64,000 nt of DNA from Desulfobulbus oligotrophicus (lineage in GTDB: Bacteria > Desulfobacterota > Desulfobulbia > Desulfobulbales > Desulfobulbaceae): NCBI RefSeq assembly GCF_016446285.1, contig NZ_CP054140.1:539501-603500 (forward strand), in the 5' to 3' direction. The position numbers and the translations under genes are program-made. This document shows, piece by piece, positions 1-64,000 of this stretch. The notes under the pieces were generated by a model. That model was not told the DNA's origin. It saw nothing but the letters and a program-made list of their open reading frames with translations, and did not search any database. Every line of letters begins with the position of its first letter. Within the stretch, counting starts at the first letter, position 1.

Positions 1-246
1 AAAAACAGCGATAACAAAAAGAATGGCAAAGCCACAGAAGAAGATTACCTTGGGATGACCGATAACCGAATCGGTTCGTGACAAAAGCGTACCGATATAC
101 TGTCCGGCAACAATATAGCTCCCGGCCAGAGCACATAGACTCACCAGTTGTCGCATCAGTCCAACCCAAAGGCCACGTAGCATAAAAATGCAGAAGATCG
201 TTAAAACTGCAAGATCGAGACAGGTCAGTTCATTGATGGTCGGCAT
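1..246 (-). CDS. CvpA family membrane protein (partial)
   Basis: The minus strand is open from the window edge to an ATG at 246 and encodes a very hydrophobic protein. Its start (MPTINELTCLDLAVLTIF) followed by an LRGLWVGLMRQL segment matches the first helix and loop of the CvpA (colicin V production) family, inner-membrane proteins of poorly defined function. The 3' end lies outside the window. An in-frame ATG at 288 would add 14 residues; neither start has a clear Shine-Dalgarno. The gene is divergent from the PPTase gene at 404. Confidence 0.7.
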   Translation of the reverse strand, partial: MPTINELTCLDLAVLTIFCIFMLRGLWVGLMRQLVSLCALAGSYIVAGQYIGTLLSRTDSVIGHPKVIFFCGFAILFVIAVF

Positions 247-403
247 ACAGTATATGTTGGCGGAACCTGATACCAGGCTCTTCTTCATCGGATAAAAAAT
301 ATGAGCGAGAACAGATTATATACAGCTCTGGATCGCGCGCTCAATCAGGAAACACTACGGACCACACGGCCATAAACGCGAGTCGATTATACAGGATTCA
401 TGG

Positions 404-1195
404 GTGAAGACAACTACTTATCCATCGTCAACCCGGCATTACCTTGAGGTGCTCCTTGCCGACATACGGACAATAAGCACAAGATGGCAGATGTTCGCCC
501 CTTTTTCCTGTTACCTGGCATTGCTCAATCTGCATCTGCTCCGACCACTACTGGAACGGGACAGAACAGAGAATCTACTCACCTGTCTGCTGAGTCCGGC
601 TGAATTGAATATCTTTCATGGCTTCAGCTATGATAAACGCCAGCTGGAATGGCTGGGTGGGCGCATTGCAGCCAAATACGCTTTACAGGCCATGAGCTGT
701 TCCACAACCCCTGCCCCGCACATGTACTCCATCCTTCCAGACAGACACGGCAGGCCGCACATAGCCCAGAAACCGACGGGATGCCCAGCTGTTACCGTCT
801 CCATTGCTCACAGTTCAGGCTATGCAGCAGCTCTTGCCTGTAGCAAAGGATCGTGCGGGGTCGACATCCAACAGAAAACACCCACCTTGTACAGAGTACA
901 AAAACGATTTGCCCAAAAGGAAGAGCTACAGGCCTTTGATCCATCTCCACTACCACCACTAACCCGCCTCGGCCTGCTATGGTCAGCCAAGGAAGCCGTC
1001 AAAAAATGTTTCCTGCCGGATCACCCTTCATTTCTCAGCGCTATCAGGTTTACGTCGGCGTACTCTGAACAAAACAATAAGATCTGGATCGGACAGTGCA
1101 GCCTCAGCCATACAGCCCATGATCATGCCACTGTGCGGATGGGGGAAATGGATCAACACCTGATCGCCTGTACCTGGGGAGAGAATAATGCCTGA
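404..1195 (+). CDS. 4'-phosphopantetheinyl transferase, Sfp type
   Basis: Predicted to transfer the phosphopantetheine arm of CoA to a serine of carrier proteins (fatty acid, polyketide or NRPS type). The family signature is visible: SIAHSSGY, then GVDIQ with Mg-binding Asp154, then WSAKEAVKK with Glu197. At 263 residues it is a normal length for the Sfp/EntD group. The chosen start is GTG at 404; an ATG four bases earlier is in another frame. The 3' end overlaps mutM by 8 bp, so the two are probably co-transcribed. No secondary-metabolite genes are nearby, so the substrate is probably the housekeeping ACP (inference). Confidence 0.85.
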   Translation: MKTTTYPSSTRHYLEVLLADIRTISTRWQMFAPFSCYLALLNLHLLRPLLERDRTENLLTCLLSPAELNIFHGFSYDKRQLEWLGGRIAAKYALQAMSCSTTPAPHMYSILPDRHGRPHIAQKPTGCPAVTVSIAHSSGYAAALACSKGSCGVDIQQKTPTLYRVQKRFAQKEELQAFDPSPLPPLTRLGLLWSAKEAVKKCFLPDHPSFLSAIRFTSAYSEQNNKIWIGQCSLSHTAHDHATVRMGEMDQHLIACTWGENNA

Positions 1196-2048
1196 ACTAC
1201 CGGAAGTTGAAGTTGTCCGTCGCGGTTTACTGTCATTCCTTCCCGGCAGAATTGTGACCGCGGTTGCTGTGGGCAAACATCATCTACGCCGCCCCATCCC
1301 CACCCACCTGCTCACCAGACATATTCAGGGACAGACTTTTCTCACGATTGACCGTCGAGCCAAATATCTCTTACTGCGGATGACAGGCGGGGCAACTCTG
1401 GTCATTCATCTGGGGATGACCGGCAAACTGTCTGTAGTACCGAAGTCAACAACTCTTCACAAACACGACCACCTCCGACTGTCTCTCAACAGCGACAGAG
1501 AGCTTCGGCTCAATGACAGCCGACGATTCGGCACTGTTATGGTGTGGCCGGCAGCAGAAGCCGTTGCCAGTGAAGGTCTATTTTTCGCTCAAACAGGTAT
1601 TGAACCCTTTGACCCCGGTTTCACAAGTGACCACCTGTACACTCTTGCCTGCAGGCGCAAGCTGCCGGTTAAATCCTTACTCATGAACAGCCGGCTTATT
1701 GCCGGTATTGGCAATATCTACGCTAATGAAATCCTGTTTGCTGCCCGGATTCACCCTGCAACTCCAGCTCAATTTTTAAATCGGCAAGACTGGCAACGCA
1801 TCATTGTTGCGACTCAGCGGATTTTACAGGAAGCCATTGAAGCCGGTGGCTCGACCATCGGCGACTTTCTCAATGCCAGCGGCCATCCCGGGTATTTTCA
1901 ATTTCATTTCGCAGTATACCGCCAGGAGGGTTCCGCCTGCTCTGTTTGTGCGCAACCCACCGTTAAAATGACCCTGGCAGGAAGAGCAACCTATTTCTGC
2001 CCGGCCTGTCAACCACTTCAACACAAAATGTCGCAAAAAAGAGACTAG
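1188..2048 (+). CDS. mutM: Formamidopyrimidine-DNA glycosylase
   Basis: Base-excision repair glycosylase/AP lyase that removes 8-oxoguanine and formamidopyrimidines. The N-terminus MPELPEVEVVRRGL carries the catalytic Pro2 and Glu3; Lys59 in DRRAKY fits the conserved lysine; the helix-two-turns-helix appears as LIAGIGNIYANEILF; a C-terminal zinc finger (CSVC...CPAC) ends the protein. At 286 residues it is slightly longer than the E. coli protein. The start overlaps the PPTase gene by 8 bp, which suggests translational coupling. Its stop codon lies inside a hairpin that can act as a terminator for the opposing glrR-like operon. Confidence 0.95.
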   Translation: MPELPEVEVVRRGLLSFLPGRIVTAVAVGKHHLRRPIPTHLLTRHIQGQTFLTIDRRAKYLLLRMTGGATLVIHLGMTGKLSVVPKSTTLHKHDHLRLSLNSDRELRLNDSRRFGTVMVWPAAEAVASEGLFFAQTGIEPFDPGFTSDHLYTLACRRKLPVKSLLMNSRLIAGIGNIYANEILFAARIHPATPAQFLNRQDWQRIIVATQRILQEAIEAGGSTIGDFLNASGHPGYFQFHFAVYRQEGSACSVCAQPTVKMTLAGRATYFCPACQPLQHKMSQKRD

Positions 2049-2057
2049 CCATCTCTT
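2035..2057 (-). terminator. Rho-independent terminator for the glrR-like operon
   Basis: Read on the minus strand, AAGAGA and TCTCTT form a 6-bp stem with a 7-nt loop, continuing into a run of Ts. It sits 65 bp after the stop of the sigma-54 activator and overlaps the 3' end of mutM on the other strand. The stem is short, so termination strength is uncertain. Confidence 0.5.
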
Positions 2058-2121
2058 GGCATAGCGAAGTTTACTCAACGTGCCAATCAGAACCGTCTTC
2101 ATATTGCGACACCAAACACGC

Positions 2122-3468
2122 TCAGTCTTTATAAAGAGACGGTACAATATGATGCCGATTCAGTAATTTATAAAAATCTGTCCTGTTACGCTGTGCTAAA
2201 CGTGCAGCCTGAGAGACATTACCCTGGGTTGTTTGCAGCAGCTGAATGAGATACTGCTGCTCGAACTGTCTCTTGGCTTCGGAGAGAGGCAGGATTTTCT
2301 TCTGATGCTGTTTAATGGCGTCGTACAGCAGATCCTTGCTTATCAGCGATGAGGTGGCTAAAGCAACTGCATTTTCCACTACATTAAAGAGCTGCCTGAT
2401 ATTTCCCGGCCATTCGGCCTCAACAAGAATCTGCATGGCTTCAGGTGTAAATCGCTTTTCCTGACCATCCCTTTTTTCAGTCAGAAGAGCCGCAAAATGT
2501 TCGGCCAGCAGCGGAATATCCTCTTTCCGCCTGTGGAGAGGTGGCAGCTCCAAACTGACGACATTGAGCCGGTAAAACAGATCTTCACGAAAGGTGTTTT
2601 CCCGAATAGCCTCTTCCAGATTTTTGTGGGTTGCCGAAATAATGCGAACATTGACCGGTACCGGCTGTGAACTGCCCACGGGTCGAATCTGCCGATCCTG
2701 CAGAACCCGCAAAAGTTTCACCTGGATATGCAGCGGCATGTCGCCGATTTCATCAAGAAACAGCGTCCCGTTATCGGCCGATTGAAACAGACCGGCATAG
2801 CTCTTTACGGCGCCGGTAAATGAGCCTTTAACATGACCGAACAACTCTGATTCAAGCAAAGTTTCCGGAATGGCAGTGCAGTTGACCGGTATAAAAGGAC
2901 CGTCTTTATATTGACTGGCCTTGTGAATAGCAATGGCCAGCAGCTCTTTGCCTGTACCGCTCTCACCACGGATGAGTACTGTGGCGTCAGTCTCAGCGAC
3001 AAGCTTTGCCCGGGAGAGCAACTCCTCCATGATCGCACTCTGGCTGACAATCCCCTGCCGCCATTCATCGCGCTCTCCGACAATCTCGCCTCCACCACCA
3101 GTGACCTCAATAGCCTTGGCAACCTCCTTTAACAGTGCAGATCCTTCAATCGGTTTGGTTAAGAAGGAAAAGACACCCTGCCTCGTTGCCTCAACCGCTT
3201 CCGGAATTGAACCGTGGGCTGTAATAATAATAACAGGAACTGATTTGTTTAAATTGCGGATAGCTTCAAACAAGGCCAGACCATCGATCCCCGGCATACG
3301 AAGATCTGTAAGCACCACATCGGGTTTAAATGCCGAAAATGTAGCCAATGCCTCTTCTCCACTGGCAGCAACAGCAACATCGTAATTTTTGCTCTGGAGA
3401 CGTAATTTCCATAAACGCAACAGATCTATTTCGTCGTCCACCAATAAAATCTTGTGCGAGTGCGCCAT
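2122..3468 (-). CDS. Sigma-54-dependent response regulator, GlrR/QseF-like
   Basis: NtrC-class transcription activator. A receiver domain at residues 1-120 has DDE near the start and phospho-acceptor Asp55 (TDLRMPG). A central AAA+ domain (about 140-375) carries Walker A GESGTGKE, the sigma-54 contact loop as GSFTGA and Walker B LFLDEIGDM. A C-terminal Fis-type helix-turn-helix (GNVSQAARLAQRNRTDFYKL) binds DNA. Length (448) and the order kinase-lipoprotein-regulator resemble enterobacterial glrK-qseG-glrR. It is the last gene of the operon. The targets are unknown; in enterics GlrR activates the sRNA gene glmY, and that role here is only a possibility. Confidence 0.9.
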   Translation of the reverse strand: MAHSHKILLVDDEIDLLRLWKLRLQSKNYDVAVAASGEEALATFSAFKPDVVLTDLRMPGIDGLALFEAIRNLNKSVPVIIITAHGSIPEAVEATRQGVFSFLTKPIEGSALLKEVAKAIEVTGGGGEIVGERDEWRQGIVSQSAIMEELLSRAKLVAETDATVLIRGESGTGKELLAIAIHKASQYKDGPFIPVNCTAIPETLLESELFGHVKGSFTGAVKSYAGLFQSADNGTLFLDEIGDMPLHIQVKLLRVLQDRQIRPVGSSQPVPVNVRIISATHKNLEEAIRENTFREDLFYRLNVVSLELPPLHRRKEDIPLLAEHFAALLTEKRDGQEKRFTPEAMQILVEAEWPGNIRQLFNVVENAVALATSSLISKDLLYDAIKQHQKKILPLSEAKRQFEQQYLIQLLQTTQGNVSQAARLAQRNRTDFYKLLNRHHIVPSLYKD

Positions 3469-3469
3469 C

Positions 3470-4057
3470 TCACCGTTCCCTGTTTTTAATAATACTTTCT
3501 ATGTTCTTCAACTGCTCGAGTTGTCGTTCCAGCTCTTTAATTCGTGCCTGATCCTGACTGCCGCTTCTCTCCAGACTTTCGATCCGGTCCATCAGGTCTT
3601 TTTTCTCGGCTGCCAGTCCCTCTGTTTTATCGGTCTGCTTACTGTTTTGGCGCCAACGAATAATCTGCTCCCGATCTATCCTGTCCATTAAAAGAAAAAT
3701 ACCCTGAAGGCTTGGAGCTTTCCCCTCATATTTTTTGATGTATCTGGAAAGCATATCTTTCCCGTTTTTGAGCTGTTTATACGAAGCATGCGGATGTAGG
3801 CTCAAACAAACCGTACGAAGAACATCCGCACTTTCACCATCAGCAGCACCGGCAGAAGCAGCCTGGTACTCGGCGGTAAATCCACGGCGAGTTATCTTCT
3901 CGTTGGCGGCCAGACAGGTAAGAACAGTGTCCGCCTCTGAAGACTGGACAACAAGTTGTTTCCTGGGAAGCTGTCCCTTTTTACTCTCAATCATTTCCGC
4001 ACAACCACTGACCAACAGTATGGTCAGCAGGACAATGAACAAACTCATCTTTTTCAT
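3470..4057 (-). CDS. QseG-like outer-membrane lipoprotein
   Basis: A 195-residue predicted lipoprotein: signal MKKMSLFIVLLTILLVSGC with a clear lipobox (LVSGC), then a soluble region ending in a coiled coil rich in Glu/Lys/Gln. It lies between a histidine kinase and a GlrR-like regulator, where QseG (YfhG) sits in enterobacteria, so it may modulate the kinase. The start at 4057 is preferred because AAGGA lies 5-6 nt upstream; two in-frame ATGs further up (4072 and 4078) overlap the kinase stop. Only one base separates its stop from the regulator start. Sequence similarity to QseG is weak; position is the main argument. Confidence 0.7.
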   Translation of the reverse strand: MKKMSLFIVLLTILLVSGCAEMIESKKGQLPRKQLVVQSSEADTVLTCLAANEKITRRGFTAEYQAASAGAADGESADVLRTVCLSLHPHASYKQLKNGKDMLSRYIKKYEGKAPSLQGIFLLMDRIDREQIIRWRQNSKQTDKTEGLAAEKKDLMDRIESLERSGSQDQARIKELERQLEQLKNIESIIKNRER

Positions 4058-4068
4058 GTAATTCCTTT

Positions 4069-5607
4069 TCATACACATGGCAGACTGACCTCAAACCGGG
4101 CTCCCTGCAGACTGGGCAACAATCGCAGGGTACCACCGCAGCTCTCAATATACTCTTTACTCACAGCAAGTCCAAGACCTGAGCCTTTTACCGCCGAACG
4201 GCTTTTCTGTGTTCCCTGGTAAAACGGTAAAAAAACCTGTGCACGATCCTCCGCGCTGATCCCCGGCCCTGTATCCTCAATCACAAGTTGAAGATACCCT
4301 CCTTTCTCCGACATTGTAATGCTGATAGAACCATAATCAGGAGTAAACTTAACGGCATTGCCCAATAAATTATCAATGGCTGTCTTCAACTGTTTCGGGG
4401 TGGCAGTTACCAGAAGAGAACGCAAATCCATTGTCAGTTGAATATTTCGTGCCAACATGGCGTTGCGATGATCTTCAGTTACCTCTTCCACCAGCCTGTC
4501 TATCTGGATTTGCTCAAGGTCCATGGGCAACTCTCGAACTTGCGCCATGTTAAAATCCAATATATCCTGAATAAGTTTCTGCAGTTTCCTGCAATTATTA
4601 TCAAGAATACCAACAACCTCAACCTGATTGTCATTCAGCGGCCCGATCAACCTATCTTTTAATAACCCTGCCCCCTCCTTGATAGAGGACAACGGTGTCT
4701 TTAATTCATGGGAGATATGGGCCAGCATCTTCGCCTTCTCCCGGTCCAAGACCTGGAGCCGTTTGCGCAGCCAATCGAGTTTTGCGCCAAGATTCTCCAA
4801 ATCACGGGGTCCGGAGATCTGGATCGGTGTGGAAAAATCTCCCTCGCCCAGGCGCTCAATAACACGATCGAACTGCCTCACCGGGTTGTTGATGAGAGAG
4901 ATAAACAGGACCACAAGAAGCACACTAAAACCGATCAATCCGGAAACCTGCCAGGCCAACGTGGTTTTGTTCACCCGAACCCGGTCCTTGAGCGCCTCCA
5001 CCTCTTGTGCCATCAGATGATTGCTTATAAGTTCCAACTTGCTGACAAGCTCACCAATGCCCACGTACTCATCAAATATCGCCTCCAGCCGAAGTTTTTT
5101 CGCCCCCTGACCTTCAGCGTCTTCATGTTCAGTTGAAACAACCAGCAGCTCACCGATTGTCATATGCTCATTGAGCACTGTCTCCTGATCGGCAGCGACA
5201 GTGTCCAGAGGACCACCGCTTTCAAGCAGAGCCGTGACCACTCGCTGTTCCTTTACCCGCAATTCTTCGATCAATGGCGCAAGCTCATTATCTGTATTCA
5301 GTCCTGCAAACTGTCGAAGCAAATCAACCACTTCATGGTGTCGCACCTCGACATCTTCCAGGTGCTCTCTTTCTTCTAAAACCGCAAACAGCCGTGCTGA
5401 TCGTTCCTGCCGAAGCAGCAGATCGCTCACCTTTCTGCAGCTATCGATGCGGGCCACAGACCGATATACTGCCACCGCGCTCTGCTGGACCATACCGTTA
5501 AGAATATGGATAGAGCTGATCAGTGCGACAATCAGCGGCAAAGCCGCAAAAATAAAACCCGTTAACAGTAATGATAAAAATGAACGCGGATGATAAAGCC
5601 GATTCAC
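4069..5607 (-). CDS. Sensor histidine kinase, GlrK/QseE-like
   Basis: Membrane histidine kinase of 512 residues. One TM helix near residues 10-32, a long helical periplasmic region, a second TM near 192-212, a HAMP-like linker, then the dimerisation helix with HISHELKTPLSSIKEG (His300) and an ATPase domain with N (DNLLGNAVKF), DTGPG and GSGLGLAV boxes. It should phosphorylate the sigma-54 regulator two genes downstream. The start is GTG at 5607 with GAGGA just upstream, six bases after the stop of the VanZ-like gene, so translation is probably coupled. Confidence 0.9.
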   Translation of the reverse strand: MNRLYHPRSFLSLLLTGFIFAALPLIVALISSIHILNGMVQQSAVAVYRSVARIDSCRKVSDLLLRQERSARLFAVLEEREHLEDVEVRHHEVVDLLRQFAGLNTDNELAPLIEELRVKEQRVVTALLESGGPLDTVAADQETVLNEHMTIGELLVVSTEHEDAEGQGAKKLRLEAIFDEYVGIGELVSKLELISNHLMAQEVEALKDRVRVNKTTLAWQVSGLIGFSVLLVVLFISLINNPVRQFDRVIERLGEGDFSTPIQISGPRDLENLGAKLDWLRKRLQVLDREKAKMLAHISHELKTPLSSIKEGAGLLKDRLIGPLNDNQVEVVGILDNNCRKLQKLIQDILDFNMAQVRELPMDLEQIQIDRLVEEVTEDHRNAMLARNIQLTMDLRSLLVTATPKQLKTAIDNLLGNAVKFTPDYGSISITMSEKGGYLQLVIEDTGPGISAEDRAQVFLPFYQGTQKSRSAVKGSGLGLAVSKEYIESCGGTLRLLPSLQGARFEVSLPCV

Positions 5608-5613
5608 AGATCC

Positions 5614-6585
5614 TCACTTACCAGGGCTGGGGCCGAGGTAGACATTATCCAAGTAAATTACCTGAGCACAGGGCTGCTGGATCACAAACAAACCGAATCC
5701 CTCGATATGTTGCATGTCCATTGTTCGCCCTTTAGGTGCCGCCGCGACCTTGTCAAGTGGAATAACAAGATCGTTCCAACCGGATTCGATATCAAACCCC
5801 TGATTATAGCGGTCACTATATTCCAGTCCGTGTTTTTTATGGTGCACATCATGGATACGGGCATTCAGCATGAGTGGTGTTTTTTTAGGATTGTACACGC
5901 TGAAATGCAGGGTTTGAAACCCACGCCAGTCATGGGGGAAATAAAAAAGCGCTACTCCCGAGTATTGGTTTGTCGACAACTGGACCCGAGCCGCCCGGTG
6001 ACCGTGGCGAACGATATCGGATCCGGTCTGCAACTGATCACTATGATTCCACCTGTATCGTTCAAAGGGTGTCTCAAAATCAGCAAGAACGGGAAACTGT
6101 TGTCGTGCCAGATACTCGTCAATCAATGCTCTGGTCAGTGGCCATACAGCAATCAGAATCGCACTGACCACCCCAAACCGCACACATATCCTTAGCCAAT
6201 AACGTGCCAGAATTCCCGTTCGAGCAATAAAAGAATAAACGAGTAAGCACCCCAGCTGGTTACGTACGACATCTCCCATATCCGGAGATCGGCTGCTTCC
6301 AAGCGTCTGTAAAACCTCTACAGTTATTCCAAGAAAGAGAACGATGAAAAAAATAAAAAAGAACTCAGCAGGCGGAGAAAATTCTTTTCCCCTGGTCCGT
6401 AAACATTGATGCAGCCAGTATGTGAACACCATAAAATAAAAGATATGCCCTGTATCCCATGCAGCTTGAAACGAACGGGAAGAATAGTATCCTGGCCCAC
6501 CCCAAAAGAAGAAAGGGGCACCTATCAGCAATAAGAGCAGCAAAAAATAACGAAAATGTGGGGAGAAGACTACCCTTGTGTGCAA
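5614..6585 (-). CDS. VanZ-like membrane protein with C-terminal carbohydrate-binding-like domain
   Basis: The N-terminal half (residues 1-150) has four to five hydrophobic helices and VanZ-family features, including DTGHIFYFMVF and GITVEVLQ followed by SRSPDMGDVVRNQLG. The C-terminal 170 residues are soluble and resemble a beta-sandwich (VLADFETPFERYRW ... VIYLDNVYLG), a pattern seen in carbohydrate-binding-like modules attached to VanZ domains. Function is unknown; VanZ itself gives low-level teicoplanin resistance. The start is TTG at 6585 with AAGGTGAG upstream. It is the first gene of the minus-strand operon leading to the GlrK-like kinase. Confidence 0.75.
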   Translation of the reverse strand: MHTRVVFSPHFRYFLLLLLLIGAPFFFWGGPGYYSSRSFQAAWDTGHIFYFMVFTYWLHQCLRTRGKEFSPPAEFFFIFFIVLFLGITVEVLQTLGSSRSPDMGDVVRNQLGCLLVYSFIARTGILARYWLRICVRFGVVSAILIAVWPLTRALIDEYLARQQFPVLADFETPFERYRWNHSDQLQTGSDIVRHGHRAARVQLSTNQYSGVALFYFPHDWRGFQTLHFSVYNPKKTPLMLNARIHDVHHKKHGLEYSDRYNQGFDIESGWNDLVIPLDKVAAAPKGRTMDMQHIEGFGLFVIQQPCAQVIYLDNVYLGPSPGK

Positions 6586-7293
6586 GTGCTCACCTTACGA
6601 CCAAACACAGAGAAGCTGCAGGATCATCATACCGCACCGGTACAGCCATTTAATTGCCTGCATAAAAAAATACAAGACCGCACAATCGACAAGTCCGGCA
6701 CGTATCCTGTCGGTGGTTCTCCATGCTCTGCAGGCATGACTATTTTAAATAGACTCAGCCTGATTCATCGGCTTCCCTGCAGACATCTCTGTACAAAATG
6801 ACAACACATCCTCGTTAGATACGACCGAGGAAGGAAATTATAAAGCACGAACTTTGATCTGAAATTAAGGGCATCGCTGCAATTGTGGTCTGTCAAAACT
6901 TCCTGAAAAACAGACATAAAAACCATGGCACAGTGCGCAGACAGTTACACAAAGGCTGTACAAGGTGTGCCGGTATCACTCCGAATGTATACGTGTAAGC
7001 CGGACAACCATGTTTCAACCATCGGAAAACAATCCTTTCCCTGAAACTGGTCCCACTCCTGAATGTTGTGAAAAAATCTCAAAAAACATTCCGAAAGAGC
7101 TCACCTGGTCGTAAAAAATGCAATGTCACACGGAATCATCTGCAACAATCAGTAAATACTTCAACCTGTTCCCGAGCCGGAGAACTTCGGAATTGCCAAT
7201 TGGCAATGGTGCGCAATCTTTCGAAATATCAGCACCTGTCAAGCCCAGCAATCCTCACAGCAGAAATAAAACTGAAATATTGCATTTTCTAAT
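6586..7293. other. Noncoding stretch without a supported gene
   Basis: About 700 bp between the VanZ-like gene and the comEA-like promoter. The reading frames here are short, lack ribosome-binding sites and resemble no protein I know. It should hold the promoter of the VanZ-kinase operon. The only conspicuous element is the 14-bp palindrome at 7193. Confidence 0.6.
7193..7206. promoter_or_regulatory. Perfect 14-bp palindrome, possible operator
   Basis: TTGCCAATTGGCAA reads identically on both strands. It lies about 100 bp upstream of the comEA-like promoter in otherwise featureless DNA, which suits a dimeric regulator or repressor site. No regulator can be named. Confidence 0.35.
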
Positions 7294-7323
7294 TTGACAT
7301 GAACTCATATTTTTTCCTATTAT
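7294..7323 (+). promoter_or_regulatory. Sigma-70-type promoter of the comEA-like gene
   Basis: A perfect -35 (TTGACA, 7294-7299), an 18-bp spacer and TATTAT (7318-7323) give a near-consensus housekeeping promoter. A second TATAAT begins at 7323 but has a 23-bp spacer. The predicted transcript starts about 50 bp before the ATG at 7379. Confidence 0.65.
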
Positions 7324-7378
7324 ATAATTATGAGCTAGCTGGAGGTTGTCATAATTCAAGCAAACGTATGGAGGGCCT

Positions 7379-7633
7379 ATGAAACGATTTTATCTAACAC
7401 TGGTATTCTTGCTTTGTTTGGTCACCGCCGCCTTTGCCAAGGTCAACATCAACAGCGCCACTACCGAAGAATTGGCAACACTTAAAGGTATTGGTAAAGT
7501 AAAAGCCGAAGCTATTGTTGCCTATCGTTCCACCAACGGTGATTTCAAAACAGTCGAAGACCTCACCAAGGTTAAGGGCATCGGCAACAAAATTTTCGAA
7601 AACATCAAAGACGACATCTCTGTCGACGAGTAA
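7379..7633 (+). CDS. ComEA-like helix-hairpin-helix DNA-binding protein
   Basis: An 84-residue secreted or periplasmic protein: signal peptide of about 20 residues ending AFA, then one compact domain with two helix-hairpin-helix motifs (LKGIGKVKAEAI and VKGIGNKIFENI) preceded by VNINSATTEEL, the hallmark of the ComEA family. ComEA binds incoming DNA during transformation, but short stand-alone versions are common in bacteria not known to be competent. GGAGGG lies 4 nt before the ATG, and a strong promoter and a perfect hairpin flank the gene, so it appears monocistronic and well expressed. Confidence 0.9.
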   Translation: MKRFYLTLVFLLCLVTAAFAKVNINSATTEELATLKGIGKVKAEAIVAYRSTNGDFKTVEDLTKVKGIGNKIFENIKDDISVDE

Positions 7634-7652
7634 TTACTCCGTTTAAAATCCT

Positions 7653-7677
7653 CTGACTCTCAGCATCTGAGAGTCAG
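7653..7677 (+). terminator. Perfect 11-bp hairpin after the comEA-like gene
   Basis: CTGACTCTCAG and its exact complement are separated by a 3-nt loop, 19 bp after the stop codon. There is no T-run behind it, so it may stabilise the mRNA 3' end or be a weak terminator rather than a classical one. Confidence 0.5.
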
Positions 7678-7911
7678 AAAATATCATAAGGATTCTACCT
7701 GATTGACAAAAGGTACATTGTCCGTTAGTAATGATGCGTAGTTAAAAATCGGGTGGTCTCTTGCATTGATTCTTCCAACAGAGGAATCTGCTCCTGCTGC
7801 GACTCCACCACTCTGCCCGGAAGCAGTGCAAGCTACATTTCAAACCCAGAAGAACAGACAATCCTTATAATGAACAGCAGTATCACCTCCACAACCTTTG
7901 CAATCAAAAAC

Positions 7912-7944
7912 TAGTTGACAACTACTGCATTCTTTTGCTAGTTG
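7912..7944 (+). promoter_or_regulatory. Putative promoter of tRNA-Phe with TAGTTG repeats
   Basis: TTGACA at 7915-7920 is followed after 18 bp by TAGTTG (7939-7944), a poor -10 at a reasonable distance from the tRNA at 7967. The -35 lies inside the palindrome TAGTTG-A-CAACTA (7912-7924), and TAGTTG recurs at the -10. Confidence 0.35.
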
Positions 7945-7966
7945 TATCAGCTCTAAAAAAATATGT

Positions 7967-8042
<76 letters not shown>

Positions 8043-8050
8043 CATACGTA

Positions 8051-8090
8051 AAGAGGTTAATCGGACTGCTTCCGGTTAACCTCTTTTTTT
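8051..8090 (+). terminator. Rho-independent terminator of tRNA-Phe
   Basis: A 15-bp stem with one G-T pair (8051-8065 with 8071-8085) and a 5-nt loop runs straight into seven Ts, ending about 40 bp after the tRNA. The same bases encode the last residues and stop codon of the opposing DctD-like gene. Confidence 0.85.
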
Positions 8091-9472
8091 CTGAAGTCCT
8101 GAAGATTGATCCCGTGTCTGTTAATTTTATCGTACAGACTTTTCCGGGATATTCCCATTATTGCACAGGCAGCATTGACCTGTCCCTTAACATGCACGAG
8201 AACCTGTTCCACATACAGTTGCTCCTGTCTGCCCATGTACTCCTTCAGAGGGGAAGCCATAACAGATTGAGGTATACCTGTGACCGTTTGCTCGCAGCTG
8301 ACTGCTTCAGGTTTACCGAACACACAGCATCGGCGCACAAAATTGCGTAATTCACGGACATTACCGGGCCATTCCCGCTCCATCAACTGGCGGACCAAAG
8401 CCGGTGTGTATGGCTCCACTGCCCCCTCTTGTTCGTCTCGATACTCATTCCAGAAATAATCAACCAATAGGGGAATATCATCCCTTCGTTCCCGCAGAGG
8501 TGGCAGGTGAACAGGCAACACGTTGAGACGAAAGTATAGATCCTGTCGAAACGCCTCTCGATCCACCTCGGCCTGCAGATCACGGTTTGTAGCGGTTACA
8601 ATTCGTGCTCTTAAAGAAATGGCACTGTTCCCGCCCAGCCGCGTGAAGGTACGATCTTCAAGAACACGTAAGAGCTTGGCCTGTAAGTGAAAAGGCATGG
8701 AACAGATCTCATCAAGAAAAAGTGTTCCATCACCGGCGTATTCAAATTTTCCAATCTTACGATGGGTGGCACCGGTAAAAGCCCCCTTCTCATGGCCGAA
8801 CAGCTCGGACTCGATCATCTCTACGGGCAGCGCCCCCATATTCACGGCAACGTAAGGGCTGCCTTCATTAGACCCTATGGTGTGGATAGCACGAGCAACC
8901 AGCTCTTTTCCGGTTCCGGTTTCACCTGCAATCAGCACAGGATCAGTTTCCCGGCCAATGGTCTCAATGAGATCGTAGAGATTAAGCATGGACGGATGAC
9001 TGCCGATGAGACCATAAAATCGGGAACGACTGGCCCGGCTGGCATGCAGCTGCTGCTCGAGCCGGCGGTTGTCCAGCACCAGTTGTCTTCGCTCGATAGC
9101 CCTTGTCAAAGTGGTCAGAATGATGTCTTCATCCACCGGTTTTTGCAGAAAATCATAAGCTCCCTTTTTCACCGCCTCCACAGCCATTGTGATATCACCA
9201 TGGCCGGTCATGAGAATAACCGGAAGATCCACATCCAGCTCAAGAATTCGCTCCAGCAGCACCATCCCACTCATCTCCGGCATACGAATATCTGCCAGAA
9301 CTGCAACGAAACTGTGCTCACCAACACTTACCAACGCCTCAACAGGGTTCGCAAAGGTGTGCACAGTATAGCCATGCAGCATAAGGGTCTGTTTGATCGC
9401 TGCCAAAAGATAATGGTCATCATCAACAACCAAAACGCGAAGCCTTGGCGCAGCAGATTCCACGAAGCTCAT
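8057..9472 (-). CDS. Sigma-54-dependent response regulator, DctD-like
   Basis: NtrC-class activator of 471 residues. Receiver domain with VVDDD and phospho-acceptor Asp61 ([10 protein letters not shown]), AAA+ domain with GETGTGKE, a canonical GAFTGA loop and LFLDEICSM, and a C-terminal Fis-type HTH ([19 protein letters not shown]). The start at 9472 is chosen because ATG overlaps the stop of the upstream kinase as ATGA; an upstream extension of the frame would run into the kinase. DctB/DctD pairs control dicarboxylate uptake, but no transporter is adjacent, so the regulon is open. Confidence 0.9.
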
Positions 9473-10695
9473 ACCGCTCTCTCCCCACACTGTTCTGCCG
9501 GGCAGCCATGCTGATATTGCGGGAAATAGATGGAAAAACATGCACCCATACCTTCTGCACTTTCCACTTCAATATATCCGGAGTAACTGCGAACAATCCG
9601 ATCAACGATGGACAGCCCCAACCCTGTACCGGTGCCGACAACCCGGGTGGTAAAAAACGGGTCAAAGATCTTTTTCTGCAACTCTTCCGGGATCCCTTCA
9701 CCATTATCTGCCACGGTAATCAAAATATAGGGTTCTTTTTGCATGGTTTGAAGGTTGAGACATTGAACAAGATTACTCGTAATGGTCAACTTCGGCTTTT
9801 CAACACGCCCCATGCCCTGTATGGCATTTTGGACCAAATTCAGAAAAACCTGCTCAAGCCGGACTTCAACACCTAAAACTTCACATGCCTGCGGAGTCAA
9901 CCGTAAATCAAGAGTTATTTCACTTAAACGCAACTGTGATTCGAGGAACTGCAGGATCTTGCGAATAATGCCATTCAGATCCAGCGGCGACTTTTCTTCT
10001 TCCACCTTCCGCCCAAAGCTGCGCATGGTGGCAATAATAGAGGAGGCCTTGTTGACTCTATCGATGATAACATGGAGATTTTCTCGTAGCATCTCAGTAT
10101 GGTCACCTGATGTTTCCAGTGCCTTGAGACAGTTACGGGCAAAAAGCAATATCGCATTTAAAGGTTGGGTCAACTCATGGCCCACTCCAGCCGCCATCTC
10201 ACCAAGACTGGCAAGTCGGCTGGAGTGGATCAACTGCTTTTGCCCCTCCTGCATCTGTGCCATTAAACCGTAAAATTCGCTGCAGTCCGAGCAGATCAGC
10301 ATGTGCAAGGTAAGCCCGTTGGGGTTGACATAGGTTGAACCACGCATTTTCACTGGAAAAAAGCCACCCTTGCCATCCTTCAAATATGCCTCAAGTTCGA
10401 TAAACCCACCATCTACAAAAGCCTGACGAATTGTGTCAGCCATCTCTGTGGAGACCAGATCATTGAGCAGGAGTTGGTGACCGGCGTCAAAGGTCACCCC
10501 AGTGCGTTCGAGAAATTCGCGGTTGGTCTGAATAATTCTGAACTCATCATCCATCAGAAGAAACAGCTCGGAAATACTGGCAAGTATCCGTTCAGTAAAC
10601 GATCTGCTCGCCTCCATCTCCTCATGCTTCCTGAGAACGCGAACAACAAGATCCTGCCGCTGTTTTTCCAATATCTTAATGGTTTGATCATGCAT
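9469..10695 (-). CDS. Soluble PAS-domain sensor histidine kinase
   Basis: A 408-residue kinase without a convincing TM segment. An N-terminal coiled region and a PAS-like domain ([21 protein letters not shown]) precede the H-box [13 protein letters not shown] (His173) and an ATPase domain with NAIQGM, DNGEGIP and GTGLGLSI. The H-box HELTQPL is of the DctB/NtrB-like HELNQPL type. The ATG at 10695 has GGGAG upstream; earlier in-frame starts lack this. It is translationally coupled (ATGA) to the DctD-like activator, its evident partner, and should sense a cytoplasmic signal. Confidence 0.88.
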
Positions 10696-11100
10696 TACTT
10701 CACTCCCTTGTGCCGTACATTCGGAAGGACTGTGCAATGTCCTGTCAAACAGCATATTCCGAAAGCAGTTTATTTGGGTTGAGTCAGACCTTTACACAAC
10801 GGACTGCCGGAGGTGTGAAAATGTTTTTTTCCTCCTTTCTGTTTTCTCCGGATTCTTTCACTTTATTTCTGTACACCTGTCCTTATATTCCGACTCCTGC
10901 TTTATATCTGTCACCACAACTCTCCATTCATCGGTTCCAATGCCTTATTCCGATTAGCATCCCAGGCATTCCCCTTACAGCACTTCATGCATGACAGTTT
11001 GTCCAGAACAGATCATCGCGCACAAAAAATTCACGCAAATTCGACCATGAAAACGCAGCCACTTATCAATGCCCGACATAAAACAGTGCCTATACCGGCT
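10696..11100. other. Intergenic region with nested inverted repeat
   Basis: About 400 bp without a believable gene, between the PAS kinase (transcribed away from it) and the end of the next activator gene. TTCGGAA (10720-10726) and TTCCGAA (10757-10763) flank an inner GGAC/GTCC hairpin 25-70 bp upstream of the kinase start. This could be an operator pair or leader structure; nothing else is recognisable. Confidence 0.45.
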
Positions 11101-13665
11101 TCAATTCGTCGATAATCGTGCAAGCAAGTAGCGAGATGACGGACCACGTCCTGCTTTTTCAAGCAAGCCCCTGGTCACCAGGTCACGCAAATCATATTGC
11201 GCGGTACGAATTGAAATGAGTTCGCCAACCGCTTCCTGATACTCACTCCGAGTAATTTCTCCTTGCCGAAGGATTATCGGCCAGACCTTGCGCTGACGGG
11301 CATTTAATACGATCTCAGGTGTTTCCCCGGATACCCACTTACCAGCTCGGGGCGCTTCAGCTGTGGTTGCTCGGACCGGATCTGAGCATCCGGTCGATGA
11401 AGAACAAGAGCCGCCGTCCATATCCTGGATACGAGGTGCCCTGTCAGACTCCGCCACCTCAGGTAACTGATCAGCGAACAACACCTGTTCAGCCAGCAGG
11501 ATATCATCCTCCATAAAGGCAAGAGAACGGGTAATACAGTTACGCAACTCACGGATATTTCCCGGCCATGGATAATTACAGAGTTTTTCAAGAGCTCCAC
11601 GACTTATTCTGGCTGGTTCCTGTCCGGTTAAAATAGAATTTTCATCAAGAAAATGCTTGATGAGGATTGGAATATCTTCCTTGCGCTGACGAAGTGCCGG
11701 GGTATTGATGGTAATGACGGCCAATCGATAGTACAGATCTTCACGGAATTTTCCGGCAGCGGCACATTGCAGCAGATCGATATTGGTTGCCGCAATAATT
11801 CGAGCGTCGAACGCCACATCCTTGTCTGAACCCAGCGGTCGTATTCGTCGTACCGAAAGCGCACGCAAGAGGGCCTGCTGTACCCGAGGCGAGGCATTCC
11901 CGATCTCGTCAAGATGAAGTGTGCCGCCTGAAGCCGCTACAAAGGCTCCTTTACGATCAGAATGAGCCTCGGTAAATGCTCCTTTTACATGCCCAAACAG
12001 AGCATCCATCAACAAATTCTCATCAAGTGCACCACAGTTGATTGAAATAAAAGGCCCATCAGCTCTATGCCCCATTGAGTGAATAGCCTCGGCAGTCAGC
12101 TCTTTCCCCGTGCCCGTTTCTCCTACAATCAAAACATCTGCCAACACCCGGGCGGCTTTCCGGATTTGCTGCCGTAACCGGTTTATTGCCGGACCACTGC
12201 CGACAATACCATAAAGAGACATTGTTGATGATCTGGGGTCAATAGAAGATTTTTGCAAAATTCCAGCTTCAAAATCAACCGGTTGCCTCATCCGATCCTC
12301 TTCTCGTATCCCCTCTTGCAAAAGTTTATCACTACGCACAATTTTCAATTGTGTAAGAAGGATGTTGATGGGGCGTTGCAGTTGATGAAGTTCGTCAAAC
12401 AACGGTGCAACCGTCAGGGGAGTTACATCATCACCACTGGTACGTTGCTCAATTTCCTCCTGCAAAAGTCGCACGGAGCGAGTAATACGATACCCGATGA
12501 AATACATGGCCATGAAAGTCAAGAAAACTCCAACCCCTAAACAAAAAGCGAGCAGGCTTGCAATTTTGTGAGTGGCAGCCATAAAGACAAAACTTGTATC
12601 CACACACCCTATCCCACCAACAACTCGGCGAAGTTCTGCATTTTCAGAAAAAACGATGGGAACATAACTGAGGTATAAATCGCGATCACGACCGTTTGGA
12701 GACAAAAAGGTACCGGAAACCAGGGTTTGGCCGGCAACACCGGCCTGCACATTGGCAATCATCTCCCAAAAAAGATTATGCGCTGCTGCTGGACGAAAGG
12801 CAGTGGAAAACCCGGGCCTGCCGATATCACCCTGCAGGCCGACGCGCAATGTATCGACCGACAACTCATTATGTGCCCCCTCTAAAGATTCGGATTGAAA
12901 GAGCAGCCAGCCGGAAGCATCAAAAAAAAAGCCCCTTTTATGTTCATTCTCCTGAGGGAAAAGAAAGAGCGGCGACAATCTTGAAGCGTGTAACGAAATG
13001 ATATCTCGAATTTTTCGTAGATCAAGGGAGAGCGTCAGCCGACCTTTAAAAATCTTGTCAGCATCATAGACAGAGGTGGTCAACCGGATAACATGCATGG
13101 TCAGCCCACTCATCTCTCCCTGAACATGAACGGAAGGATAGACCGCCTCCATGGGATCACTTATCTGGACGTGGCCTTCCGGTTTGTCAACAAATTGAGT
13201 GCGCCCGGAGAAAATATCGAATTTTGCGCCTAATATCTGTTCTACGGCCACAGATTCTATGGTCTGCCCGGTATTAACAAGTACAAATCGTTCTGCCACA
13301 GCCTGGCCCTGAAAAGCTATTTCCTTATACCGACTCCGTTCCTCTGCTGTTTTTGCCTGCAGATGCTGCATTATCGACTCCGGGCTCAGTGGCATGCGAG
13401 CCAGGTACTGCAGCTCGTTTTGAGCGGCGACTAACAGTTGATTGATCTCATAGGCCTGTGCCAGCGCACGGGTACGTGCATTGCGCGAATATGCCTGATC
13501 CAGACTGGTCGACACAACGAAATAGACGCTGACAATCGTCCCGGTAAGAACCGTCCCAACCAGAAAAATCCCTATAAAAATCAGAATTTTAGTAACACCC
13601 CAGGTGAGAAATGTCCCTCTCTTTCTAATGACCGGTCTGAATAATGGCGGATACAAAAAGCGCAT
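11101..13665 (-). CDS. Membrane-anchored sigma-54 activator with variant GAFTEA loop
   Basis: An 854-residue one-component regulator. A TM helix near residues 25-50, a periplasmic sensor region of about 310 residues resembling a double Cache domain, a second TM near 365-390 and a HAMP-like linker lead into an AAA+ domain (about 490-720) with GETGTGKE and LHLDEIGN. The sigma-54 contact loop is GAFTEA (residues 562-567), where the family normally has GAFTGA. The C-terminus is not Fis-like but looks like a winged helix (RQRKVWPIILRQGEITRSEY). GGAGGTG lies 5 nt before the ATG. It is divergent from the TauE operon and is its likely regulator (inference). Confidence 0.85.
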   Translation of the reverse strand: MRFLYPPLFRPVIRKRGTFLTWGVTKILIFIGIFLVGTVLTGTIVSVYFVVSTSLDQAYSRNARTRALAQAYEINQLLVAAQNELQYLARMPLSPESIMQHLQAKTAEERSRYKEIAFQGQAVAERFVLVNTGQTIESVAVEQILGAKFDIFSGRTQFVDKPEGHVQISDPMEAVYPSVHVQGEMSGLTMHVIRLTTSVYDADKIFKGRLTLSLDLRKIRDIISLHASRLSPLFLFPQENEHKRGFFFDASGWLLFQSESLEGAHNELSVDTLRVGLQGDIGRPGFSTAFRPAAAHNLFWEMIANVQAGVAGQTLVSGTFLSPNGRDRDLYLSYVPIVFSENAELRRVVGGIGCVDTSFVFMAATHKIASLLAFCLGVGVFLTFMAMYFIGYRITRSVRLLQEEIEQRTSGDDVTPLTVAPLFDELHQLQRPINILLTQLKIVRSDKLLQEGIREEDRMRQPVDFEAGILQKSSIDPRSSTMSLYGIVGSGPAINRLRQQIRKAARVLADVLIVGETGTGKELTAEAIHSMGHRADGPFISINCGALDENLLMDALFGHVKGAFTEAHSDRKGAFVAASGGTLHLDEIGNASPRVQQALLRALSVRRIRPLGSDKDVAFDARIIAATNIDLLQCAAAGKFREDLYYRLAVITINTPALRQRKEDIPILIKHFLDENSILTGQEPARISRGALEKLCNYPWPGNIRELRNCITRSLAFMEDDILLAEQVLFADQLPEVAESDRAPRIQDMDGGSCSSSTGCSDPVRATTAEAPRAGKWVSGETPEIVLNARQRKVWPIILRQGEITRSEYQEAVGELISIRTAQYDLRDLVTRGLLEKAGRGPSSRYLLARLSTN

Positions 13666-13802
13666 ACAGGCACCTCCTGCTCACGAATAACTCGCACTTT
13701 AAGAAATCATCAACGTTGCAAAAATAGACTTTATCGCGAAATAGCGCAACTGTCTTTTTCCAACTACTTGATATAATATTTAATTTTTTTTTGCACAAAA
13801 AC

Positions 13803-13817
13803 TGGCATTTCCTTTGA
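13803..13817 (+). promoter_or_regulatory. Weak sigma-54-like promoter upstream of the TauE operon
   Basis: TGGCAT-N5-TTGA resembles the -24/-12 consensus TGGCAC-N5-TTGC but has A instead of C at the -12 position, which is normally important. It follows an AT-rich tract suited to DNA bending and lies between a sigma-54 activator and the operon, which is why it is listed. A TATAAT at 13772 without a good -35 is an alternative. Confidence 0.25.
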
Positions 13818-13880
13818 TACTACAGCAACAACCTGTTTCTCTGTTCCGGACCAACTCCCATGGACAAGAAACAACCCGCA

Positions 13881-13921
13881 TGATCTGAGCGCTTCGACAC
13901 CCCTCCGTTGCGCTCAGATCA
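13881..13921 (+). other. Long perfect inverted repeat in the TauE operon leader
   Basis: TGATCTGAGCGC (13881-13892) and its exact complement (13910-13921) flank a 17-nt loop about 75 bp before the first gene. Twelve uninterrupted pairs make a stable RNA hairpin or a large protein site. No T-run follows, so it is not a simple terminator. Confidence 0.5.
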
Positions 13922-13994
13922 GCTCATGAAATCACGCTGACACGCTTAACCGAGGTACTGAAACCAAGCTTTCATCAACACGAAGGAGGAGACA

Positions 13995-14291
13995 ATGAAA
14001 AAACGTATGCAATGGTTCTGGCGAACAGTTCCTGCCCTCATTTTGTTCGCCCCCGGTCTTTCTTTGGCGGCAGGCGGTGGCGGTGCCCCGATGGTTATTG
14101 TCGCAGACACCCGCAAACTTGACGGTATTCTGGCCTGGTGGGGCAATATGTACAATGAAAGCCATCTGCAGTTTGCCATTTTGACCATCATCATCATCCC
14201 GGTCACCGGTGTTCTCTTTGGCATTGTAGCGGACATCGTTATGGGGTGGATTGGCATTGACCTGAAAACCCGTGAATTAGCCGAAGATTAA
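13995..14291 (+). CDS. Small membrane protein upstream of TauE/SafE exporter
   Basis: A 98-residue protein with an N-terminal signal sequence or TM (ALILFAPGLSLAAGGGG) and a second strong TM (FAILTIIIIPVTGVLFGIVADIVMGWIGI). I do not recognise a named family; similar small proteins accompany TauE/SafE genes in sulfate reducers as far as I recall. AAGGAGGAG immediately precedes the ATG. It is 21 bp from tauE and probably forms part of the same transport unit (inference). Confidence 0.65.
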   Translation: MKKRMQWFWRTVPALILFAPGLSLAAGGGGAPMVIVADTRKLDGILAWWGNMYNESHLQFAILTIIIIPVTGVLFGIVADIVMGWIGIDLKTRELAED

Positions 14292-14312
14292 ATCGAAATA
14301 CAGGAGACTCTC

Positions 14313-15368
14313 ATGGACTGGCTTTATATCCTCATGCCCATCGCAGGCGTCAAAATTTTCTGGCCTGGCCTCATTATTCTCGGCGTCGGCGTTGGTATCA
14401 TCGGTGGCTTTTTTGGACTAGGCGGCGCCTGGATGGTCACTCCAGGTCTGAACATGCTCGGTTTCCCCATGGCCTTTGCCATTGGTACCGATATTGCGCA
14501 CATGGCAGGTAAATCGCTCATTTCCACTATGCGACACGGCAAGTTCGGTAACGTCGACTATAAGCTCGGCCTTATCATGCTCGTAGGCACGATTATCGGT
14601 TTTGAGGTCGGTGCCCAAATGGTCATGTGGCTGGAACGGATCGGATCTGTTGAAAAAGTTGTTCGCTGGATCTACATAGCCCTTTTAGCATTGATTGCCT
14701 GGATGGTCTTCCACGATGTGTTCAAACGCAAAGCCAAGGCACGGGCTGCTGCGGCCAAGGGTGAAACACTTGACGCCACTGCAACGGGTATCGAGTGGCA
14801 CAAAACTCTGCACAAAATTAAAATTCCCCCGATGGTTCATCTCAAAGCGGCCGGCATATACTGTTCTGCCTGGCTCCCCATCATCGTCAGCTTTCTTACC
14901 GGCTGGCTGGCCGGCATCCTCGGTATCGGCGGTGGCTTAATCCGTATGCCCGCGCTGATCTATCTCATAGGCTGCCCCACCCATGTAGCCGTTGGTACAG
15001 ACCTGTTTGAAGTTGCAATCTCCGGTCTCTACGGTGCGCTCACATACACCTATAAAGGCCGTACCGAACTGGTCGCTGCCATGATCATGCTCGTTGGTGC
15101 CGCAATGGGTGCGCAGGTCGGTGCTGTTGCCACCAAGTACATCAAAGGCTACGGCATCCGTATAGCCTTCGGCCTGGCAGTCATTGGTTGTGCGATCTCT
15201 ATTCTGATGAAGCTGGTCCAACCCTGGCTGCCTCAGTTTAAAAAAATGCTCGACATTGGTGCGACCGCTCTGATCCTTGGTCTGGTTTCCCTGATGTCCC
15301 TCTACATCTTTATTCGCATGGTCCAGGGTGTTAGAGAAGAGTTGCGTCGTAAGCAGCAATCCGCCTAA
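14313..15368 (+). CDS. TauE/SafE family anion permease
   Basis: A 351-residue integral membrane protein with 8-9 TM helices arranged as two repeats, each with a glycine-rich signature: GGFFGLGGAWMVTPGLNMLG near residue 30 and AGILGIGGGLIRMPALIYL near 205. The family includes exporters or importers of sulfite, sulfoacetate and related anions. A cytoplasmic loop of about 50 residues separates the repeats. Substrate cannot be read from sequence; sulfite or another sulfur oxyanion fits the presumed sulfate-reducing or sulfur-metabolising lifestyle. Second gene of a five-gene operon. Confidence 0.88.
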   Translation: MDWLYILMPIAGVKIFWPGLIILGVGVGIIGGFFGLGGAWMVTPGLNMLGFPMAFAIGTDIAHMAGKSLISTMRHGKFGNVDYKLGLIMLVGTIIGFEVGAQMVMWLERIGSVEKVVRWIYIALLALIAWMVFHDVFKRKAKARAAAAKGETLDATATGIEWHKTLHKIKIPPMVHLKAAGIYCSAWLPIIVSFLTGWLAGILGIGGGLIRMPALIYLIGCPTHVAVGTDLFEVAISGLYGALTYTYKGRTELVAAMIMLVGAAMGAQVGAVATKYIKGYGIRIAFGLAVIGCAISILMKLVQPWLPQFKKMLDIGATALILGLVSLMSLYIFIRMVQGVREELRRKQQSA

Positions 15369-15396
15369 CTAGAAGAACGCACAAGGAGAACGACCC

Positions 15397-16014
15397 ATGA
15401 ACTGTAAACATATTCTGATTTCACTTGCTGCAGCCACCCTTGCCTTTTCACTGGCAGGATGCAACAAGGACGACTATCCCAAGATTGAACAAGGTCGAGT
15501 TATTGCCTTTAATAAAGAGGCCAAGGAAGTCACCCTGCTACACGACAGCGCCATGGATCCGAGGAATCCGGTGTATGATGTGTTACCGCCCGCTCTTTTC
15601 AAACTGCCTGTCGATCCGGCTGAAACCGGGGCACTGCCCGTCGCCGGACAGCGGTTGAAGCTGGATGTTAATAAAAAAATTGTGGTGATTTTTGACACCG
15701 CCACCCAGAAGATAGTCGAACTGCCGATCACAGTTGTCGATCTGCAGCAGCCCGTCGATAAGGACCATCCGCTGGTGTATGACAAACAAACCAACAAAGC
15801 AAAAAAATTCCCGGTGGTTGATCGTGATAAAAAAACCGTCACCATCTATTCTGACCGTCAGAAGATGCTGTGCACCTTCTCCGTGCCTGATCAGTATCTC
15901 GATTATCCCGAAAGCACCTGGGATGCCGGTGATGAGGTACGGCTGACCTACCGAACTCCCGGGCAGTCGCTGCGCTTCATGAATATTACGAAAACCGACA
16001 TTTACAAACGATAA
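15397..16014 (+). CDS. Predicted lipoprotein, possibly DUF4881
   Basis: A 205-residue lipoprotein with signal peptide ending LAFSLAGC and a mature beta-rich domain (RVIAFNKEAKEVTLLHD ... VVDRDKKTVTIYS). Its pattern recalls the uncharacterised DUF4881 lipoproteins of Desulfovibrio-type bacteria, but this is from memory. CAAGGAGA lies 7-12 nt before the ATG. Encoded 28 bp after the TauE gene, it could be a periplasmic partner of the permease. Confidence 0.65.
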   Translation: MNCKHILISLAAATLAFSLAGCNKDDYPKIEQGRVIAFNKEAKEVTLLHDSAMDPRNPVYDVLPPALFKLPVDPAETGALPVAGQRLKLDVNKKIVVIFDTATQKIVELPITVVDLQQPVDKDHPLVYDKQTNKAKKFPVVDRDKKTVTIYSDRQKMLCTFSVPDQYLDYPESTWDAGDEVRLTYRTPGQSLRFMNITKTDIYKR

Positions 16015-16028
16015 CTCAATCAACCACA

Positions 16029-16056
16029 GACGGGTGAGCCAATGGTCTCACCCGTC
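16029..16056 (+). other. Intercistronic hairpin, 10-bp perfect stem
   Basis: GACGGGTGAG (16029-16038) pairs exactly with 16047-16056, and the loop itself can pair CC/GG. It has no T-run and lies between two genes of one strand, 20 bp before the next ATG, so it may stabilise or segment the mRNA. Confidence 0.5.
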
Positions 16057-16075
16057 CAATACAGAGAGGTTGATC

Positions 16076-16297
16076 ATGTCAGAATATACATTCTTTCTCT
16101 TCCATAAACTGCTGGTGACCGCTGTGAATCTTCTGGTCCTTGGTGCACTGTTCATCGCCATGTACCGTGCTTCTCTTTACCCGGACGAGTTTACCCCTAT
16201 CTTCTTTTCAACCCTATTTACTCTCTTTGGTCCCATTTTTTTATTGGGATACATCGGTAAACGCTATCTCAACAAACGTCGCCCTGTTTTGGCATGA
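16076..16297 (+). CDS. Small two-TM membrane protein
   Basis: A 73-residue protein dominated by two hydrophobic helices (LVTAVNLLVLGALFIAMY and FFSTLFTLFGPIFLLGYIG) with basic residues at the C-terminus. Not recognised. The ATG at 16076 is preferred over an upstream in-frame ATG at 16034 because GAGAGG lies just before it and the upstream extension would cross the 16029-16056 hairpin. The stop overlaps the next gene's ATG as ATGA. Confidence 0.6.
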   Translation: MSEYTFFLFHKLLVTAVNLLVLGALFIAMYRASLYPDEFTPIFFSTLFTLFGPIFLLGYIGKRYLNKRRPVLA

Positions 16298-17115
16298 TAA
16301 GCGGTGTACATTTTGCCATCTGGCAGCGATATATCGGCATTCTGGCCATGATTCTGATGACAGGAGCACTGCTTTCTCTGGCTGATGCACTGATTGGCGG
16401 TCTTGGGGGGCCGCGGGGACTGATAGAACTTGTCCCGGGAAGCCGCTTTCAGATCAGCGGTCCGATGCCGCCGCGGACTGACACCCTCAAAGATGTTCTT
16501 ATAACCGGTCAACCAAAGGATGGTTCAGTCCGCCTCCTGCCGGAAAACATTTTTACCGGCTATTGGCTTGGCGGGAGCATGTGGCGTGGAGTGATTGAAG
16601 TCGCTGATTTTGCGCGTGAAGATAGTGTTGTTATTGCTGTAAGAGACCGTTTTGGTGAAAAACAGAATCCTGCCCTGGTCTTTAAAGTACAAATCTGGCC
16701 GGATGAAGCTACCCGTAATGCGCATTCCCCATCTTTCATCACCAGAAAAACCGGCCTCAGTCCCTACATTTTTGCTGTCACCCTTGCGTTGATGGGCATG
16801 ATGGCTGCGGGTGGCAACTTCTTTTTCGGACATCTTTGGAGTCGACACCTGGCAGCTCATCACTGTGGAGAAATTTTCAGACTGCGGCAAACTCAAAATG
16901 GTGTGGAAATCACCTGTGAACTCCCCCATATGGATTCTCTTTCACCCGGAACAAAAGGTGCCGTGTATCGGCCCGCAGGTGAATACGTTTGCCCAGCTAC
17001 AATAATCAGTTCTGAACCGGAAGGAGTCCTGATGCTTGCCGACCTGCCTGAACATGTACGCCTGGGGGATATCGTCTGTGTTCTTCCTGAAACTGACAAC
17101 GATCTGTTCAACTGA
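16294..17115 (+). CDS. Membrane protein of unknown function
   Basis: A 273-residue protein with a TM helix at residues 12-33, a periplasmic segment of about 120 residues, a second TM near 155-177, and a C-terminal cytoplasmic beta-rich domain (GEIFRLRQTQNGVEITCELP ...). I do not recognise the family. It is translationally coupled (ATGA) to the preceding small membrane protein and ends the TauE operon. The two-domain layout with one soluble region on each side of the membrane is compatible with a sensor or transporter accessory protein, but this is a guess. Confidence 0.55.
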   Translation: MISGVHFAIWQRYIGILAMILMTGALLSLADALIGGLGGPRGLIELVPGSRFQISGPMPPRTDTLKDVLITGQPKDGSVRLLPENIFTGYWLGGSMWRGVIEVADFAREDSVVIAVRDRFGEKQNPALVFKVQIWPDEATRNAHSPSFITRKTGLSPYIFAVTLALMGMMAAGGNFFFGHLWSRHLAAHHCGEIFRLRQTQNGVEITCELPHMDSLSPGTKGAVYRPAGEYVCPATIISSEPEGVLMLADLPEHVRLGDIVCVLPETDNDLFN

Positions 17116-17342
17116 ACCAACGCTTTCTTTGTGAAAAGGTCATTGACAACTTTGACTATACTTTGTAGCGATTACACAAAGATAGCAGGCCCATAGTGTA
17201 CGGTGAAACAGAAAGCCCCATGTCATTAAACCGGATAGAAGACGGGAAACCACAAACCCCCGCCCCATTCTTCCAACCTGTTTCGGCCGCTTTCTTTTCA
17301 GAGCACCAAAGTGCCTGCAGCCCTAACCGCTAGGACATAAAC

Positions 17343-19034
17343 ATGGAAAGGAACTATCGCAAACTCTGGTGGCAACACTGTCTGGCCATCATCGGTTTCT
17401 CCGTTATCCCGCTCGTTTTCATCAATCTCTCCCTGTACAAACTCTTTGACAATATTTTTATCGGCAAAATGACCGAGTCGTTGCGGAGTACGGTGGAGAA
17501 CCGTCGCGATGCCATTGACCTTTTTTTCAACGAACGCGTTGCCCAGCTCTATACTGTAGCCAATACCAACACCTTTAAGCAGCTGACCGATGAAACCTAT
17601 CTCAGCAAGGTGTTTGAGATCATGCATGCCAAGTCCACATCCTACATGGATATTGGTATCATCGACAATGAGGGGCGTCATCTCGCCTATGTCGGTCCCT
17701 ATTATGATCTCCTCAAACAGGTCAACTACAGAAATGAACCCTGGTTTATTGCCGTCAAGGCCAACGGTATTTATATCAGCGACATCTTCATGGGCTACCG
17801 GAAGGTTCCCCACTTTATTATTGCCGTTATGGTCAGAGAAAAGGGGGTTCCGTGGATCCTCCGCGTGACGATCAACCTTAAAAACATCGACGATATCGTT
17901 CACAAAGCCTGGTTTGGAAAATTAAGTGACGCCTTCATTATTAACAGCCAGAATGCACTGCAAACCAAGCCCCGGTTTGGTGGTGAATTCCTCAATCCTC
18001 CGATTGCCCCGGAATTCGATACCGGTACGATGAAATCCCAGGGGTATCCTGATTACTCTTCGGTGATCAACACCAAAGTGGAACGGATCAAAAGCGGGGT
18101 CTTTGATGCCTTTTTCGCAGCAGCCAAGATCCACAATACCCGATGGGTCCTGGTGATCAAAGAAGACCCCAATGAACTCCTCGGCGATCTGCAAAAAGGA
18201 AAGTACTGGGTCATCCTGCTCAGCATACTTGGCTTTGCCGTCATCACCTCAGGCGCCGCCCTGTTCACGAACGGGCTGATCAACCGGATCAGGGACACTG
18301 ACCGCGAAAACGCAGCCCACTCCGATATGCTTCTCCAGGCCAACAAGATGATCGCCCTCAGTAAAATGGCCGCAGGCATTGCCCATGAGGTCAACAACCC
18401 CCTGGCTTCAATTGCAGAGAAGGCTGGATGGCTGAAAGACCTGCTGGCTGAGGAAGACCTGGCCGGTAACCCGAATTACGCTGAATTTAACGACTCTGTT
18501 GACAAGATTGAACACCATGTTGAACGGGCGAGAAAGATCATCCACAACCTGCTCGGCTTTGCCCGGCGAATGGAACCGGCCAAGGAAAAAATAAATGTCA
18601 ACAACCTGTTGGATGAAACCACCGGATTTCTCGAAAATGAAGCCCGCTATGTCAACATCCAAATTGTTAAACAGTATGCGGATAATGTCCCGGTTATAAC
18701 CAACGACCTCTCCCAGATTCAACAGGTGGTGCTCAATCTGCTCAACAACGCCATCGATGCCATTGGACGCGACGGCATTATCACGGTCTCCACCTGCTAT
18801 CACGAAAAAACAGATGCAGTGGAGATCGGTATCGGCGATACTGGCAAAGGTATTGCTGCAGGCGAGCTGGACAAAGTTTTTGACCCATTCTTCACTACAA
18901 AAGAGGTGGGCAAGGGAACCGGCCTGGGCCTCTCAATCTCCTACAGCATCGTTGAAAAATTAGGCGGTAAACTCAAGGTCAAGAGTAAGGTAGGCGAAGG
19001 GACGGTCTTCACCCTCCTGTTGCCGAAACAGTAA
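17343..19034 (+). CDS. Cache-domain sensor histidine kinase 1
   Basis: A 563-residue membrane kinase. TM near residues 12-35, a periplasmic double-Cache region (36-285) with the motif [14 protein letters not shown] shared with the other two kinases of the island, second TM near 288-312, H-box [14 protein letters not shown] (His348), then N-box LNNAID, DTGKGI and [14 protein letters not shown] lies 7 nt before the ATG. It is followed after 6 bp by a single-domain response regulator, its likely partner. It should sense a small organic ligand in the periplasm; which one is not visible. Confidence 0.9.
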
Positions 19035-19040
19035 AGGTAT

Positions 19041-19427
19041 ATGATGGAAACCATGCGGGTATTTATTGTTGATGACGAAGATGACTTCCGGGAAACCATA
19101 GTTAAACGGTTGAACGCAAGAAAAATCCGGGCAGAAGGTGCATCAAGCGGGATCCGGGCCCTCGAGGTGCTCAAAGAGAAGGATTTTGATGTTATTGTTC
19201 TTGACGTGAAAATGCCGGATATGGATGGCATCGAAACCTTGAGGCACATTAAAAAAATGAAACCGGATATCGAAGTCATCATGCTGACCGGGCACGCCTC
19301 GGTCGAGTTCGGTCTCAAAGGCATGCAGTTAGGCGCATTTGACTACGTTATGAAGCCTGCTCCTCTTAATGAACTGCTTGATACCATTGGTCAGGCATAC
19401 AATAAAAAACGAGGTATCATCCACTGA
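19041..19427 (+). CDS. Single-domain response regulator 1
   Basis: A 128-residue CheY-like receiver with no output domain: acidic pocket VDDEDD, phospho-acceptor Asp55 in LDVKMPDMDG, conserved Thr (MLTGHA) and Lys (MKPAP). It starts 6 bp after kinase 1, so it should receive phosphate from it. The output is not encoded in the protein itself and must be a partner protein or phosphorelay. Alternative ATGs at 19044 and 19053 would shorten it slightly. Confidence 0.9.
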   Translation: MMETMRVFIVDDEDDFRETIVKRLNARKIRAEGASSGIRALEVLKEKDFDVIVLDVKMPDMDGIETLRHIKKMKPDIEVIMLTGHASVEFGLKGMQLGAFDYVMKPAPLNELLDTIGQAYNKKRGIIH

Positions 19428-19441
19428 TACGGATACAGACT

Positions 19442-19518
19442 CTGCTTCCTGCCTGGCCTGTCCTCATTTCGTTTCTGTCCGGGGCCGAGCTGGGTGATGA
19501 TCCGGCTGGCAGGAGCAG
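19442..19518 (+). other. Imperfect inverted repeat between signalling genes
   Basis: CTGCTTCCTGCC (19442-19453) and GGCAGGAGCAG (19508-19518) can pair with one bulged T across a 54-nt loop. It fills the 113-bp gap between response regulator 1 and kinase 2 and may be a processing or attenuation structure. Confidence 0.3.
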
Positions 19519-19540
19519 ACCATAAAAACGGGCGATATAT

Positions 19541-21334
19541 ATGAGAGTTTGGGATACCAGCCACCTGCTGGATGACATACCCCAAAAAAAGGATGACGTC
19601 TCCGATGCCGAGCACGTTTTTGACCCGATCGACAGTCAGGTCAATGTGCAGCGCATCAGACAGCATTTTAAACAGCTCCGAACACGGTTGGTGCTTGGGT
19701 TGATTCTGGGGTTTCTTCTGCCCAATGCCCTGCTGTCGGCCTATTTCCATTTTCAGTTCACCCATACCCTGATGGAAAGCGCTAAACTCAATTTAGCCGC
19801 AGTCGCAGAAAGCCAGAAAAATACCATTGACCTCTATCTGCAGGAACGGGTGGTTAATATCTACAACCTCTTTCATAACAGGGATTTTTCCCTCAGGCCA
19901 AACCAGGAACAGATGGACAACTATTTGGCCACTCTGCTGCAGTTCAATGACGGTTTTGTTGACGTCGGTTTTTTCGATCCACGGGGCATTCAAATCGGTT
20001 ACGCCGGCCCCCACCCTAAACTGCTGGGCCGTAACTACAGTAAAGAACAGTGGTACCGGAATCTGATCAAAGAACAGAAAAGCTATCTGATCAGCGATAT
20101 TTACATGGGTTTCCGTAAGATTCCCCATTTCACCATTGCCACAAAACAGCAGTTCAACGGCCGTCCCTTTGTTATGCGAGCCACCCTTGATCCTGACAAA
20201 TTCTACATTTTCCTTCGCGCGATCAGTCATGGAAAGGATGTCGAAACAACGCTGATTAATCGTAAAGGGCAATATCAGGTTGTTGACCCTGGCCGCAGTC
20301 AGGCCATCGGGAGCGGTGATTTTATCCCCCCTGCCTCCGAATCTTCGGGAGTAAAAGATATTGAACGCGACGATCAGAACATGTTGGTGGCCTATGCCTG
20401 GCTCACGGAAACCCCATGGGCACTGAAAGCTGTGCAGCCGGTAGCTGTTGCCCAGGCCGGTATGATGAAAACCCGGTTAGTGCTGACCATCAGCCTGGTT
20501 ATAATCAGCGTGCTGATCTCCATTATGGTGTACCTTACCATCAAAAAATTAGTGAGCCGGGCGCAACGCATGGCTGAAAAAGGACATCAGTTGCAGGAGA
20601 TGCTTGCCCATGCCTCCAAACTGGCCTCCATCGGTGAGCTCGCCGCCGGTGTTGCTCATGAAATCAACAATCCGCTTGCGATTATCATGGCAACCAGCGG
20701 GGTCATCCGCGACATGCTCAACCCGGAATTTGAACTCGATCACAGTCCGGAAGCCATTTACCAGGAGCTTTTCGTCATTGATGCTGCTGCCAACAGGGCA
20801 AAAGGGATTACCAGAAAATTACAGGATATGGGAAAGAGTCGTGTGCCCAGTGTGGTGGAATGCGATGTTAACAGCTTGATCGACGAGGTGGTCGGCAACC
20901 TCAAAAAAGTCGAGTTTAAACCTAAGCACATCGACATAATCTACCAGCTCGCACCGGATCTGCCTCCGATCCTTGCCGAACCGGAACCACTGCGTCAGGT
21001 GTTTTCCAACATCCTCATCAATGCCGGTGATGCCATTGACGACAGGGGCACCATCACAATAACCTCCGGATATAAAGAGGCAATGGTCAGCATAACCATT
21101 GCTGATACCGGCAGAGGCATACCCCAGGAAAACATACAGCGTATTTTCAGCCCCTTTTTCACGACCAAGGGCGGCGGACGAGGGACCGGCCTGGGCTTGA
21201 GCATTGCCGCCAGTATCGTCAAATACCTTGGTGGAACGATCAAAGTGAACAGTATCCCCGGAACAGGCAGCGCCTTTACAATCCTGCTCCCTGCCAACAG
21301 TCAGGTCAAGCAATCCATTAAAACCCCTTTATAG
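19541..21334 (+). CDS. Cache-domain sensor histidine kinase 2
   Basis: A 597-residue paralogue of kinase 1. It has an extra 45-residue hydrophilic N-terminus, TM near residues 48-70, a periplasmic double-Cache region with ISDIYMGFRKIPHF, TM near 312-335, H-box AGVAHEINNPLAI (His373), and ATPase motifs NAGDAID, DTGRGIP and [11 protein letters not shown]. The start at 19541 has no strong Shine-Dalgarno; an internal start nearer the first TM is possible. It is paired with the response regulator 21 bp downstream. Confidence 0.9.
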   Translation: MRVWDTSHLLDDIPQKKDDVSDAEHVFDPIDSQVNVQRIRQHFKQLRTRLVLGLILGFLLPNALLSAYFHFQFTHTLMESAKLNLAAVAESQKNTIDLYLQERVVNIYNLFHNRDFSLRPNQEQMDNYLATLLQFNDGFVDVGFFDPRGIQIGYAGPHPKLLGRNYSKEQWYRNLIKEQKSYLISDIYMGFRKIPHFTIATKQQFNGRPFVMRATLDPDKFYIFLRAISHGKDVETTLINRKGQYQVVDPGRSQAIGSGDFIPPASESSGVKDIERDDQNMLVAYAWLTETPWALKAVQPVAVAQAGMMKTRLVLTISLVIISVLISIMVYLTIKKLVSRAQRMAEKGHQLQEMLAHASKLASIGELAAGVAHEINNPLAIIMATSGVIRDMLNPEFELDHSPEAIYQELFVIDAAANRAKGITRKLQDMGKSRVPSVVECDVNSLIDEVVGNLKKVEFKPKHIDIIYQLAPDLPPILAEPEPLRQVFSNILINAGDAIDDRGTITITSGYKEAMVSITIADTGRGIPQENIQRIFSPFFTTKGGGRGTGLGLSIAASIVKYLGGTIKVNSIPGTGSAFTILLPANSQVKQSIKTPL

Positions 21335-21355
21335 AAGAACACGTACAAGTACCCT

Positions 21356-21778
21356 ATGAACAAGAAGGAACGCGCATTCAAAGTATTGTTAGTTGATGAC
21401 GAAGATGTCTTTAGAGAGGCAACAGCCCGGCAGTTGTCGGTACGCGGGTTTATCGTTCAGACTGCTGGTGACGGTGAAACCGCTGTTAAAATGGTAACCG
21501 ACGATCCTCCGGAAGTGGTCGTGCTTGACCAGCAGATGCCCGGTATGCATGGTTCGGACACTTTCATTGCAATCAAAAAGATCAATCCACTGATCGAAGT
21601 CATCATGCTTACCGGTAATACCAGCGTAGACAATGCCATAGAACTGATGCGTATGGGCACTTTCGATTATCTGATGAAGCCGATCAATATCGATGAACTG
21701 CTTTATAAAATCGAGGACGCCTATACCCGAAAAAAACTTAACGAAAAGCAGCAGCGAGAAGTTGATCAGCAGCATTAA
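21356..21778 (+). CDS. Single-domain response regulator 2
   Basis: A 140-residue receiver domain without output module: LLVDDEDVF, phospho-acceptor Asp58 (VVVLDQQMPGMHG), MLTGNT and LMKPINI. Gln59 and His65 in the acceptor loop differ from the usual MPxMDG pattern, but the key Asp, Thr and Lys remain. It sits between kinase 2 and the first PEP-synthase-like gene, which makes that protein a candidate output (inference). Confidence 0.9.
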   Translation: MNKKERAFKVLLVDDEDVFREATARQLSVRGFIVQTAGDGETAVKMVTDDPPEVVVLDQQMPGMHGSDTFIAIKKINPLIEVIMLTGNTSVDNAIELMRMGTFDYLMKPINIDELLYKIEDAYTRKKLNEKQQREVDQQH

Positions 21779-21832
21779 GTACCATTGAATATACAGCACC
21801 GATCGATTCGTTGTTGCCGATGAAGGCGTTTC

Positions 21833-24493
21833 ATGCTGAAAAAACTGGCTACATTTTCTAAAAAATTTCTCTTTCTTAACCAGGAAGAACATGATCCGGT
21901 TTTGGAAGAGGAAGAGGTGGAAGCTCTGCGGCTGACCTTCAAATCACGTTACCACAACTTCAAATTGCTCCTGGCCGCCAACACCCGTGTTCTGGAAGCC
22001 ATGGCTGATATTGAACGGGCTTTGCAGGGTAACGAATCCTTCAGTATGTCCTTTGTTCAAACACGCTGCACCACGATTTCGGTCAATGTGTTTCGTATGA
22101 TCAACAGTATGGAGGTTATTTCCCCCGGAAAATACTCTGCCCTCAAAGACAGTTTTGCTGCCATTCAAAAACAGATCGACGGCCTTCTTGACGCTCGTAA
22201 ACAGATCACTGACAATCGACTGGTTATCCCCATCACAGCCCTGAGCAGCGAAATGACGGAACTGGTCGGCGCCAAAATGGCCAAACTGGGCGACGTTAAA
22301 AACAGGCTCCACATGCATGTTCCCGATGGATTTGCAATCACCGCAGCCGCACATGAGATGTTCATGCAGGCAGGCGGCCTCCAAAAGGAAATCGCTCGAC
22401 TCTTCCAGGTGGCCGGTTCTGATGAGGATCGCAACCTTGATCTGGTCAGTTCCCAGATTCGCCAGCTGATCATGGCTTCTGAGGTGCCTGATCCCATCTA
22501 TAGAGCGGTGGTGGAAGCGTATTCCGCCATGAAGGCTGCCAACAACAATCAGGAAATCCGCATGGCAGTGCGAAGCAGTGCTTTTGGAGAGGATGCGGAA
22601 AACACCTCCTTTGCCGGGCAGTATCGAAGCGAGCTCAACGTCAGTTTTTCACGATTTTTCTACTATTACAAGCAGGTACTTGCCTCAAAGTACAGTGTTC
22701 AGGCAATTACCTACAAACTCAACCGTGGTTTTCGAGACGAAGACATTGCCATGTGCGTTGGGTGTCTGGCCATGGTCGATGCCGTGGTCGGCGGAGTTAT
22801 CTATACTCAAAGTCCCCTTGACAATAAAGATGACGCCATCTACATCAACGCCACCTGGGGCCTGCCTAAAGCTGTGGTGGACGGCAATGACCTGTGCGAT
22901 ATCTTTGTCGTGTCACGCGATGACAACCTGACCATCCTGCGGCGAGAGGTCCACAACAAGAGCCATCAGATTGTCTGCCTGGATGGCGAGGGATATGCCC
23001 GCACCGCCACAACCGAAGAACTGGCTGACGCCCCGTCGCTCACCGACGAACAGATCCGTGATCTCGCTGACCATGCAATCCGTATCGAGCAGTACTATTA
23101 CGATACACCCCAAGATATCGAGTGGGCCATTGATAGCCAGGGTAAAATCTATATTCTTCAGTCCCGCCCCCTGCAACAGTTAGAGGCTGTCCTCCCCGGA
23201 CCTGAATTAGACCTTAAACGTTTCGAATCTTCCCTGCTTGTAAACGGCGGCATCAATGCCAGCCCCGGGGTTGCCAGCGGTAACGTCTTCAAAGTAGCCA
23301 AAAAGGTTGATATCCTGCAGTTCCCTGAAGGGGCGGTACTGGTCGTTGAGCAGGCCTTACCCACCTGGGCGCCGCTGGTGGCCCGGGCGGCCGCTGTGGT
23401 CTCCGAGCAGGGCGGATTCGCCGGCCACCTGGCCAACGTTGCCCGCGAATTCGGCATTCCGGCCATATTTGGTGCCGCCGGTGCCATGGCTCAACTGCAC
23501 AACGGTGATGCGGTTACTGTTGCGGCCGATCTCTGCCGTGTGTATCTCGGTAATATCGGACCTCTGCTGGAATGGACACGACCGGTGCCCAAACTGATGT
23601 TGGGCAGCCCGGTGTTCGAATCACTTGAAGCAGTGAGCAAGCATATTATCCTCCTGAATCTCCTTGACCCGGATTCACGGGACTTTCAGCCACAAAACTG
23701 CCGGACCTTCCATGACATCACCCGTTTCATTCATGAAAAATCTGTAGTCGAGATGTTCAACTTCGGCAAAGATCACAGCTTTTCCGAACGATCCAGCAAA
23801 CAGCTGTACTATCGAGTACCAATGAACTGGTGGCTTCTCAACCTTGATGACGGCTTTACCCACGAGATCCACGGCAAGTACGTCAAACTGGAAGATATAG
23901 CCTCGATCCCGATGCTGGCCTTCTGGGAAGGGTTTGCCGCCATTCCCTGGGACGGCCCCCCGGCCATGGACGGCAAGGGCATGACCTCAATCATATTTCG
24001 TTCCACCATGAACACCGCCCTGGTGGCTGGTGTTAAATCAAAATATGCGGATCGTAACTACTTTATGGTCTCAAAAAATTTTTGTACCCTCAGCTCCCGG
24101 TTAGGGTATCACTTCTCCACCATGGAAGCCATGGTCAGTGAAAGATCAAGCGAAAACTACCTGGGCTTCAAATTCAAAGGGGGAGCGGCAGATTTTGAAC
24201 GCTGCCTGGGACGAATCCACTTTATACGCGAAATTCTGGAGCGTTACAGCTTTCGTGTGACGGTGATCGGGGATCACCTTGACGCCCGCACCGAGGGTCG
24301 CAACATGCAATATATGCTCAGCCGTCTCAAGATTCTGGGCTACCTGACCCTACACACCCGACAGCTCGACATGATTATGGGGAATACTTCCCTGGTTGGT
24401 TACTACATGAAAAAACTCACCACCGACATTGATTCATTACTCAACGCAGCAGATAACGACCATATCGGCGACCAGTCACTCATGTCATCGTAA
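21833..24493 (+). CDS. PEP/pyruvate-binding dikinase-like protein A
   Basis: An 886-residue protein. Residues 1-130 form a helical domain; about 140-450 is a PPDK_N-type ATP-grasp domain with AVRSSAFGED (Arg247), SFAGQ and the terminal DIEWAIDSQGKIYILQSRP; about 475-575 is the swivelling phosphohistidine domain with GGFAGHLANVAREFGIP (catalytic-type His532). The C-terminal 300 residues (with CRTFHDITRFIHE) are not the PEP-binding TIM barrel of PPDK or PEP synthase. ATP-driven autophosphorylation of His532 is therefore plausible, but the usual pyruvate/PEP half-reaction is doubtful. It follows kinase 2 and regulator 2 and is a paralogue of the protein at 25052. Confidence 0.85.
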   Translation: MLKKLATFSKKFLFLNQEEHDPVLEEEEVEALRLTFKSRYHNFKLLLAANTRVLEAMADIERALQGNESFSMSFVQTRCTTISVNVFRMINSMEVISPGKYSALKDSFAAIQKQIDGLLDARKQITDNRLVIPITALSSEMTELVGAKMAKLGDVKNRLHMHVPDGFAITAAAHEMFMQAGGLQKEIARLFQVAGSDEDRNLDLVSSQIRQLIMASEVPDPIYRAVVEAYSAMKAANNNQEIRMAVRSSAFGEDAENTSFAGQYRSELNVSFSRFFYYYKQVLASKYSVQAITYKLNRGFRDEDIAMCVGCLAMVDAVVGGVIYTQSPLDNKDDAIYINATWGLPKAVVDGNDLCDIFVVSRDDNLTILRREVHNKSHQIVCLDGEGYARTATTEELADAPSLTDEQIRDLADHAIRIEQYYYDTPQDIEWAIDSQGKIYILQSRPLQQLEAVLPGPELDLKRFESSLLVNGGINASPGVASGNVFKVAKKVDILQFPEGAVLVVEQALPTWAPLVARAAAVVSEQGGFAGHLANVAREFGIPAIFGAAGAMAQLHNGDAVTVAADLCRVYLGNIGPLLEWTRPVPKLMLGSPVFESLEAVSKHIILLNLLDPDSRDFQPQNCRTFHDITRFIHEKSVVEMFNFGKDHSFSERSSKQLYYRVPMNWWLLNLDDGFTHEIHGKYVKLEDIASIPMLAFWEGFAAIPWDGPPAMDGKGMTSIIFRSTMNTALVAGVKSKYADRNYFMVSKNFCTLSSRLGYHFSTMEAMVSERSSENYLGFKFKGGAADFERCLGRIHFIREILERYSFRVTVIGDHLDARTEGRNMQYMLSRLKILGYLTLHTRQLDMIMGNTSLVGYYMKKLTTDIDSLLNAADNDHIGDQSLMSS

Positions 24494-24528
24494 AAGATGG
24501 CCGGAAATCAACAGAAAAGGGGAAACGG

Positions 24529-24903
24529 ATGTCAACCATGATTCGCATGCTACTTGTTCCAGCAATGTGTTTTCTGGCAGTAACAGCCAATGCTGACGAT
24601 AAGGCTGCCATTGAAAAACATGTCAATGAAATGGTGAGAGCCATTAACCAGGGTAAAGAGGCGGCAAATTACCCGGCTGATGCCTACACACCCTATGTCT
24701 TTATCATGGAGCCAAGCGGCAAGTTGATTGTGCATCCCTTTCTTGTCGGCGAGTATCTTCAAGAGAAAGCTGCCCCGGTTCATTCAGCCCTGCAACGGGC
24801 AACGACCAAGGGGGTCTGGGTTGAATATTTCTGGAAAGGCACACAAAAACAAACCTATGTGCGTAAAACCAACAACAATCTTATTGTGGGCAGCGGCCAG
24901 TGA
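24529..24903 (+). CDS. Periplasmic single-Cache-like protein
   Basis: A 124-residue protein with a cleavable signal (about 22 residues, ending ANADD) and one alpha/beta domain: a helix IEKHVNEMVRAINQGKEA, then YTPYVFIMEPSGKLIVHP and GVWVEYFWKGTQKQTYVRK, the pattern of a small ligand-binding Cache domain without membrane anchor or kinase. It lies between the two dikinase-like genes, so it may bind the same ligand as the neighbouring kinases and present it to them (inference). Confidence 0.7.
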   Translation: MSTMIRMLLVPAMCFLAVTANADDKAAIEKHVNEMVRAINQGKEAANYPADAYTPYVFIMEPSGKLIVHPFLVGEYLQEKAAPVHSALQRATTKGVWVEYFWKGTQKQTYVRKTNNNLIVGSGQ

Positions 24904-25051
24904 CCCCTGCAGATCCGGACAGCCGACAGCAAACAACAGCACATGCAACCGAACAGAAAGGTGCGGATAACACGACATAGCTCTTCTTTCACCAGCTACG
25001 GGCATTACAGACAAGACAAACTGGAGCCCTGAGTCGAGGAGGAATAATTTC

Positions 25052-27670
25052 ATGACCACCATTCTCGGGAATCTGCGACAATTTTTAACCGACATCCGTA
25101 TCCGTTACAGTAAGGAGAGCCCTGTCGACAACCTCTCGGAGATGAACGCGTTATTTCGTTTCCGTTACAGTCTCTTTAAAGAATTATTAGCTGCAAATTC
25201 AGAGTTGCTCACCGTGCTTTCCGACCTGGATGAAAAACTCAAAGGCGAGCACGTCTTTGGCCTGTTCTATATCAATAATCAGGTGAACAAATCGCTCAAA
25301 TATGCCTTTCAGATGGTGAAGAGCCTGAACGTCATGTCAGGCGGCAAACATCGCGGCCTCTACGACAGCCTGGAAGAGATCAACAACCAGATCAAGGCAA
25401 TCATTGCAGAGCGTAAAGCAGAACAGGCTCCGCAGGCAGTGATGCCGCATGACCGGATCTTTCTCAAAGACGCTGACTGGGCCGGCGGTAAAAACGCCAA
25501 CCTTGGAGAAATTAAAAACTGCCTCAACATCCCTGTTCCTGAAGGATTTGCCATAACCACCAAAGGATTCCACGACTTTTTCGACTACAATGACCTCAAA
25601 GAAGAGATCATCAAACAAAAAAACCTTCTTTATATCAACGAAATAGATCTGCTCAACAATGTCAGTGCCGAAACTCTGGAGTTAGTACGATCCAAACCAA
25701 TGCCACCGGCGCTCGAAGAGGAGATCACTGCGGGATGTACGGCTCTCTGGGGGGATGACCAGGAGGTTCTGGTTGCCATGCGGAGCAGTGCTGTCGGTGA
25801 AGACGGAGATATCTCCTATGCCGGTCAGTTCCTGACCATCCTTGGTGTGACCCGTTCAAAAATTTGTGAGGCATACAAATCGATCATTGCCAGTCTTTAT
25901 TCCGCTCGTTCCATCTCCTATCGCAGCTCCAAAGGAGTATACGATGAAGATCTTGCCATGGCGGTGGCATGTCTAAAAATGGTGGACTCCCAGGCAAGCG
26001 GTGTACTCTACACCCGGCATCCCTACGATATTACGAATGAGAACATTCTGATCAATGCAGTCTGGGGCCTTGGTCCTTACGCGGTTGATGGTGTCATCTC
26101 TCCGGACACGTACACAGTGACCAAAGATGATGACCTGTCGATCACAGAAAAAAATGTCTCCACGAAACCTGTGCAACTGGTCCTTAACAAACAGGGAGGT
26201 GTGGAGGAGCGGCCAGTTCCGGCAGAGCTGCAGAGTGTTGCCTGCCTGGACGATGAACACATCCGGATTCTCGCTGGTTATGGTGCAGCCCTGGAGAGCC
26301 ATTACAAGTGTGCCCAGGATGTTGAGTGGGCATTGGATGCTGAAGGGACGCTCCTGATCCTGCAGTCAAGGCCACTTAAAATACAGAGCCCGAAAAATTT
26401 CTGCCTGCTGAAGGCAGCTCCGCTTAAAGGCTATCGCCTCATCGTTGATACCAGCGAAATAGCTGCTCAGGGAGTAGGAGCCGGCCCTGTCCGCCAGGTG
26501 GAATCGGTGGCGGACCTGACCGATTTTCCGCAAGGAGCGGTCTTGGTGGCAAAACATTCCTCTCCGGAGTATGTGCTGGTGATGCGCACCTGTGCCGCGA
26601 TTATCGTCGAGGCAGGTAGTGTCAGCGGTCACATGGCCTCATTGGCCCGCGAATTTAACGTGCCGACCATTATTTGCAACCAGTCTGTGATCGACCTGCT
26701 TCCCTCCGAAACAACGGTCACCGTCGATGCCTACACAGGCCGGGTTTATGAGGGTACTGTCCAGGAACTGCTGGCGGCTGTTAAAAAGGATGAAGCCCAC
26801 ATGAAAGGCACACCTGTGTACGAACAGCTGCAACGGGTTGCAAAATATGTCATCCCACTGAACCTAGTCAACCCCGATGCTCCGGAATTCACCCCTGCCG
26901 GTTGCACGACCCTGCACGACCTGGCTCGGTACTGCCACGAATTTTCGTACAAAGAGATGTTTCAGATCAGTGATCTGGCCTCCAAGTTCCATGGATGGTC
27001 AATGAAACTTGATGCCCTGCTGCCAATGGATATTCACCTGATTGATCTTGGCAGCGGTCTGAAGGAAGGAGCAACCATCAGCTGGAACGGTGTCAGAGTT
27101 GACGATATCGTCTCTGCACCGTTTCTGGCACTGGTTCAGGGCATGCTCAACAAAGATCTGCAGGCCGTGGAACCTCGGCCTATCAACCTTTCCGGTCTTT
27201 TTTCAGTGATGCGGGAACAGACCCTGACGCCAGGTCACCATGGCGAACGGTTTGGTGACCGCAGTTATGCGATCATCGCTGACAAGTATCTCAATTTCAG
27301 CTCCCGTGTCGGGTACCATTACAGTGTCATAGATGCCTACTGTGGTGATACCGTCAACAAGAACTATATTACATTTTCTTTCAAAGGCGGGGCTGCGGAT
27401 GATGTCCGCAAGAACAGAAGAGTCCGTGCCATCTCACTGATCCTCGAACAGGAAGGATTCAGAGTGAATGTCAAAGGCGACAAGGTTGATGCACGACTGC
27501 AGAAGTATCCGAATTCGTACATCGAGAGCCGTATAGACCTACTCGGCCGCCTGCTTATCTTCACCCGTCAACTCGATATGCTCATGACTTCGGAAAAAAG
27601 TGTCGAATGGGCTGCAGAAAATTTTGTGGCAGGTAACTACCGCCTAACGGCTCCGCCGGTAGAGGCCTAA
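25052..27670 (+). CDS. PEP/pyruvate-binding dikinase-like protein B
   Basis: An 872-residue paralogue of protein A with the same order: N-terminal helical domain (FRYSLFKELLAANSELL), ATP-grasp domain with AMRSSAVGED (Arg244), SYAGQ and DVEWALDAEGTLLILQSRP, phosphohistidine domain with EAGSVSGHMASLAREFNVP (His527), and the special C-terminal domain with CTTLHDLARYCHE (His622, His629). It also lacks the PEP-synthase TIM barrel. GAGGAGG lies about 9 nt before the ATG. Divergence from A while keeping both active-site regions suggests two functional, non-redundant proteins. Confidence 0.85.
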   Translation: MTTILGNLRQFLTDIRIRYSKESPVDNLSEMNALFRFRYSLFKELLAANSELLTVLSDLDEKLKGEHVFGLFYINNQVNKSLKYAFQMVKSLNVMSGGKHRGLYDSLEEINNQIKAIIAERKAEQAPQAVMPHDRIFLKDADWAGGKNANLGEIKNCLNIPVPEGFAITTKGFHDFFDYNDLKEEIIKQKNLLYINEIDLLNNVSAETLELVRSKPMPPALEEEITAGCTALWGDDQEVLVAMRSSAVGEDGDISYAGQFLTILGVTRSKICEAYKSIIASLYSARSISYRSSKGVYDEDLAMAVACLKMVDSQASGVLYTRHPYDITNENILINAVWGLGPYAVDGVISPDTYTVTKDDDLSITEKNVSTKPVQLVLNKQGGVEERPVPAELQSVACLDDEHIRILAGYGAALESHYKCAQDVEWALDAEGTLLILQSRPLKIQSPKNFCLLKAAPLKGYRLIVDTSEIAAQGVGAGPVRQVESVADLTDFPQGAVLVAKHSSPEYVLVMRTCAAIIVEAGSVSGHMASLAREFNVPTIICNQSVIDLLPSETTVTVDAYTGRVYEGTVQELLAAVKKDEAHMKGTPVYEQLQRVAKYVIPLNLVNPDAPEFTPAGCTTLHDLARYCHEFSYKEMFQISDLASKFHGWSMKLDALLPMDIHLIDLGSGLKEGATISWNGVRVDDIVSAPFLALVQGMLNKDLQAVEPRPINLSGLFSVMREQTLTPGHHGERFGDRSYAIIADKYLNFSSRVGYHYSVIDAYCGDTVNKNYITFSFKGGAADDVRKNRRVRAISLILEQEGFRVNVKGDKVDARLQKYPNSYIESRIDLLGRLLIFTRQLDMLMTSEKSVEWAAENFVAGNYRLTAPPVEA

Positions 27671-27724
27671 TTATACTGCAGCAGAGGTGGTATCAATGAA
27701 GCATAACTGGATAAAAAGGACTCC

Positions 27725-27814
27725 ATGCAGAACATCATCCTGTTCATAATTGTTGTCGGTTCCATTGTCATAGGCCTTGCTATTGGTATTCGGCTGCGAA
27801 ATAAACGAAAATAA
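27725..27814 (+). CDS. 29-residue single-TM small protein
   Basis: A short frame encodes MQNIILFIIVVGSIVIGLAI followed by GIRLRNKRK, one hydrophobic helix with a strongly basic C-terminal tail, a typical layout for a bacterial membrane miniprotein with its C-terminus in the cytoplasm. AAGGA lies 4-5 nt before the ATG. It is 54 bp downstream of dikinase-like protein B and may regulate a membrane partner such as the adjacent kinase. A 17-codon frame at 27696-27749 overlaps its start and also has a Shine-Dalgarno-like GAGGTGG. Confidence 0.5.
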   Translation: MQNIILFIIVVGSIVIGLAIGIRLRNKRK

Positions 27815-27815
27815 C

Positions 27816-27859
27816 CGCTGCTGCTGCAGTCCGATTGTCAAGCAAACTCAACAGCAGCG
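27816..27859 (+). terminator. Possible terminator after the small membrane protein
   Basis: CGCTGCTG (27816-27823) pairs with CAGCAGCG (27852-27859), followed by CTAATTTTTAG. The 28-nt loop is long, so this is a weak candidate for the end of the upstream transcript. Confidence 0.35.
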
Positions 27860-27937
27860 CTAATTTTTAGTATGATCAAGAAGCCGGCCTCCTGAGCAGG
27901 TTGTCAAGTTGCATAAAACTTAAACCACAACAAACCT

Positions 27938-29578
27938 ATGCATATAAAAGAAAAAAATTACGTGCGGCTCAAAAGACTCCTGTCTGCCGGATTTTTTGTC
28001 AGCGGCATCCTGCCGATCATCATCATAGCCTTTGGCTCAATATACAATTTTTACCAGCTGTCCCGATACGATATCGAGCTTGCAGCCCGTCAGGTAACAG
28101 AGAATCGAAGTGATGCCATCAATACCTTTCTTCGCAGTCAGGTGAGTTTTCTCTCTACGCTGATCAATCTGTATGATCTTGACTACCTGAAGAACCAGAA
28201 AAATTTTGAAAACCTTTTCCTGACCATCAATCAAGAAGACAAGGAAGATCTTGTTGATCTCCATTTAATTGATACCAACGGCAAACAGCTGGCCTATGTC
28301 GGTCCCTACCTGAGCAAGGTTCAGGGGAAAGAGTACAAGGATGCTCCCTGGTTTAATGAAGTCCTTGTTCGCGGAACCTATGTCAGCGATGTCTTCAGCG
28401 GATTTCGAAACTATCCCCACTTTGTCATTGCGATCACCAACCCACTGAAGACCTTTGTTCTGCGCGCCACGGTCAACTCCGGTATCTTCAACTCACTGCT
28501 CCACAGCGCCCAGATCGGAGCAGGTGGCGATGCCTTCATTCTTAATTCAAACGGTGAATATCAGACACCAAGTTTACAGAAATCGTCCAAACTCAACATC
28601 ATCGAGCGCCAGCTCCTGAAACACCACAGTGGTACCGAACTGGTTGCAGACAACGAATATCTGTATGCCAGCAAATGGCTCAACGGCGACATGTGGCTAC
28701 TGGTAGTTAAAACAAAAATTACTGATTCGCTTGACGGCTACTACATGCATCGCAACCGGATTATCTTCATTGTTATTGCGACTGCAGTCGTCTTTCTTGT
28801 TATCGGCAGCGGCATCAGTCGTTTCATTGTTGAGCGCATCCGACGTGCTGACCGGGAGCAGACAGCCCTTGACCAGCAGATGGCTCACATCGAAAAAATG
28901 GCAAACATTGGACGTCTTGCGGCCGGTATTGCCCACGAGATCAACAATCCGCTCCAGCTTATTCAGATGCAGGCAGGATGGATCGATGAGCTGCTTCAGG
29001 AAGAGAAAAAAGAGAATATCGAAAATTACGATGAATATATGGGGGCAGTGGCCAAAATCCGGAAGCATGTCAACCGGGCCGGGACAATCACCCATCGGCT
29101 GCTTGGTTTTTCCCGAAAAATAAGCGCGGAATATGATGTTCAGATCAATGAGTTAATCAAAGAAACAGTATCTTTTCTTGAGAACGAAGCACGCAGTAAT
29201 AACATTGCTCTCAACCTGCGGCTACAGGAGGACCTTCCTACCATCAGAACCGAAGGCTCACAGGTGCAACAGATTCTTCTGAACCTGATTGAAAACTCTT
29301 TAGACGCGGTTGGTGAAAACGGTCAGATCGATATTGTTACCGAAACCAGAGGCAATGAGGTGTTCATCCTGATCATTGACAACGGACCAGGCTTGAAACC
29401 TGAGGTGCTGGATCGAATCTGGGAACCTTTTTTCACAACCAAAGAACCTGGTAAAGGAACCGGGCTCGGGCTTTCTATCTGCAGTGATATCGCTCACAAG
29501 TTAGGTGGAACGATTGTCGCTGAAAATCGGGCTCAGGGCGGAGCACGTTTCACCCTGACACTGCCAAGAAGAAATTAA
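27938..29578 (+). CDS. Cache-domain sensor histidine kinase 3
   Basis: A 546-residue kinase of the same type as kinases 1 and 2. TM near residues 15-37, periplasmic double-Cache region with VSDVFSGFRNYPHF, TM near 275-298, H-box AGIAHEINNPLQLIQ (His333), and ATPase motifs ENSLDAV, DNGPGL and [11 protein letters not shown]. No good Shine-Dalgarno precedes the ATG. It is convergent with the response regulator on the other strand 100 bp downstream, unlike kinases 1 and 2, which precede their regulators on the same strand. Confidence 0.9.
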   Translation: MHIKEKNYVRLKRLLSAGFFVSGILPIIIIAFGSIYNFYQLSRYDIELAARQVTENRSDAINTFLRSQVSFLSTLINLYDLDYLKNQKNFENLFLTINQEDKEDLVDLHLIDTNGKQLAYVGPYLSKVQGKEYKDAPWFNEVLVRGTYVSDVFSGFRNYPHFVIAITNPLKTFVLRATVNSGIFNSLLHSAQIGAGGDAFILNSNGEYQTPSLQKSSKLNIIERQLLKHHSGTELVADNEYLYASKWLNGDMWLLVVKTKITDSLDGYYMHRNRIIFIVIATAVVFLVIGSGISRFIVERIRRADREQTALDQQMAHIEKMANIGRLAAGIAHEINNPLQLIQMQAGWIDELLQEEKKENIENYDEYMGAVAKIRKHVNRAGTITHRLLGFSRKISAEYDVQINELIKETVSFLENEARSNNIALNLRLQEDLPTIRTEGSQVQQILLNLIENSLDAVGENGQIDIVTETRGNEVFILIIDNGPGLKPEVLDRIWEPFFTTKEPGKGTGLGLSICSDIAHKLGGTIVAENRAQGGARFTLTLPRRN

Positions 29579-29677
29579 CGCAGCAGCCGGCCCCGCACTT
29601 TTACAGGCGTTTCTTTGCTTATGATCAGCAGCTGGAAAAGTGAGCCCGTACAGACCATTGCCCCTGTGGCGTCCTCA

Positions 29678-30106
29678 TCACCAGGCTTTACTCCCTAAGA
29701 TCGAACGGATTTTGGCTTCGGTCTCCTTCTCAACCAGCATGATCTTCCGTGCATGTGCTTTTTTAATTTTCTCTGTCAACTCCTGGATGTCAGCCGGCTT
29801 TTCAAGAAAATCGGCTGCCCCCAACCTCATAGCCTGAACACTCTTTTCCACTGTACCGTGGCCCGTCAGAAGAATAACCTGAAGATCCGGATCAATTGCC
29901 TGCAGCCTTTTCAGAGCCTCCATGCCGTCCATCTCCGGCATTTGCAAATCAAGGATAATGGCATCAAAACCACCTTCTGCGGCGAGATGCAGACCATTTT
30001 CAGCTGATGTGGCAGTGGTAACATCAATATCTCGATTTTTCATCCGCTCAGACATAACCTCGAGAAAATCTTGTTCATCATCGATTAGCAGTACTTTCTC
30101 TGACAT
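29678..30106 (-). CDS. Single-domain response regulator 3
   Basis: A 142-residue receiver with LLIDDEQDF, phospho-acceptor Asp53 (ILDLQMPEMDG), LLTGHG and LEKPAD, plus a short helical C-terminal tail of about 25 residues without a DNA-binding motif. The start at 30106 is supported by AAGGAG 6-7 nt upstream; a longer frame to 30253 adds an unrelated cysteine- and phenylalanine-rich stretch and is rejected. It is convergent with kinase 3 and is its likely partner. Confidence 0.88.
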   Translation of the reverse strand: MSEKVLLIDDEQDFLEVMSERMKNRDIDVTTATSAENGLHLAAEGGFDAIILDLQMPEMDGMEALKRLQAIDPDLQVILLTGHGTVEKSVQAMRLGAADFLEKPADIQELTEKIKKAHARKIMLVEKETEAKIRSILGSKAW

Positions 30107-30183
30107 GGTCTTCTCCTTTAAGTGGTTAAACAGTGGCACTGTTATCAAGACAACCAGTTCCCGGCATATACTTATAAGCATGA

Positions 30184-30202
30184 AACAAGGGCAAGCCTTG
30201 TT
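30184..30202. other. Hairpin upstream of response regulator 3
   Basis: AACAAGG and CCTTGTT pair around a 5-nt loop about 80 bp upstream of the regulator gene. It could be an operator or a leader hairpin; no T-run is present. Confidence 0.3.
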
Positions 30203-30385
30203 CAAAAACAAAAAGCATGAACCTTCCTGATGTTGCAGGCTGTCCAGCCTCAACGGAACAGGAAGAATCCATGCTTCTGGTTGACTCGTTATTTCGATTA
30301 TAAAAAATTTACCGCAATAAGTATGATAGCACTGTTACCCTTTCAAGCGATCACCAAAAACAACGGCCATACCTGTACCTGATTA

Positions 30386-31402
30386 TTATCGACGGGCATG
30401 CCTTGGCCGGACTTGAGGAGGAGGTACATTGTATACAGTCTGCGCAAAGTTATCAACCAGCGCAGAGATGGCCTCTTCTGTCGCCCTTTCAAAAAGAGCA
30501 TCATGCTGATGATCTGCCAATACAGACTCCGGTGACGTCTTCACATCGACCCGGTTTGACCAGACAACATCACCCGAGTATGCATCCTGGACCCAAACGC
30601 GTAACTGTACCACAGCTTGTGGTATTTTGCCGGAGTGATGCGCCATGTTTCCCATGGCAGCGCCAAAAACGCCCCAGCCCAAAGCATGATTCAAATCGCC
30701 ATCTGTCAGGGCAGAGATAAGTGCACCATCACCAAAACCACTCACCGTGGTGTTCAACTCATCGTACTTATCAGATTCGGCCTGTCCGAAGGCGACCTTG
30801 CTCGAGACTCCGGCCACAAAAGGTAACAGGCCTTTCTTCGCCGGATTCCACGTTGGATCCTGACGATCGTTGTACTGAAGGATCCGGCCACGTACTATAT
30901 AGTCCGCGGAAAAATGCCGGCCCAGCTTGATAAGCTCCTGTTGCGTCAACCCATGGGTTCCAAGACTGTCAACTCCACTGGCCTGTACTGTGTTTTGCCT
31001 GGTCAGATCCGCATACTGCTGCAGATAGGACTTCATGGCATCAGACCATTCCTGATTCAACTCGTAATCCAAACTCGTTTGCTGTTTCTCCTTATAAGAA
31101 ACAACGCTGATAAAATTATGATCCACCAGGTAGAGAAAAACATCTTCCTGAACAGGTGTGTAAAATCCATACTTACTGAACTGATCAGTCATGTTCTCCG
31201 CAACAAGGAGATTGCGGCGGTAAGCTGTCTCCAGGTTACCGGCAGACGAGTAATCAGCAAAAGGCAGGATAACCACCCGTTTCCCCAGTCCTGCATAATT
31301 TTGAGTAGAGGGGGTCACCTTCAAGGACTCTTGAACAGTTGTGCCACAACTGCACAGAAAAATTGCCAGCAAGCCGAAAAGTAGAGAGCGGCGCCATTTC
31401 AT
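30386..31402 (-). CDS. Outer-membrane lipoprotein, LpoB/CsgG-like
   Basis: A 338-residue lipoprotein with signal peptide and lipobox (IFLCSCG). The mature N-terminal part (RVVILPFADYSSAGNLETAYR, then ADYIVRGRILQYND) has the alpha/beta pattern of LpoB and CsgG/GNA1162-type lipoproteins, and the end (VQLRVWVQDAYSGDVVWSNR) also fits. GGAGA lies 6 nt before the ATG. It is the last gene of the pilus operon, 43 bp after the secretin, so it may act as a pilotin-like or alignment lipoprotein for that channel (inference from position). Confidence 0.7.
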   Translation of the reverse strand: MKWRRSLLFGLLAIFLCSCGTTVQESLKVTPSTQNYAGLGKRVVILPFADYSSAGNLETAYRRNLLVAENMTDQFSKYGFYTPVQEDVFLYLVDHNFISVVSYKEKQQTSLDYELNQEWSDAMKSYLQQYADLTRQNTVQASGVDSLGTHGLTQQELIKLGRHFSADYIVRGRILQYNDRQDPTWNPAKKGLLPFVAGVSSKVAFGQAESDKYDELNTTVSGFGDGALISALTDGDLNHALGWGVFGAAMGNMAHHSGKIPQAVVQLRVWVQDAYSGDVVWSNRVDVKTSPESVLADHQHDALFERATEEAISALVDNFAQTVYNVPPPQVRPRHARR

Positions 31403-31445
31403 GTTGTCTCTCCTGCGTGTTCTGTTTGTCTATAAGGTTGAATAG

Positions 31446-33167
31446 TTAAATAATTCGAGGCGTCAACAAGATAACCAGCTCACGCCGTTGAAGTTGCTTT
31501 TCCTCAACACCGAACAGATATCTGAGACCGGGTATTTTGCCGAGCCCAGGGGCAAAGTCTTCGGTTTTTCCTTCAATACTATCGATCAGTCCGCCAATAA
31601 CAAGCATTTCACCATTTTCAACCTCCACCATGGTGGACATCTCACGAACCTTGACCTTTGGCAGCCCCAGCTGAATGGCATTGTTCCCTTCGCCAATGAT
31701 TGTTGTCGGGATATCTCCGTCTGCCGTCAGATTTTCCAGATCAGTGGTTATGGGGGTCAGATGCAGAACAACCCTGTTACCATCACGGATAGACGCCATC
31801 ACGCCAAGGGCAATACCCTGGACAACATTCCCGACCTCCGCAGTATAGGTAATACTGTCAACATCCTTATCATGCTCTGCGGTCACCTGCTTAACATAGG
31901 CCACATCCTTACCCACACTGATAATGGCCGGCTGACCATTGAGAACAGTGAGCTTCGGGTTCGCCAGAACATGGGTTTCACCCTGCTCGTTGAGTGCATT
32001 CAGGAAAATATCAAAATTGAGCGACCGGATCGCAACTCGGCTGACAAACGTATTAGCATATTCGGAATTGCCGGAGACATGCGGATAAACTTGACCGGCA
32101 TTACCAAAAGATGTGGTTGCACCGATATTGAAATTCTTCAGTACACTGCTCCAGTCGATACCGATCCGTGAGTTATCCTGCAAAAAGACTTCAATGATCT
32201 TTGCTTCAATGCTTACCTGCTGGTAGAGATGCCTTTTGACGTTTTCAATGTAATCGTCAACTACCCTCAACGTGTTGGGTTTAGCTGTGACTGTAATCAG
32301 GCCAACGCTTTTATCGATCACAAAGGAAGAGCCGTCTCTGGCTGTATTGTTGGCCATTCTCGGCCGAAAAGCATCCATACCTGCTCTGTCACCTGCAGCC
32401 TGTTGCCCGGCCACAGCCTGGGATCCATCCTGGTTTGGATCGGCTGCACCTTGCAGCAGTGATGCCGCCTGCAGCACGCTTTCCTGCCGTTCTTCTTCAG
32501 CTACCTGCAGCAATGTTCTGAGATTGCTTTCGATATTCTCCCAGACATTGAACTTATTATCGGCACTCGTGATTTTAACCGAACCTTCAGTCCCTGAAGC
32601 GGCATCTTTATTAGAAAGAAAGTTACCGCCAACGGTTGTTGTATACGCCCCTTGCATAAAGGGTATGCCAATTTGGTACACTTTGGTTGTCTTGTTTCTG
32701 ACAACAATATTCTTTCCTTTTACTTCATGAAAATAATCTGCCTGCCGCAGCAAATTTTCGACCGCATCAAAGAAACCGTCACTCGCTGCAATATCTACAT
32801 CAACAGGAACTGTTTTATCAACATCACTTGCCCAGCTCACTGTCATCCCCTTTAAGTTCGCCAAACGTTTGAGCACTTCCCACAACGGCTGCGGTCCGCC
32901 GGTCGAACGAATGGTCGCCCCGACTTTAATCTGATAGTCTGCGGAAAGGCTGCCCAGCTGATCGACACTTTCCCTGGGTGTGATATACCCGGGTGTGGAA
33001 AAACGGGTGGGCAGCTGAGGTGGTGCCGGTGCCGTCACTGTACTGGCTGCTGCTGACGGAGGGGTCTCGTCTTGGGATTTGACTGCTTTTTTGTTTCCAC
33101 ACGCCGTATTCATGAGCAACAAGGCGGAAAGAGTGAGCGCCTGCAGGATCTTACCATATTTAAACAT
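31446..33167 (-). CDS. MshL/PilQ-type secretin
   Basis: A 573-residue outer-membrane secretin. Lipoprotein-type signal ending NTACG, an N-terminal STN-like domain (WEVLKRLANLKGMTVSW), a low-complexity Gln/Ala linker, an N-domain (KPNTLRVVDDYIENVKRHLYQQVSIEAKIIEV) and the C-terminal secretin domain (VLANPKLTVLNGQPAII ... EMLVIGGLIDS ... RRELVILLTPRII). This resembles MshL of MSHA pili. The start at 33167 is chosen because the frame upstream soon runs into the inserted IS element; ATG at 33191 is an alternative. The IS insertion begins 32 bp upstream and may cut this gene and the lipoprotein off from the operon promoter. Confidence 0.85.
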   Translation of the reverse strand: MFKYGKILQALTLSALLLMNTACGNKKAVKSQDETPPSAAASTVTAPAPPQLPTRFSTPGYITPRESVDQLGSLSADYQIKVGATIRSTGGPQPLWEVLKRLANLKGMTVSWASDVDKTVPVDVDIAASDGFFDAVENLLRQADYFHEVKGKNIVVRNKTTKVYQIGIPFMQGAYTTTVGGNFLSNKDAASGTEGSVKITSADNKFNVWENIESNLRTLLQVAEEERQESVLQAASLLQGAADPNQDGSQAVAGQQAAGDRAGMDAFRPRMANNTARDGSSFVIDKSVGLITVTAKPNTLRVVDDYIENVKRHLYQQVSIEAKIIEVFLQDNSRIGIDWSSVLKNFNIGATTSFGNAGQVYPHVSGNSEYANTFVSRVAIRSLNFDIFLNALNEQGETHVLANPKLTVLNGQPAIISVGKDVAYVKQVTAEHDKDVDSITYTAEVGNVVQGIALGVMASIRDGNRVVLHLTPITTDLENLTADGDIPTTIIGEGNNAIQLGLPKVKVREMSTMVEVENGEMLVIGGLIDSIEGKTEDFAPGLGKIPGLRYLFGVEEKQLQRRELVILLTPRII

Positions 33168-33193
33168 ACCTTTATCCCCGGTTACTGTCATAA

Positions 33194-33199
33194 GAAGTA
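33194..33199. repeat. Left copy of 6-bp target-site duplication (GAAGTA)
   Basis: GAAGTA abuts the left inverted repeat of the IS element and recurs at 34691-34696 beyond the right one. Confidence 0.75.
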
Positions 33200-33312
33200 G
33201 TCGGCCGTGAAAAAGCCTCAATAGGCTGAAATATATAGATAAAAATTGAAAAATATAGCATTGTAAATTGCAGGATATTGCACCTTTCCCCTTCAATTTC
33301 TGGTGATTTACG

Positions 33313-34647
33313 ATGCAGCCGAAGAAGCAGATTTCCAGTCCCCAGCTGGACATGTTCCGCAACCGTTTGGAGAGCATTCTCAACCACCGACATGAATTGT
33401 ACCGGCTGAGTGGGCTGATTGACTGGGGAGTTTTTGAGTGCGAGTTTGGCAAGCTGTATTCGGAAGACGGTCGGCCGGGGCTCCCGATTCGTTTGCTCGT
33501 AGGCCTGACCTACCTGAGTCATGCGTTCAACACGTCGGACGAAGAGACGGTACGGCGGTGGGTGGAGAATCCCTACCACCAATACTTCTGCGGCGAAGAA
33601 TACTTCCGACATGAGTTGCCGATCGATCCGTCTTCGTTGAGTCGCTGGCGAAAACGGATAGGCGAACAGGGATCGGAATTGATCCTGAAGCTGAGTGTGC
33701 AGGCAGGTTTGGCGAGCGGAGCGGTGGCGCCGGCCAGTTTGAAGCGGGTCATTGTTGACACGACCGTGCAGGAAAAGGCGGTCGCGTTTCCGACCGATTC
33801 ACGTCTGTACAATCGAAGCCGTGAACGGTTGGTTAAGCTGGCAGCGGCGTGGGGCATTCGTCTTCGGCAGAGTTACTCCCGCCTTGGACGTCAGGCTTTG
33901 TTGAAGGTTGGCCGGTATCTCCATGCCCGTCAGCGGCGCAGAGCCGGTCGTGAGATCAAGCGGTTGAAGACCTATTTGGGCAGGGTCTACCGGGACATTG
34001 TGCGCAAGATCGAAGACCAGCAGGCTCTTCGCCCCGTGTTTCTTCCGGAACTTGCCCTGGCCGAACGGTTGTTGACCCAACAACGGCAGGACAAGAACAA
34101 GCTCTACAGCCTGCACGCGCCGGAAGTGGAATGCATTGGCAAAGGCAAGGCGCACAAGAAGTACGAGTTCGGGGTCAAGGTGAGCGTGGCGACCACCAAT
34201 CGCGACAACTTCGTGGTGGGGATGTTGGCCGAACCTGGCAACCCCTATGATGGGCACACCCTGGCCAGGGCGATTGAGCAGGTGCAACGGATCACCGGCT
34301 GCACCGTTCAACGCAGTTTTGTCGACCGGGGCTACCGTGGTCACAAGATCAAAGAACCCCAGGTGTTGATCTCCGGTCGCAGGCGGGGAATGACACCGCA
34401 GATGAAGAAGGAACTCAAGAGACGCAGCGCCGTTGAGCCGGTGATCGGCCATATGAAGGCGGATGGCAAGCTTGGACGCAATTACCTGCTGGGTGAGTTG
34501 GGCGATAAAATCAATGCCCTGCTCTGTGGAGCAGGGCACAATATCCGTCTGATCCTCAAGAAGTTGAGGGAAAAATTGCTGCTTCTTTTTGTCGAATTGT
34601 TTTTGGCTCTCTGGAGCCGCCCCGATTGGCAGAAGAACGGTGCCTGA
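33313..34647 (+). CDS. IS5 family transposase
   Basis: A 444-residue DDE transposase. N-terminal DUF772-like region (FECEFGKLYSEDGRPGLPIR ... SLSRWRKRIG), first catalytic Asp in VIVDTTVQEKA, an Arg/Lys-rich insertion around residues 160-230, second Asp in FVDRGYRGH and the Glu in RRSAVEPVIGHMK. The frame is uninterrupted and all three catalytic residues are present, so it may be active. Codons are richer in G/C than in the surrounding pilus genes, which points to an outside origin. A small AGCCT/AGGCT hairpin at 33214-33227 lies between the left repeat and the gene, where it could block read-through from outside. Confidence 0.92.
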   Translation: MQPKKQISSPQLDMFRNRLESILNHRHELYRLSGLIDWGVFECEFGKLYSEDGRPGLPIRLLVGLTYLSHAFNTSDEETVRRWVENPYHQYFCGEEYFRHELPIDPSSLSRWRKRIGEQGSELILKLSVQAGLASGAVAPASLKRVIVDTTVQEKAVAFPTDSRLYNRSRERLVKLAAAWGIRLRQSYSRLGRQALLKVGRYLHARQRRRAGREIKRLKTYLGRVYRDIVRKIEDQQALRPVFLPELALAERLLTQQRQDKNKLYSLHAPEVECIGKGKAHKKYEFGVKVSVATTNRDNFVVGMLAEPGNPYDGHTLARAIEQVQRITGCTVQRSFVDRGYRGHKIKEPQVLISGRRRGMTPQMKKELKRRSAVEPVIGHMKADGKLGRNYLLGELGDKINALLCGAGHNIRLILKKLREKLLLLFVELFLALWSRPDWQKNGA

Positions 34648-34665
34648 TCATCCGCTCTGGCAAAA

Positions 34666-34680
34666 TGAAAAAGGCTTTTT
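34666..34680. terminator. Palindrome at the right end of the IS
   Basis: GAAAAAGGCTTTTTC is a near-perfect inverted repeat overlapping the right terminal repeat. It could serve as a bidirectional terminator or as part of the transposase-binding end. Confidence 0.4.
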
Positions 34681-34690
34681 CAAGGACGAC

Positions 34691-34696
34691 GAAGTA
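34691..34696. repeat. Right copy of 6-bp target-site duplication (GAAGTA)
   Basis: Matches 33194-33199 exactly and abuts the right inverted repeat of the IS element. Confidence 0.75.
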
Positions 34697-34698
34697 AA

Positions 34699-36270
34699 TT
34701 ACATGGAAGCCTTAACTGCTGGTCGACTTTGAATATACTTAACCAGATCAGGTGGTACTTCTGTTCCCAGTCTAATTATTTTCTGATACTCTGCCGATGC
34801 TGCTTGATATTGGCCCAACTTATCTTTAATGCGAGCAGAAGTGGTTAAGCTATCGAGGTCTTCACTGTGAAGAGACTTGTAGCGATCAAGAATTCTCAGT
34901 GCCCCGGAGTAATCTTTCCGCTCTTCTAAAAAGAATGTGTAGTTAAGAAGTGCCTCTCGTGACGGCTGTTTCATTTTAGTTGCTTGAATGAAGTAGTTGT
35001 TGGCTGCCTGATAGTCCTGCATATTGGCCGAGGCAATTGCTGCATTAAGAAGAACAGCCGCATTTTTCGGTTCGCGATCCAGAGATTTTTTTGCGTAATG
35101 CAGTGCTTTTGGATACTGCTGCAGATAGACCAGATTCAGATAAGATATCTTGGAGGCCAACTGGCTGTTTGCCGGCCATAACTCAAAAGCCTTCTCATAA
35201 TGCTGAGTCGCCACGTCATATTTTTCGTTCTTTTCAGCCTTTTTAGCTAAATCGATTTGCTGCCTGGCCTCCATTGATTCCAACGGCTGGTTCTCCTGTT
35301 TTCTGATAACCAGAGCTTCTTGTTCAAACAATTTTGCATCCGGCTGAAAACTCAGGTTGGTTTGACTTTGATCCGGCCACTTGAAGGCTTTGTCTTTAGG
35401 ATAAATAACCAACGTGTTAAAACGATCCTCTTTCTCTAAATCCTTTAAATTTAAAATTATATCGAGTGCGAAATCCCATGGTACATCATCGAGAACAAGC
35501 GTTAGAGATCCCTGAACAGATTCATCAACAACAATGTTAACGCCACTAACCTGTCTTAAAAAATTAAAGACATTATGCAAGTCCATCTTTTGGAATTCAA
35601 CCGTGATCCGCTCTTTATTGTATCCGGAAAAGTTAAAGGCATCCTCCATCTGCTGGGATTTGGCTTTTGTCGAAAGTTTTGCATCAAGAGGATTAACATC
35701 GGGAAGCTGGCTATCGATACTTTTTGTTGCAGTTATTATATTGGTAACCTTGCTCTCTTCAGCTGATTTACTTGTATTCGCCTGAGATGCTTCAGCTGTG
35801 GTGCTCGACACTGAAGGATCAGAAGGTGTCTGTGCATCTGATCTCTGAATAGGATTGGCAATGAGCAGCTTTATTCCTGCCTCATTTTTTTCTGATTCAA
35901 ATGTTGTCTGTTCCTTTAGAACAAATTCCAACCGTAAAATCTGCGGAGTACTATCTTGAACAGTACTATGTCTAAAAGTAACAAAATCATTGACAGTTTT
36001 ATTATCAAAACCATCTGCCAGTTTCCCATGAGCAATATCAACAACAATTCGTTGAGGATTAGGCAGCTCATAAATTGTAGAGACCGGAACACCTGAATTT
36101 CTGATCAATACTTCATGCGCCTTCCCCGTATCTTTGACCTCTACGCTGTTAACTTCAACAGCACCATTTACTGCATCAGCTGACGTCGCAACATCTGCTG
36201 CAGAAAATAAGGCGCATACACAGATAAGGACGGGAAAAACAATGTATTTATAGCAAGATTTTAGCAACAT
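34699..36270 (-). CDS. AMIN-STN-TPR protein of the pilus assembly complex
   Basis: A 523-residue exported protein with signal peptide (residues 1-30), an AMIN domain (about 40-130; TIYELPNPQRIVVDIAHG) that usually binds peptidoglycan, a Ser/Thr-rich linker, an STN/secretin short domain (about 215-300; MDLHNVFNFLRQVSGVNIVV) and at least four TPR repeats (about 330-510). It looks like the N-terminal part of PilQ joined to TPRs, while the secretin barrel is encoded by the next gene. Its start overlaps the pilP stop as TAATG. The IS element lies directly after its stop codon. Confidence 0.8.
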   Translation of the reverse strand: MLLKSCYKYIVFPVLICVCALFSAADVATSADAVNGAVEVNSVEVKDTGKAHEVLIRNSGVPVSTIYELPNPQRIVVDIAHGKLADGFDNKTVNDFVTFRHSTVQDSTPQILRLEFVLKEQTTFESEKNEAGIKLLIANPIQRSDAQTPSDPSVSSTTAEASQANTSKSAEESKVTNIITATKSIDSQLPDVNPLDAKLSTKAKSQQMEDAFNFSGYNKERITVEFQKMDLHNVFNFLRQVSGVNIVVDESVQGSLTLVLDDVPWDFALDIILNLKDLEKEDRFNTLVIYPKDKAFKWPDQSQTNLSFQPDAKLFEQEALVIRKQENQPLESMEARQQIDLAKKAEKNEKYDVATQHYEKAFELWPANSQLASKISYLNLVYLQQYPKALHYAKKSLDREPKNAAVLLNAAIASANMQDYQAANNYFIQATKMKQPSREALLNYTFFLEERKDYSGALRILDRYKSLHSEDLDSLTTSARIKDKLGQYQAASAEYQKIIRLGTEVPPDLVKYIQSRPAVKASM

Positions 36271-36776
36271 TACTTATCTCCCTCTGCCTTCATTCTCATC
36301 GTAATCTGAGACTTCATCTCTTTTCCTGCTCGAGTTTTGGCGGTTTCAGTGATAATGACCTGGTTAGCCTCAATTGCCGTTACTTTCCCTCTCTTCCCGA
36401 TCAAACTACCAAGTCGTAACACGTACCCTTTTTTGGTCTGGTCCTCCACCAGAGCAAGCGGGTCGCTCTTGGTCATCATCACGCCTACCAGATTTAACTG
36501 ACCCGGCTCGAATAACTGCATGCCACTATACGTGGTCTCTTCTTCTACAATCTCGTTTGGATCCAGAAGATTTGTTGCTGATTTTTTAACAGAAACAAAA
36601 GGTTTAAACGGATCAGGCCGACCTTCATGTCTGTAGATGTATCCGTCACTTTTGATGTTGAGAGTTATCTTCTGTTCGTTGTCATCGCCAGATGCATTGT
36701 CCGTAGCATGAGCAAAGCCGTGGAATCCTATCCAGCCAAAAAGAACAATAATGTATATCAGCGTCGTACGGTTCAT
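36270..36776 (-). CDS. pilP: Pilus assembly lipoprotein-like protein PilP
   Basis: A 168-residue periplasmic protein with an N-terminal signal and the PilP pattern: YRHEGRPDPFKPFV, then LVGVMMTKSDPLALVEDQTKKGYVLRLGSLIGKRGKVTAI. The usual lipobox cysteine of PilP is not obvious. PilP links the PilN/PilO inner-membrane platform to the secretin. Gene order pilM-N-O-P supports the call. One base overlaps the next gene. Confidence 0.85.
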   Translation of the reverse strand: MNRTTLIYIIVLFGWIGFHGFAHATDNASGDDNEQKITLNIKSDGYIYRHEGRPDPFKPFVSVKKSATNLLDPNEIVEEETTYSGMQLFEPGQLNLVGVMMTKSDPLALVEDQTKKGYVLRLGSLIGKRGKVTAIEANQVIITETAKTRAGKEMKSQITMRMKAEGDK

Positions 36777-36812
36777 CCTTCAATCCATTTCGTTGACATC
36801 TAGAGCAAACTT

Positions 36813-37430
36813 TTACTTAGGAGGATCAAGCTTCACATTTGTAAAACGATAGGTCACCAACCTGCAGTTTGAGTGGAGTAATATCTCATTATCCTCCTGG
36901 GTCACTTTTTCAGTTTTAATGTTATTAACAGTGACGATTCGTTCAAGCTTGCTGACCTTATCCAAAAAGAGGCCGAGATTGTGGTACGGACCTTTAATTT
37001 GTATATCAATTGGAATTTCTGCATAAAAATCACGTGGGCTTTCTACTGTCGGGACAAATGAAATGAAATCCAATCCCGATACTCTTCCTAAATCAGAAAT
37101 ATTTCTCAACAAATTCGGAATCTCCTGACTTTTAGGGAGCAGAGTGGATGTCATTTCAAACAGGTGACGAGCTTCTTCAAGTTCTTTCTGATGAACCGGA
37201 AGATTGCGCGCAGCTTTTCTTGCCTTCTTCAACTCCTCATTTGCTGCTGTTACCTGCTTAGTCAATCTTTCATTTTTTTCATAGTTCCCCTGGAAAAGGA
37301 GAAAATAAAAAAGAAAGATCAGTAAAAGAGCCACTAAACCAACACCCAAAATCTTGGTTTTTTTGTCGATATTCAGATATTTCTCTTCGATGAACACATC
37401 GAATTTAGATTTCTTATAAGAATAGCTCAT
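36813..37430 (-). CDS. pilO: Type IV pilus inner-membrane alignment protein PilO
   Basis: A 205-residue bitopic protein with a short cytoplasmic N-terminus, one TM (ILGVGLVALLLIFLFYFLLF), a coiled coil (residues 50-95) and a ferredoxin-like periplasmic domain (IPIDIQIKGPYHNLGLFLDKVSKLERIVTVNNI), the PilO signature. It forms heterodimers with PilN. It is separated from pilN by 17 bp. Confidence 0.88.
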   Translation of the reverse strand: MSYSYKKSKFDVFIEEKYLNIDKKTKILGVGLVALLLIFLFYFLLFQGNYEKNERLTKQVTAANEELKKARKAARNLPVHQKELEEARHLFEMTSTLLPKSQEIPNLLRNISDLGRVSGLDFISFVPTVESPRDFYAEIPIDIQIKGPYHNLGLFLDKVSKLERIVTVNNIKTEKVTQEDNEILLHSNCRLVTYRFTNVKLDPPK

Positions 37431-37447
37431 AAAACTACCGTACGAAA

Positions 37448-37999
37448 TTAATTTTCAGGTGTTTCTACCCGCGCAGACAAGACAAACGTTTTCAAATTAC
37501 GTTCGGCATACTGTTCCATAGCTGAACTCACTAATTTGACATCATGGATATAGGCTGACCCTTCCAATTCATCCATGTACTTAGCAATGGTCTCATCATC
37601 CATTGCCATACCCTCGAGGGTGAGCTGGCTGTCTGACTGCGACAATTTTTTTAACCACATTCTCCCTGGAGGCGTGTGTGTTGCTATTTCATCTAAAACA
37701 TGGACTGTCAGTGAAGAAGATCGCTTTAATTTATTGATAACATCAATTCTGGTCAGCAGTGTCTTTTTTTCCTCCTCCATTTTTTTGATATCGTTGAGGA
37801 TGACTTCATACTGCTTTCTCTCTTGCGTAATTCGTTTCTCTTCTTCTTGTAAGCCGGCGATTGCATTAATCTGAAAGATCTCAACAGTCAGAAACAAAAA
37901 GAGCAACGCCCCAAACCCCAGAAGAATAAAATAAACCTCTTGCCGAAGGTTTTTCCTGCGAAGAATATCACGTATTGGAAGGAGATTAATTGATATCAT
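37448..37999 (-). CDS. pilN: Type IV pilus alignment protein PilN
   Basis: A 183-residue protein starting MISINLLPIRD, the conserved cytoplasmic PilN motif that docks into PilM. It continues with a TM (VYFILLGFGALLFLFLTVEI), a coiled coil and a periplasmic fold (MWLKKLSQSDSQLTLEGMAMD). It starts 4 bp after the pilM stop. Confidence 0.9.
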   Translation of the reverse strand: MISINLLPIRDILRRKNLRQEVYFILLGFGALLFLFLTVEIFQINAIAGLQEEEKRITQERKQYEVILNDIKKMEEEKKTLLTRIDVINKLKRSSSLTVHVLDEIATHTPPGRMWLKKLSQSDSQLTLEGMAMDDETIAKYMDELEGSAYIHDVKLVSSAMEQYAERNLKTFVLSARVETPEN

Positions 38000-38003
38000 A
38001 GTC

Positions 38004-39062
38004 TTAAATAGATGTTGATCGTATTGCGAGCCCGGCGGCTATTGCCATTTCCGGTGCCACACTTTCCAGATAATTTTTATCGATCTTTTTTTCGTCATAC
38101 AACATCTTCTCGAACGGATTAAAGTTGACCGTTTTTAACCCTGTTTCTTTAGAGATATGCTCACTAAGCCCCAATACCTTTGAGCCCCCTCCGCTTAAGA
38201 CGATCGTCTTCAAAGATTTATCCGGATGATTTGCGAGATAAAGGTCAATTGCCTTTTTAATCTCAAGCACCCATTGGGCGCAGATCTTGTTGAAAATACC
38301 TTTTATGTTCTCTGCGTGCGCTCCGGGCTCAGCAATACCCAATTTGATCTTTTCAGCTTCAACATAATCAATCCCCAGGAAGTTGGCGATCTGTTCAGTT
38401 AACTGCAGGCTCCCGACTGCGACATCTCTTGCGAGTACAGATACGCCTTCGGAAATTATATTGATATTCATCTTGGACGCACCGATATCAATCAGAGCTA
38501 CATTTTCAGTCGATCCTGAGGTTATTTCCCAAATGTTCTCCAATGCAAATCCATCAACATCAACAAGAACAGTCTGCAGCTTTAACTGATCGAGCATGTC
38601 GAGATAATCGTTGACTACCTCTTTTTTTGCAGCCACAAGCATTATCTCGCACTTATTTTCCGCATTTCTTTTTTTATCTACTCGTTGAAAATCAATATAG
38701 ACATCATCAAGATCAAAAGGGACATACTGCTCGGCTTCAGTTTCTATATACTTAACCAACTCTTCATCGCTCATTTCATCTAGTACAATCTTTTTTACAA
38801 TAACAGAATACCCAGAAATGGAGACCCCGATCTTTTTATTTTTTATTTTTAAATTTGACAGTAATTCGGACAAGATTCGTGATACTGTCAATGGCTCCTG
38901 AAGCACACCATCTTCTACTGAACCAAAAGGTAACAATGAAGAACCGATCGAAATAATTTTATAATCCATGCCCACGCGTTGAAGTTCACAAATTTTTACT
39001 GCGTGCGATCCTATATCAACGCCAATAATCAAATTTATTTTTTTAAAAATTTTTCGAATCAT
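38004..39062 (-). CDS. pilM: Actin-like pilus assembly ATPase PilM
   Basis: A 352-residue cytoplasmic actin-fold protein with phosphate-1 motif IIGVDIGSHAVKICEL, phosphate-2 ALIDIGASKMNI and adenosine motif IVLSGGGSKVLGL. It binds the PilN N-terminus and organises the inner-membrane platform. The start at 39062 gives the usual short N-terminus; the frame extends a further 41 codons upstream without family resemblance. It is the first gene of the pilus operon. Confidence 0.92.
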   Translation of the reverse strand: MIRKIFKKINLIIGVDIGSHAVKICELQRVGMDYKIISIGSSLLPFGSVEDGVLQEPLTVSRILSELLSNLKIKNKKIGVSISGYSVIVKKIVLDEMSDEELVKYIETEAEQYVPFDLDDVYIDFQRVDKKRNAENKCEIMLVAAKKEVVNDYLDMLDQLKLQTVLVDVDGFALENIWEITSGSTENVALIDIGASKMNINIISEGVSVLARDVAVGSLQLTEQIANFLGIDYVEAEKIKLGIAEPGAHAENIKGIFNKICAQWVLEIKKAIDLYLANHPDKSLKTIVLSGGGSKVLGLSEHISKETGLKTVNFNPFEKMLYDEKKIDKNYLESVAPEMAIAAGLAIRSTSI

Positions 39063-39538
39063 TTCACTTACAATTGGTTTTGGCAATTTTTCTAATAGAT
39101 AAGACCATATGTTCCCTGTATTATGACGACCGTCTGCATATATTGGCAGAAACATCCTGTTCGAAAGGCAACAACAAGGAACCAATCCTTATTGATCAAT
39201 CTTTACTGTCCTAAGTATCATTAGGCATCTAAAACACCTTCTTTGTCAAGGTTTGAAGTCTGTTTTTTCTATCTTCTTGCCAGGACCGTCAAACAACAAA
39301 CTGCTCTCCGCTGGTCTGCCCAACCCAGGTGATGTTAAATTGTCCAGATACGTTACGGAAAACACCTGCACCGTATGCAAACAGGTCATAGAAGAGCACT
39401 CTTCACACAGATCCTGCATCAGGTGAGGACTCGACATACATGAAAACTTAATTTAAAAACACCAGCCTGGTTACACGATACCGGGTGGCAAAGTGCGGAA
39501 CGGATGTGAAACTCGGTCGCAAAAACGAATAAAGCGTT
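39063..39538. other. Intergenic region upstream of the pilus operon
   Basis: About 475 bp with no credible gene; one 63-codon minus-strand frame has no ribosome-binding site or family resemblance. It must contain the pilM promoter (minus strand). A TTGACA exists on the minus strand near 39249 but lacks a well-spaced -10. It also receives the end of the pgsA operon. Confidence 0.5.
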
Positions 39539-39540
39539 TT
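39522..39540 (-). terminator. Weak terminator at the end of pgsA
   Basis: AAAACG and CGTTTT form a 6-bp stem around a 7-nt loop with an extra T on the minus strand, overlapping the pgsA stop codon. The stem is short and A/T-rich. Confidence 0.3.
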
Positions 39541-40111
39541 ACTGCACCTCGACAAGAAAAATTTTTCGCAACTTATAGAAGTAATCGATCCCGGACCAGA
39601 CGGTAAGAACCAGCGCAAAGTACATAACGATCAACCCTATCTCGTGAAGGTTTTTAATGAAAAGAATATCCGGAGGAAAAATCAAGATCCCAAGACCAAT
39701 ATACTGGAGTGTTGATTTCCATTTACCGAGACTGCTTGCACTCACAACAATTCCGGATGAAGAGGCTACTCCACGCAGTCCGGTTACAATGATTTCACGA
39801 CAGAGGATAATAAGTGCCAGCCAGGCAGGCAGTTTACCGTCCGCAACCAGCATAACTAATGCTGTTGTGACCAGTACCTTGTCCGCCAGGGGGTCCATCA
39901 GTTGACCGAGCACTGTCACTGCTTTATACTTTCGCGCAAAATATCCATCGATCCAGTCTGATCCGGCAGCAATGGAAAAAACCAGCCAGGCAATCAACCC
40001 TATGGTATTGGTTTGCTCTTGCAGCAATAGGAAGGCCAGACAGCCGGAAAGTATAAATCGGCCGCCGGTTATTACATTGGGAAGGTTAATTATTTTGGAG
40101 AAACGCCTCAA
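39539..40111 (-). CDS. pgsA: CDP-diacylglycerol--glycerol-3-phosphate 3-phosphatidyltransferase
   Basis: Makes phosphatidylglycerol phosphate in the inner membrane. The CDP-alcohol phosphotransferase signature is complete (D-x2-DG-x2-AR-x8-G-x3-D-x3-D, from SDWIDGYFAR to MDPLADK), with four to five TM helices and 190 residues. N-terminus INLPNVITGGRFIL is typical. The start is a TTG that overlaps the stop of the transglycosylase gene as TTGA; no ATG or GTG fits the family's N-terminus. Last gene of a four-gene operon. Confidence 0.93.
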   Translation of the reverse strand: MRRFSKIINLPNVITGGRFILSGCLAFLLLQEQTNTIGLIAWLVFSIAAGSDWIDGYFARKYKAVTVLGQLMDPLADKVLVTTALVMLVADGKLPAWLALIILCREIIVTGLRGVASSSGIVVSASSLGKWKSTLQYIGLGILIFPPDILFIKNLHEIGLIVMYFALVLTVWSGIDYFYKLRKIFLVEVQ

Positions 40112-40854
40112 TTGACGGTCACCATTTGTCTGACATTGATATTTGAGGGCAAAGAAGGCTTACTGTTACGATAGGAGTGGTACGTTTCAAGCACCTTCGC
40201 GACATAATTTTGTGTTTCAGGAATTCGCGGGACAACTCCGTATGGTGCAACTCTACCTGGTCCGGCATTGTAAGCAGCAAGACTTAATTCCACATTTCCT
40301 TTAAAATTGTCAAGGAGATATCGAAGATATCTGGTCCCGCCGATAATGTTCTGATAGGGATCAAACGGATCACTGACAGCCATGTCTCTGGCAGTCCCGG
40401 GCATGAGCTGCATCAATCCCTGCGCACCTTTTGGCGACAGTGCGTTCGGATCAAAGTTTGATTCAGCCTGTATGACGGCCTTGATCAGCAAAGGGTCCAC
40501 CTGATGATGTGCGCCGGCAAGCTGGATGTAACGTTCAATGGTTTGCGGGGCGCTTCTGAACGTGTAGCCGCCGTTACGAAACTGTCCCCTGCCTCTGTTC
40601 ATGGTTATATTCGGTGAAAGAGCGCTGTTCGAACGGCGTATTATCGTTTTAACCAGCTGATTTTCCGGGGAACCGATACGCCTGCTCGTTCGCGTATTTA
40701 ATTTATATCGGCCATCTCCCGGAACATTCGTGTAATGACAGATACCCCTGGCATCGACGTAGGCATACATGCCTGCTTCTGCTGGTATCGATAGAGCGAT
40801 TACAAGCATGAAGACTCCGGCGAAAATAAAACGAGGCCGCATGATACTTTTCAC
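40108..40854 (-). CDS. Lytic transglycosylase with DUF4124-like N-terminus
   Basis: A 248-residue exported protein. Signal peptide to about residue 27, a short DUF4124-like segment (YAYVDARGICHYTNVPGDG), then an SLT/GEWL domain with catalytic Glu in VIQAESNFDPNALSPKGAQG, LMQLMPGTA and AYNAGPGRV. It cleaves peptidoglycan glycan strands in the periplasm. It lies 3 bp after the transaldolase gene and overlaps pgsA. Confidence 0.9.
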   Translation of the reverse strand: MKSIMRPRFIFAGVFMLVIALSIPAEAGMYAYVDARGICHYTNVPGDGRYKLNTRTSRRIGSPENQLVKTIIRRSNSALSPNITMNRGRGQFRNGGYTFRSAPQTIERYIQLAGAHHQVDPLLIKAVIQAESNFDPNALSPKGAQGLMQLMPGTARDMAVSDPFDPYQNIIGGTRYLRYLLDNFKGNVELSLAAYNAGPGRVAPYGVVPRIPETQNYVAKVLETYHSYRNSKPSLPSNINVRQMVTVN

Positions 40855-40857
40855 GTC

Positions 40858-41502
40858 CTATTGTTTGCGTTTTTCCCAATCAGCAAGAAACTGTTTCATG
40901 CCGATATCCGTTAACGGATGTTTTGCCAGTTGAGCAATAACTTTGTACGGAATTGTAGCAATATCCGCCCCGAGAAGGGCCGATTCAACCACATGCATCG
41001 GGTGACGCACTGAAGCAACGATGACCTCGGTGGCAAATCCGTAATTTCTCAAGATCGTCATTATATCGGATATTAAATCAAGACCGTTTACCGAAATATC
41101 ATCCAGTCTGCCGACAAAAGGGCTGACATAGGCTGCACCGGCCTTTGCGGCCAGCAAAGCCTGTGATGCGGAAAAAACCAGGGTGACATTGGTCTTGATC
41201 CCCTCTGAAAAGAGCTGCTTGACCGCCTTTAAACCTTCCTCAATCATGGGAATCTTGATGACGATATTGTCAGCAATTTTCACCAGCTCACGGGCCTCGG
41301 CGACCATCCCGTCCGCATCAAGACTCACAACCTCGGCACTCACCGGACCATCAACCAGCGTACAGATCTCTTGAAGTATCAAGATAAACGGCCGGGGTTC
41401 TTTTGCAATAAGCGAGGGATTGGTGGTTACACCATCGACCATGCCCAGGGCTAAGCCCTTTTTAATTTCATCAATATTGGCTGTATCTATAAAAAATTTC
41501 AT
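40858..41502 (-). CDS. Transaldolase, small TalC/FSA-like type
   Basis: A 214-residue class I aldolase: [34 protein letters not shown], Schiff-base Lys in [16 protein letters not shown], and [20 protein letters not shown]. It moves dihydroxyacetone units in the non-oxidative pentose phosphate pathway, or acts as fructose-6-phosphate aldolase; the short subfamily contains both. The start overlaps the YHS-like gene stop as ATGA. Confidence 0.92.
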
Positions 41503-41765
41503 GACTCTCCTTGTGTCGTTTTTTCGACGAATTGATCACAGCATTCTTCACTGCAAAAATAATAGGTCACACCGTTTTTCCGCAGGCGAAGTGCCTGATG
41601 CTTCGGAATCAACAGATGACAGACAGGATCTTCAACTAAAACATCCTGGGGGCGAGGATCGTTGTCCGGGATCGAAGGAGTCTGTTTCTTCTTCCTGTGA
41701 CCACGGATCAGATACCACGCGGCATAACAGACAAGGGCAAGAATCAAAAAGCGTATAGCTATCAT
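41499..41765 (-). CDS. Membrane-anchored YHS/TRASH-like metal-binding protein
   Basis: An 88-residue protein with one N-terminal TM ([17 protein letters not shown]), a basic linker and a small cysteine domain [14 protein letters not shown] ... [13 protein letters not shown]. The Cys-x-His and Cys-x3-Cys pattern is that of YHS/TRASH domains, which often bind metals. It is short for an enzyme and may be a metal-sensing or assembly factor. It leads the operon with transaldolase, transglycosylase and pgsA behind a good promoter. Confidence 0.75.
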
Positions 41766-41830
41766 CTGTATAAAACGTCCTCACCCAGAATAGGTGCGCA
41801 AAGCCCACCTGTTTTTATTAACCTGCCATC

Positions 41831-41858
41831 ATTATATAGGCAGTGAGGCAAATGTCTA
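41831..41858 (-). promoter_or_regulatory. Sigma-70-type promoter of the YHS-tal-slt-pgsA operon
   Basis: On the minus strand TAGACA (41858-41853), a 16-bp spacer and a perfect TATAAT (41836-41831) lie about 65 bp before the ATG at 41765. Five of six -35 bases match consensus. Confidence 0.6.
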
Positions 41859-41890
41859 ATTGAATTTCCAGTCCTATCCCTTTTCCCTAC

Positions 41891-42463
41891 CTATAGGCTC
41901 CTCTCAAAAACACCCGTCTGCCAACAGTGCGGTCTGATCTCCTGTTGCGGTTTTCTCCGGCGCAGATCGTCCAGGAGCATCTGCATTGTTTTTCCATGCT
42001 GTGGATGAACAAACCCGGCAGCCACTTCCACCAGGGGCACCATGACAAACAGACGATCCGTCATCCGGGGGTGAGGGACCGTAAGTTCTTCGTCACAGAT
42101 CACAGCATCATCATACAGCAAGAGGTCCAGATCGAGTGTACGATCATCATGCCCATTTCGTACGGATGTACGCCTTCGGCCGTACCGCTGTTCAATGTCG
42201 TGGAGAAGGCGCAGCAGGAGATGCGGGCGCAGAGAGGTTTGAATAAGTCCGACGGCATTGATGAACCAGTGTGGGCTGGTCATATCTACCGGCTGACTGC
42301 AGTACGGAGAAGAAAGTGCAACTGGAAAAAGACAGGGGTGCGATTGAATATCCAGCCACGTTTTTTGAAGAGTTTCCCGACGATTCTCCAGGTTAGCCCC
42401 CAATCCGATAACAACGTTATGGGCACCATTATGAGTGGAAGTATCCGGGTGAGTATGGCTCAC
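41891..42463 (-). CDS. folK: 2-amino-4-hydroxy-6-hydroxymethyldihydropteridine pyrophosphokinase
   Basis: Folate pathway enzyme (HPPK) that transfers pyrophosphate from ATP to the pterin. Visible motifs: VVIGLGANLENRRETLQ, SSPYCSQPVDMTSPHWFINAV, and DDRTLDLDLLLYDDAVI with the two Mg-binding aspartates, then HPRMTDRLFVMVPLVEV. The 190 residues include about 15 extra hydrophilic N-terminal residues. It lies 30 bp after dapB and ends the long minus-strand biosynthetic run. Confidence 0.93.
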   Translation of the reverse strand: MSHTHPDTSTHNGAHNVVIGLGANLENRRETLQKTWLDIQSHPCLFPVALSSPYCSQPVDMTSPHWFINAVGLIQTSLRPHLLLRLLHDIEQRYGRRRTSVRNGHDDRTLDLDLLLYDDAVICDEELTVPHPRMTDRLFVMVPLVEVAAGFVHPQHGKTMQMLLDDLRRRKPQQEIRPHCWQTGVFERSL

Positions 42464-42493
42464 AGAAAAAGCAACGGAAAGATTCCGACTCTT

Positions 42494-43306
42494 CTAGAAT
42501 GTATGAAGACCAAGGACATCAAACATGGTGTAGAGTCCCTTTGGCTGGCTCACCACCCAATGAGCGGCCAACACTGCACCACGGGCAAAGTTATCGCGGT
42601 TTGTCGCCCTGTGGGTGATCTCCAACCGCTCGCCCATCCCGGCAAAATAGACGGTATGTTCACCAACGATGTCGCCACCTCGAATTGTTTGAATGCCGAT
42701 CTCACGGTCGCTTCGTTCACCGATGATCCCGTTACGCTCCATGACGCCCACCTCAGCCAAATCCCTGCCCAGCGCCGTCGCCGCCATCTGCCCCAGCTTC
42801 AAAGCAGTACCCGAGGGTGCGTCTTTTTTCAGGCGATGATGAGCTTCGACAATCTCGACATCGTAGGCATCGCCAAGAACGCCTGCCGCCTTCTCTACCA
42901 GTTTAAAAAGCACATTAACGCCTACAGCCATATTCGGTGACTGGACACAGGGAAAATGCCCTTCTGCCAACGTCCTGACAGTTGTCAGCTCCTCCGACGT
43001 AAGGCCGGTTGTGCCTATGACCATCGCGGTGCCGCTCTCTGCCGCCCGACGGGCAAACTGCACCGTTACCGCATGAAAGGTAAAATCAATGAGCACGTCA
43101 GCCCGATCAAGAACCGAATCCACTCCTTCGGTAATCTTGACACCAATTTCACCTAACCCGCTGATCGCTCCCACATCCTTACCGATCGCACCACTGCCTG
43201 ATTGCTCAAAAGCACCGGACAATACAAGTTCCGGATGATTGTGCACCATGTGAACAATACGTTGTCCCATACGTCCGGCAGCACCGGCCACAACGACTCG
43301 AATCAT
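42494..43306 (-). CDS. dapB: 4-hydroxy-tetrahydrodipicolinate reductase
   Basis: Second dedicated step of the lysine/diaminopimelate pathway. Nucleotide-binding GAAGRMGQRIV near the N-terminus, DFTFHAVTV, GTTGLTSEEL, and catalytic EAHHRLKKDAPSGTALKLG. The ATG at 43306 has GGAGG upstream; a start 7 codons earlier lacks this. Length 270 is typical. The gene lies 21 bp after dapA. Confidence 0.95.
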   Translation of the reverse strand: MIRVVVAGAAGRMGQRIVHMVHNHPELVLSGAFEQSGSGAIGKDVGAISGLGEIGVKITEGVDSVLDRADVLIDFTFHAVTVQFARRAAESGTAMVIGTTGLTSEELTTVRTLAEGHFPCVQSPNMAVGVNVLFKLVEKAAGVLGDAYDVEIVEAHHRLKKDAPSGTALKLGQMAATALGRDLAEVGVMERNGIIGERSDREIGIQTIRGGDIVGEHTVYFAGMGERLEITHRATNRDNFARGAVLAAHWVVSQPKGLYTMFDVLGLHTF

Positions 43307-43327
43307 ACTTCTTCCTCCTGATGGCAA

Positions 43328-44209
43328 TTAAAGCAGACCAAGATCAACCATATCTTTTTTCAACCGGTCGATACTGGGCCGATCCATTTGGGTCATGGGC
43401 AGACGCACCTCGGCTGAGGCGATTTTCCCCAGCATTTCCAGCGCTTTTTTGGCCGGTGCCGGACTCGGATAGCAAAACATGGCCCCCATGAGTGAAAAAA
43501 GTTGATAGTGCATTTTCTTTGCTGTTGTTAGATCACCCCGGGACGCAGCCTCGATCATAGCCGCTGTCTTGGTCGGCTCCACATTAGAAACCACCGAGAT
43601 CACACCCTTACCGCCGATCAGCACAGTCGGCATCGCTGTAAAGTCGTCTCCGGAAAGCACGATGAAGTCCTCTGGGCACAGCTGTATAATTTCACTGACC
43701 TGGCTCAAATTACCACAGGCCTCCTTGATGCCGATCACGTTCGGTAAAGCTGCCAGACGGGCAACCGTTGCCGGCAGCATGTTGGTGACAGTCCTTCCCG
43801 GAACGTTGTAGAGCACCATGGGGATATCAACCGCCTCAAGTATTGCCTTGAAATGCTGATACAATCCCTCCTGACTAGGCTTGTTGTAATAGGGGACCAC
43901 AGAGAGCACGGCATCAGCACCGCTTTTCTTTGCCGATTCGGTCAACTCGATTGCTTCCAGCGTGTTGTTCGCACCTGTCCCGGCAACGACCGCAACCCGA
44001 CCTTTCACCGTCTGTGCAGTCAGCTCGATAACCCGTTTATGTTCTTCAAAACTTAAGGTGGCGGACTCACCCGTTGTTCCACAGGGAACAAGTCCATGGA
44101 TACCGCCTGCTATCTGAAACTCAATCAGATCAACAAGCCCCTGCTCATCAACCTGCCCGTTACGCATAGGCGTGACCAGTGCGGTGAAGGCACCTTCAAA
44201 TCGTTTCAT
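43328..44209 (-). CDS. dapA: 4-hydroxy-tetrahydrodipicolinate synthase
   Basis: Condenses pyruvate with aspartate semialdehyde. A 293-residue TIM barrel with FTALVTPMRNG, PCGTTGESATL, catalytic Tyr in VLYNVPGRT, Schiff-base Lys in VIGIKEACGN and VLSGDD. GGAGGAGAC lies directly before the ATG. It precedes dapB in the order dapF-dapA-dapB. Confidence 0.96.
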   Translation of the reverse strand: MKRFEGAFTALVTPMRNGQVDEQGLVDLIEFQIAGGIHGLVPCGTTGESATLSFEEHKRVIELTAQTVKGRVAVVAGTGANNTLEAIELTESAKKSGADAVLSVVPYYNKPSQEGLYQHFKAILEAVDIPMVLYNVPGRTVTNMLPATVARLAALPNVIGIKEACGNLSQVSEIIQLCPEDFIVLSGDDFTAMPTVLIGGKGVISVVSNVEPTKTAAMIEAASRGDLTTAKKMHYQLFSLMGAMFCYPSPAPAKKALEMLGKIASAEVRLPMTQMDRPSIDRLKKDMVDLGLL

Positions 44210-44303
44210 TGTCTCCTCCTTATAATTCGCCTGTCATGCAAGATACGGTCAGATCTCTGCTCTCAGCAGCAAAACAGCCTTCTTAACGTCGGCACTTCCG
44301 TAT

Positions 44304-45140
44304 TCAAACAAAGGCTTCAGCTGTAATTTCACCTTTATACACGATATGAGCCGGGCCTCGGAGCAGGACTGCCGCGGCCTTCGTCTCATCCTGGTCAAGC
44401 AACTGCACCGTCAGTGCAACGCCACCGGATGTAACCATGTCCACCGGGGAGCTGACCAATCCTTTGGCCGCAGCAATCAGAGCGCCGGCAGCAACACCGG
44501 TACCACAGGCCATGGTCTCGTCCTCAACGCCCCGTTCATACGTCCGGATTCGAAACCCGTCTGTCGTCCGGCCGATAAAGTTGACATTCGTCCCGGCAGG
44601 GGCAAAGTCAGGGTGATGGCGTATCAGACGTCCCAGACCAACAACATCGACCATATCAATATCATCAGTAAAGAGAACCGCGTGCGGCACACCGGTGTCA
44701 ACGCTGTGCACCAGAAACCTCTGTCCATCGACCTCAACCTGCCGATCAAAAAGAAAGGAGTGCGGTGGAGTCATGCGGATGGTGACCCGGGTATCGGCTA
44801 CAGAGGCCTCGACCAGACCGGCCAGGGTCTCAAACCGCATCCGGGCGGCGGCAATTCCCTGCATGTACGCAAAACGGGCAACACACCGTGCTCCGTTGCC
44901 GCACATCTCCGCCTCTGAACCATCGGAGTTAAAAAAACGCCAGGAAAAATCGGCTCGTGTTGATGGTTCAACAAGAAACACCCCATCAGCGCCCACGGAA
45001 AACTTCCGGCGGCAGAGGAGCCGGGAAAACTCAGCCATCTTTTCCTGAGGGATCAGGGGCTGACGATGATCAATGATAATAAAATCGTTACCTGCTCCAT
45101 TCATCTTCCAAAATGGAATCGGTAGGGGGAGAGTCTGCAT
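44304..45140 (-). CDS. dapF: Diaminopimelate epimerase
   Basis: Converts LL- to meso-diaminopimelate. Motifs: FWKMNGAGNDFIIID, first catalytic Cys in AEMCGNGARCVARF, second in ETMACGTGVAAGA. Length 278 is normal. The 94-bp gap to dapA is the widest in the dap group and could contain a secondary promoter. lysA and dapD/dapL are not in the window. Confidence 0.95.
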   Translation of the reverse strand: MQTLPLPIPFWKMNGAGNDFIIIDHRQPLIPQEKMAEFSRLLCRRKFSVGADGVFLVEPSTRADFSWRFFNSDGSEAEMCGNGARCVARFAYMQGIAAARMRFETLAGLVEASVADTRVTIRMTPPHSFLFDRQVEVDGQRFLVHSVDTGVPHAVLFTDDIDMVDVVGLGRLIRHHPDFAPAGTNVNFIGRTTDGFRIRTYERGVEDETMACGTGVAAGALIAAAKGLVSSPVDMVTSGGVALTVQLLDQDETKAAAVLLRGPAHIVYKGEITAEAFV

Positions 45141-45175
45141 AGCTACATGCCTTTATGATTCGGCTGACGGACTGG

Positions 45176-46240
45176 TTAGTTACTGATGTATATTTCCCGG
45201 GAACGGGGGCTTTCATTCGCCGGATTCTGTGTGTCAAAGCTGGAGATCGAATAAAAGAGCGGTGCAGCCGGTACCTGGGTGTCCGTAAAAATATTCAGAG
45301 GCAGAAGCGCTTCACCAATCAACGTTGGTGCGCTTTGGCTGGCTGTTCGCCGGTACAAACGATATCCGGCCAAATCACCGCTCTCAACGTGCTCCCAGAA
45401 GAGTTTGACCCCTGCAGCTGTTCGCAGGCCCTCAAATGAACCTGGAACCGGGGGCGCGGTCCGGTCCACTGGTCTCACCTGTACGGCTTCACTCAGGCCG
45501 CTGCGCATCATTCCCTGTGTATAAAGAGTAACCGCTTGGATCTGATACGTATACGCCTTACCATTTTCAACAGCCTCGTCTGTATACCTGCCGGCAGCAA
45601 CAGGCTCGCCGAGTGCCTGCGCCTTCCCACCCTCCACTGCCCGGTAAATCTGGTAGCGGATTGTCGCATCTTTCTGTCCAGCCTCTTCACTGCGGACAAC
45701 CGGCTGCCATTGCAATGTGTTGCTGCCGTCACCGGCCGCAACCGTCAGACCCTGCGGGACTGCGGGCGGCGTCTGCCAAAGAAAAGACACTTCATTGGAA
45801 TCCTGAGATTCGGTCCACCACCCGGTTTTGCTGCGTACCATAAATACGTACATATACCCGGGCCGAAGATCTTTGACCTCGTATGTGACTGTACGACTGC
45901 CTTCAGGCGGTACAAGCCCGCCGGGAAGAACAATCCGGGTCGTATACGGAACAGGACAGGTCGGACAGTAGGACTGCACCGGTATCTCAGCCCGGTACAG
46001 TTCAAACCCGTCGATCTTATCAAGGTCACGACCCGCCACAGACTGATCCGGATATCCCCAGGAGAACGTGGCACCCTGATCATCGACTTCCACCTGAAGA
46101 TCCTGGATGGCCCTGGGCACAGCATGTTGAGGCGGTATGGGTTTATCCTTATACCCGCAGGCCATCAGCAGTACCATGGGCACCCAGACAACCAACGCAC
46201 GGATCACATATTGCGGCCAACAGTGCCCGCATCTTTTCAT
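45176..46240 (-). CDS. Fibronectin type III domain lipoprotein
   Basis: A 354-residue lipoprotein with lipobox LLMACG and three fibronectin type III-like repeats (about 40-140, 150-250, 255-350), each with the W...YR / YTYQI pattern such as AYTYQIQAVTLYTQG and GYRLYRRTA. No catalytic domain is visible; the role is probably structural or binding at the outer membrane. Its ATG overlaps the argH stop (ATGA), so it is translated from the amino-acid biosynthesis transcript although it has no obvious metabolic role. Confidence 0.8.
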   Translation of the reverse strand: MKRCGHCWPQYVIRALVVWVPMVLLMACGYKDKPIPPQHAVPRAIQDLQVEVDDQGATFSWGYPDQSVAGRDLDKIDGFELYRAEIPVQSYCPTCPVPYTTRIVLPGGLVPPEGSRTVTYEVKDLRPGYMYVFMVRSKTGWWTESQDSNEVSFLWQTPPAVPQGLTVAAGDGSNTLQWQPVVRSEEAGQKDATIRYQIYRAVEGGKAQALGEPVAAGRYTDEAVENGKAYTYQIQAVTLYTQGMMRSGLSEAVQVRPVDRTAPPVPGSFEGLRTAAGVKLFWEHVESGDLAGYRLYRRTASQSAPTLIGEALLPLNIFTDTQVPAAPLFYSISSFDTQNPANESPRSREIYISN

Positions 46241-47643
46241 GGCGTTATCCCCAGTGCATTCTCAACGCTGTGCAGCGCCTCTTCCACTCTGACCCGGCTT
46301 GTTCCCCCGTCACTCTGGCGAGAGTGCACAGACCCGTCAACGGAAAGGATATCGAACACGTCCGGCTCAATCAACCCGGAAAACTCCTGCAGCTCTGCAA
46401 GGGGCAACTCTGTCAGCTCACATCCCCGTTCCTGACACAGGGCAACAATACGACCGACCACGCCATGCGCCTGACGAAACGGCATATTCCGGCGCACCAG
46501 GTAATCAGCCAGATCAGTAGCCGTCATAAAACCGCCAACAGTGGCTTCTTGCAGACGCTGTACATTAAACTGAGTATTCTCAAGAAGTTCTGTGGTTATG
46601 GCCAGGCTGGACTTCACCGTGTCCAGGGCATCGAAGACCTGTTCTTTATCTTCCTGAAGATCCCGATTATAGGTCAACGGCAACCCTTTCACCGTCATCA
46701 GCAGGGCGACAAGCGCACCTGTAACCCGACCGGTTTTACCTCGGATCAGTTCAGGAATATCAGGATTTTTTTTCTGCGGCATGATTGAAGAGCCGGTGCA
46801 GTAGCGATCACCGATACGGATAAAGTCAAACTCTTTGGATGACCATAAAACCAGCTCTTCGGACAGACGACTGAGGTGCAGCTGTATCAGATTGAGGCAG
46901 AACAATACCTCCAGGGCAAAATCGCGATCACCGGTGGTATCCATTGAGTTGGCCGTGATGGCTGAAAACCCCAGTTCTTCGGCCACTGACTGGCGGTCAA
47001 TGGGCAAACCTGTCCCGGCCATGGCGGCCGCGCCCAGCGGCATGATATTGATCCGCACACGGCAGTCGGCCAGACGCTGCCGATCACGCTGAAACATTTC
47101 CACATAGGCCAGCAGATGGTGGGAAAGCAGTACCGGCTGAGCACGCTGAAGGTGGGTATAGCCGGGCATGACTGCACCGAGATACTTCCGGGCCTGACGG
47201 GCAAAAGCCTTTTGGGTCTCGCAGAGCAGCTCATCCAGAACATCGACCTCGTCGCGCAGGTAGAGTCGAAAATCCAGATTAACCTGATCATTACGGCTGC
47301 GGGCGGTGTGCAGTTTCGCACCGGCCGGACCGATCCTGGCGGTCAGAGCACTTTCAATATTCATGTGCACGTCTTCAAGCTCAGGTTTGAAGACAAACTC
47401 ACCGCGATCAATCTCCCCTTCGATCTCGCTCAATCCCTGAAGAATGGCATCACGCTCCTCATCACTGATCAACCCCTGACGGGCCAGCATGCGGGCATGC
47501 GCCTTGGAGCCCATAATATCATGGTGATACAGACGAGAATCATAATGAATCGAGGCACTGAACTCTTCGACAGACGCAGCGGTGGTATCGGCAAAACGCC
47601 CACCCCACATCTTCCCGGATGGTGAAGTTGAATGTGTACTCAT
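46237..47643 (-). CDS. argH: Argininosuccinate lyase
   Basis: Last step of arginine synthesis, releasing fumarate. The fumarase/ASL superfamily signature [20 protein letters not shown] is intact, with [16 protein letters not shown] and [13 protein letters not shown] also visible. 468 residues is typical. It overlaps argG by four bases (ATGA) upstream and the FN3 lipoprotein gene downstream. Confidence 0.96.
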
Positions 47644-48839
47644 CTCTTCTGCTGATGGGCCTGAATACGTAAACGTAAACTGTTTAAACGAATAAACCCG
47701 GTGGCATCGGCCTGATTGTACACCTCATCCTCCTCAAAGGTGGCAAAGGATTCCGAGTACAACGAGTTTGCTGATTTTCGTCCGACCGGCGTACAGTTCC
47801 CCTTGTACAGCTTGAGGCGAACCGTTCCGCTGACCGTGGTCTGGGTATCATCCATGGTACGCTGCAACAGCTGCATTTCAGGGGAGAACCAGAAGCCGTT
47901 GTAGATCAGCTGCGAGTATCTCGGTATCAGACTGTCACGAATCGCCATGACCTCACGATCCAGGGTGATGGTCTCCAGATCGCGATGAGCAGCCCGTAAA
48001 ATAGTGCCGCCTGGGGTTTCATACACACCGCGGGACTTCATGCCGACAAAGCGATTTTCCACCATATCCAGCCGGCCGATACCGTTATCGCCACCCAAAC
48101 TGTTGAGTCTGGTCATCAGCGCCACCGGCCCTAAGCGCTCACCATCAATAGCCACGGGGGTTCCCTGCTCAAAATCGATTTCAACGTAGGTCGGTGTGTC
48201 CGGTGCCCTTTCCGGCGACACGGTCAATTTAAACATCTCCTCGTCTGGTTCGTTCCACGGGTCCTCAAGAAGTCCCCCTTCAAAACTGATATGGAGCAGA
48301 TTTTCATCTGAACTGTAGGGGTTTTTCTTGGTGACAGGAATCGGGATATCGTGTTCCCGGGCAAAGGCGACCAGCTTTTGTCGTGAGTTGAGATCCCAGA
48401 TACGCCATGGGGCGATAATGGTCAGCCCGGGGTTAAGAGCCAGATAGCTTAATTCAAAACGGACCTGATCATTGCCCTTTCCCGTGGCTCCGTGGCTGAC
48501 CGCATCCGCCCCCTCCTCGGCAGCTATGCGCACCTGTTCTTTGGCAATCAACGGCCGGGCCAGTGAAGTCCCCAGCAGATACGATCCCTCGTAGATGGCA
48601 TTGGCGCGGAAAGCGGGAAAGATATAATCCCGGACAAACTCTTCACGCAGATCAGCAACAACAACCTTTTCAGCTCCGGTGGCCAGGCCTTTGGCACGAA
48701 CAGCGTCCCAGTCCTCTTTCTGACCGATGTCAGCGGCGTAGGCGATGACCGGACAGCTGTACTCATTGGCCAGCCATTTTAAAATAACCGAGGTGTCCAA
48801 CCCGCCGGAGTAGGCAAGTACAATTTTTTTCGTTGTCAT
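47640..48839 (-). CDS. argG: Argininosuccinate synthase
   Basis: ATP-dependent ligation of citrulline and aspartate. N-terminal ATP-pyrophosphatase P-loop [17 protein letters not shown], then [17 protein letters not shown] and [20 protein letters not shown]. 399 residues is normal. It is coupled to argH by ATGA and lies 47 bp after argF. Confidence 0.97.
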
Positions 48840-48886
48840 ACTATGGCTCTATCACTGCCCCATGGGGACTAAAATTTCAGTTAACA

Positions 48887-49807
48887 TCAACGGGCGGTGA
48901 GCATGAAATGCTCTAAAAGCGCTGCATGAATATGCATTTTGTTTTCCGCCTGATCAAACACCACACTTTGTGAACCTTCCAAAACGTCATCGGTAATTTC
49001 CTCGCCGCGATGGGCGGGCAGACAGTGCAGGACAATGGCATCTTCGGCAGCCTTTGCCAGCAGATCTGCATCCAGCTGGAAATTCCGGAACACTTCCTGT
49101 CGCTCTTCCTGCTCGTCCTCCTGGCCCATTGATGCCCAGACATCAACATTCACGACCTCAGCATTGGCAATTGCCTCTACCGGATCGTTGCACACGATAA
49201 TCGGTGACGAACTGCGCTCACGAGCCTGTGCCAGAATCCGGGCATCGGGTTCAAAACCAACCGGGCAGGCAAGGGCCAGAGGAAAACCGAACACCGATGC
49301 CGCCTCAATCCAGGAGTTGGCCATATTGTTGCCGTCACCGATCCAGGCGGCTTTAGTCTGCTCCAGGGTTCCCTTGTATTCAAGCACCGTCATCAGGTCG
49401 CTGAGCACCTGACAGGGATGATGCAGATCGGTGAGTGCGTTGATGACCGGTACTGTAGCATACCGGGCCAACTCCTCCACCACCTCCTGGCCGAAGGTAC
49501 GCACGACAATTGCATCCACATACCGGGACAGCACCCGGGCCGTATCTTTCAGCGGTTCACCACGGCCCAGCTGCGATTCCTTGGCAGACATAAAGATCAC
49601 CTGTCCGCCAAGCCCATACATGGCCGCCTCAAACGAAACCCTTGTCCGGGTGGAGGGTTTTTCAAAGAGCAGACAGATGGCGCGGCCGGCAAGCTGCTGG
49701 TGACGGATACCCTGCCCCCGCTCCTTCTTTAAAGTCCGGGAACGATCAATGATAGACTGCAGATCTTTTTGAGAAAAATCGGCTAACGACAGAAGATGGT
49801 TGTTCAT
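48887..49807 (-). CDS. argF: Ornithine carbamoyltransferase
   Basis: Makes citrulline from ornithine and carbamoyl phosphate. Carbamoyl-phosphate site FEKPSTRTRVSFE, DLHHPCQVLSDLMT and ornithine-binding HCLPAHRGEEI are intact in 306 residues. The 178-bp gap upstream to mntP contains a plausible promoter, so argF-G-H may be a transcriptional subunit. Confidence 0.96.
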   Translation of the reverse strand: MNNHLLSLADFSQKDLQSIIDRSRTLKKERGQGIRHQQLAGRAICLLFEKPSTRTRVSFEAAMYGLGGQVIFMSAKESQLGRGEPLKDTARVLSRYVDAIVVRTFGQEVVEELARYATVPVINALTDLHHPCQVLSDLMTVLEYKGTLEQTKAAWIGDGNNMANSWIEAASVFGFPLALACPVGFEPDARILAQARERSSSPIIVCNDPVEAIANAEVVNVDVWASMGQEDEQEERQEVFRNFQLDADLLAKAAEDAIVLHCLPAHRGEEITDDVLEGSQSVVFDQAENKMHIHAALLEHFMLTAR

Positions 49808-49866
49808 GAAAGTAAGCTATCCTCTACATCCAGTGCCGCCAAGGCACCTCTTCCAGGTCCGCACAG

Positions 49867-49882
49867 ATTATACGGACCGTAT
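49867..49882 (-). promoter_or_regulatory. Putative argF promoter -10 overlapping a 13-bp palindrome
   Basis: On the minus strand TATAAT (49872-49867) lies 60 bp before the argF ATG. It overlaps the palindrome ATACGG-A-CCGTAT (49870-49882), placed where a repressor would block transcription. The -35 region is poor. The palindrome does not look like the ArgR box consensus. Confidence 0.4.
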
Positions 49883-49985
49883 TTTACAGAGAAAGAGTTA
49901 ACTGATACAAAAAAACAGCGGGTTTGCAAAGGTATTTTAGGGGAAACCATGCACCCCCTGTGTACGTGCTCAAAAACAGGGATCG

Positions 49986-50573
49986 CTACAGACTTCCCCC
50001 GGCGGAGCTGTCAAAAAAAAGGGCGCAGACAAGGATCTTAACACCAATGCCGATCAAAATGGCTCCACCGGTGACCTCGGCCTGTTTGCCCCAACGTTGA
50101 CCAACCCTGGTCCCGAAACAAAGACCCATAACTGTAAAACCACAGGCCACCAGCCCAATGACCAGCGCCGGGAACCAGATCGTAACCTTGAGCATCGCCA
50201 GACTCAGGCCCACTGCCAAGGCATCGATACTGGTCGCGACAGAGAGCATAACCATGGTTGTGCCGCGGCTCGGATCTCTCTGTTTTTTCGTGTCCCTTCC
50301 CGCAGTGATCGCCTCTCGTATCATCCGTACACCGATGAACAGAAGAAGCCCAAAGGCGACCCAGTGACTCCAGGCAACCGTGAATGCCTGCAAGGTTTGC
50401 CCGGCCGACCAGCCGATCACCGGCATCATGGCCTGAAAGAGGCCGAAGTGAAAGGCCAGTCGGAAACATGGCCGGAAGGTCAGGGGACAAAGTACAGCAC
50501 CTGCAGCAAGGGCAACTGCAAAGGCGTCCATGGCAAGGGCCATGGCAATGCCCAGCAAAGAGAAAGCATCCAC
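49986..50573 (-). CDS. mntP: Putative manganese efflux pump MntP
   Basis: A 195-residue membrane protein with six TM helices and the MntP repeats: MALAMDAFAVALAAG in the first half and SVATSIDALAVGLSLAM in the second, each with the conserved Asp that binds the metal. It exports Mn(II) in E. coli. It lies inside the arginine operon between argD and argF, 32 bp after argD, with no obvious pathway link. No yybP-type Mn riboswitch is recognisable upstream. Confidence 0.88.
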   Translation of the reverse strand: MDAFSLLGIAMALAMDAFAVALAAGAVLCPLTFRPCFRLAFHFGLFQAMMPVIGWSAGQTLQAFTVAWSHWVAFGLLLFIGVRMIREAITAGRDTKKQRDPSRGTTMVMLSVATSIDALAVGLSLAMLKVTIWFPALVIGLVACGFTVMGLCFGTRVGQRWGKQAEVTGGAILIGIGVKILVCALFFDSSAGGSL

Positions 50574-50605
50574 GGATCAACAGAAACAGCACCACATATT
50601 GAGGG

Positions 50606-51802
50606 TCAGCTGAACTGATCAAAAACAGATCTCAGCTTGCCGACCAGTTGATCGATCTCTTCCTTACTGACAATCAACGGCGGCACAAACCGAAGCACCC
50701 GGTTGCCGGCAAAGTTGATCAGGGCCCCCTGTTCAAACATCTGAGCCACAATGGCCGCCCCCTGTTCAATGCCCTGTTCGGTGAGAACCAGGCCCAGAAG
50801 CAGGCCGGCTCCCCGTACACCACCGGCAAGATGAGGGTACTGCTCTGCCAGGGCTTCAAGCCGGGTAACAAAGTAACGGCTCTTCTCCTGCACTGAATCA
50901 AGAAATCCATCGCTCAACAAAACCGTCAACACCTCCACTGCGGCAGCCGCTGCCACCGGATTACCGCCAAAGGTGGAGGCGTGCGAACCCACGGTCAGGG
51001 ACGCTGCTATCTTGTCTGTTGTCAGCATGGCCCCGATGGGCAGTCCGTTCCCCAGTGCTTTGGCCAGCGTCATGATGTCCGGTGTAACGCCGAGCTGCTC
51101 ATGGGCAAACAGGGTGCCGGTCCGCCCGAGGCCGGTCTGAACCTCATCAAAGATGAGCAGCAGACCATGCTGATCACAGATACTGCGGATAGCTCGCAGG
51201 TATTCGGGGTCCAACGGCCTGACGCCGCTCTCACCCTGGAGAGGTTCACACAGGATGGCACAGGTGCGTGGAGAGATCAGTTTTTCAATGGCCTGCGGGT
51301 CGCCGAATTCAGCGTGAATAAAACCTTGCGGCAGGGGTTCAAACCCCTGATGGAACTTAGGCTGGCCAGTGGCGGCAACAGTGGCCAGGGTTCGGCCATG
51401 AAAGGAACCGGCAAGGGCGATGATCTCGTAGCGGCCCTGACTGCTATGAATCCGCGCCAGTTTGATGGCTGCCTCATTGGCCTCGGCACCGCTGTTGCAC
51501 ATAAAGACCCGATCGGCAAAACTGTTCGCCACTAAAAGTTCTGCCAGCTCGATCTGCGGCGGGGTATGAAACAGGTTGGACACATGGACCAGTGTTCCTG
51601 CCTGACGGCAGATTGCCTCGGTAACCTTGGGATGACAATGTCCCAGCGAACACACGGCAATGCCGGCAAGAAAATCAAGATACTCTTTCCCGTCCGCATC
51701 CCAGAGACGGCAACCGCTTCCCCTGACCATTGCCGCCGGGAACCGGTTGTATGTCCCTATAAATGCATCCTCACTCCGCTTAATCCACTCCGCATTCTTC
51801 AT
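50606..51802 (-). CDS. argD: Acetylornithine aminotransferase
   Basis: PLP-dependent class III aminotransferase, fourth step of arginine synthesis; may also serve as N-succinyl-DAP aminotransferase in the lysine branch. Visible: [37 protein letters not shown], and the PLP lysine in [15 protein letters not shown]. 398 residues. It overlaps argB by 4 bp (ATGA). Confidence 0.94.
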
Positions 51803-52686
51803 GCCACCAACTCCGTACCTATGCCTTTTCTCGTAAAAATTTCCAGCAGAATCGCATGCTCCTGCCGGCCATCAATAATATGTGCCTTGGCCACACCGCC
51901 ATCCAGCGCCGACTTGCAACAGTTGACCTTGGGTATCATTCCGCCCCTGATCACTCCGGCTGCAATCAGATCATCAATCTGCTCCCGGTAGATTGTGGAA
52001 ATCAGTTCACCACTGCTGTTTTTGACCCCTTCGACATCGGTCAGCAGCATCAGCTTAACGGCATTCATTTCAGCGGCAATGGCTCCTGCAACCAGATCTG
52101 CATTGATGTTGAATGCCTGCCCATCCTCCCCAACCCCGACCGGTGCAATAACCGGAATGAAATCCTGCCTGTCAAGGGCAGCAAGAATTTCAGGATTGAC
52201 TGCGGTGACCTCCCCGACCCGCCCCAAATCGATCAGTTCCGGTGGCTGATCACCGGCCGCCGGTTTGCCGTGCAGAGTCATCTTCCGTGCCTGGACCAGA
52301 TCACCATCACGGCCGGACAGGCCGACAGCCTTGCCGCCGCAGTGATTGATCAGACCGACGATCTCCTTGTTCACCTTGCCCACCAAAACCATCTCGACCA
52401 CATCCATGGTTTCGCCGTCAGTCACCCGCATTCCCTGTACATAACTGGGGGTCACCTGCATCTTCTCCAGAAACAGATTGATCTGCGGGCCACCACCATG
52501 CACAATAATCGGATTGATGCCGATATACTTCATCAGGATAACATCAAGGGCAAAATTACGTTTGAGCGTCTCATCAATCATGGCGTGACCGCCATACTTA
52601 ATGACCACGGTTTTCTCTCTGAACTCCCGGATATACGGCAGAGATTCGACCAACACCTTGGCTTTGGCAATTTCGTCTCGTATCAT
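51799..52686 (-). CDS. argB: Acetylglutamate kinase
   Basis: Second step of arginine synthesis. Amino-acid kinase fold with [31 protein letters not shown] and [16 protein letters not shown]. The C-terminal sensor-type pattern and 295-residue length are typical of the arginine-inhibitable group, but inhibition cannot be shown from this alone. First gene of the minus-strand arg run, divergent from lptA. Confidence 0.95.
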
Positions 52687-52791
52687 CGTTTGTCGCTGAC
52701 CGCTACAGCCTCCAGATCTTCTTTATATGTTCACAATATCAGAATATTACTCTACTCCTGCTGCTGTAGACTGTAAACCAATCTATCCCTC

Positions 52792-52842
52792 TCCAGGGAA
52801 AAAAACAGGCCTTCATGGTCCGGCCTTTACATTTTCCCTGGA
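52792..52842. other. Nested stem-loop between argB and lptA
   Basis: An 11-bp perfect outer stem (52792-52802 with 52832-52842; TCCAGGGAAAA) encloses a second 5-bp stem AGGCC/GGCCT (52807-52811 with 52822-52826). It lies in the divergent intergenic region, about 100 bp from each gene. No T-run follows on either strand. It could be a leader structure for either transcript. Confidence 0.5.
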
Positions 52843-52861
52843 AGTAAGTAGTATCCGCAGA

Positions 52862-52890
52862 CTTGCAAAAACTAAACCTAAACCGTATCG
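52862..52890 (+). promoter_or_regulatory. Possible promoter of the lptA-lptB-rpoN-ptsN operon
   Basis: TTGCAA, a 17-bp spacer and TATCGT end about 35 bp before the lptA ATG. Each hexamer has mismatches, so the call rests mainly on spacing and position. Confidence 0.35.
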
Positions 52891-52923
52891 TCCAGTATTT
52901 TTGTACATGACCAAGGGTCAGTT

Positions 52924-53463
52924 ATGAAACACCTCGCCGCTGCACTTCGAATAGCTCTCTGCTGCGTTATCATGATTTTCTGTGGCGGCACTGTCTCCTC
53001 TTTTGCCGCTGAAGAGGCAGCCGTCCCCATCAGTATCGAAGCAAACCGCATGGTCTCCCAGGAGAACAAAAACTCGGTTGTTTTTATCGGCAAGGTTGAC
53101 GCCCGTCAGGGTAATCTCATTATTCACTCCGACGAGATGACCGTTTATTACACCGAACAAAAAGACGAACAGACGACAGGTACGGACAGTCGATTCACCA
53201 ATCAGGTGGACCGGCTGATCTGCATCAACAATGTCAAGATCAGTGAGGGCGACTGGCTTGGAACCGGTGACCGGATGGACTATTTTGCCAAGGATCGCAA
53301 GGTCGTACTGAGCGGCAATGCCAAAGCCTGGCAGGGGCAGAACATGGTCTCCGGCAAAACCATTGTCTACTATCTTGATGAAAAACGTTCAGTGGTCGAA
53401 CCGGGGACAGACGCCAAAGGCAGAGTCCGGGCCGTTATCCATCCGGAATCAAAGAAAAAGTAA
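52924..53463 (+). CDS. lptA: LPS transport periplasmic protein LptA
   Basis: A 179-residue OstA-like protein with signal peptide (to about residue 28, SSFAAEE). The beta-jellyroll pattern is visible: ISIEANRMVSQENKNSVVFI, then GNLIIHSDEMTVYY, a variable loop, and GDWLGTGDRMDYFAKDRKVVL. It bridges the inner and outer membrane parts of the Lpt system. lptC, usually just upstream, is absent; the divergent argB takes its place. Its stop overlaps lptB as TAATG. Confidence 0.88.
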   Translation: MKHLAAALRIALCCVIMIFCGGTVSSFAAEEAAVPISIEANRMVSQENKNSVVFIGKVDARQGNLIIHSDEMTVYYTEQKDEQTTGTDSRFTNQVDRLICINNVKISEGDWLGTGDRMDYFAKDRKVVLSGNAKAWQGQNMVSGKTIVYYLDEKRSVVEPGTDAKGRVRAVIHPESKKK

Positions 53464-54194
53464 TGCAGAGCACTTCGATACTCGAAACCCGGGATCTCGT
53501 CAAAAAATATCGGGATCGGCGGGTGGTTGACCGGGTCAACCTGCAGGTCCGCAGCTCATCCGTGGTCGGCCTGCTCGGCCCGAACGGTGCAGGCAAAACC
53601 ACCACCTTCTATTCCATCGTCGGCTTTATCCGACCGACCAGCGGCGCCATACTCCTTGACGAGGAAGATATAACCGCGCTCCCGATCCACAAACGTGCCT
53701 CGCACGGTATCACCTACCTGGCGCAGGAGCCTTCGGTGTTCAAGAAGCTGACCGTTGAGGAGAATATCCGTATTGTCCTGGAACCGTTGGGATTGCCGCG
53801 AAATGAGATCAATAACCGAATCAGCGAACTGATGGCTGAACTGAAGCTGGAATACCTGGCCGGCAACAAAGGGCATGCCCTTTCAGGTGGAGAACGACGC
53901 CGGGTGGAGATCATGCGGGCCCTGGCAACACGACCACGATTTATCCTCCTGGACGAACCCTTTGCCGGGGTGGATCCGCTGTCCGTGGTTGATCTGCAGA
54001 AAATCATCCGCGAACTGAAACAAAAGGGTCTGGGAATCCTGATCTCTGATCACAACGTCCGTGAAACATTGCAAGTCTGTGACTCAGCCTATATCATGAA
54101 TAACGGCCAGATCCTGACCAGCGGCAGAGCTGATGAAATTATCCAGAGTGCTGTCGCCAGAAAAATGTATCTTGGTGATCATTTCACCATGTAG
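53463..54194 (+). CDS. lptB: LPS export ABC transporter ATP-binding protein LptB
   Basis: A 243-residue ABC ATPase: Walker A GPNGAGKTT, Q-loop YLAQEPSVFKKLTVEENI, signature LSGGERRRVEI, Walker B FILLDEPFAGVDP and switch His in ISDHNVRET. The YLAQEPSVF and HALSGGERRR strings are characteristic of LptB. It powers LPS extraction with LptF/G. One-base overlap with lptA. Confidence 0.96.
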   Translation: MQSTSILETRDLVKKYRDRRVVDRVNLQVRSSSVVGLLGPNGAGKTTTFYSIVGFIRPTSGAILLDEEDITALPIHKRASHGITYLAQEPSVFKKLTVEENIRIVLEPLGLPRNEINNRISELMAELKLEYLAGNKGHALSGGERRRVEIMRALATRPRFILLDEPFAGVDPLSVVDLQKIIRELKQKGLGILISDHNVRETLQVCDSAYIMNNGQILTSGRADEIIQSAVARKMYLGDHFTM

Positions 54195-54215
54195 GCACCA
54201 TCCGGTCTCTTAGTT

Positions 54216-55667
54216 ATGGCGCTCGAACTCAGACAGAATCTCAAGCTTGCACAAAAACTGGTCATGACGCCGCAACTGCGCCAAGCCATCAGGCTGTTGC
54301 AGCTTGGCCGTCTCGAACTGACCGAAGCCCTCCATGCAGAACTCGAACAAAACCCCATGCTGGAAGAGGTACCGAGCCTGCTGGAACAGCCTGTCAATCC
54401 CGAAGCGCTCAATGCCGAAGAAAATCCCTACCAGGCCGAGACTGCTTTCACTGACCGGGTAAAAGGAGATGACCCGGCCACTGTTGCTGAAATAAACTGG
54501 AACGACTATGTCAACTCGTTTGATTCCGATCTTTCATTTTCGCGAGAGACGCCACCCGCCGATGCCCCCTCTCAGTTTGATTTTATCTCCACCACCCCGG
54601 ATTTAACAGCCTATCTCCAGTGGCAACTGACCCATCTTGATCTCACGGAACAAGACATCCTTCTCACCACCTTCATCGTCTGCAACCTCAATGAACACGG
54701 TTTTCTGGAGGCCACCATTGAAGATATCCGTGCGTACGGCCAATGCACCGCTGAGGAGGCTGAGGGGGCACTGCGCCTTGTGCAGAGCCTGGAGCCTGCA
54801 GGGGTAGGCGCCATGGATATCCGTGAATCTCTGCTCCTGCAACTTGACCGCCTTGATTACTATGATACGCTGCCCTATCAGATAGTCGACCAGCACATGC
54901 CCCTGCTCGAGACCCAGAATTACGCGAAGCTGGCCCGGGAAGTCGGCACAACGCAGAAAAAGATTCTTGAGGCCATCGCCGTTATCCAGGAGCTGACACC
55001 CTACCCCGGCAATGAGTTCAGCAACCGGCAGATCAACTACGTGATTCCAGATGTCTATGTGTACAAAATCGACGGCGAATTTGTGATCCAGCTCAATGAC
55101 GAAGGTCTGCCGCAGCTCCAGCTTTCAGAAGAGTACCTGAAACTGCTCAAACAGCGAAGCACCGGCCTGAGTGCGGAATCAAAGAGCTATCTGCGCGAAA
55201 ACAAGCGTAATGCGGAATGGTTTATAAAGTCCATCGATCAACGACAAAAAACCATTTATAAGGTCATGGAGAGCCTGCTTAAGTTTCAACGGGACTTCTT
55301 CGAGTCCGGGCCGGCCGCCATGAAGCCGTTGATTTTACGTGACGTTGCCGAGGATATCGGCATGCATGAGTCAACCATCAGTCGGGTGACCACCAACAAG
55401 TACGTCCACTGTCCGCAGGGAATCTATGAGTTAAAATATTTTTTCAGTACAGCAGTCTCAACCCCGGATGGTGACACGGTGGCTGCAGAAGCCATCAAGA
55501 CGAGAATTCGCCAACTGATCAACAGCGAGAACCCCGCCAAACCGTTAAGCGACAACAAGATCTCTGAACTGCTGAGCAAAGAAAATATCACCGTTGCCCG
55601 GCGCACTGTCGCTAAATACCGGGATCAACTTAAAATACTACCGGTAAAATACCGGAGACAACGATGA
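54216..55667 (+). CDS. rpoN: RNA polymerase sigma-54 factor
   Basis: A 483-residue sigma-54. Region I is Gln/Leu-rich (LRQNLKLAQKLVMTPQLRQAI), an acidic region II follows, then the core-binding region, HTH (IGMHESTISRVTTNKYV) and the RpoN box ARRTVAKYRDQL near the C-terminus. It serves the three sigma-54 activators in this window. The usual lptB-rpoN order is kept, and ptsN follows with a 4-bp overlap; hpf, often between rpoN and ptsN, is missing. Confidence 0.97.
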   Translation: MALELRQNLKLAQKLVMTPQLRQAIRLLQLGRLELTEALHAELEQNPMLEEVPSLLEQPVNPEALNAEENPYQAETAFTDRVKGDDPATVAEINWNDYVNSFDSDLSFSRETPPADAPSQFDFISTTPDLTAYLQWQLTHLDLTEQDILLTTFIVCNLNEHGFLEATIEDIRAYGQCTAEEAEGALRLVQSLEPAGVGAMDIRESLLLQLDRLDYYDTLPYQIVDQHMPLLETQNYAKLAREVGTTQKKILEAIAVIQELTPYPGNEFSNRQINYVIPDVYVYKIDGEFVIQLNDEGLPQLQLSEEYLKLLKQRSTGLSAESKSYLRENKRNAEWFIKSIDQRQKTIYKVMESLLKFQRDFFESGPAAMKPLILRDVAEDIGMHESTISRVTTNKYVHCPQGIYELKYFFSTAVSTPDGDTVAAEAIKTRIRQLINSENPAKPLSDNKISELLSKENITVARRTVAKYRDQLKILPVKYRRQR

Positions 55668-56128
55668 TGCGTGCAGGCAATGCGATGTACCGGTTGCGGC
55701 GTGATGCAATAATTCTCGATATGAAGGCGAACACCAAGGAGGCGGCGCTTCGTGAACTGGCAGGGATAGCTGCCACTCTGGCGGGTCGTTTTACGGAAGA
55801 GACATTCTACAACATCCTGCTGGACCGCGAAAATATAGGCTCGACCGGAGTCGGCAACGGTGTTGCCATTCCCCACGGCAAGATTGACAGCCTTGACGAA
55901 ACACTGGTCTGCTTTGGTCGCAGCCGGGACGGTGTCAACTTTGATGCCATTGACAACCGTCCGGTCCATCTTTTTGTGGTGATTTTTTCTCCAACCCATG
56001 AGGGTGAAGAATATCTGCAGACCCTGGCCTCGGTCAGAAGAATGCTCAAACAACCCGGCAGGCGGCAAAAGCTGTTCAACGGTTCCGACCACGACGCCAT
56101 CATAGACGTATTCACCACCTGGAAATAA
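55664..56128 (+). CDS. ptsN: PTS IIA-like nitrogen-regulatory protein PtsN
   Basis: A 154-residue EIIA(Ntr) protein with the phosphorylatable His in VGNGVAIPHGKID, plus FYNILLDRENIGSTG and PVHLFVVIFSP. It receives phosphate from the nitrogen PTS (PtsP/PtsO) and regulates K+ and nitrogen-related functions in other proteobacteria. The start overlaps the rpoN stop as ATGA; a second ATG three bases on is equally possible. Confidence 0.93.
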   Translation: MMRAGNAMYRLRRDAIILDMKANTKEAALRELAGIAATLAGRFTEETFYNILLDRENIGSTGVGNGVAIPHGKIDSLDETLVCFGRSRDGVNFDAIDNRPVHLFVVIFSPTHEGEEYLQTLASVRRMLKQPGRRQKLFNGSDHDAIIDVFTTWK

Positions 56129-56156
56129 TGCTCACCGGCTTTAAATTCTCTGTGTA

Positions 56157-57512
56157 TCAGCTGCTGCGAATCATCTCCGCAATCTGAAAGGCCATTTCCA
56201 GTGCCTGCTCGGCATTGAGCCGCGGATCGCAGGTGGTCAGATAACGCAGGCCCAGCTGGGCATCGGAAAGCTGTCGCGCTCCGCCGATACACTCTGTCAC
56301 GTCGTCACCGGTGAGTTCAAAATGCACACCGCCCGGCACCGTACCCTCAACCCAGTTCAACTCGAAAAAGCAGCGTAACTCCGACAAGATATTGTCGAAA
56401 TCCCGGGTCTTGTGGCCGGACTCGGCTTTAAAGGTGTTGGCATGCATCGGATCACAGGTCCAGAGCACATGGTAACCGGATTTTTTGACTGCTCTGAGAA
56501 GCGGCGGCAGGTACTTGTCGATGACCTTATAGCCGAATCGGGTAATAAGCGTGATCCGGCCGGGTTCATTCTCTGGATTTAACCGTTCAACAATGGCGAG
56601 GATATTATCGATATCATGGCTGGGACCGACCTTTATGCCGATCGGATTACGTACCCCTCGCAAAAACTCCACATGGGCTCCATCCAGCTGCCGGGTCCGA
56701 TCGCCGATCCACAACATATGTGCAGAACAGTCGTACCACCCGCCAGCCACCGAGTCTTCCCGTGTCAACGCCTGTTCGTAGCCGAGAAACAACGCCTCAT
56801 GGGAGGTGAAAAACTGGGCCTCCTTCAACTGAGGGATATCCGTGGAAATGCCGATGGTCTCCATGAATTTGAGGGCATTGCTGATCTGTTTGGCCATACG
56901 TTCGTACGACCGTCCCATGGGTGACTGTCTGACAAATTCCTGATTCCAGGCCTGAACCCGGTGCAGCGAACTGAAACCGCCACGGGTAAAGGCACGCAGC
57001 AGGTTCATGGTCGCGGCTGACAGATGATACCCTTTCATCAGGCGATCAGGATCCGGGATACGGGCCTCCAGAATGGGATCTGCCGAGTTGGCCATATCAC
57101 CGCGATAACTCGGAATCTCAAGGCCATTGATATTCTCCGTATCACTGGAGCGCGGTTTGGCATACTGGCCGGCAATACGACCGACCTTGACCACGGGTTT
57201 GTTGCCGGCATAGGTGAGGATGACCGCCATCTGCAACAGTACTTTAAGGGTCTCGCGAATATTCGGCGCTGTACAGCGGGAAAACTCTTCAGAGCAGTCA
57301 CCGCCTTGCAGCAAAAAGGCCTCTCCCCTGACAGCTTTGGCCAGCACTGCTTTCAGGTCTCTGATTTCACCGGCAAAAACCAGCGGCGGCAGCAGGGACA
57401 GGGTTTGAATGATCTCGTCATATCGCTCCTTATCCGGCCAGTTCGGTTGCTGCAGGGCCGGGAATTTATGCCAACTCAACTTGTTCCAGTTTTGTGTCTC
57501 TGCCATGATCAT
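56157..57512 (-). CDS. 3-deoxy-7-phosphoheptulonate synthase, class II
   Basis: First enzyme of the shikimate pathway, of the plant-like class II: WHKFPALQQPNWPD, AFLLQGGDCSEEF, VGRIAGQYAKPRS, SCAHM-type region as YDCSAHMLWIGDRTRQLDGAHVE (split across two motifs) and WTCDPMHANTF. 451 residues is typical. The start at 57512 is supported by TAATG overlap with the preceding gene; an ATG at 57506 is an alternative. Confidence 0.94.
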   Translation of the reverse strand: MIMAETQNWNKLSWHKFPALQQPNWPDKERYDEIIQTLSLLPPLVFAGEIRDLKAVLAKAVRGEAFLLQGGDCSEEFSRCTAPNIRETLKVLLQMAVILTYAGNKPVVKVGRIAGQYAKPRSSDTENINGLEIPSYRGDMANSADPILEARIPDPDRLMKGYHLSAATMNLLRAFTRGGFSSLHRVQAWNQEFVRQSPMGRSYERMAKQISNALKFMETIGISTDIPQLKEAQFFTSHEALFLGYEQALTREDSVAGGWYDCSAHMLWIGDRTRQLDGAHVEFLRGVRNPIGIKVGPSHDIDNILAIVERLNPENEPGRITLITRFGYKVIDKYLPPLLRAVKKSGYHVLWTCDPMHANTFKAESGHKTRDFDNILSELRCFFELNWVEGTVPGGVHFELTGDDVTECIGGARQLSDAQLGLRYLTTCDPRLNAEQALEMAFQIAEMIRSS

Positions 57513-58144
57513 TATCTTTCTTTAGGGTTTTTTACGTAGTCAACCGGTGGGTTGGCATCATTTTTTTTTACGGGTGTGGAGCTGTCTGTCGGGCAACGAC
57601 TGCCGAGACAGCAGATATCCAGATCAAAAACGTTGAGGATACGCAGGGCCTGTTCACGCCGTTTAGGGTCGGCAAACGGTTCAAACGCATATGCATAGAA
57701 CAGTTGTTCCGCCTCTTTTCGATCGGGGATACAGTCAAGACCTGCAGCCACGACCGTGCCGTGTTTTGTTTCCAGCAATTCGGCGTCCCTTCCGTTGGTG
57801 ACCACGGCCAGGGGTATCCGATAATCCGGTTCAAGAATTCGAGCTGCGGCAATAGCCGCCTTCTCTCTGGTCACCAGGGAGCCGGGTCCATAACGGAGAA
57901 TAAACAATCGCCGGCCATGTATGCTGACAGCCAGCTCGATGCGTGTCTGTACCTGATTGTTGTTGAAACAGGAATGAATAACCAGTCGCGGCTCAAGCTC
58001 CTCCCGTTTGTAGCCCAGATCCTCCACTAGCCGCCTGGCGAGTTGCTGGCGGATGCGCTCATCATCGGTATCCGGTAACACCTCGCCGGTCAGATAGTCG
58101 ATCAGATCGCCATAGACGATATGATGTCCGGTGGTATCTATCAT
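57512..58144 (-). CDS. HSDR_N-type (restriction-enzyme-like) domain protein
   Basis: A 210-residue protein resembling the N-terminal nuclease-like domain of type I restriction R subunits (ERIRQQLARRLVEDLGYKREEL, then RIELAVSIHGRRLFIL and a basic C-terminal tail). No helicase or specificity genes are nearby, so it is not part of a restriction system here; such stand-alone proteins occur in Desulfobacterota. The frame extends to a TTG at 58177; the ATG at 58144 was preferred, with no clear Shine-Dalgarno for either. Coupled to the DAHP synthase gene by TAATG. Confidence 0.65.
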   Translation of the reverse strand: MIDTTGHHIVYGDLIDYLTGEVLPDTDDERIRQQLARRLVEDLGYKREELEPRLVIHSCFNNNQVQTRIELAVSIHGRRLFILRYGPGSLVTREKAAIAAARILEPDYRIPLAVVTNGRDAELLETKHGTVVAAGLDCIPDRKEAEQLFYAYAFEPFADPKRREQALRILNVFDLDICCLGSRCPTDSSTPVKKNDANPPVDYVKNPKER

Positions 58145-58457
58145 AGCGGTACTGGAAAGCCAACCGACGGACTTCAAGGAACCGGAAAAACGGTGAGCCG
58201 GCTACTGTACCATTGATCATCAATATTTCGGCTGGCAGCATGGATCGGTCAACAGTACAATCAGACCTTGCAGATAATCGTGGATCATTTATTTTGTCAA
58301 TCTACATTTGACGAGAACCTGCAACAGCATCTTCTTCAATGGACAGACAGTAACCATCAAATCCTGGAACGCTCATCTTACTGTAAAATTCCAGGTCTGC
58401 ATACACTGTTTATCCCCGTTATTTCCCACATCACTCTTGCTTAAATATACTTTTGCC

Positions 58458-59396
58458 ATGCACCCTACTGACAATCCACCAACTGCAACCCGCTGGCTAC
58501 AGGTTTCATTGCTCTGTCCCCTGCTTCTTATAGACCCTGCCACAGACTTACTGGGTATACTGAGCGGATCCGGGGTCGAGCAGAGTCCGGAGACCGAAGC
58601 CGGAGCAACGATCAGCGGTTTTTTTCAACTCACAGCCACAGACAACGGACAGGAACTGGAAGAGGCTGTTAAGAGTATCCGTACCCTGGTTGAAGATGAA
58701 ATGACCGCGCTCTTCTCTCTCTATGGTCTTATCCCCAACCAGATGCACCTCACCGTCCTGGCTGATCAGGATTGGGCCACCAGCTGGCAACAGTACTTCA
58801 AACCCTTTGCGGTTATTCCCGGGCTCGTCATCAAACCATCCTGGGAAGACTATCAACCAGAACCCGATGAATCCGTTATTGAGATGGACCCGGGCATGGC
58901 CTTCGGCACCGGGCAACATGCCTCAACCTGTATGGCTCTTGATCTTCTCAAAAACAGCATGGAGGCCATTCGCCCCTGGTCCGTGCTTGATGTCGGCACG
59001 GGCACCGGTATTTTAGCCATGGCCGTCGCCCTCTTCGGAGCCGGGAACATCATTGCCATTGACAACGATCTGGAGGCCGTCACCGTTGCTAAAAATAACG
59101 TTGCCCATAACCGGTTATCCGCAGCCATTACAGTGAACAGCACCTCTCTCGAACGGATTTCCGGCCCCTTTCAACTGATCTGTGCCAACATTATCCATGA
59201 CGTGCTTGTCAGCATGGCGGAACAGTTCACCCGGTTGACAGAACCAGGGGCACACCTTGTCTTGGCGGGGCTGCTCAGCGGTGAGCAGGAGGACAGTATC
59301 AAAGCTGTTTACAGTGCCCTTGGCTGGCAGCTGCTGGATCATCGTCACCGGGATGAGTGGGCTGCATTACAGCTGGTCCGTCTGGAAAAACCATAA
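58458..59396 (+). CDS. prmA: Ribosomal protein L11 methyltransferase
   Basis: A 312-residue SAM-dependent methyltransferase: N-terminal substrate domain, then PSWEDYQPEPDESVIEMDPGMAFG (in two motifs), TGQHASTCMALDLL, SAM motif I SVLDVGTGTGILAMAVALFG, and CANIIHDVL. PrmA trimethylates L11. The ATG at 58458 gives the typical N-terminus; the frame upstream (to 58308) shows no similarity. Monocistronic, ending about 300 bp before tRNA-Asn. Confidence 0.92.
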   Translation: MHPTDNPPTATRWLQVSLLCPLLLIDPATDLLGILSGSGVEQSPETEAGATISGFFQLTATDNGQELEEAVKSIRTLVEDEMTALFSLYGLIPNQMHLTVLADQDWATSWQQYFKPFAVIPGLVIKPSWEDYQPEPDESVIEMDPGMAFGTGQHASTCMALDLLKNSMEAIRPWSVLDVGTGTGILAMAVALFGAGNIIAIDNDLEAVTVAKNNVAHNRLSAAITVNSTSLERISGPFQLICANIIHDVLVSMAEQFTRLTEPGAHLVLAGLLSGEQEDSIKAVYSALGWQLLDHRHRDEWAALQLVRLEKP

Positions 59397-59691
59397 TTTT
59401 TCCATTAGCCTTTTCCTGAAACAAACGAAGGCTGCAGGCGTTGCACGTCGTGTCAGGTGGCGGACAGCCGTGTGCTGACCTTGATGATCAGCTGTACGCT
59501 CCCAAACCCGCCCTTTATACTGTGTACCCTGTACCCCCGGTTTTTCCTGACCTGTCTGCCGTTTAACCACCGCACAGCACTACAGATCCATCCACAACTT
59601 TTTCTTGACGCACTGAAGTCTCTATGCTAAAAGCCCTATCTGTAAACGGGTGCACGTACAGCGTCCATCCGTTGCACCGTACGCACCTCAT

Positions 59692-59767
<76 letters not shown>

Positions 59768-59804
59768 GAAATAACCCGCTGCACATAAGCGGTTCTTCTT
59801 AAAT

Positions 59805-59843
59805 ACAAAACCCCGTGGGTAATCCCCTCGGGGTTTTGTTGTT
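59805..59843 (+). terminator. Rho-independent terminator of tRNA-Asn
   Basis: ACAAAACCCCG (59805-59815) pairs with CGGGGTTTTGT (59829-59839), loop 13 nt, followed by TGTTTT. Strong stem about 40 bp after the tRNA. Confidence 0.8.
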
Positions 59844-60074
59844 TTCAGCCCGCCAGGCCGACTTCCACCCGTCCGCCTGCTCTCCAGCTTCTCTATTTTT
59901 CATTCCCCTATTGCCCGTTGTTCACGTCTCCTATGGTGTCAACTCAAATCCGATACCTCGAAGATGCTGAATAGTTACTAACTGTTTACCTGTAATTTTT
60001 TGTATGCGAAATCACTGCTGACTCATAGATTTTGCAATAACAAAAACTACGTATAAGTAAATGGCAGATTCTGG

Positions 60075-60416
60075 TCAGGCGCTTTGAAAGGGCTGATTAA
60101 GTTGGAGCAAACGCAGCATCTGCTGCAGTAATGCGTCCAGTTTGGTCTTGAATTTCAAAAAAGCAAAGAGTAAGTAAACACTCAGGGCGATCCAGGTTTG
60201 AGTCATCACCGCATTGTATACTATTCCAGGAAAAGTTTTAATTTTGAGGGTGCCCCTTATCCCTTTGAAAAAGAATTCGATCCACCAACGCTCTTTGTAC
60301 AGCTCGGAAATGGTCTGTGCATCCAGATGTCCTGCGTTGGTGACAAACGAGAGTTCCTTGCCGGTTTCAGGATCCTGAATAGACCAGGCGAAACGGATCT
60401 GGTCGGCAGTGCCCCC
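60075..60416 (-). pseudogene. IS4-type transposase, 3' remnant
   Basis: The minus strand encodes the C-terminal part of an IS4-family transposase: IRFAWSIQDPETGKELSFV, then LYKERWWIEFFFKGIRG with the YREK-type catalytic Glu region, IKTFPG, and the typical end LDALLQQMLRLLQLNQPF followed by TGA. No upstream catalytic part or start is present; the same frame hits a stop near 60475 and loses similarity about 60416. It is a decayed insertion sequence located between tRNA-Asn and the N-ATPase genes. Confidence 0.85.
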
Positions 60417-62268
<1,852 letters not shown>

Positions 62269-62285
62269 GCACGGAGGGTAGTTCA

Positions 62286-62684
62286 ATGACCATGCGGATC
62301 AAGGTCATCGTGCCCTCGGGCGTGCTGGCAGAGCAGCAGGCCGCAAAACTGGTGGCTGAGGCGAGTGACGGATCGTTCTGCCTGCTGCCGCGTCATGTCG
62401 ACTTTGTGGCAGTGCTGGTCCCAGGCATTCTCACCCTGACCTCTGCAGACGGTGAAGAGACCTTTTTCGCGGTGGACGAAGGCCTGCTGGTCAAGCACGG
62501 CACAGACGTCCGGGTGTCCACCTGGAACGCCCTGCAGGGCAAATTGGGCGAGCTGCAGCAGGCGGTGCTGGCGCAGTTCCGCGAACAGGGCGAACAGGAG
62601 CAGCAGGCTCGTCACGCCCTGGACCGGCTGGAGACCAGTCTGGTGCAGCAGGTCCTGGACTGGGACGGGCGCAGACATGCCTGA
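62286..62684 (+). CDS. atpC: N-type ATPase subunit epsilon
   Basis: A 132-residue epsilon subunit: IKVIVPSGVLAEQQAAKLVAE, GSFCLLPRHVDFVAVLVPGIL and a C-terminal helical pair. Start at 62286 is preferred (GGAGGG about 7 nt upstream); an ATG at 62265 that overlaps the atpD stop as ATGA is the alternative and would add 7 residues. It overlaps atpQ by 8 bp. Confidence 0.88.
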   Translation: MTMRIKVIVPSGVLAEQQAAKLVAEASDGSFCLLPRHVDFVAVLVPGILTLTSADGEETFFAVDEGLLVKHGTDVRVSTWNALQGKLGELQQAVLAQFREQGEQEQQARHALDRLETSLVQQVLDWDGRRHA

Positions 62685-63021
62685 ACGCGATCCCATACCG
62701 CCGAATGAGCCGTTGCGCGGACTGGACGAGGAGATCGGTGCCAGGGAAGCGCGCAAGGTTCGGATGCGCAGCCGCCGCGACCGCACCCTCTGGCACGGCC
62801 TGGGGGCGGCCGGCATCGTTGGCTGGTCTGTGACCGTGCCGACCGTGGCCGGGACATTTTTGGGACTGTGGATCGACCGCCGCTGGCCGGGCGATCTCTC
62901 GTGGACCCTGGCACTGCTGCTGGGCGGGGTCGCACTGGGTTGCCTCAATGCGTGGTATTGGGTCAATCAGGAGTCAAGGATGATCGAGAAGGACGAAGCA
63001 GAACAGGAGGCCGACCAATGA
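62677..63021 (+). CDS. atpQ: N-ATPase accessory protein AtpQ (AtpI/AtpZ-like)
   Basis: A 114-residue protein with a charged N-terminal half (residues 1-45, rich in Arg/Glu) and two TM helices (VTVPTVAGTFLGLWID and LALLLGGVALGCLNAWYWV). This is the layout of AtpQ, the putative F0F1 subunit 1 of N-ATPase operons. It lies between atpC and atpR, with 8-bp and 4-bp overlaps. Confidence 0.85.
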   Translation: MPERDPIPPNEPLRGLDEEIGAREARKVRMRSRRDRTLWHGLGAAGIVGWSVTVPTVAGTFLGLWIDRRWPGDLSWTLALLLGGVALGCLNAWYWVNQESRMIEKDEAEQEADQ

Positions 63022-63323
63022 ACACCGCGCTTCTCCTGCTGTTGGCACTGGTGGCCGGGCTCGGCCTGGGCCTGCTCTATTTCGGCGGCCTGTGGTTGAC
63101 TGTACAGCGGCTGGCACGCACACGCAACCCGACGCTGCTGTTTGCACTGAGCTTCGTGCTACGCACGGCGCTGGTGGTGACGGGCATGTACCTGGTGATG
63201 GACGGCAGCTGGCAGCGCCTGCTGGTATGCCTGGCCGGCTTCATTATCGTGCGCCAGGTGATGCTGTCGCGACTGCGGCCCGACTGCTTCCCGCAGGCGC
63301 CGTGCAAAGGAGTGGAACCATGA
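63018..63323 (+). CDS. atpR: N-ATPase accessory protein AtpR
   Basis: A 101-residue protein with three hydrophobic helices: LLLLALVAGLGLGLLYFGGL, LLFALSFVLRTALVVTGMYLV (in two motifs) and LLVCLAGFIIVRQVML. AtpR is diagnostic for N-ATPases and probably helps rotor-ring assembly. GGAGG lies 7 nt before the ATG at 63018. Overlaps atpQ and atpB by ATGA. Confidence 0.88.
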   Translation: MNTALLLLLALVAGLGLGLLYFGGLWLTVQRLARTRNPTLLFALSFVLRTALVVTGMYLVMDGSWQRLLVCLAGFIIVRQVMLSRLRPDCFPQAPCKGVEP

Positions 63324-64000
63324 CCATCACGCCTGATGCCATCGTCTACTGGCAGTTCGGTCCATTTGCAATCAGCGCCACTTTAGTGTTCACCTGGGTG
63401 GTGATGGCGCTTTTGGCCGGTGGCTCGTGGCTGATTACGTGCAGACTGACGGGCGGGACTTCGGTGTCGCGCGGACAGCTGCTGCTGGAGATCGTGCTCG
63501 ATGGCATCCGCGGGCAGATCCGCGGCGTGGTCGACGTCGACGCAGACCGCTACCTGCCCTTTATCGGCACGCTGTTCCTGTTCATCGTGACGTCCAATGT
63601 CCTGGTCGTAGTACCAGGGTTCCAGGCACCCACCGGCTCGCTCTCGACCACCACGGCGCTGGCGCTGTGCGTGTTCGTGGCGGTGCCTGTCTTCGGCACT
63701 ATGTCCCAGGGCCTGCGTGGCTACCTGAAGACGTACCTGCAGCCAACCTGGCTCATGCTGCCGTTCAACATCCTCTCAGAACTGACGCGGACGATCTCGC
63801 TGTCGATCCGCCTGTTCGGCAACATGATGAGCGGTACCATGATCGCAGCGGTGGCGCTGGCGATCGCGCCGCTGTTCTTTCCGGTCATCATGAGTGTTCT
63901 CGGCCTGCTGATCGGCGTGATCCAGGCCTACATCTTTTCGGTCCTGGCGCTGGTCTACATCGTCTCGGCCACACGTGCCCACGAGGAGCAACTCGGCGGG
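63320..64000 (+). CDS. atpB: N-type ATPase subunit a (partial)
   Basis: The frame runs 227 codons to the window edge. The membrane subunit shows IVLDGIRGQIRGVV, DRYLPFIGTLFLFIVTSN, NILSELTRTISLSIRLFGNM with the essential Arg of the proton/sodium path, and VIQAYIFSVLALVYI; the last codons (SATRAHEEQLGG) suggest nearly all of it is inside the window. Subunits c, b, alpha and gamma should follow outside. GGAG precedes the ATG. Confidence 0.93.
   Translation, partial: MTITPDAIVYWQFGPFAISATLVFTWVVMALLAGGSWLITCRLTGGTSVSRGQLLLEIVLDGIRGQIRGVVDVDADRYLPFIGTLFLFIVTSNVLVVVPGFQAPTGSLSTTTALALCVFVAVPVFGTMSQGLRGYLKTYLQPTWLMLPFNILSELTRTISLSIRLFGNMMSGTMIAAVALAIAPLFFPVIMSVLGLLIGVIQAYIFSVLALVYIVSATRAHEEQLGG

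Follow-up and report, generated by a model that had tools for sequence, protein, structure and literature searches.

A dikinase-like protein of Desulfobulbus oligotrophicus with a conserved, family-specific domain in place of the PEP barrel

Sequence and model searches support two statements about protein A of D. oligotrophicus: that it keeps the front end of a dikinase, with an ATP-grasp and a swivel domain, and that its PEP barrel has been replaced by another, strongly conserved domain. This third domain is unmatched in the libraries searched. The gene lies in a stretch of 64,000 nucleotides, here called the window, within a string of permease, sensor kinase and receiver genes (Table 1).

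Table 1 Features of protein A and of the surrounding gene string (positions in the window).
Feature	Position	Strand	Basis
Dikinase-like protein A, 886 aa	21833..24493	+	ORF list, translation, Pfam
N-terminal all-helical part, residues 26-119	21908..22189	+	AlphaFold helices 26-64, 72-96, 103-119
ATP-grasp domain PPDK_N, residues 143-451	22259..23185	+	Pfam E 6.8e-83; conservation; structure match
Phospho-His swivel domain PEP-utilizers, residues 497-565	23321..23527	+	Pfam E 6.2e-18
His532 codon, expected phosphoryl carrier	23426..23428	+	Aligns with swivel-domain His of PEP synthases and RPH
Family-specific C-terminal domain (PEP-barrel replacement), residues 583-872	23579..24448	+	Sequence and model searches
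TFHDITRFIHE motif, residues 625-635, start of helix 626-647	23705..23737	+	Translation, AlphaFold, alignment A4
TauE/SafE permease, start of gene string	14313..15368	+	PF01925 1.4e-41
DUF4881 protein	15397..16014	+	PF16222 1.5e-73
dCache sensor histidine kinase HK1	17343..19034	+	Pfam
Receiver-only regulator RR1, 128 aa	19041..19427	+	Named by eye and BLAST grouping
dCache sensor histidine kinase HK2	19541..21334	+	Pfam
Receiver-only regulator RR2, 140 aa, directly 5' of A	21356..21778	+	Named by eye and BLAST grouping
Small Cache-like protein, between A and B	24529..24903	+	Pfam dCache_2 and sCache_2, both under cut-off
Paralog B (872 aa), built like A and 35% identical to it	25052..27670	+	Pfam, comparison
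Sensor histidine kinase HK3	27938..29578	+	Pfam; dCache_1 just under cut-off
Receiver-only regulator RR3, true start probably inside ORF	29678..30253	-	Named by eye and BLAST grouping

Domains of protein A

The PPDK_N domain carries K148, R247, S266, E430, Q443 and R445, with RSSA-x-x-ED and FAGQ at residues 247-263, and the catalytic-type His532 sits in the sequence SEQGGFAGH. Conservation was assessed on a set of 85 full-length sequences that includes A and B from the window (L001 and L002) and the genome's own C; alignment A4 used 71 of these, the other 14, mostly of odd length, having been excluded by choice, and alignment A6 excluded L016, L074, L077 and L001, with the window reference in place of the last. 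His532 is invariant in A4 (71/71), as are K148 and R247 in the 71-row alignment, in which position 266 is always S or T. The initial annotation had described RSSA-ED-FAGQ and the His532 swivelling domain as intact, and the Pfam domains, the position of the motifs and the constancy of H532 all agree with this. The invariance of H532, K148 and R247 also makes it very unlikely that the family is a non-catalytic scaffold or sensor that merely binds ATP, a reading favoured by a single tandem copy (L174:8611-11103, from a different genome) in which the RSSA-ED region is visibly lost. The only further Pfam match in protein A is ACT_5, far under its cut-off. The N-terminal helical part (residues 26-119) has no Pfam match; F43, L47 and N50 are invariant within it, and it is possibly a docking or dimer domain.

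The C-terminal domain is as strictly marked. A conserved TFHDITRFIHE-type motif with two histidines had been noted from the sequence, and both H627 and H634 prove constant, each of H627, D628, R631, H634 and E635 (HDxxRxxHE, residues 627-635) being present in 71/71 sequences of A4. To these are added a third invariant histidine, H760 (71/71 relatives), as well as R794 and D814; H760, the N-terminal helical part and the third paralog go beyond the initial annotation. On the alignment, histidines this constant (H627, H634 and H760) could equally well be catalytic residues or phospho-acceptors. As acceptor, the initial annotation had proposed a protein, an unusual small molecule or one of the motif histidines, three options between which the data do not discriminate. 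The domain with HDxxRxxHE is common to A, B, C and the protein of locus L166.

Residues 583-872 match neither Pfam nor any PDB sequence. When the whole genome was searched with PF02896 (PEP-utilizers_C) at E<=10, the sole match was the true PpsA at 1175174-1176136, with none in protein A or its two paralogs. In the last 300 residues of the AlphaFold model of protein A (pLDDT 86.6), the elements do not follow a (beta/alpha)8 order, and a second model, of the C-terminal domain, likewise shows no barrel order. A hidden PEP barrel was rejected on these negative Pfam and AlphaFold results. The initial annotation, which had held that the last 300 residues lack the barrel, is thereby upheld by Pfam, by the whole-genome control and by two models; the canonical barrel that it had named as contrary evidence is absent from the models, and the Pfam and structure comparison that it had proposed returned neither a Pfam match nor a significant PDB match. 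With Foldseek, the best E-value for the C-terminal model was 0.031 and 0 of 600 matches reached E<=0.001, the weak rows comprising phosphagen kinases (9fig, 9fhn, 4woe, 7vcj) and histidine kinases (DesK). With VIA-align, the best Z was 6.0, under the 7-8 usual for this tool with models that have no clear match, and the rows listed each cover a stretch of 62-134 residues, ferredoxin-like designs being frequent among them. Given these weak results, no fold is assigned to the domain, nor is it called a new fold.

Comparison with known dikinases

PEP synthase and PPDK (2ols, 1kbl) have an ATP-grasp domain, a swivel phospho-His domain and a third domain in the same order as protein A, and 2ols matches residues 129-574 (Z 40.1, rmsd 4.7, 382 aligned). 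By contrast, they have a PEP/pyruvate barrel, which protein A lacks, and the Thr two residues before the His, which has a regulatory role in these enzymes (PMC12167813, in excerpt), is A530 in protein A (A in 51, T in 12, S in 6 and V in 2 of 71 sequences). The best whole-protein models for protein A are nevertheless those of PEP synthase, as expected of a diverged PEP synthase or PPDK still binding PEP or pyruvate by unrecognised means; this reading is hardly credible, given that neither Pfam nor the structural model contains a barrel, that the score against TIGR01418 (PEP synthase) is 323.6 bits with a cut-off of 739.75, and that a barrel-bearing PpsA is encoded elsewhere in the genome.

In RPH-Lm (5hv3), as in protein A, the acceptor domain differs from that of PEP synthase. 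Its structure matches residues 126-573 (Z 39.8, rmsd 3.3, 420 aligned), and K22/R117/T136, described as critical for its first phosphotransfer (PMC4844700, in excerpt), align with K148/R247/S266. However, the His domain is C-terminal in RPH, after the RIF domain (PMC4844700, in excerpt), whereas it is central in protein A (497-565 of 886). RPH is absent among the 50 rows listed for the C-terminal model, and protein A scores 203.7 bits against NF041857 (RPH; cut-off 999). HpeHI, CreHI and PpsAB (phenylphosphate synthase) likewise combine an ATP-grasp subunit with swivel-His chemistry (HpeI, 9goj: Z 31.2, rmsd 5.4, 313 aligned), but the HpeHI type consists of two polypeptides and acts on phenolic substrates (PMC12167813, in excerpt), whereas protein A is a single 886-aa ORF. 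VadK (Rv1127c) is PPDK-derived, has no PEP domain and is a regulatory kinase by description; it consists of the ATP and His domains only (PMC13400623, in excerpt for both), whereas protein A adds a conserved third domain of 290 residues.

Distribution and gene neighbourhood of the family

The D. oligotrophicus genome holds three family members, A and B in the window and C elsewhere. Of 395 genomes sampled from the phylum (Desulfobacterota), 146 encode the C-terminal domain, with up to nine family copies per genome; a search of plasmids gave no match. In a scan of genome contigs, the named taxa among the best 80 of 343 confirmed relatives were Desulfobacterota, Deltaproteobacteria and Proteobacteria. 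The gene for dissimilatory sulfite reductase, dsrA, is present in 139 of the 146 genomes with the family versus 51 of the 249 without it, a link that partly reflects common ancestry. Apparent frames of 1833 and 1067 aa, considered as fusions that could name the acceptor, were rejected as upstream read-through with no extra domain recognisable by eye. A genuine C-terminal extension of ~190 aa occurs in L182, L183 and L184; a Pfam scan of the L182 extension gave a single match, under cut-off.

Neighbours were counted in 53 of 80 loci, those having 5 kb of upstream sequence. Of the 53, 39 have a TauE/SafE permease gene on the same strand no more than 5 kb upstream; downstream the figure is 3/42, the chance expectation being ~1.5% per side. 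In 11/53 loci, the available sequence shows no TauE up to 5 kb away in either direction. In the window, TauE is ~6.5 kb from A, and the pair of TauE and a membrane-anchored 230-aa protein that partners A elsewhere lies far off in this genome, with no dikinase in the 12 kb covered there. Kinases and receivers, TauE and the 230-aa protein apart, gene families recur in 7 of 80 loci at most, a count that DASS/CitMHS-like anion permeases reach (one member Pfam-scanned). A group of ~302-aa ORFs beside A (F302, 13 loci) was judged from its position, strand and look to be spurious, lying antisense to the 230-aa gene in loci of high GC content, and was discarded; in the count it was pooled with that gene.

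In 48/53 loci, the 5 kb upstream include a gene for a receiver or a kinase. This would suit a point of entry into a phosphorelay, in which the receiver-only regulators trade phosphate with phospho-His532 or with a C-terminal His and the dikinase is their ATP- or energy-sensing partner, as would the autophosphorylation of VadK, a truncated PPDK relative termed a regulatory histidine kinase (PMC13400623, in excerpt). We regard such an entry point as quite unlikely: in the window, as in many of the loci, histidine kinases adjoin the receivers, so that a phosphate donor is already present. Moreover, we know of no swivel domain that passes a phosphoryl group on to a receiver.

The gene layout of group C matches the published Desulfovibrio 'nitrate cluster': the gene order listed for that cluster is that of L166, and its gene kinds recur in cluster C here. 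DVU0246/Dde_0604 in this cluster has PPDK_N and a mobile domain, as does protein A, and adjoins genes for TauE, a receiver, a histidine kinase and a dual-specificity phosphatase. Unlike protein A, DVU0246 would, by its gene layout, belong with group C; its gene is annotated as 2235 bp, shorter than that of the 843-aa look-alike in L166. In Desulfovibrio, an insertion in any one of the permease, receiver and dikinase genes leads to nitrate resistance (PMC4001038, in excerpt, as for what follows). In D. vulgaris, mutants with insertions in DVU0246, DVU0247, DVU0250 and DVU0251 grew alike with and without 100 mM nitrate, and a DVU0245 mutant was inhibited in the 100 mM nitrate comparison; for DVU0250, pooled and single-mutant results conflict. 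In D. alaskensis, the nitrate fitness of the phosphatase mutant Dde_0605 was also raised (2.08), and the authors cite unpublished data that cluster mutants are mildly sick on thiosulfate. Given the Dde_0605 fitness and the DVU0250 conflict, the case for the dikinase itself being needed comes from D. vulgaris only. In the literature searched, DVU0246 is named in one paper, PMC4001038, and DVU0251 once in PMC3431258.

These data bear on a further possibility, that protein A resembles RPH or HpeHI in being a dikinase for small molecules, and that its C-terminal domain binds and phosphorylates an organic or inorganic anion moved by TauE and thereby traps or activates it. Dikinases with other third domains do phosphorylate small molecules, namely rifampin (PMC4844700, in excerpt) and hydroxyphenylethanones (PMC12167813, in excerpt); up to nine copies per genome would suit varied substrates, and the DASS/CitMHS-like permeases point the same way. 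However, nitrate sensitivity requires the dikinase gene (PMC4001038, in excerpt), yet phosphorylation of nitrate is not expected, and no additional gene family recurs beyond the limit given above, although rarer ones may include catabolic genes. We consider this possible, if on the unlikely side.

Proposed role and significance

The reading that we prefer, and hold to be about evenly poised between right and wrong, is that protein A is a dikinase with a swapped acceptor domain that, under two-component control, serves a TauE permease for sulfur oxyanions. It draws on the intact front end, the exchanged C-terminal domain, the upstream TauE genes, the co-occurrence with dsrA and the nitrate-cluster layout of group C; weighing against it are the loci with no TauE nearby, the distance of TauE from A in the window, the remote TauE pair, the conflicting mutant results, the 51 dsrA genomes that lack the domain and the part that common ancestry has in the dsrA link. 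Judging from conserved residues and homology, the ATP-grasp domain would bind ATP, load His532 and release AMP, and the swivel domain would carry the phosphoryl group to the C-terminal domain, where H627/D628/R631/H634/E635, H760, R794 and D814, singled out by their invariance, would form a likely second site. The family would work with TauE/SafE (TSUP) anion permeases in dissimilatory sulfur respirers, controlled by Cache histidine kinases and short receiver-only regulators. Phosphoryl transfer would most likely activate or gate sulfur-oxyanion transport by phosphorylating a component of the transport system; candidate acceptors are a transport-system protein or a small anion, and the family may use ATP to switch, or to supply, sulfur-anion transport. 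A more specific version, which we think unlikely, is an ATP-fuelled phosphorelay running from the swivelling His through the C-terminal domain to the transport machinery, which drives or gates the TSUP permease, is set by the receivers and is reset by the group C dual-specificity phosphatase. If true, this phosphorelay would be a sulfate-reducer counterpart, for sulfur oxyanions, of the sugar PTS.

Transport of sulfate, thiosulfate and sulfite across the membrane of sulfate reducers, and its control, are poorly known; TSUP permeases were present in 44/44 sulfate-reducer genomes surveyed, and prediction of their function was judged not feasible (PMC5840216, in excerpt). A dikinase that lies beside TSUP permeases, with as many as nine copies in one genome, offers a testable handle on transport control, with a bearing on the possible failure of nitrate against oil-field souring when cluster genes are lost (PMC4001038, in excerpt), and the dikinase family gains one more exchanged acceptor domain.

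The dikinase front half of A and its C-terminal domain

An open reading frame for the dikinase-like protein A was recovered exactly where the initial annotation had placed it (see table). Only two Pfam families exceeded the cut-off in A, namely PPDK_N (the ATP-grasp domain, E 6.8e-83) and PEP-utilizers (the mobile phospho-His domain, E 6.2e-18); both domains are thus retained, as had been proposed, with H532 invariant in all 71 sequences of the family alignment. K148, R247, E430, Q443 and R445 are likewise invariant in this alignment, and all 71 sequences have Ser or Thr at position 266. By alignment, K148, R247 and S266 are the counterparts of K22, R117 and T136 of the rifampin phosphotransferase RPH-Lm, which the report on that enzyme calls critical for the first phosphotransfer (PMC4844700). 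The sequence ahead of H532 agrees with T/SxxGGxxxH, the form around the His stated for dikinases (PMC12167813); across the alignment, 58/71 sequences have T or S at position 524, the second Gly of this motif is replaced by Ser in 33/71, and the site of the PEP synthase/PPDK regulatory Thr is Ala in 51/71. From these residues, the loading of His532 from ATP appears to be intact in A.

Likeness of A to RPH, HpeHI and PEP synthase lies in the first half, and by membership tests A is none of these. It scores 323.6 bits against the 739.75-bit cut-off of TIGR01418 (PEP synthase), alignments to the NCBIfam PEP synthase models reach approximately residue 576, and matches to PDB sequences (PEP synthases, rifampin phosphotransferase, HpeI and others) are confined to residues 128-614.

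The claim that the PEP/TIM barrel is missing held up in both sequence and structure searches. Across the complete 3.1-Mb genome, PF02896 (PEP barrel) gave a single candidate and a single match at E<=10, in the true PpsA; neither A, its paralog B in the window nor the third paralog C elsewhere in the genome was matched at E<=10 in this whole-genome search. The helix/strand list of the full-length AlphaFold model of A (pLDDT 86.6, pTM 0.76) lacks a repeated beta/alpha order past residue 583, and a separate model of residues 583-872 (82 sequences; pLDDT 82.3, pTM 0.72) agrees in showing no barrel order. The HMM and structure comparison suggested for residues 580-886 returned no Pfam match at E<=1 for the domain of A and no significant structural match: Foldseek found none at E<=0.001 with the 583-872 model, a second aligner reached a best Z of 6.0, and the 82-sequence profile had 0 matches to PDB sequences at E<=10. 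The best Pfam E value among the 82 members was 0.014; DUF5960, the commonest family (10 of 82, best E 0.016), was taken as a chance likeness. The fold of the C-terminal domain is unmatched in the libraries searched, and we do not claim it as a new fold. H627, D628, R631, H634, E635, H760, R794, D814 and D846 are each conserved in 71/71 sequences, which suggests an active site or a binding site in this domain.

Coordinates of A, its domains and other features discussed in the text (L, genomic stretches)
Feature	Position	Strand	Length
A	21833-24493	+	886 aa
PPDK_N of A	residues 143-451		
PEP-utilizers of A	residues 497-565		
C-terminal domain of A	residues 583-872		
Window ORF	33313-34647	+	444 aa
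C	2615730-2618141 (genome)		
Altered dikinase-like gene	L174:8611-11103	-	
Extended variant	L182:2571-5732		
Extended variant	L183:228-3425		
Extended variant	L184:2355-5729		
Long dikinase-like gene	L186:1235-5509 (own genome, stretch 1236000-1246000)		1424 aa
PPDK_N of L186 protein	residues 931-1213		
Phospho-His domain of L186 protein	residues 1326-1392		
TauE and companion	L187:4569-6552 (own genome, ~750568-752551)		426 and 233 aa
Intervening protein	L162:12009-12800		249-263 aa (three loci)
Intervening protein	L165:11562-12311		
Intervening protein	L174:14243-15016		

Members, spread and co-occurrence with dsrA

A and B, which are 35% identical, and C are the three members in this genome. 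A search of species genomes with the C-terminal domain confirmed at least 343 relatives, the best 80 of which were taken on. In a midpoint-rooted tree of 109 sequences, B, C and A fall into three groups, with support of 1.0 for the pairing of C with the relative in stretch L166, 1.0 for the C-plus-A side and 0.934 for the A side (80 sequences); several deeper branches are weak (down to 0.011).

The domain is present in 146/395 sampled genomes of the phylum, with up to nine copies per genome among ten chosen genomes inspected more closely. dsrA (TIGR02064), the dissimilatory sulfite reductase gene of sulfur respiration, was found at E<=1e-50 in 190/395 genomes, 188 of them over its cut-off. Both occur together in 139 of the 146 domain-bearing genomes, 51 have dsrA only and 198 have neither (Fisher p 4e-53, inflated by shared ancestry); of the seven domain-bearing genomes lacking dsrA, five are 62-80% complete and two (G297, G310) 97-100% complete. 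By genome family, dsrA occurs in at least one sampled genome of 40/40 domain-bearing families, with 14 having dsrA only and 48/102 neither, where 102 is the highest family label met, labels were copied by hand and shared ancestry again inflates the p-value.

Several variants and other dikinase-like genes were encountered. The altered gene in L174, the middle of three tandem dikinase-like genes, has by eye lost the RSSA-ED part of its ATP-grasp domain, retains the swivel His and carries HDLIHFAHE (Arg to His) as its C-terminal motif; its product is possibly a pseudo-enzyme partner. The extended variants bear an additional C-terminal part of ~190 aa, which in L182, scanned alone, has a faint, below-cut-off likeness to 3-keto-disaccharide hydrolase (E 0.0035). 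The long protein of L186, a further unassigned dikinase-like protein, has its phospho-His domain close to its end, and its gene adjoins a heavy-metal ATPase-like gene (by eye).

Gene neighbourhood and the nitrate cluster

In the window, the gene string reads TauE (TauE/SafE permease), DUF4881, unknown, HK1, RR1, HK2, RR2, A, Cache-like protein, B and HK3, with RR3 facing (HK, histidine kinase; RR, receiver-only regulator). Cluster C (L115) has on one strand the dikinase, a dual-specificity phosphatase, an NtrC-type regulator, a YkgJ-like protein, a receiver, a histidine kinase, TauE and a short TauE, all named by eye except TauE (PF01925) and the phosphatase (41% likeness to the L166 gene). 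A TauE permease is present in 62/80 loci and a ~230-aa protein, likely with an N-terminal membrane anchor (by eye), recurs beside it in 42/80; the true number is probably higher, others being masked by antisense ORFs. Where the locus extends 5 kb or more upstream (53 loci), TauE lies upstream within 5 kb on the same strand in 39/53 and a histidine kinase or receiver does so in 48/53; TauE is downstream in 3/42 loci with 5 kb there, against a chance expectation of ~1.5% per side from the TauE density of this genome (10 matches, counted as 8 genes). Because resemblance to A was the basis for choosing the loci, many of which are mutually related, these counts are not independent. TauE is absent within 5 kb in 11/53 (L005, L006, L008, L009, L020, L025, L029, L046, L071, L082, L084), six of which (L005, L006, L008, L009, L071, L082) have it farther off in the same stretch.

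TauE (PF01925) also occurs in L187 beside a 233-aa protein, by eye a match to the 230-aa companion of A in other genomes, with no dikinase within the 12-kb stretch. In L162, L165 and L174, the intervening protein separates other dikinase-like genes from a 307-320 aa TauE; in L162, scanned alone of this trio, it is Alph_Pro_TM (PF09608). The 444-aa window ORF is insertion-sequence transposase-like by eye.

For the nitrate cluster of Desulfovibrio (DVU0251-DVU0245), the published gene list gives TauE, a hypothetical protein, a PtxB-like protein, a histidine kinase annotated as a pseudogene, a 360-bp receiver gene, a 2235-bp PPDK-like gene and a dual-specificity phosphatase (PMC4001038). The same order is found in L166, which comes from one of the sampled genomes, on one strand: PF01925, a 224-aa ORF, PF12974, histidine kinase, 120-aa receiver, dikinase (PPDK_N and PEP-utilizers, motif IHDIVRFAHE; the partner of C in the tree) and DSP phosphatase. 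Transposon mutants of DVU0246, 0247, 0250 and 0251 grew equally with or without 100 mM nitrate, and the DVU0245 mutant was inhibited by it; pooled and single-mutant data disagree for DVU0250, and the D. alaskensis phosphatase gene gave a different result (Dde_0605, fitness 2.08) (PMC4001038). If the genes of D. vulgaris are ordered and oriented as in L166, a transposon in DVU0246 could silence no other gene but the downstream DVU0245, whose own mutant stays sensitive, so that the dikinase itself would be needed with TauE intact; the receiver is also too short for a DNA-binding part, and together this would favor protein-level control of the permease. The authors' sole proposal is that the cluster genes may let nitrate in through a leaky thiosulfate transporter (PMC4001038), and a later paper again implicates the loss of putative thiosulfate transporters in nitrate resistance (PMC9723548).

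Proposed phosphoryl transfer and its acceptor

This kind of gene is already known, being listed among poorly annotated genes in the nitrate-cluster paper (PMC4001038); in the literature surveyed, at listing, abstract or passage level, neither the C-terminal domain nor its phylum-wide link to TauE was described. A precedent for a role at the protein level is the truncated PPDK VadK, to which a regulatory kinase function has been ascribed (PMC13400623), although VadK lacks a third domain and A has one.

A signal may enter at the Cache kinases and receivers, whose genes are observed; ATP would, very probably, load His532, and the swivel domain, by analogy with PPDK and RPH, would move to the C-terminal domain, from which the phosphoryl group would pass to an acceptor. 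The main rival for that acceptor is a small molecule; the similar behavior of permease, receiver and dikinase mutants favors part of the transport system instead. Taken as a whole, a route by which A would pass phosphate to the transport system has, in our estimate, about an even chance of being correct.
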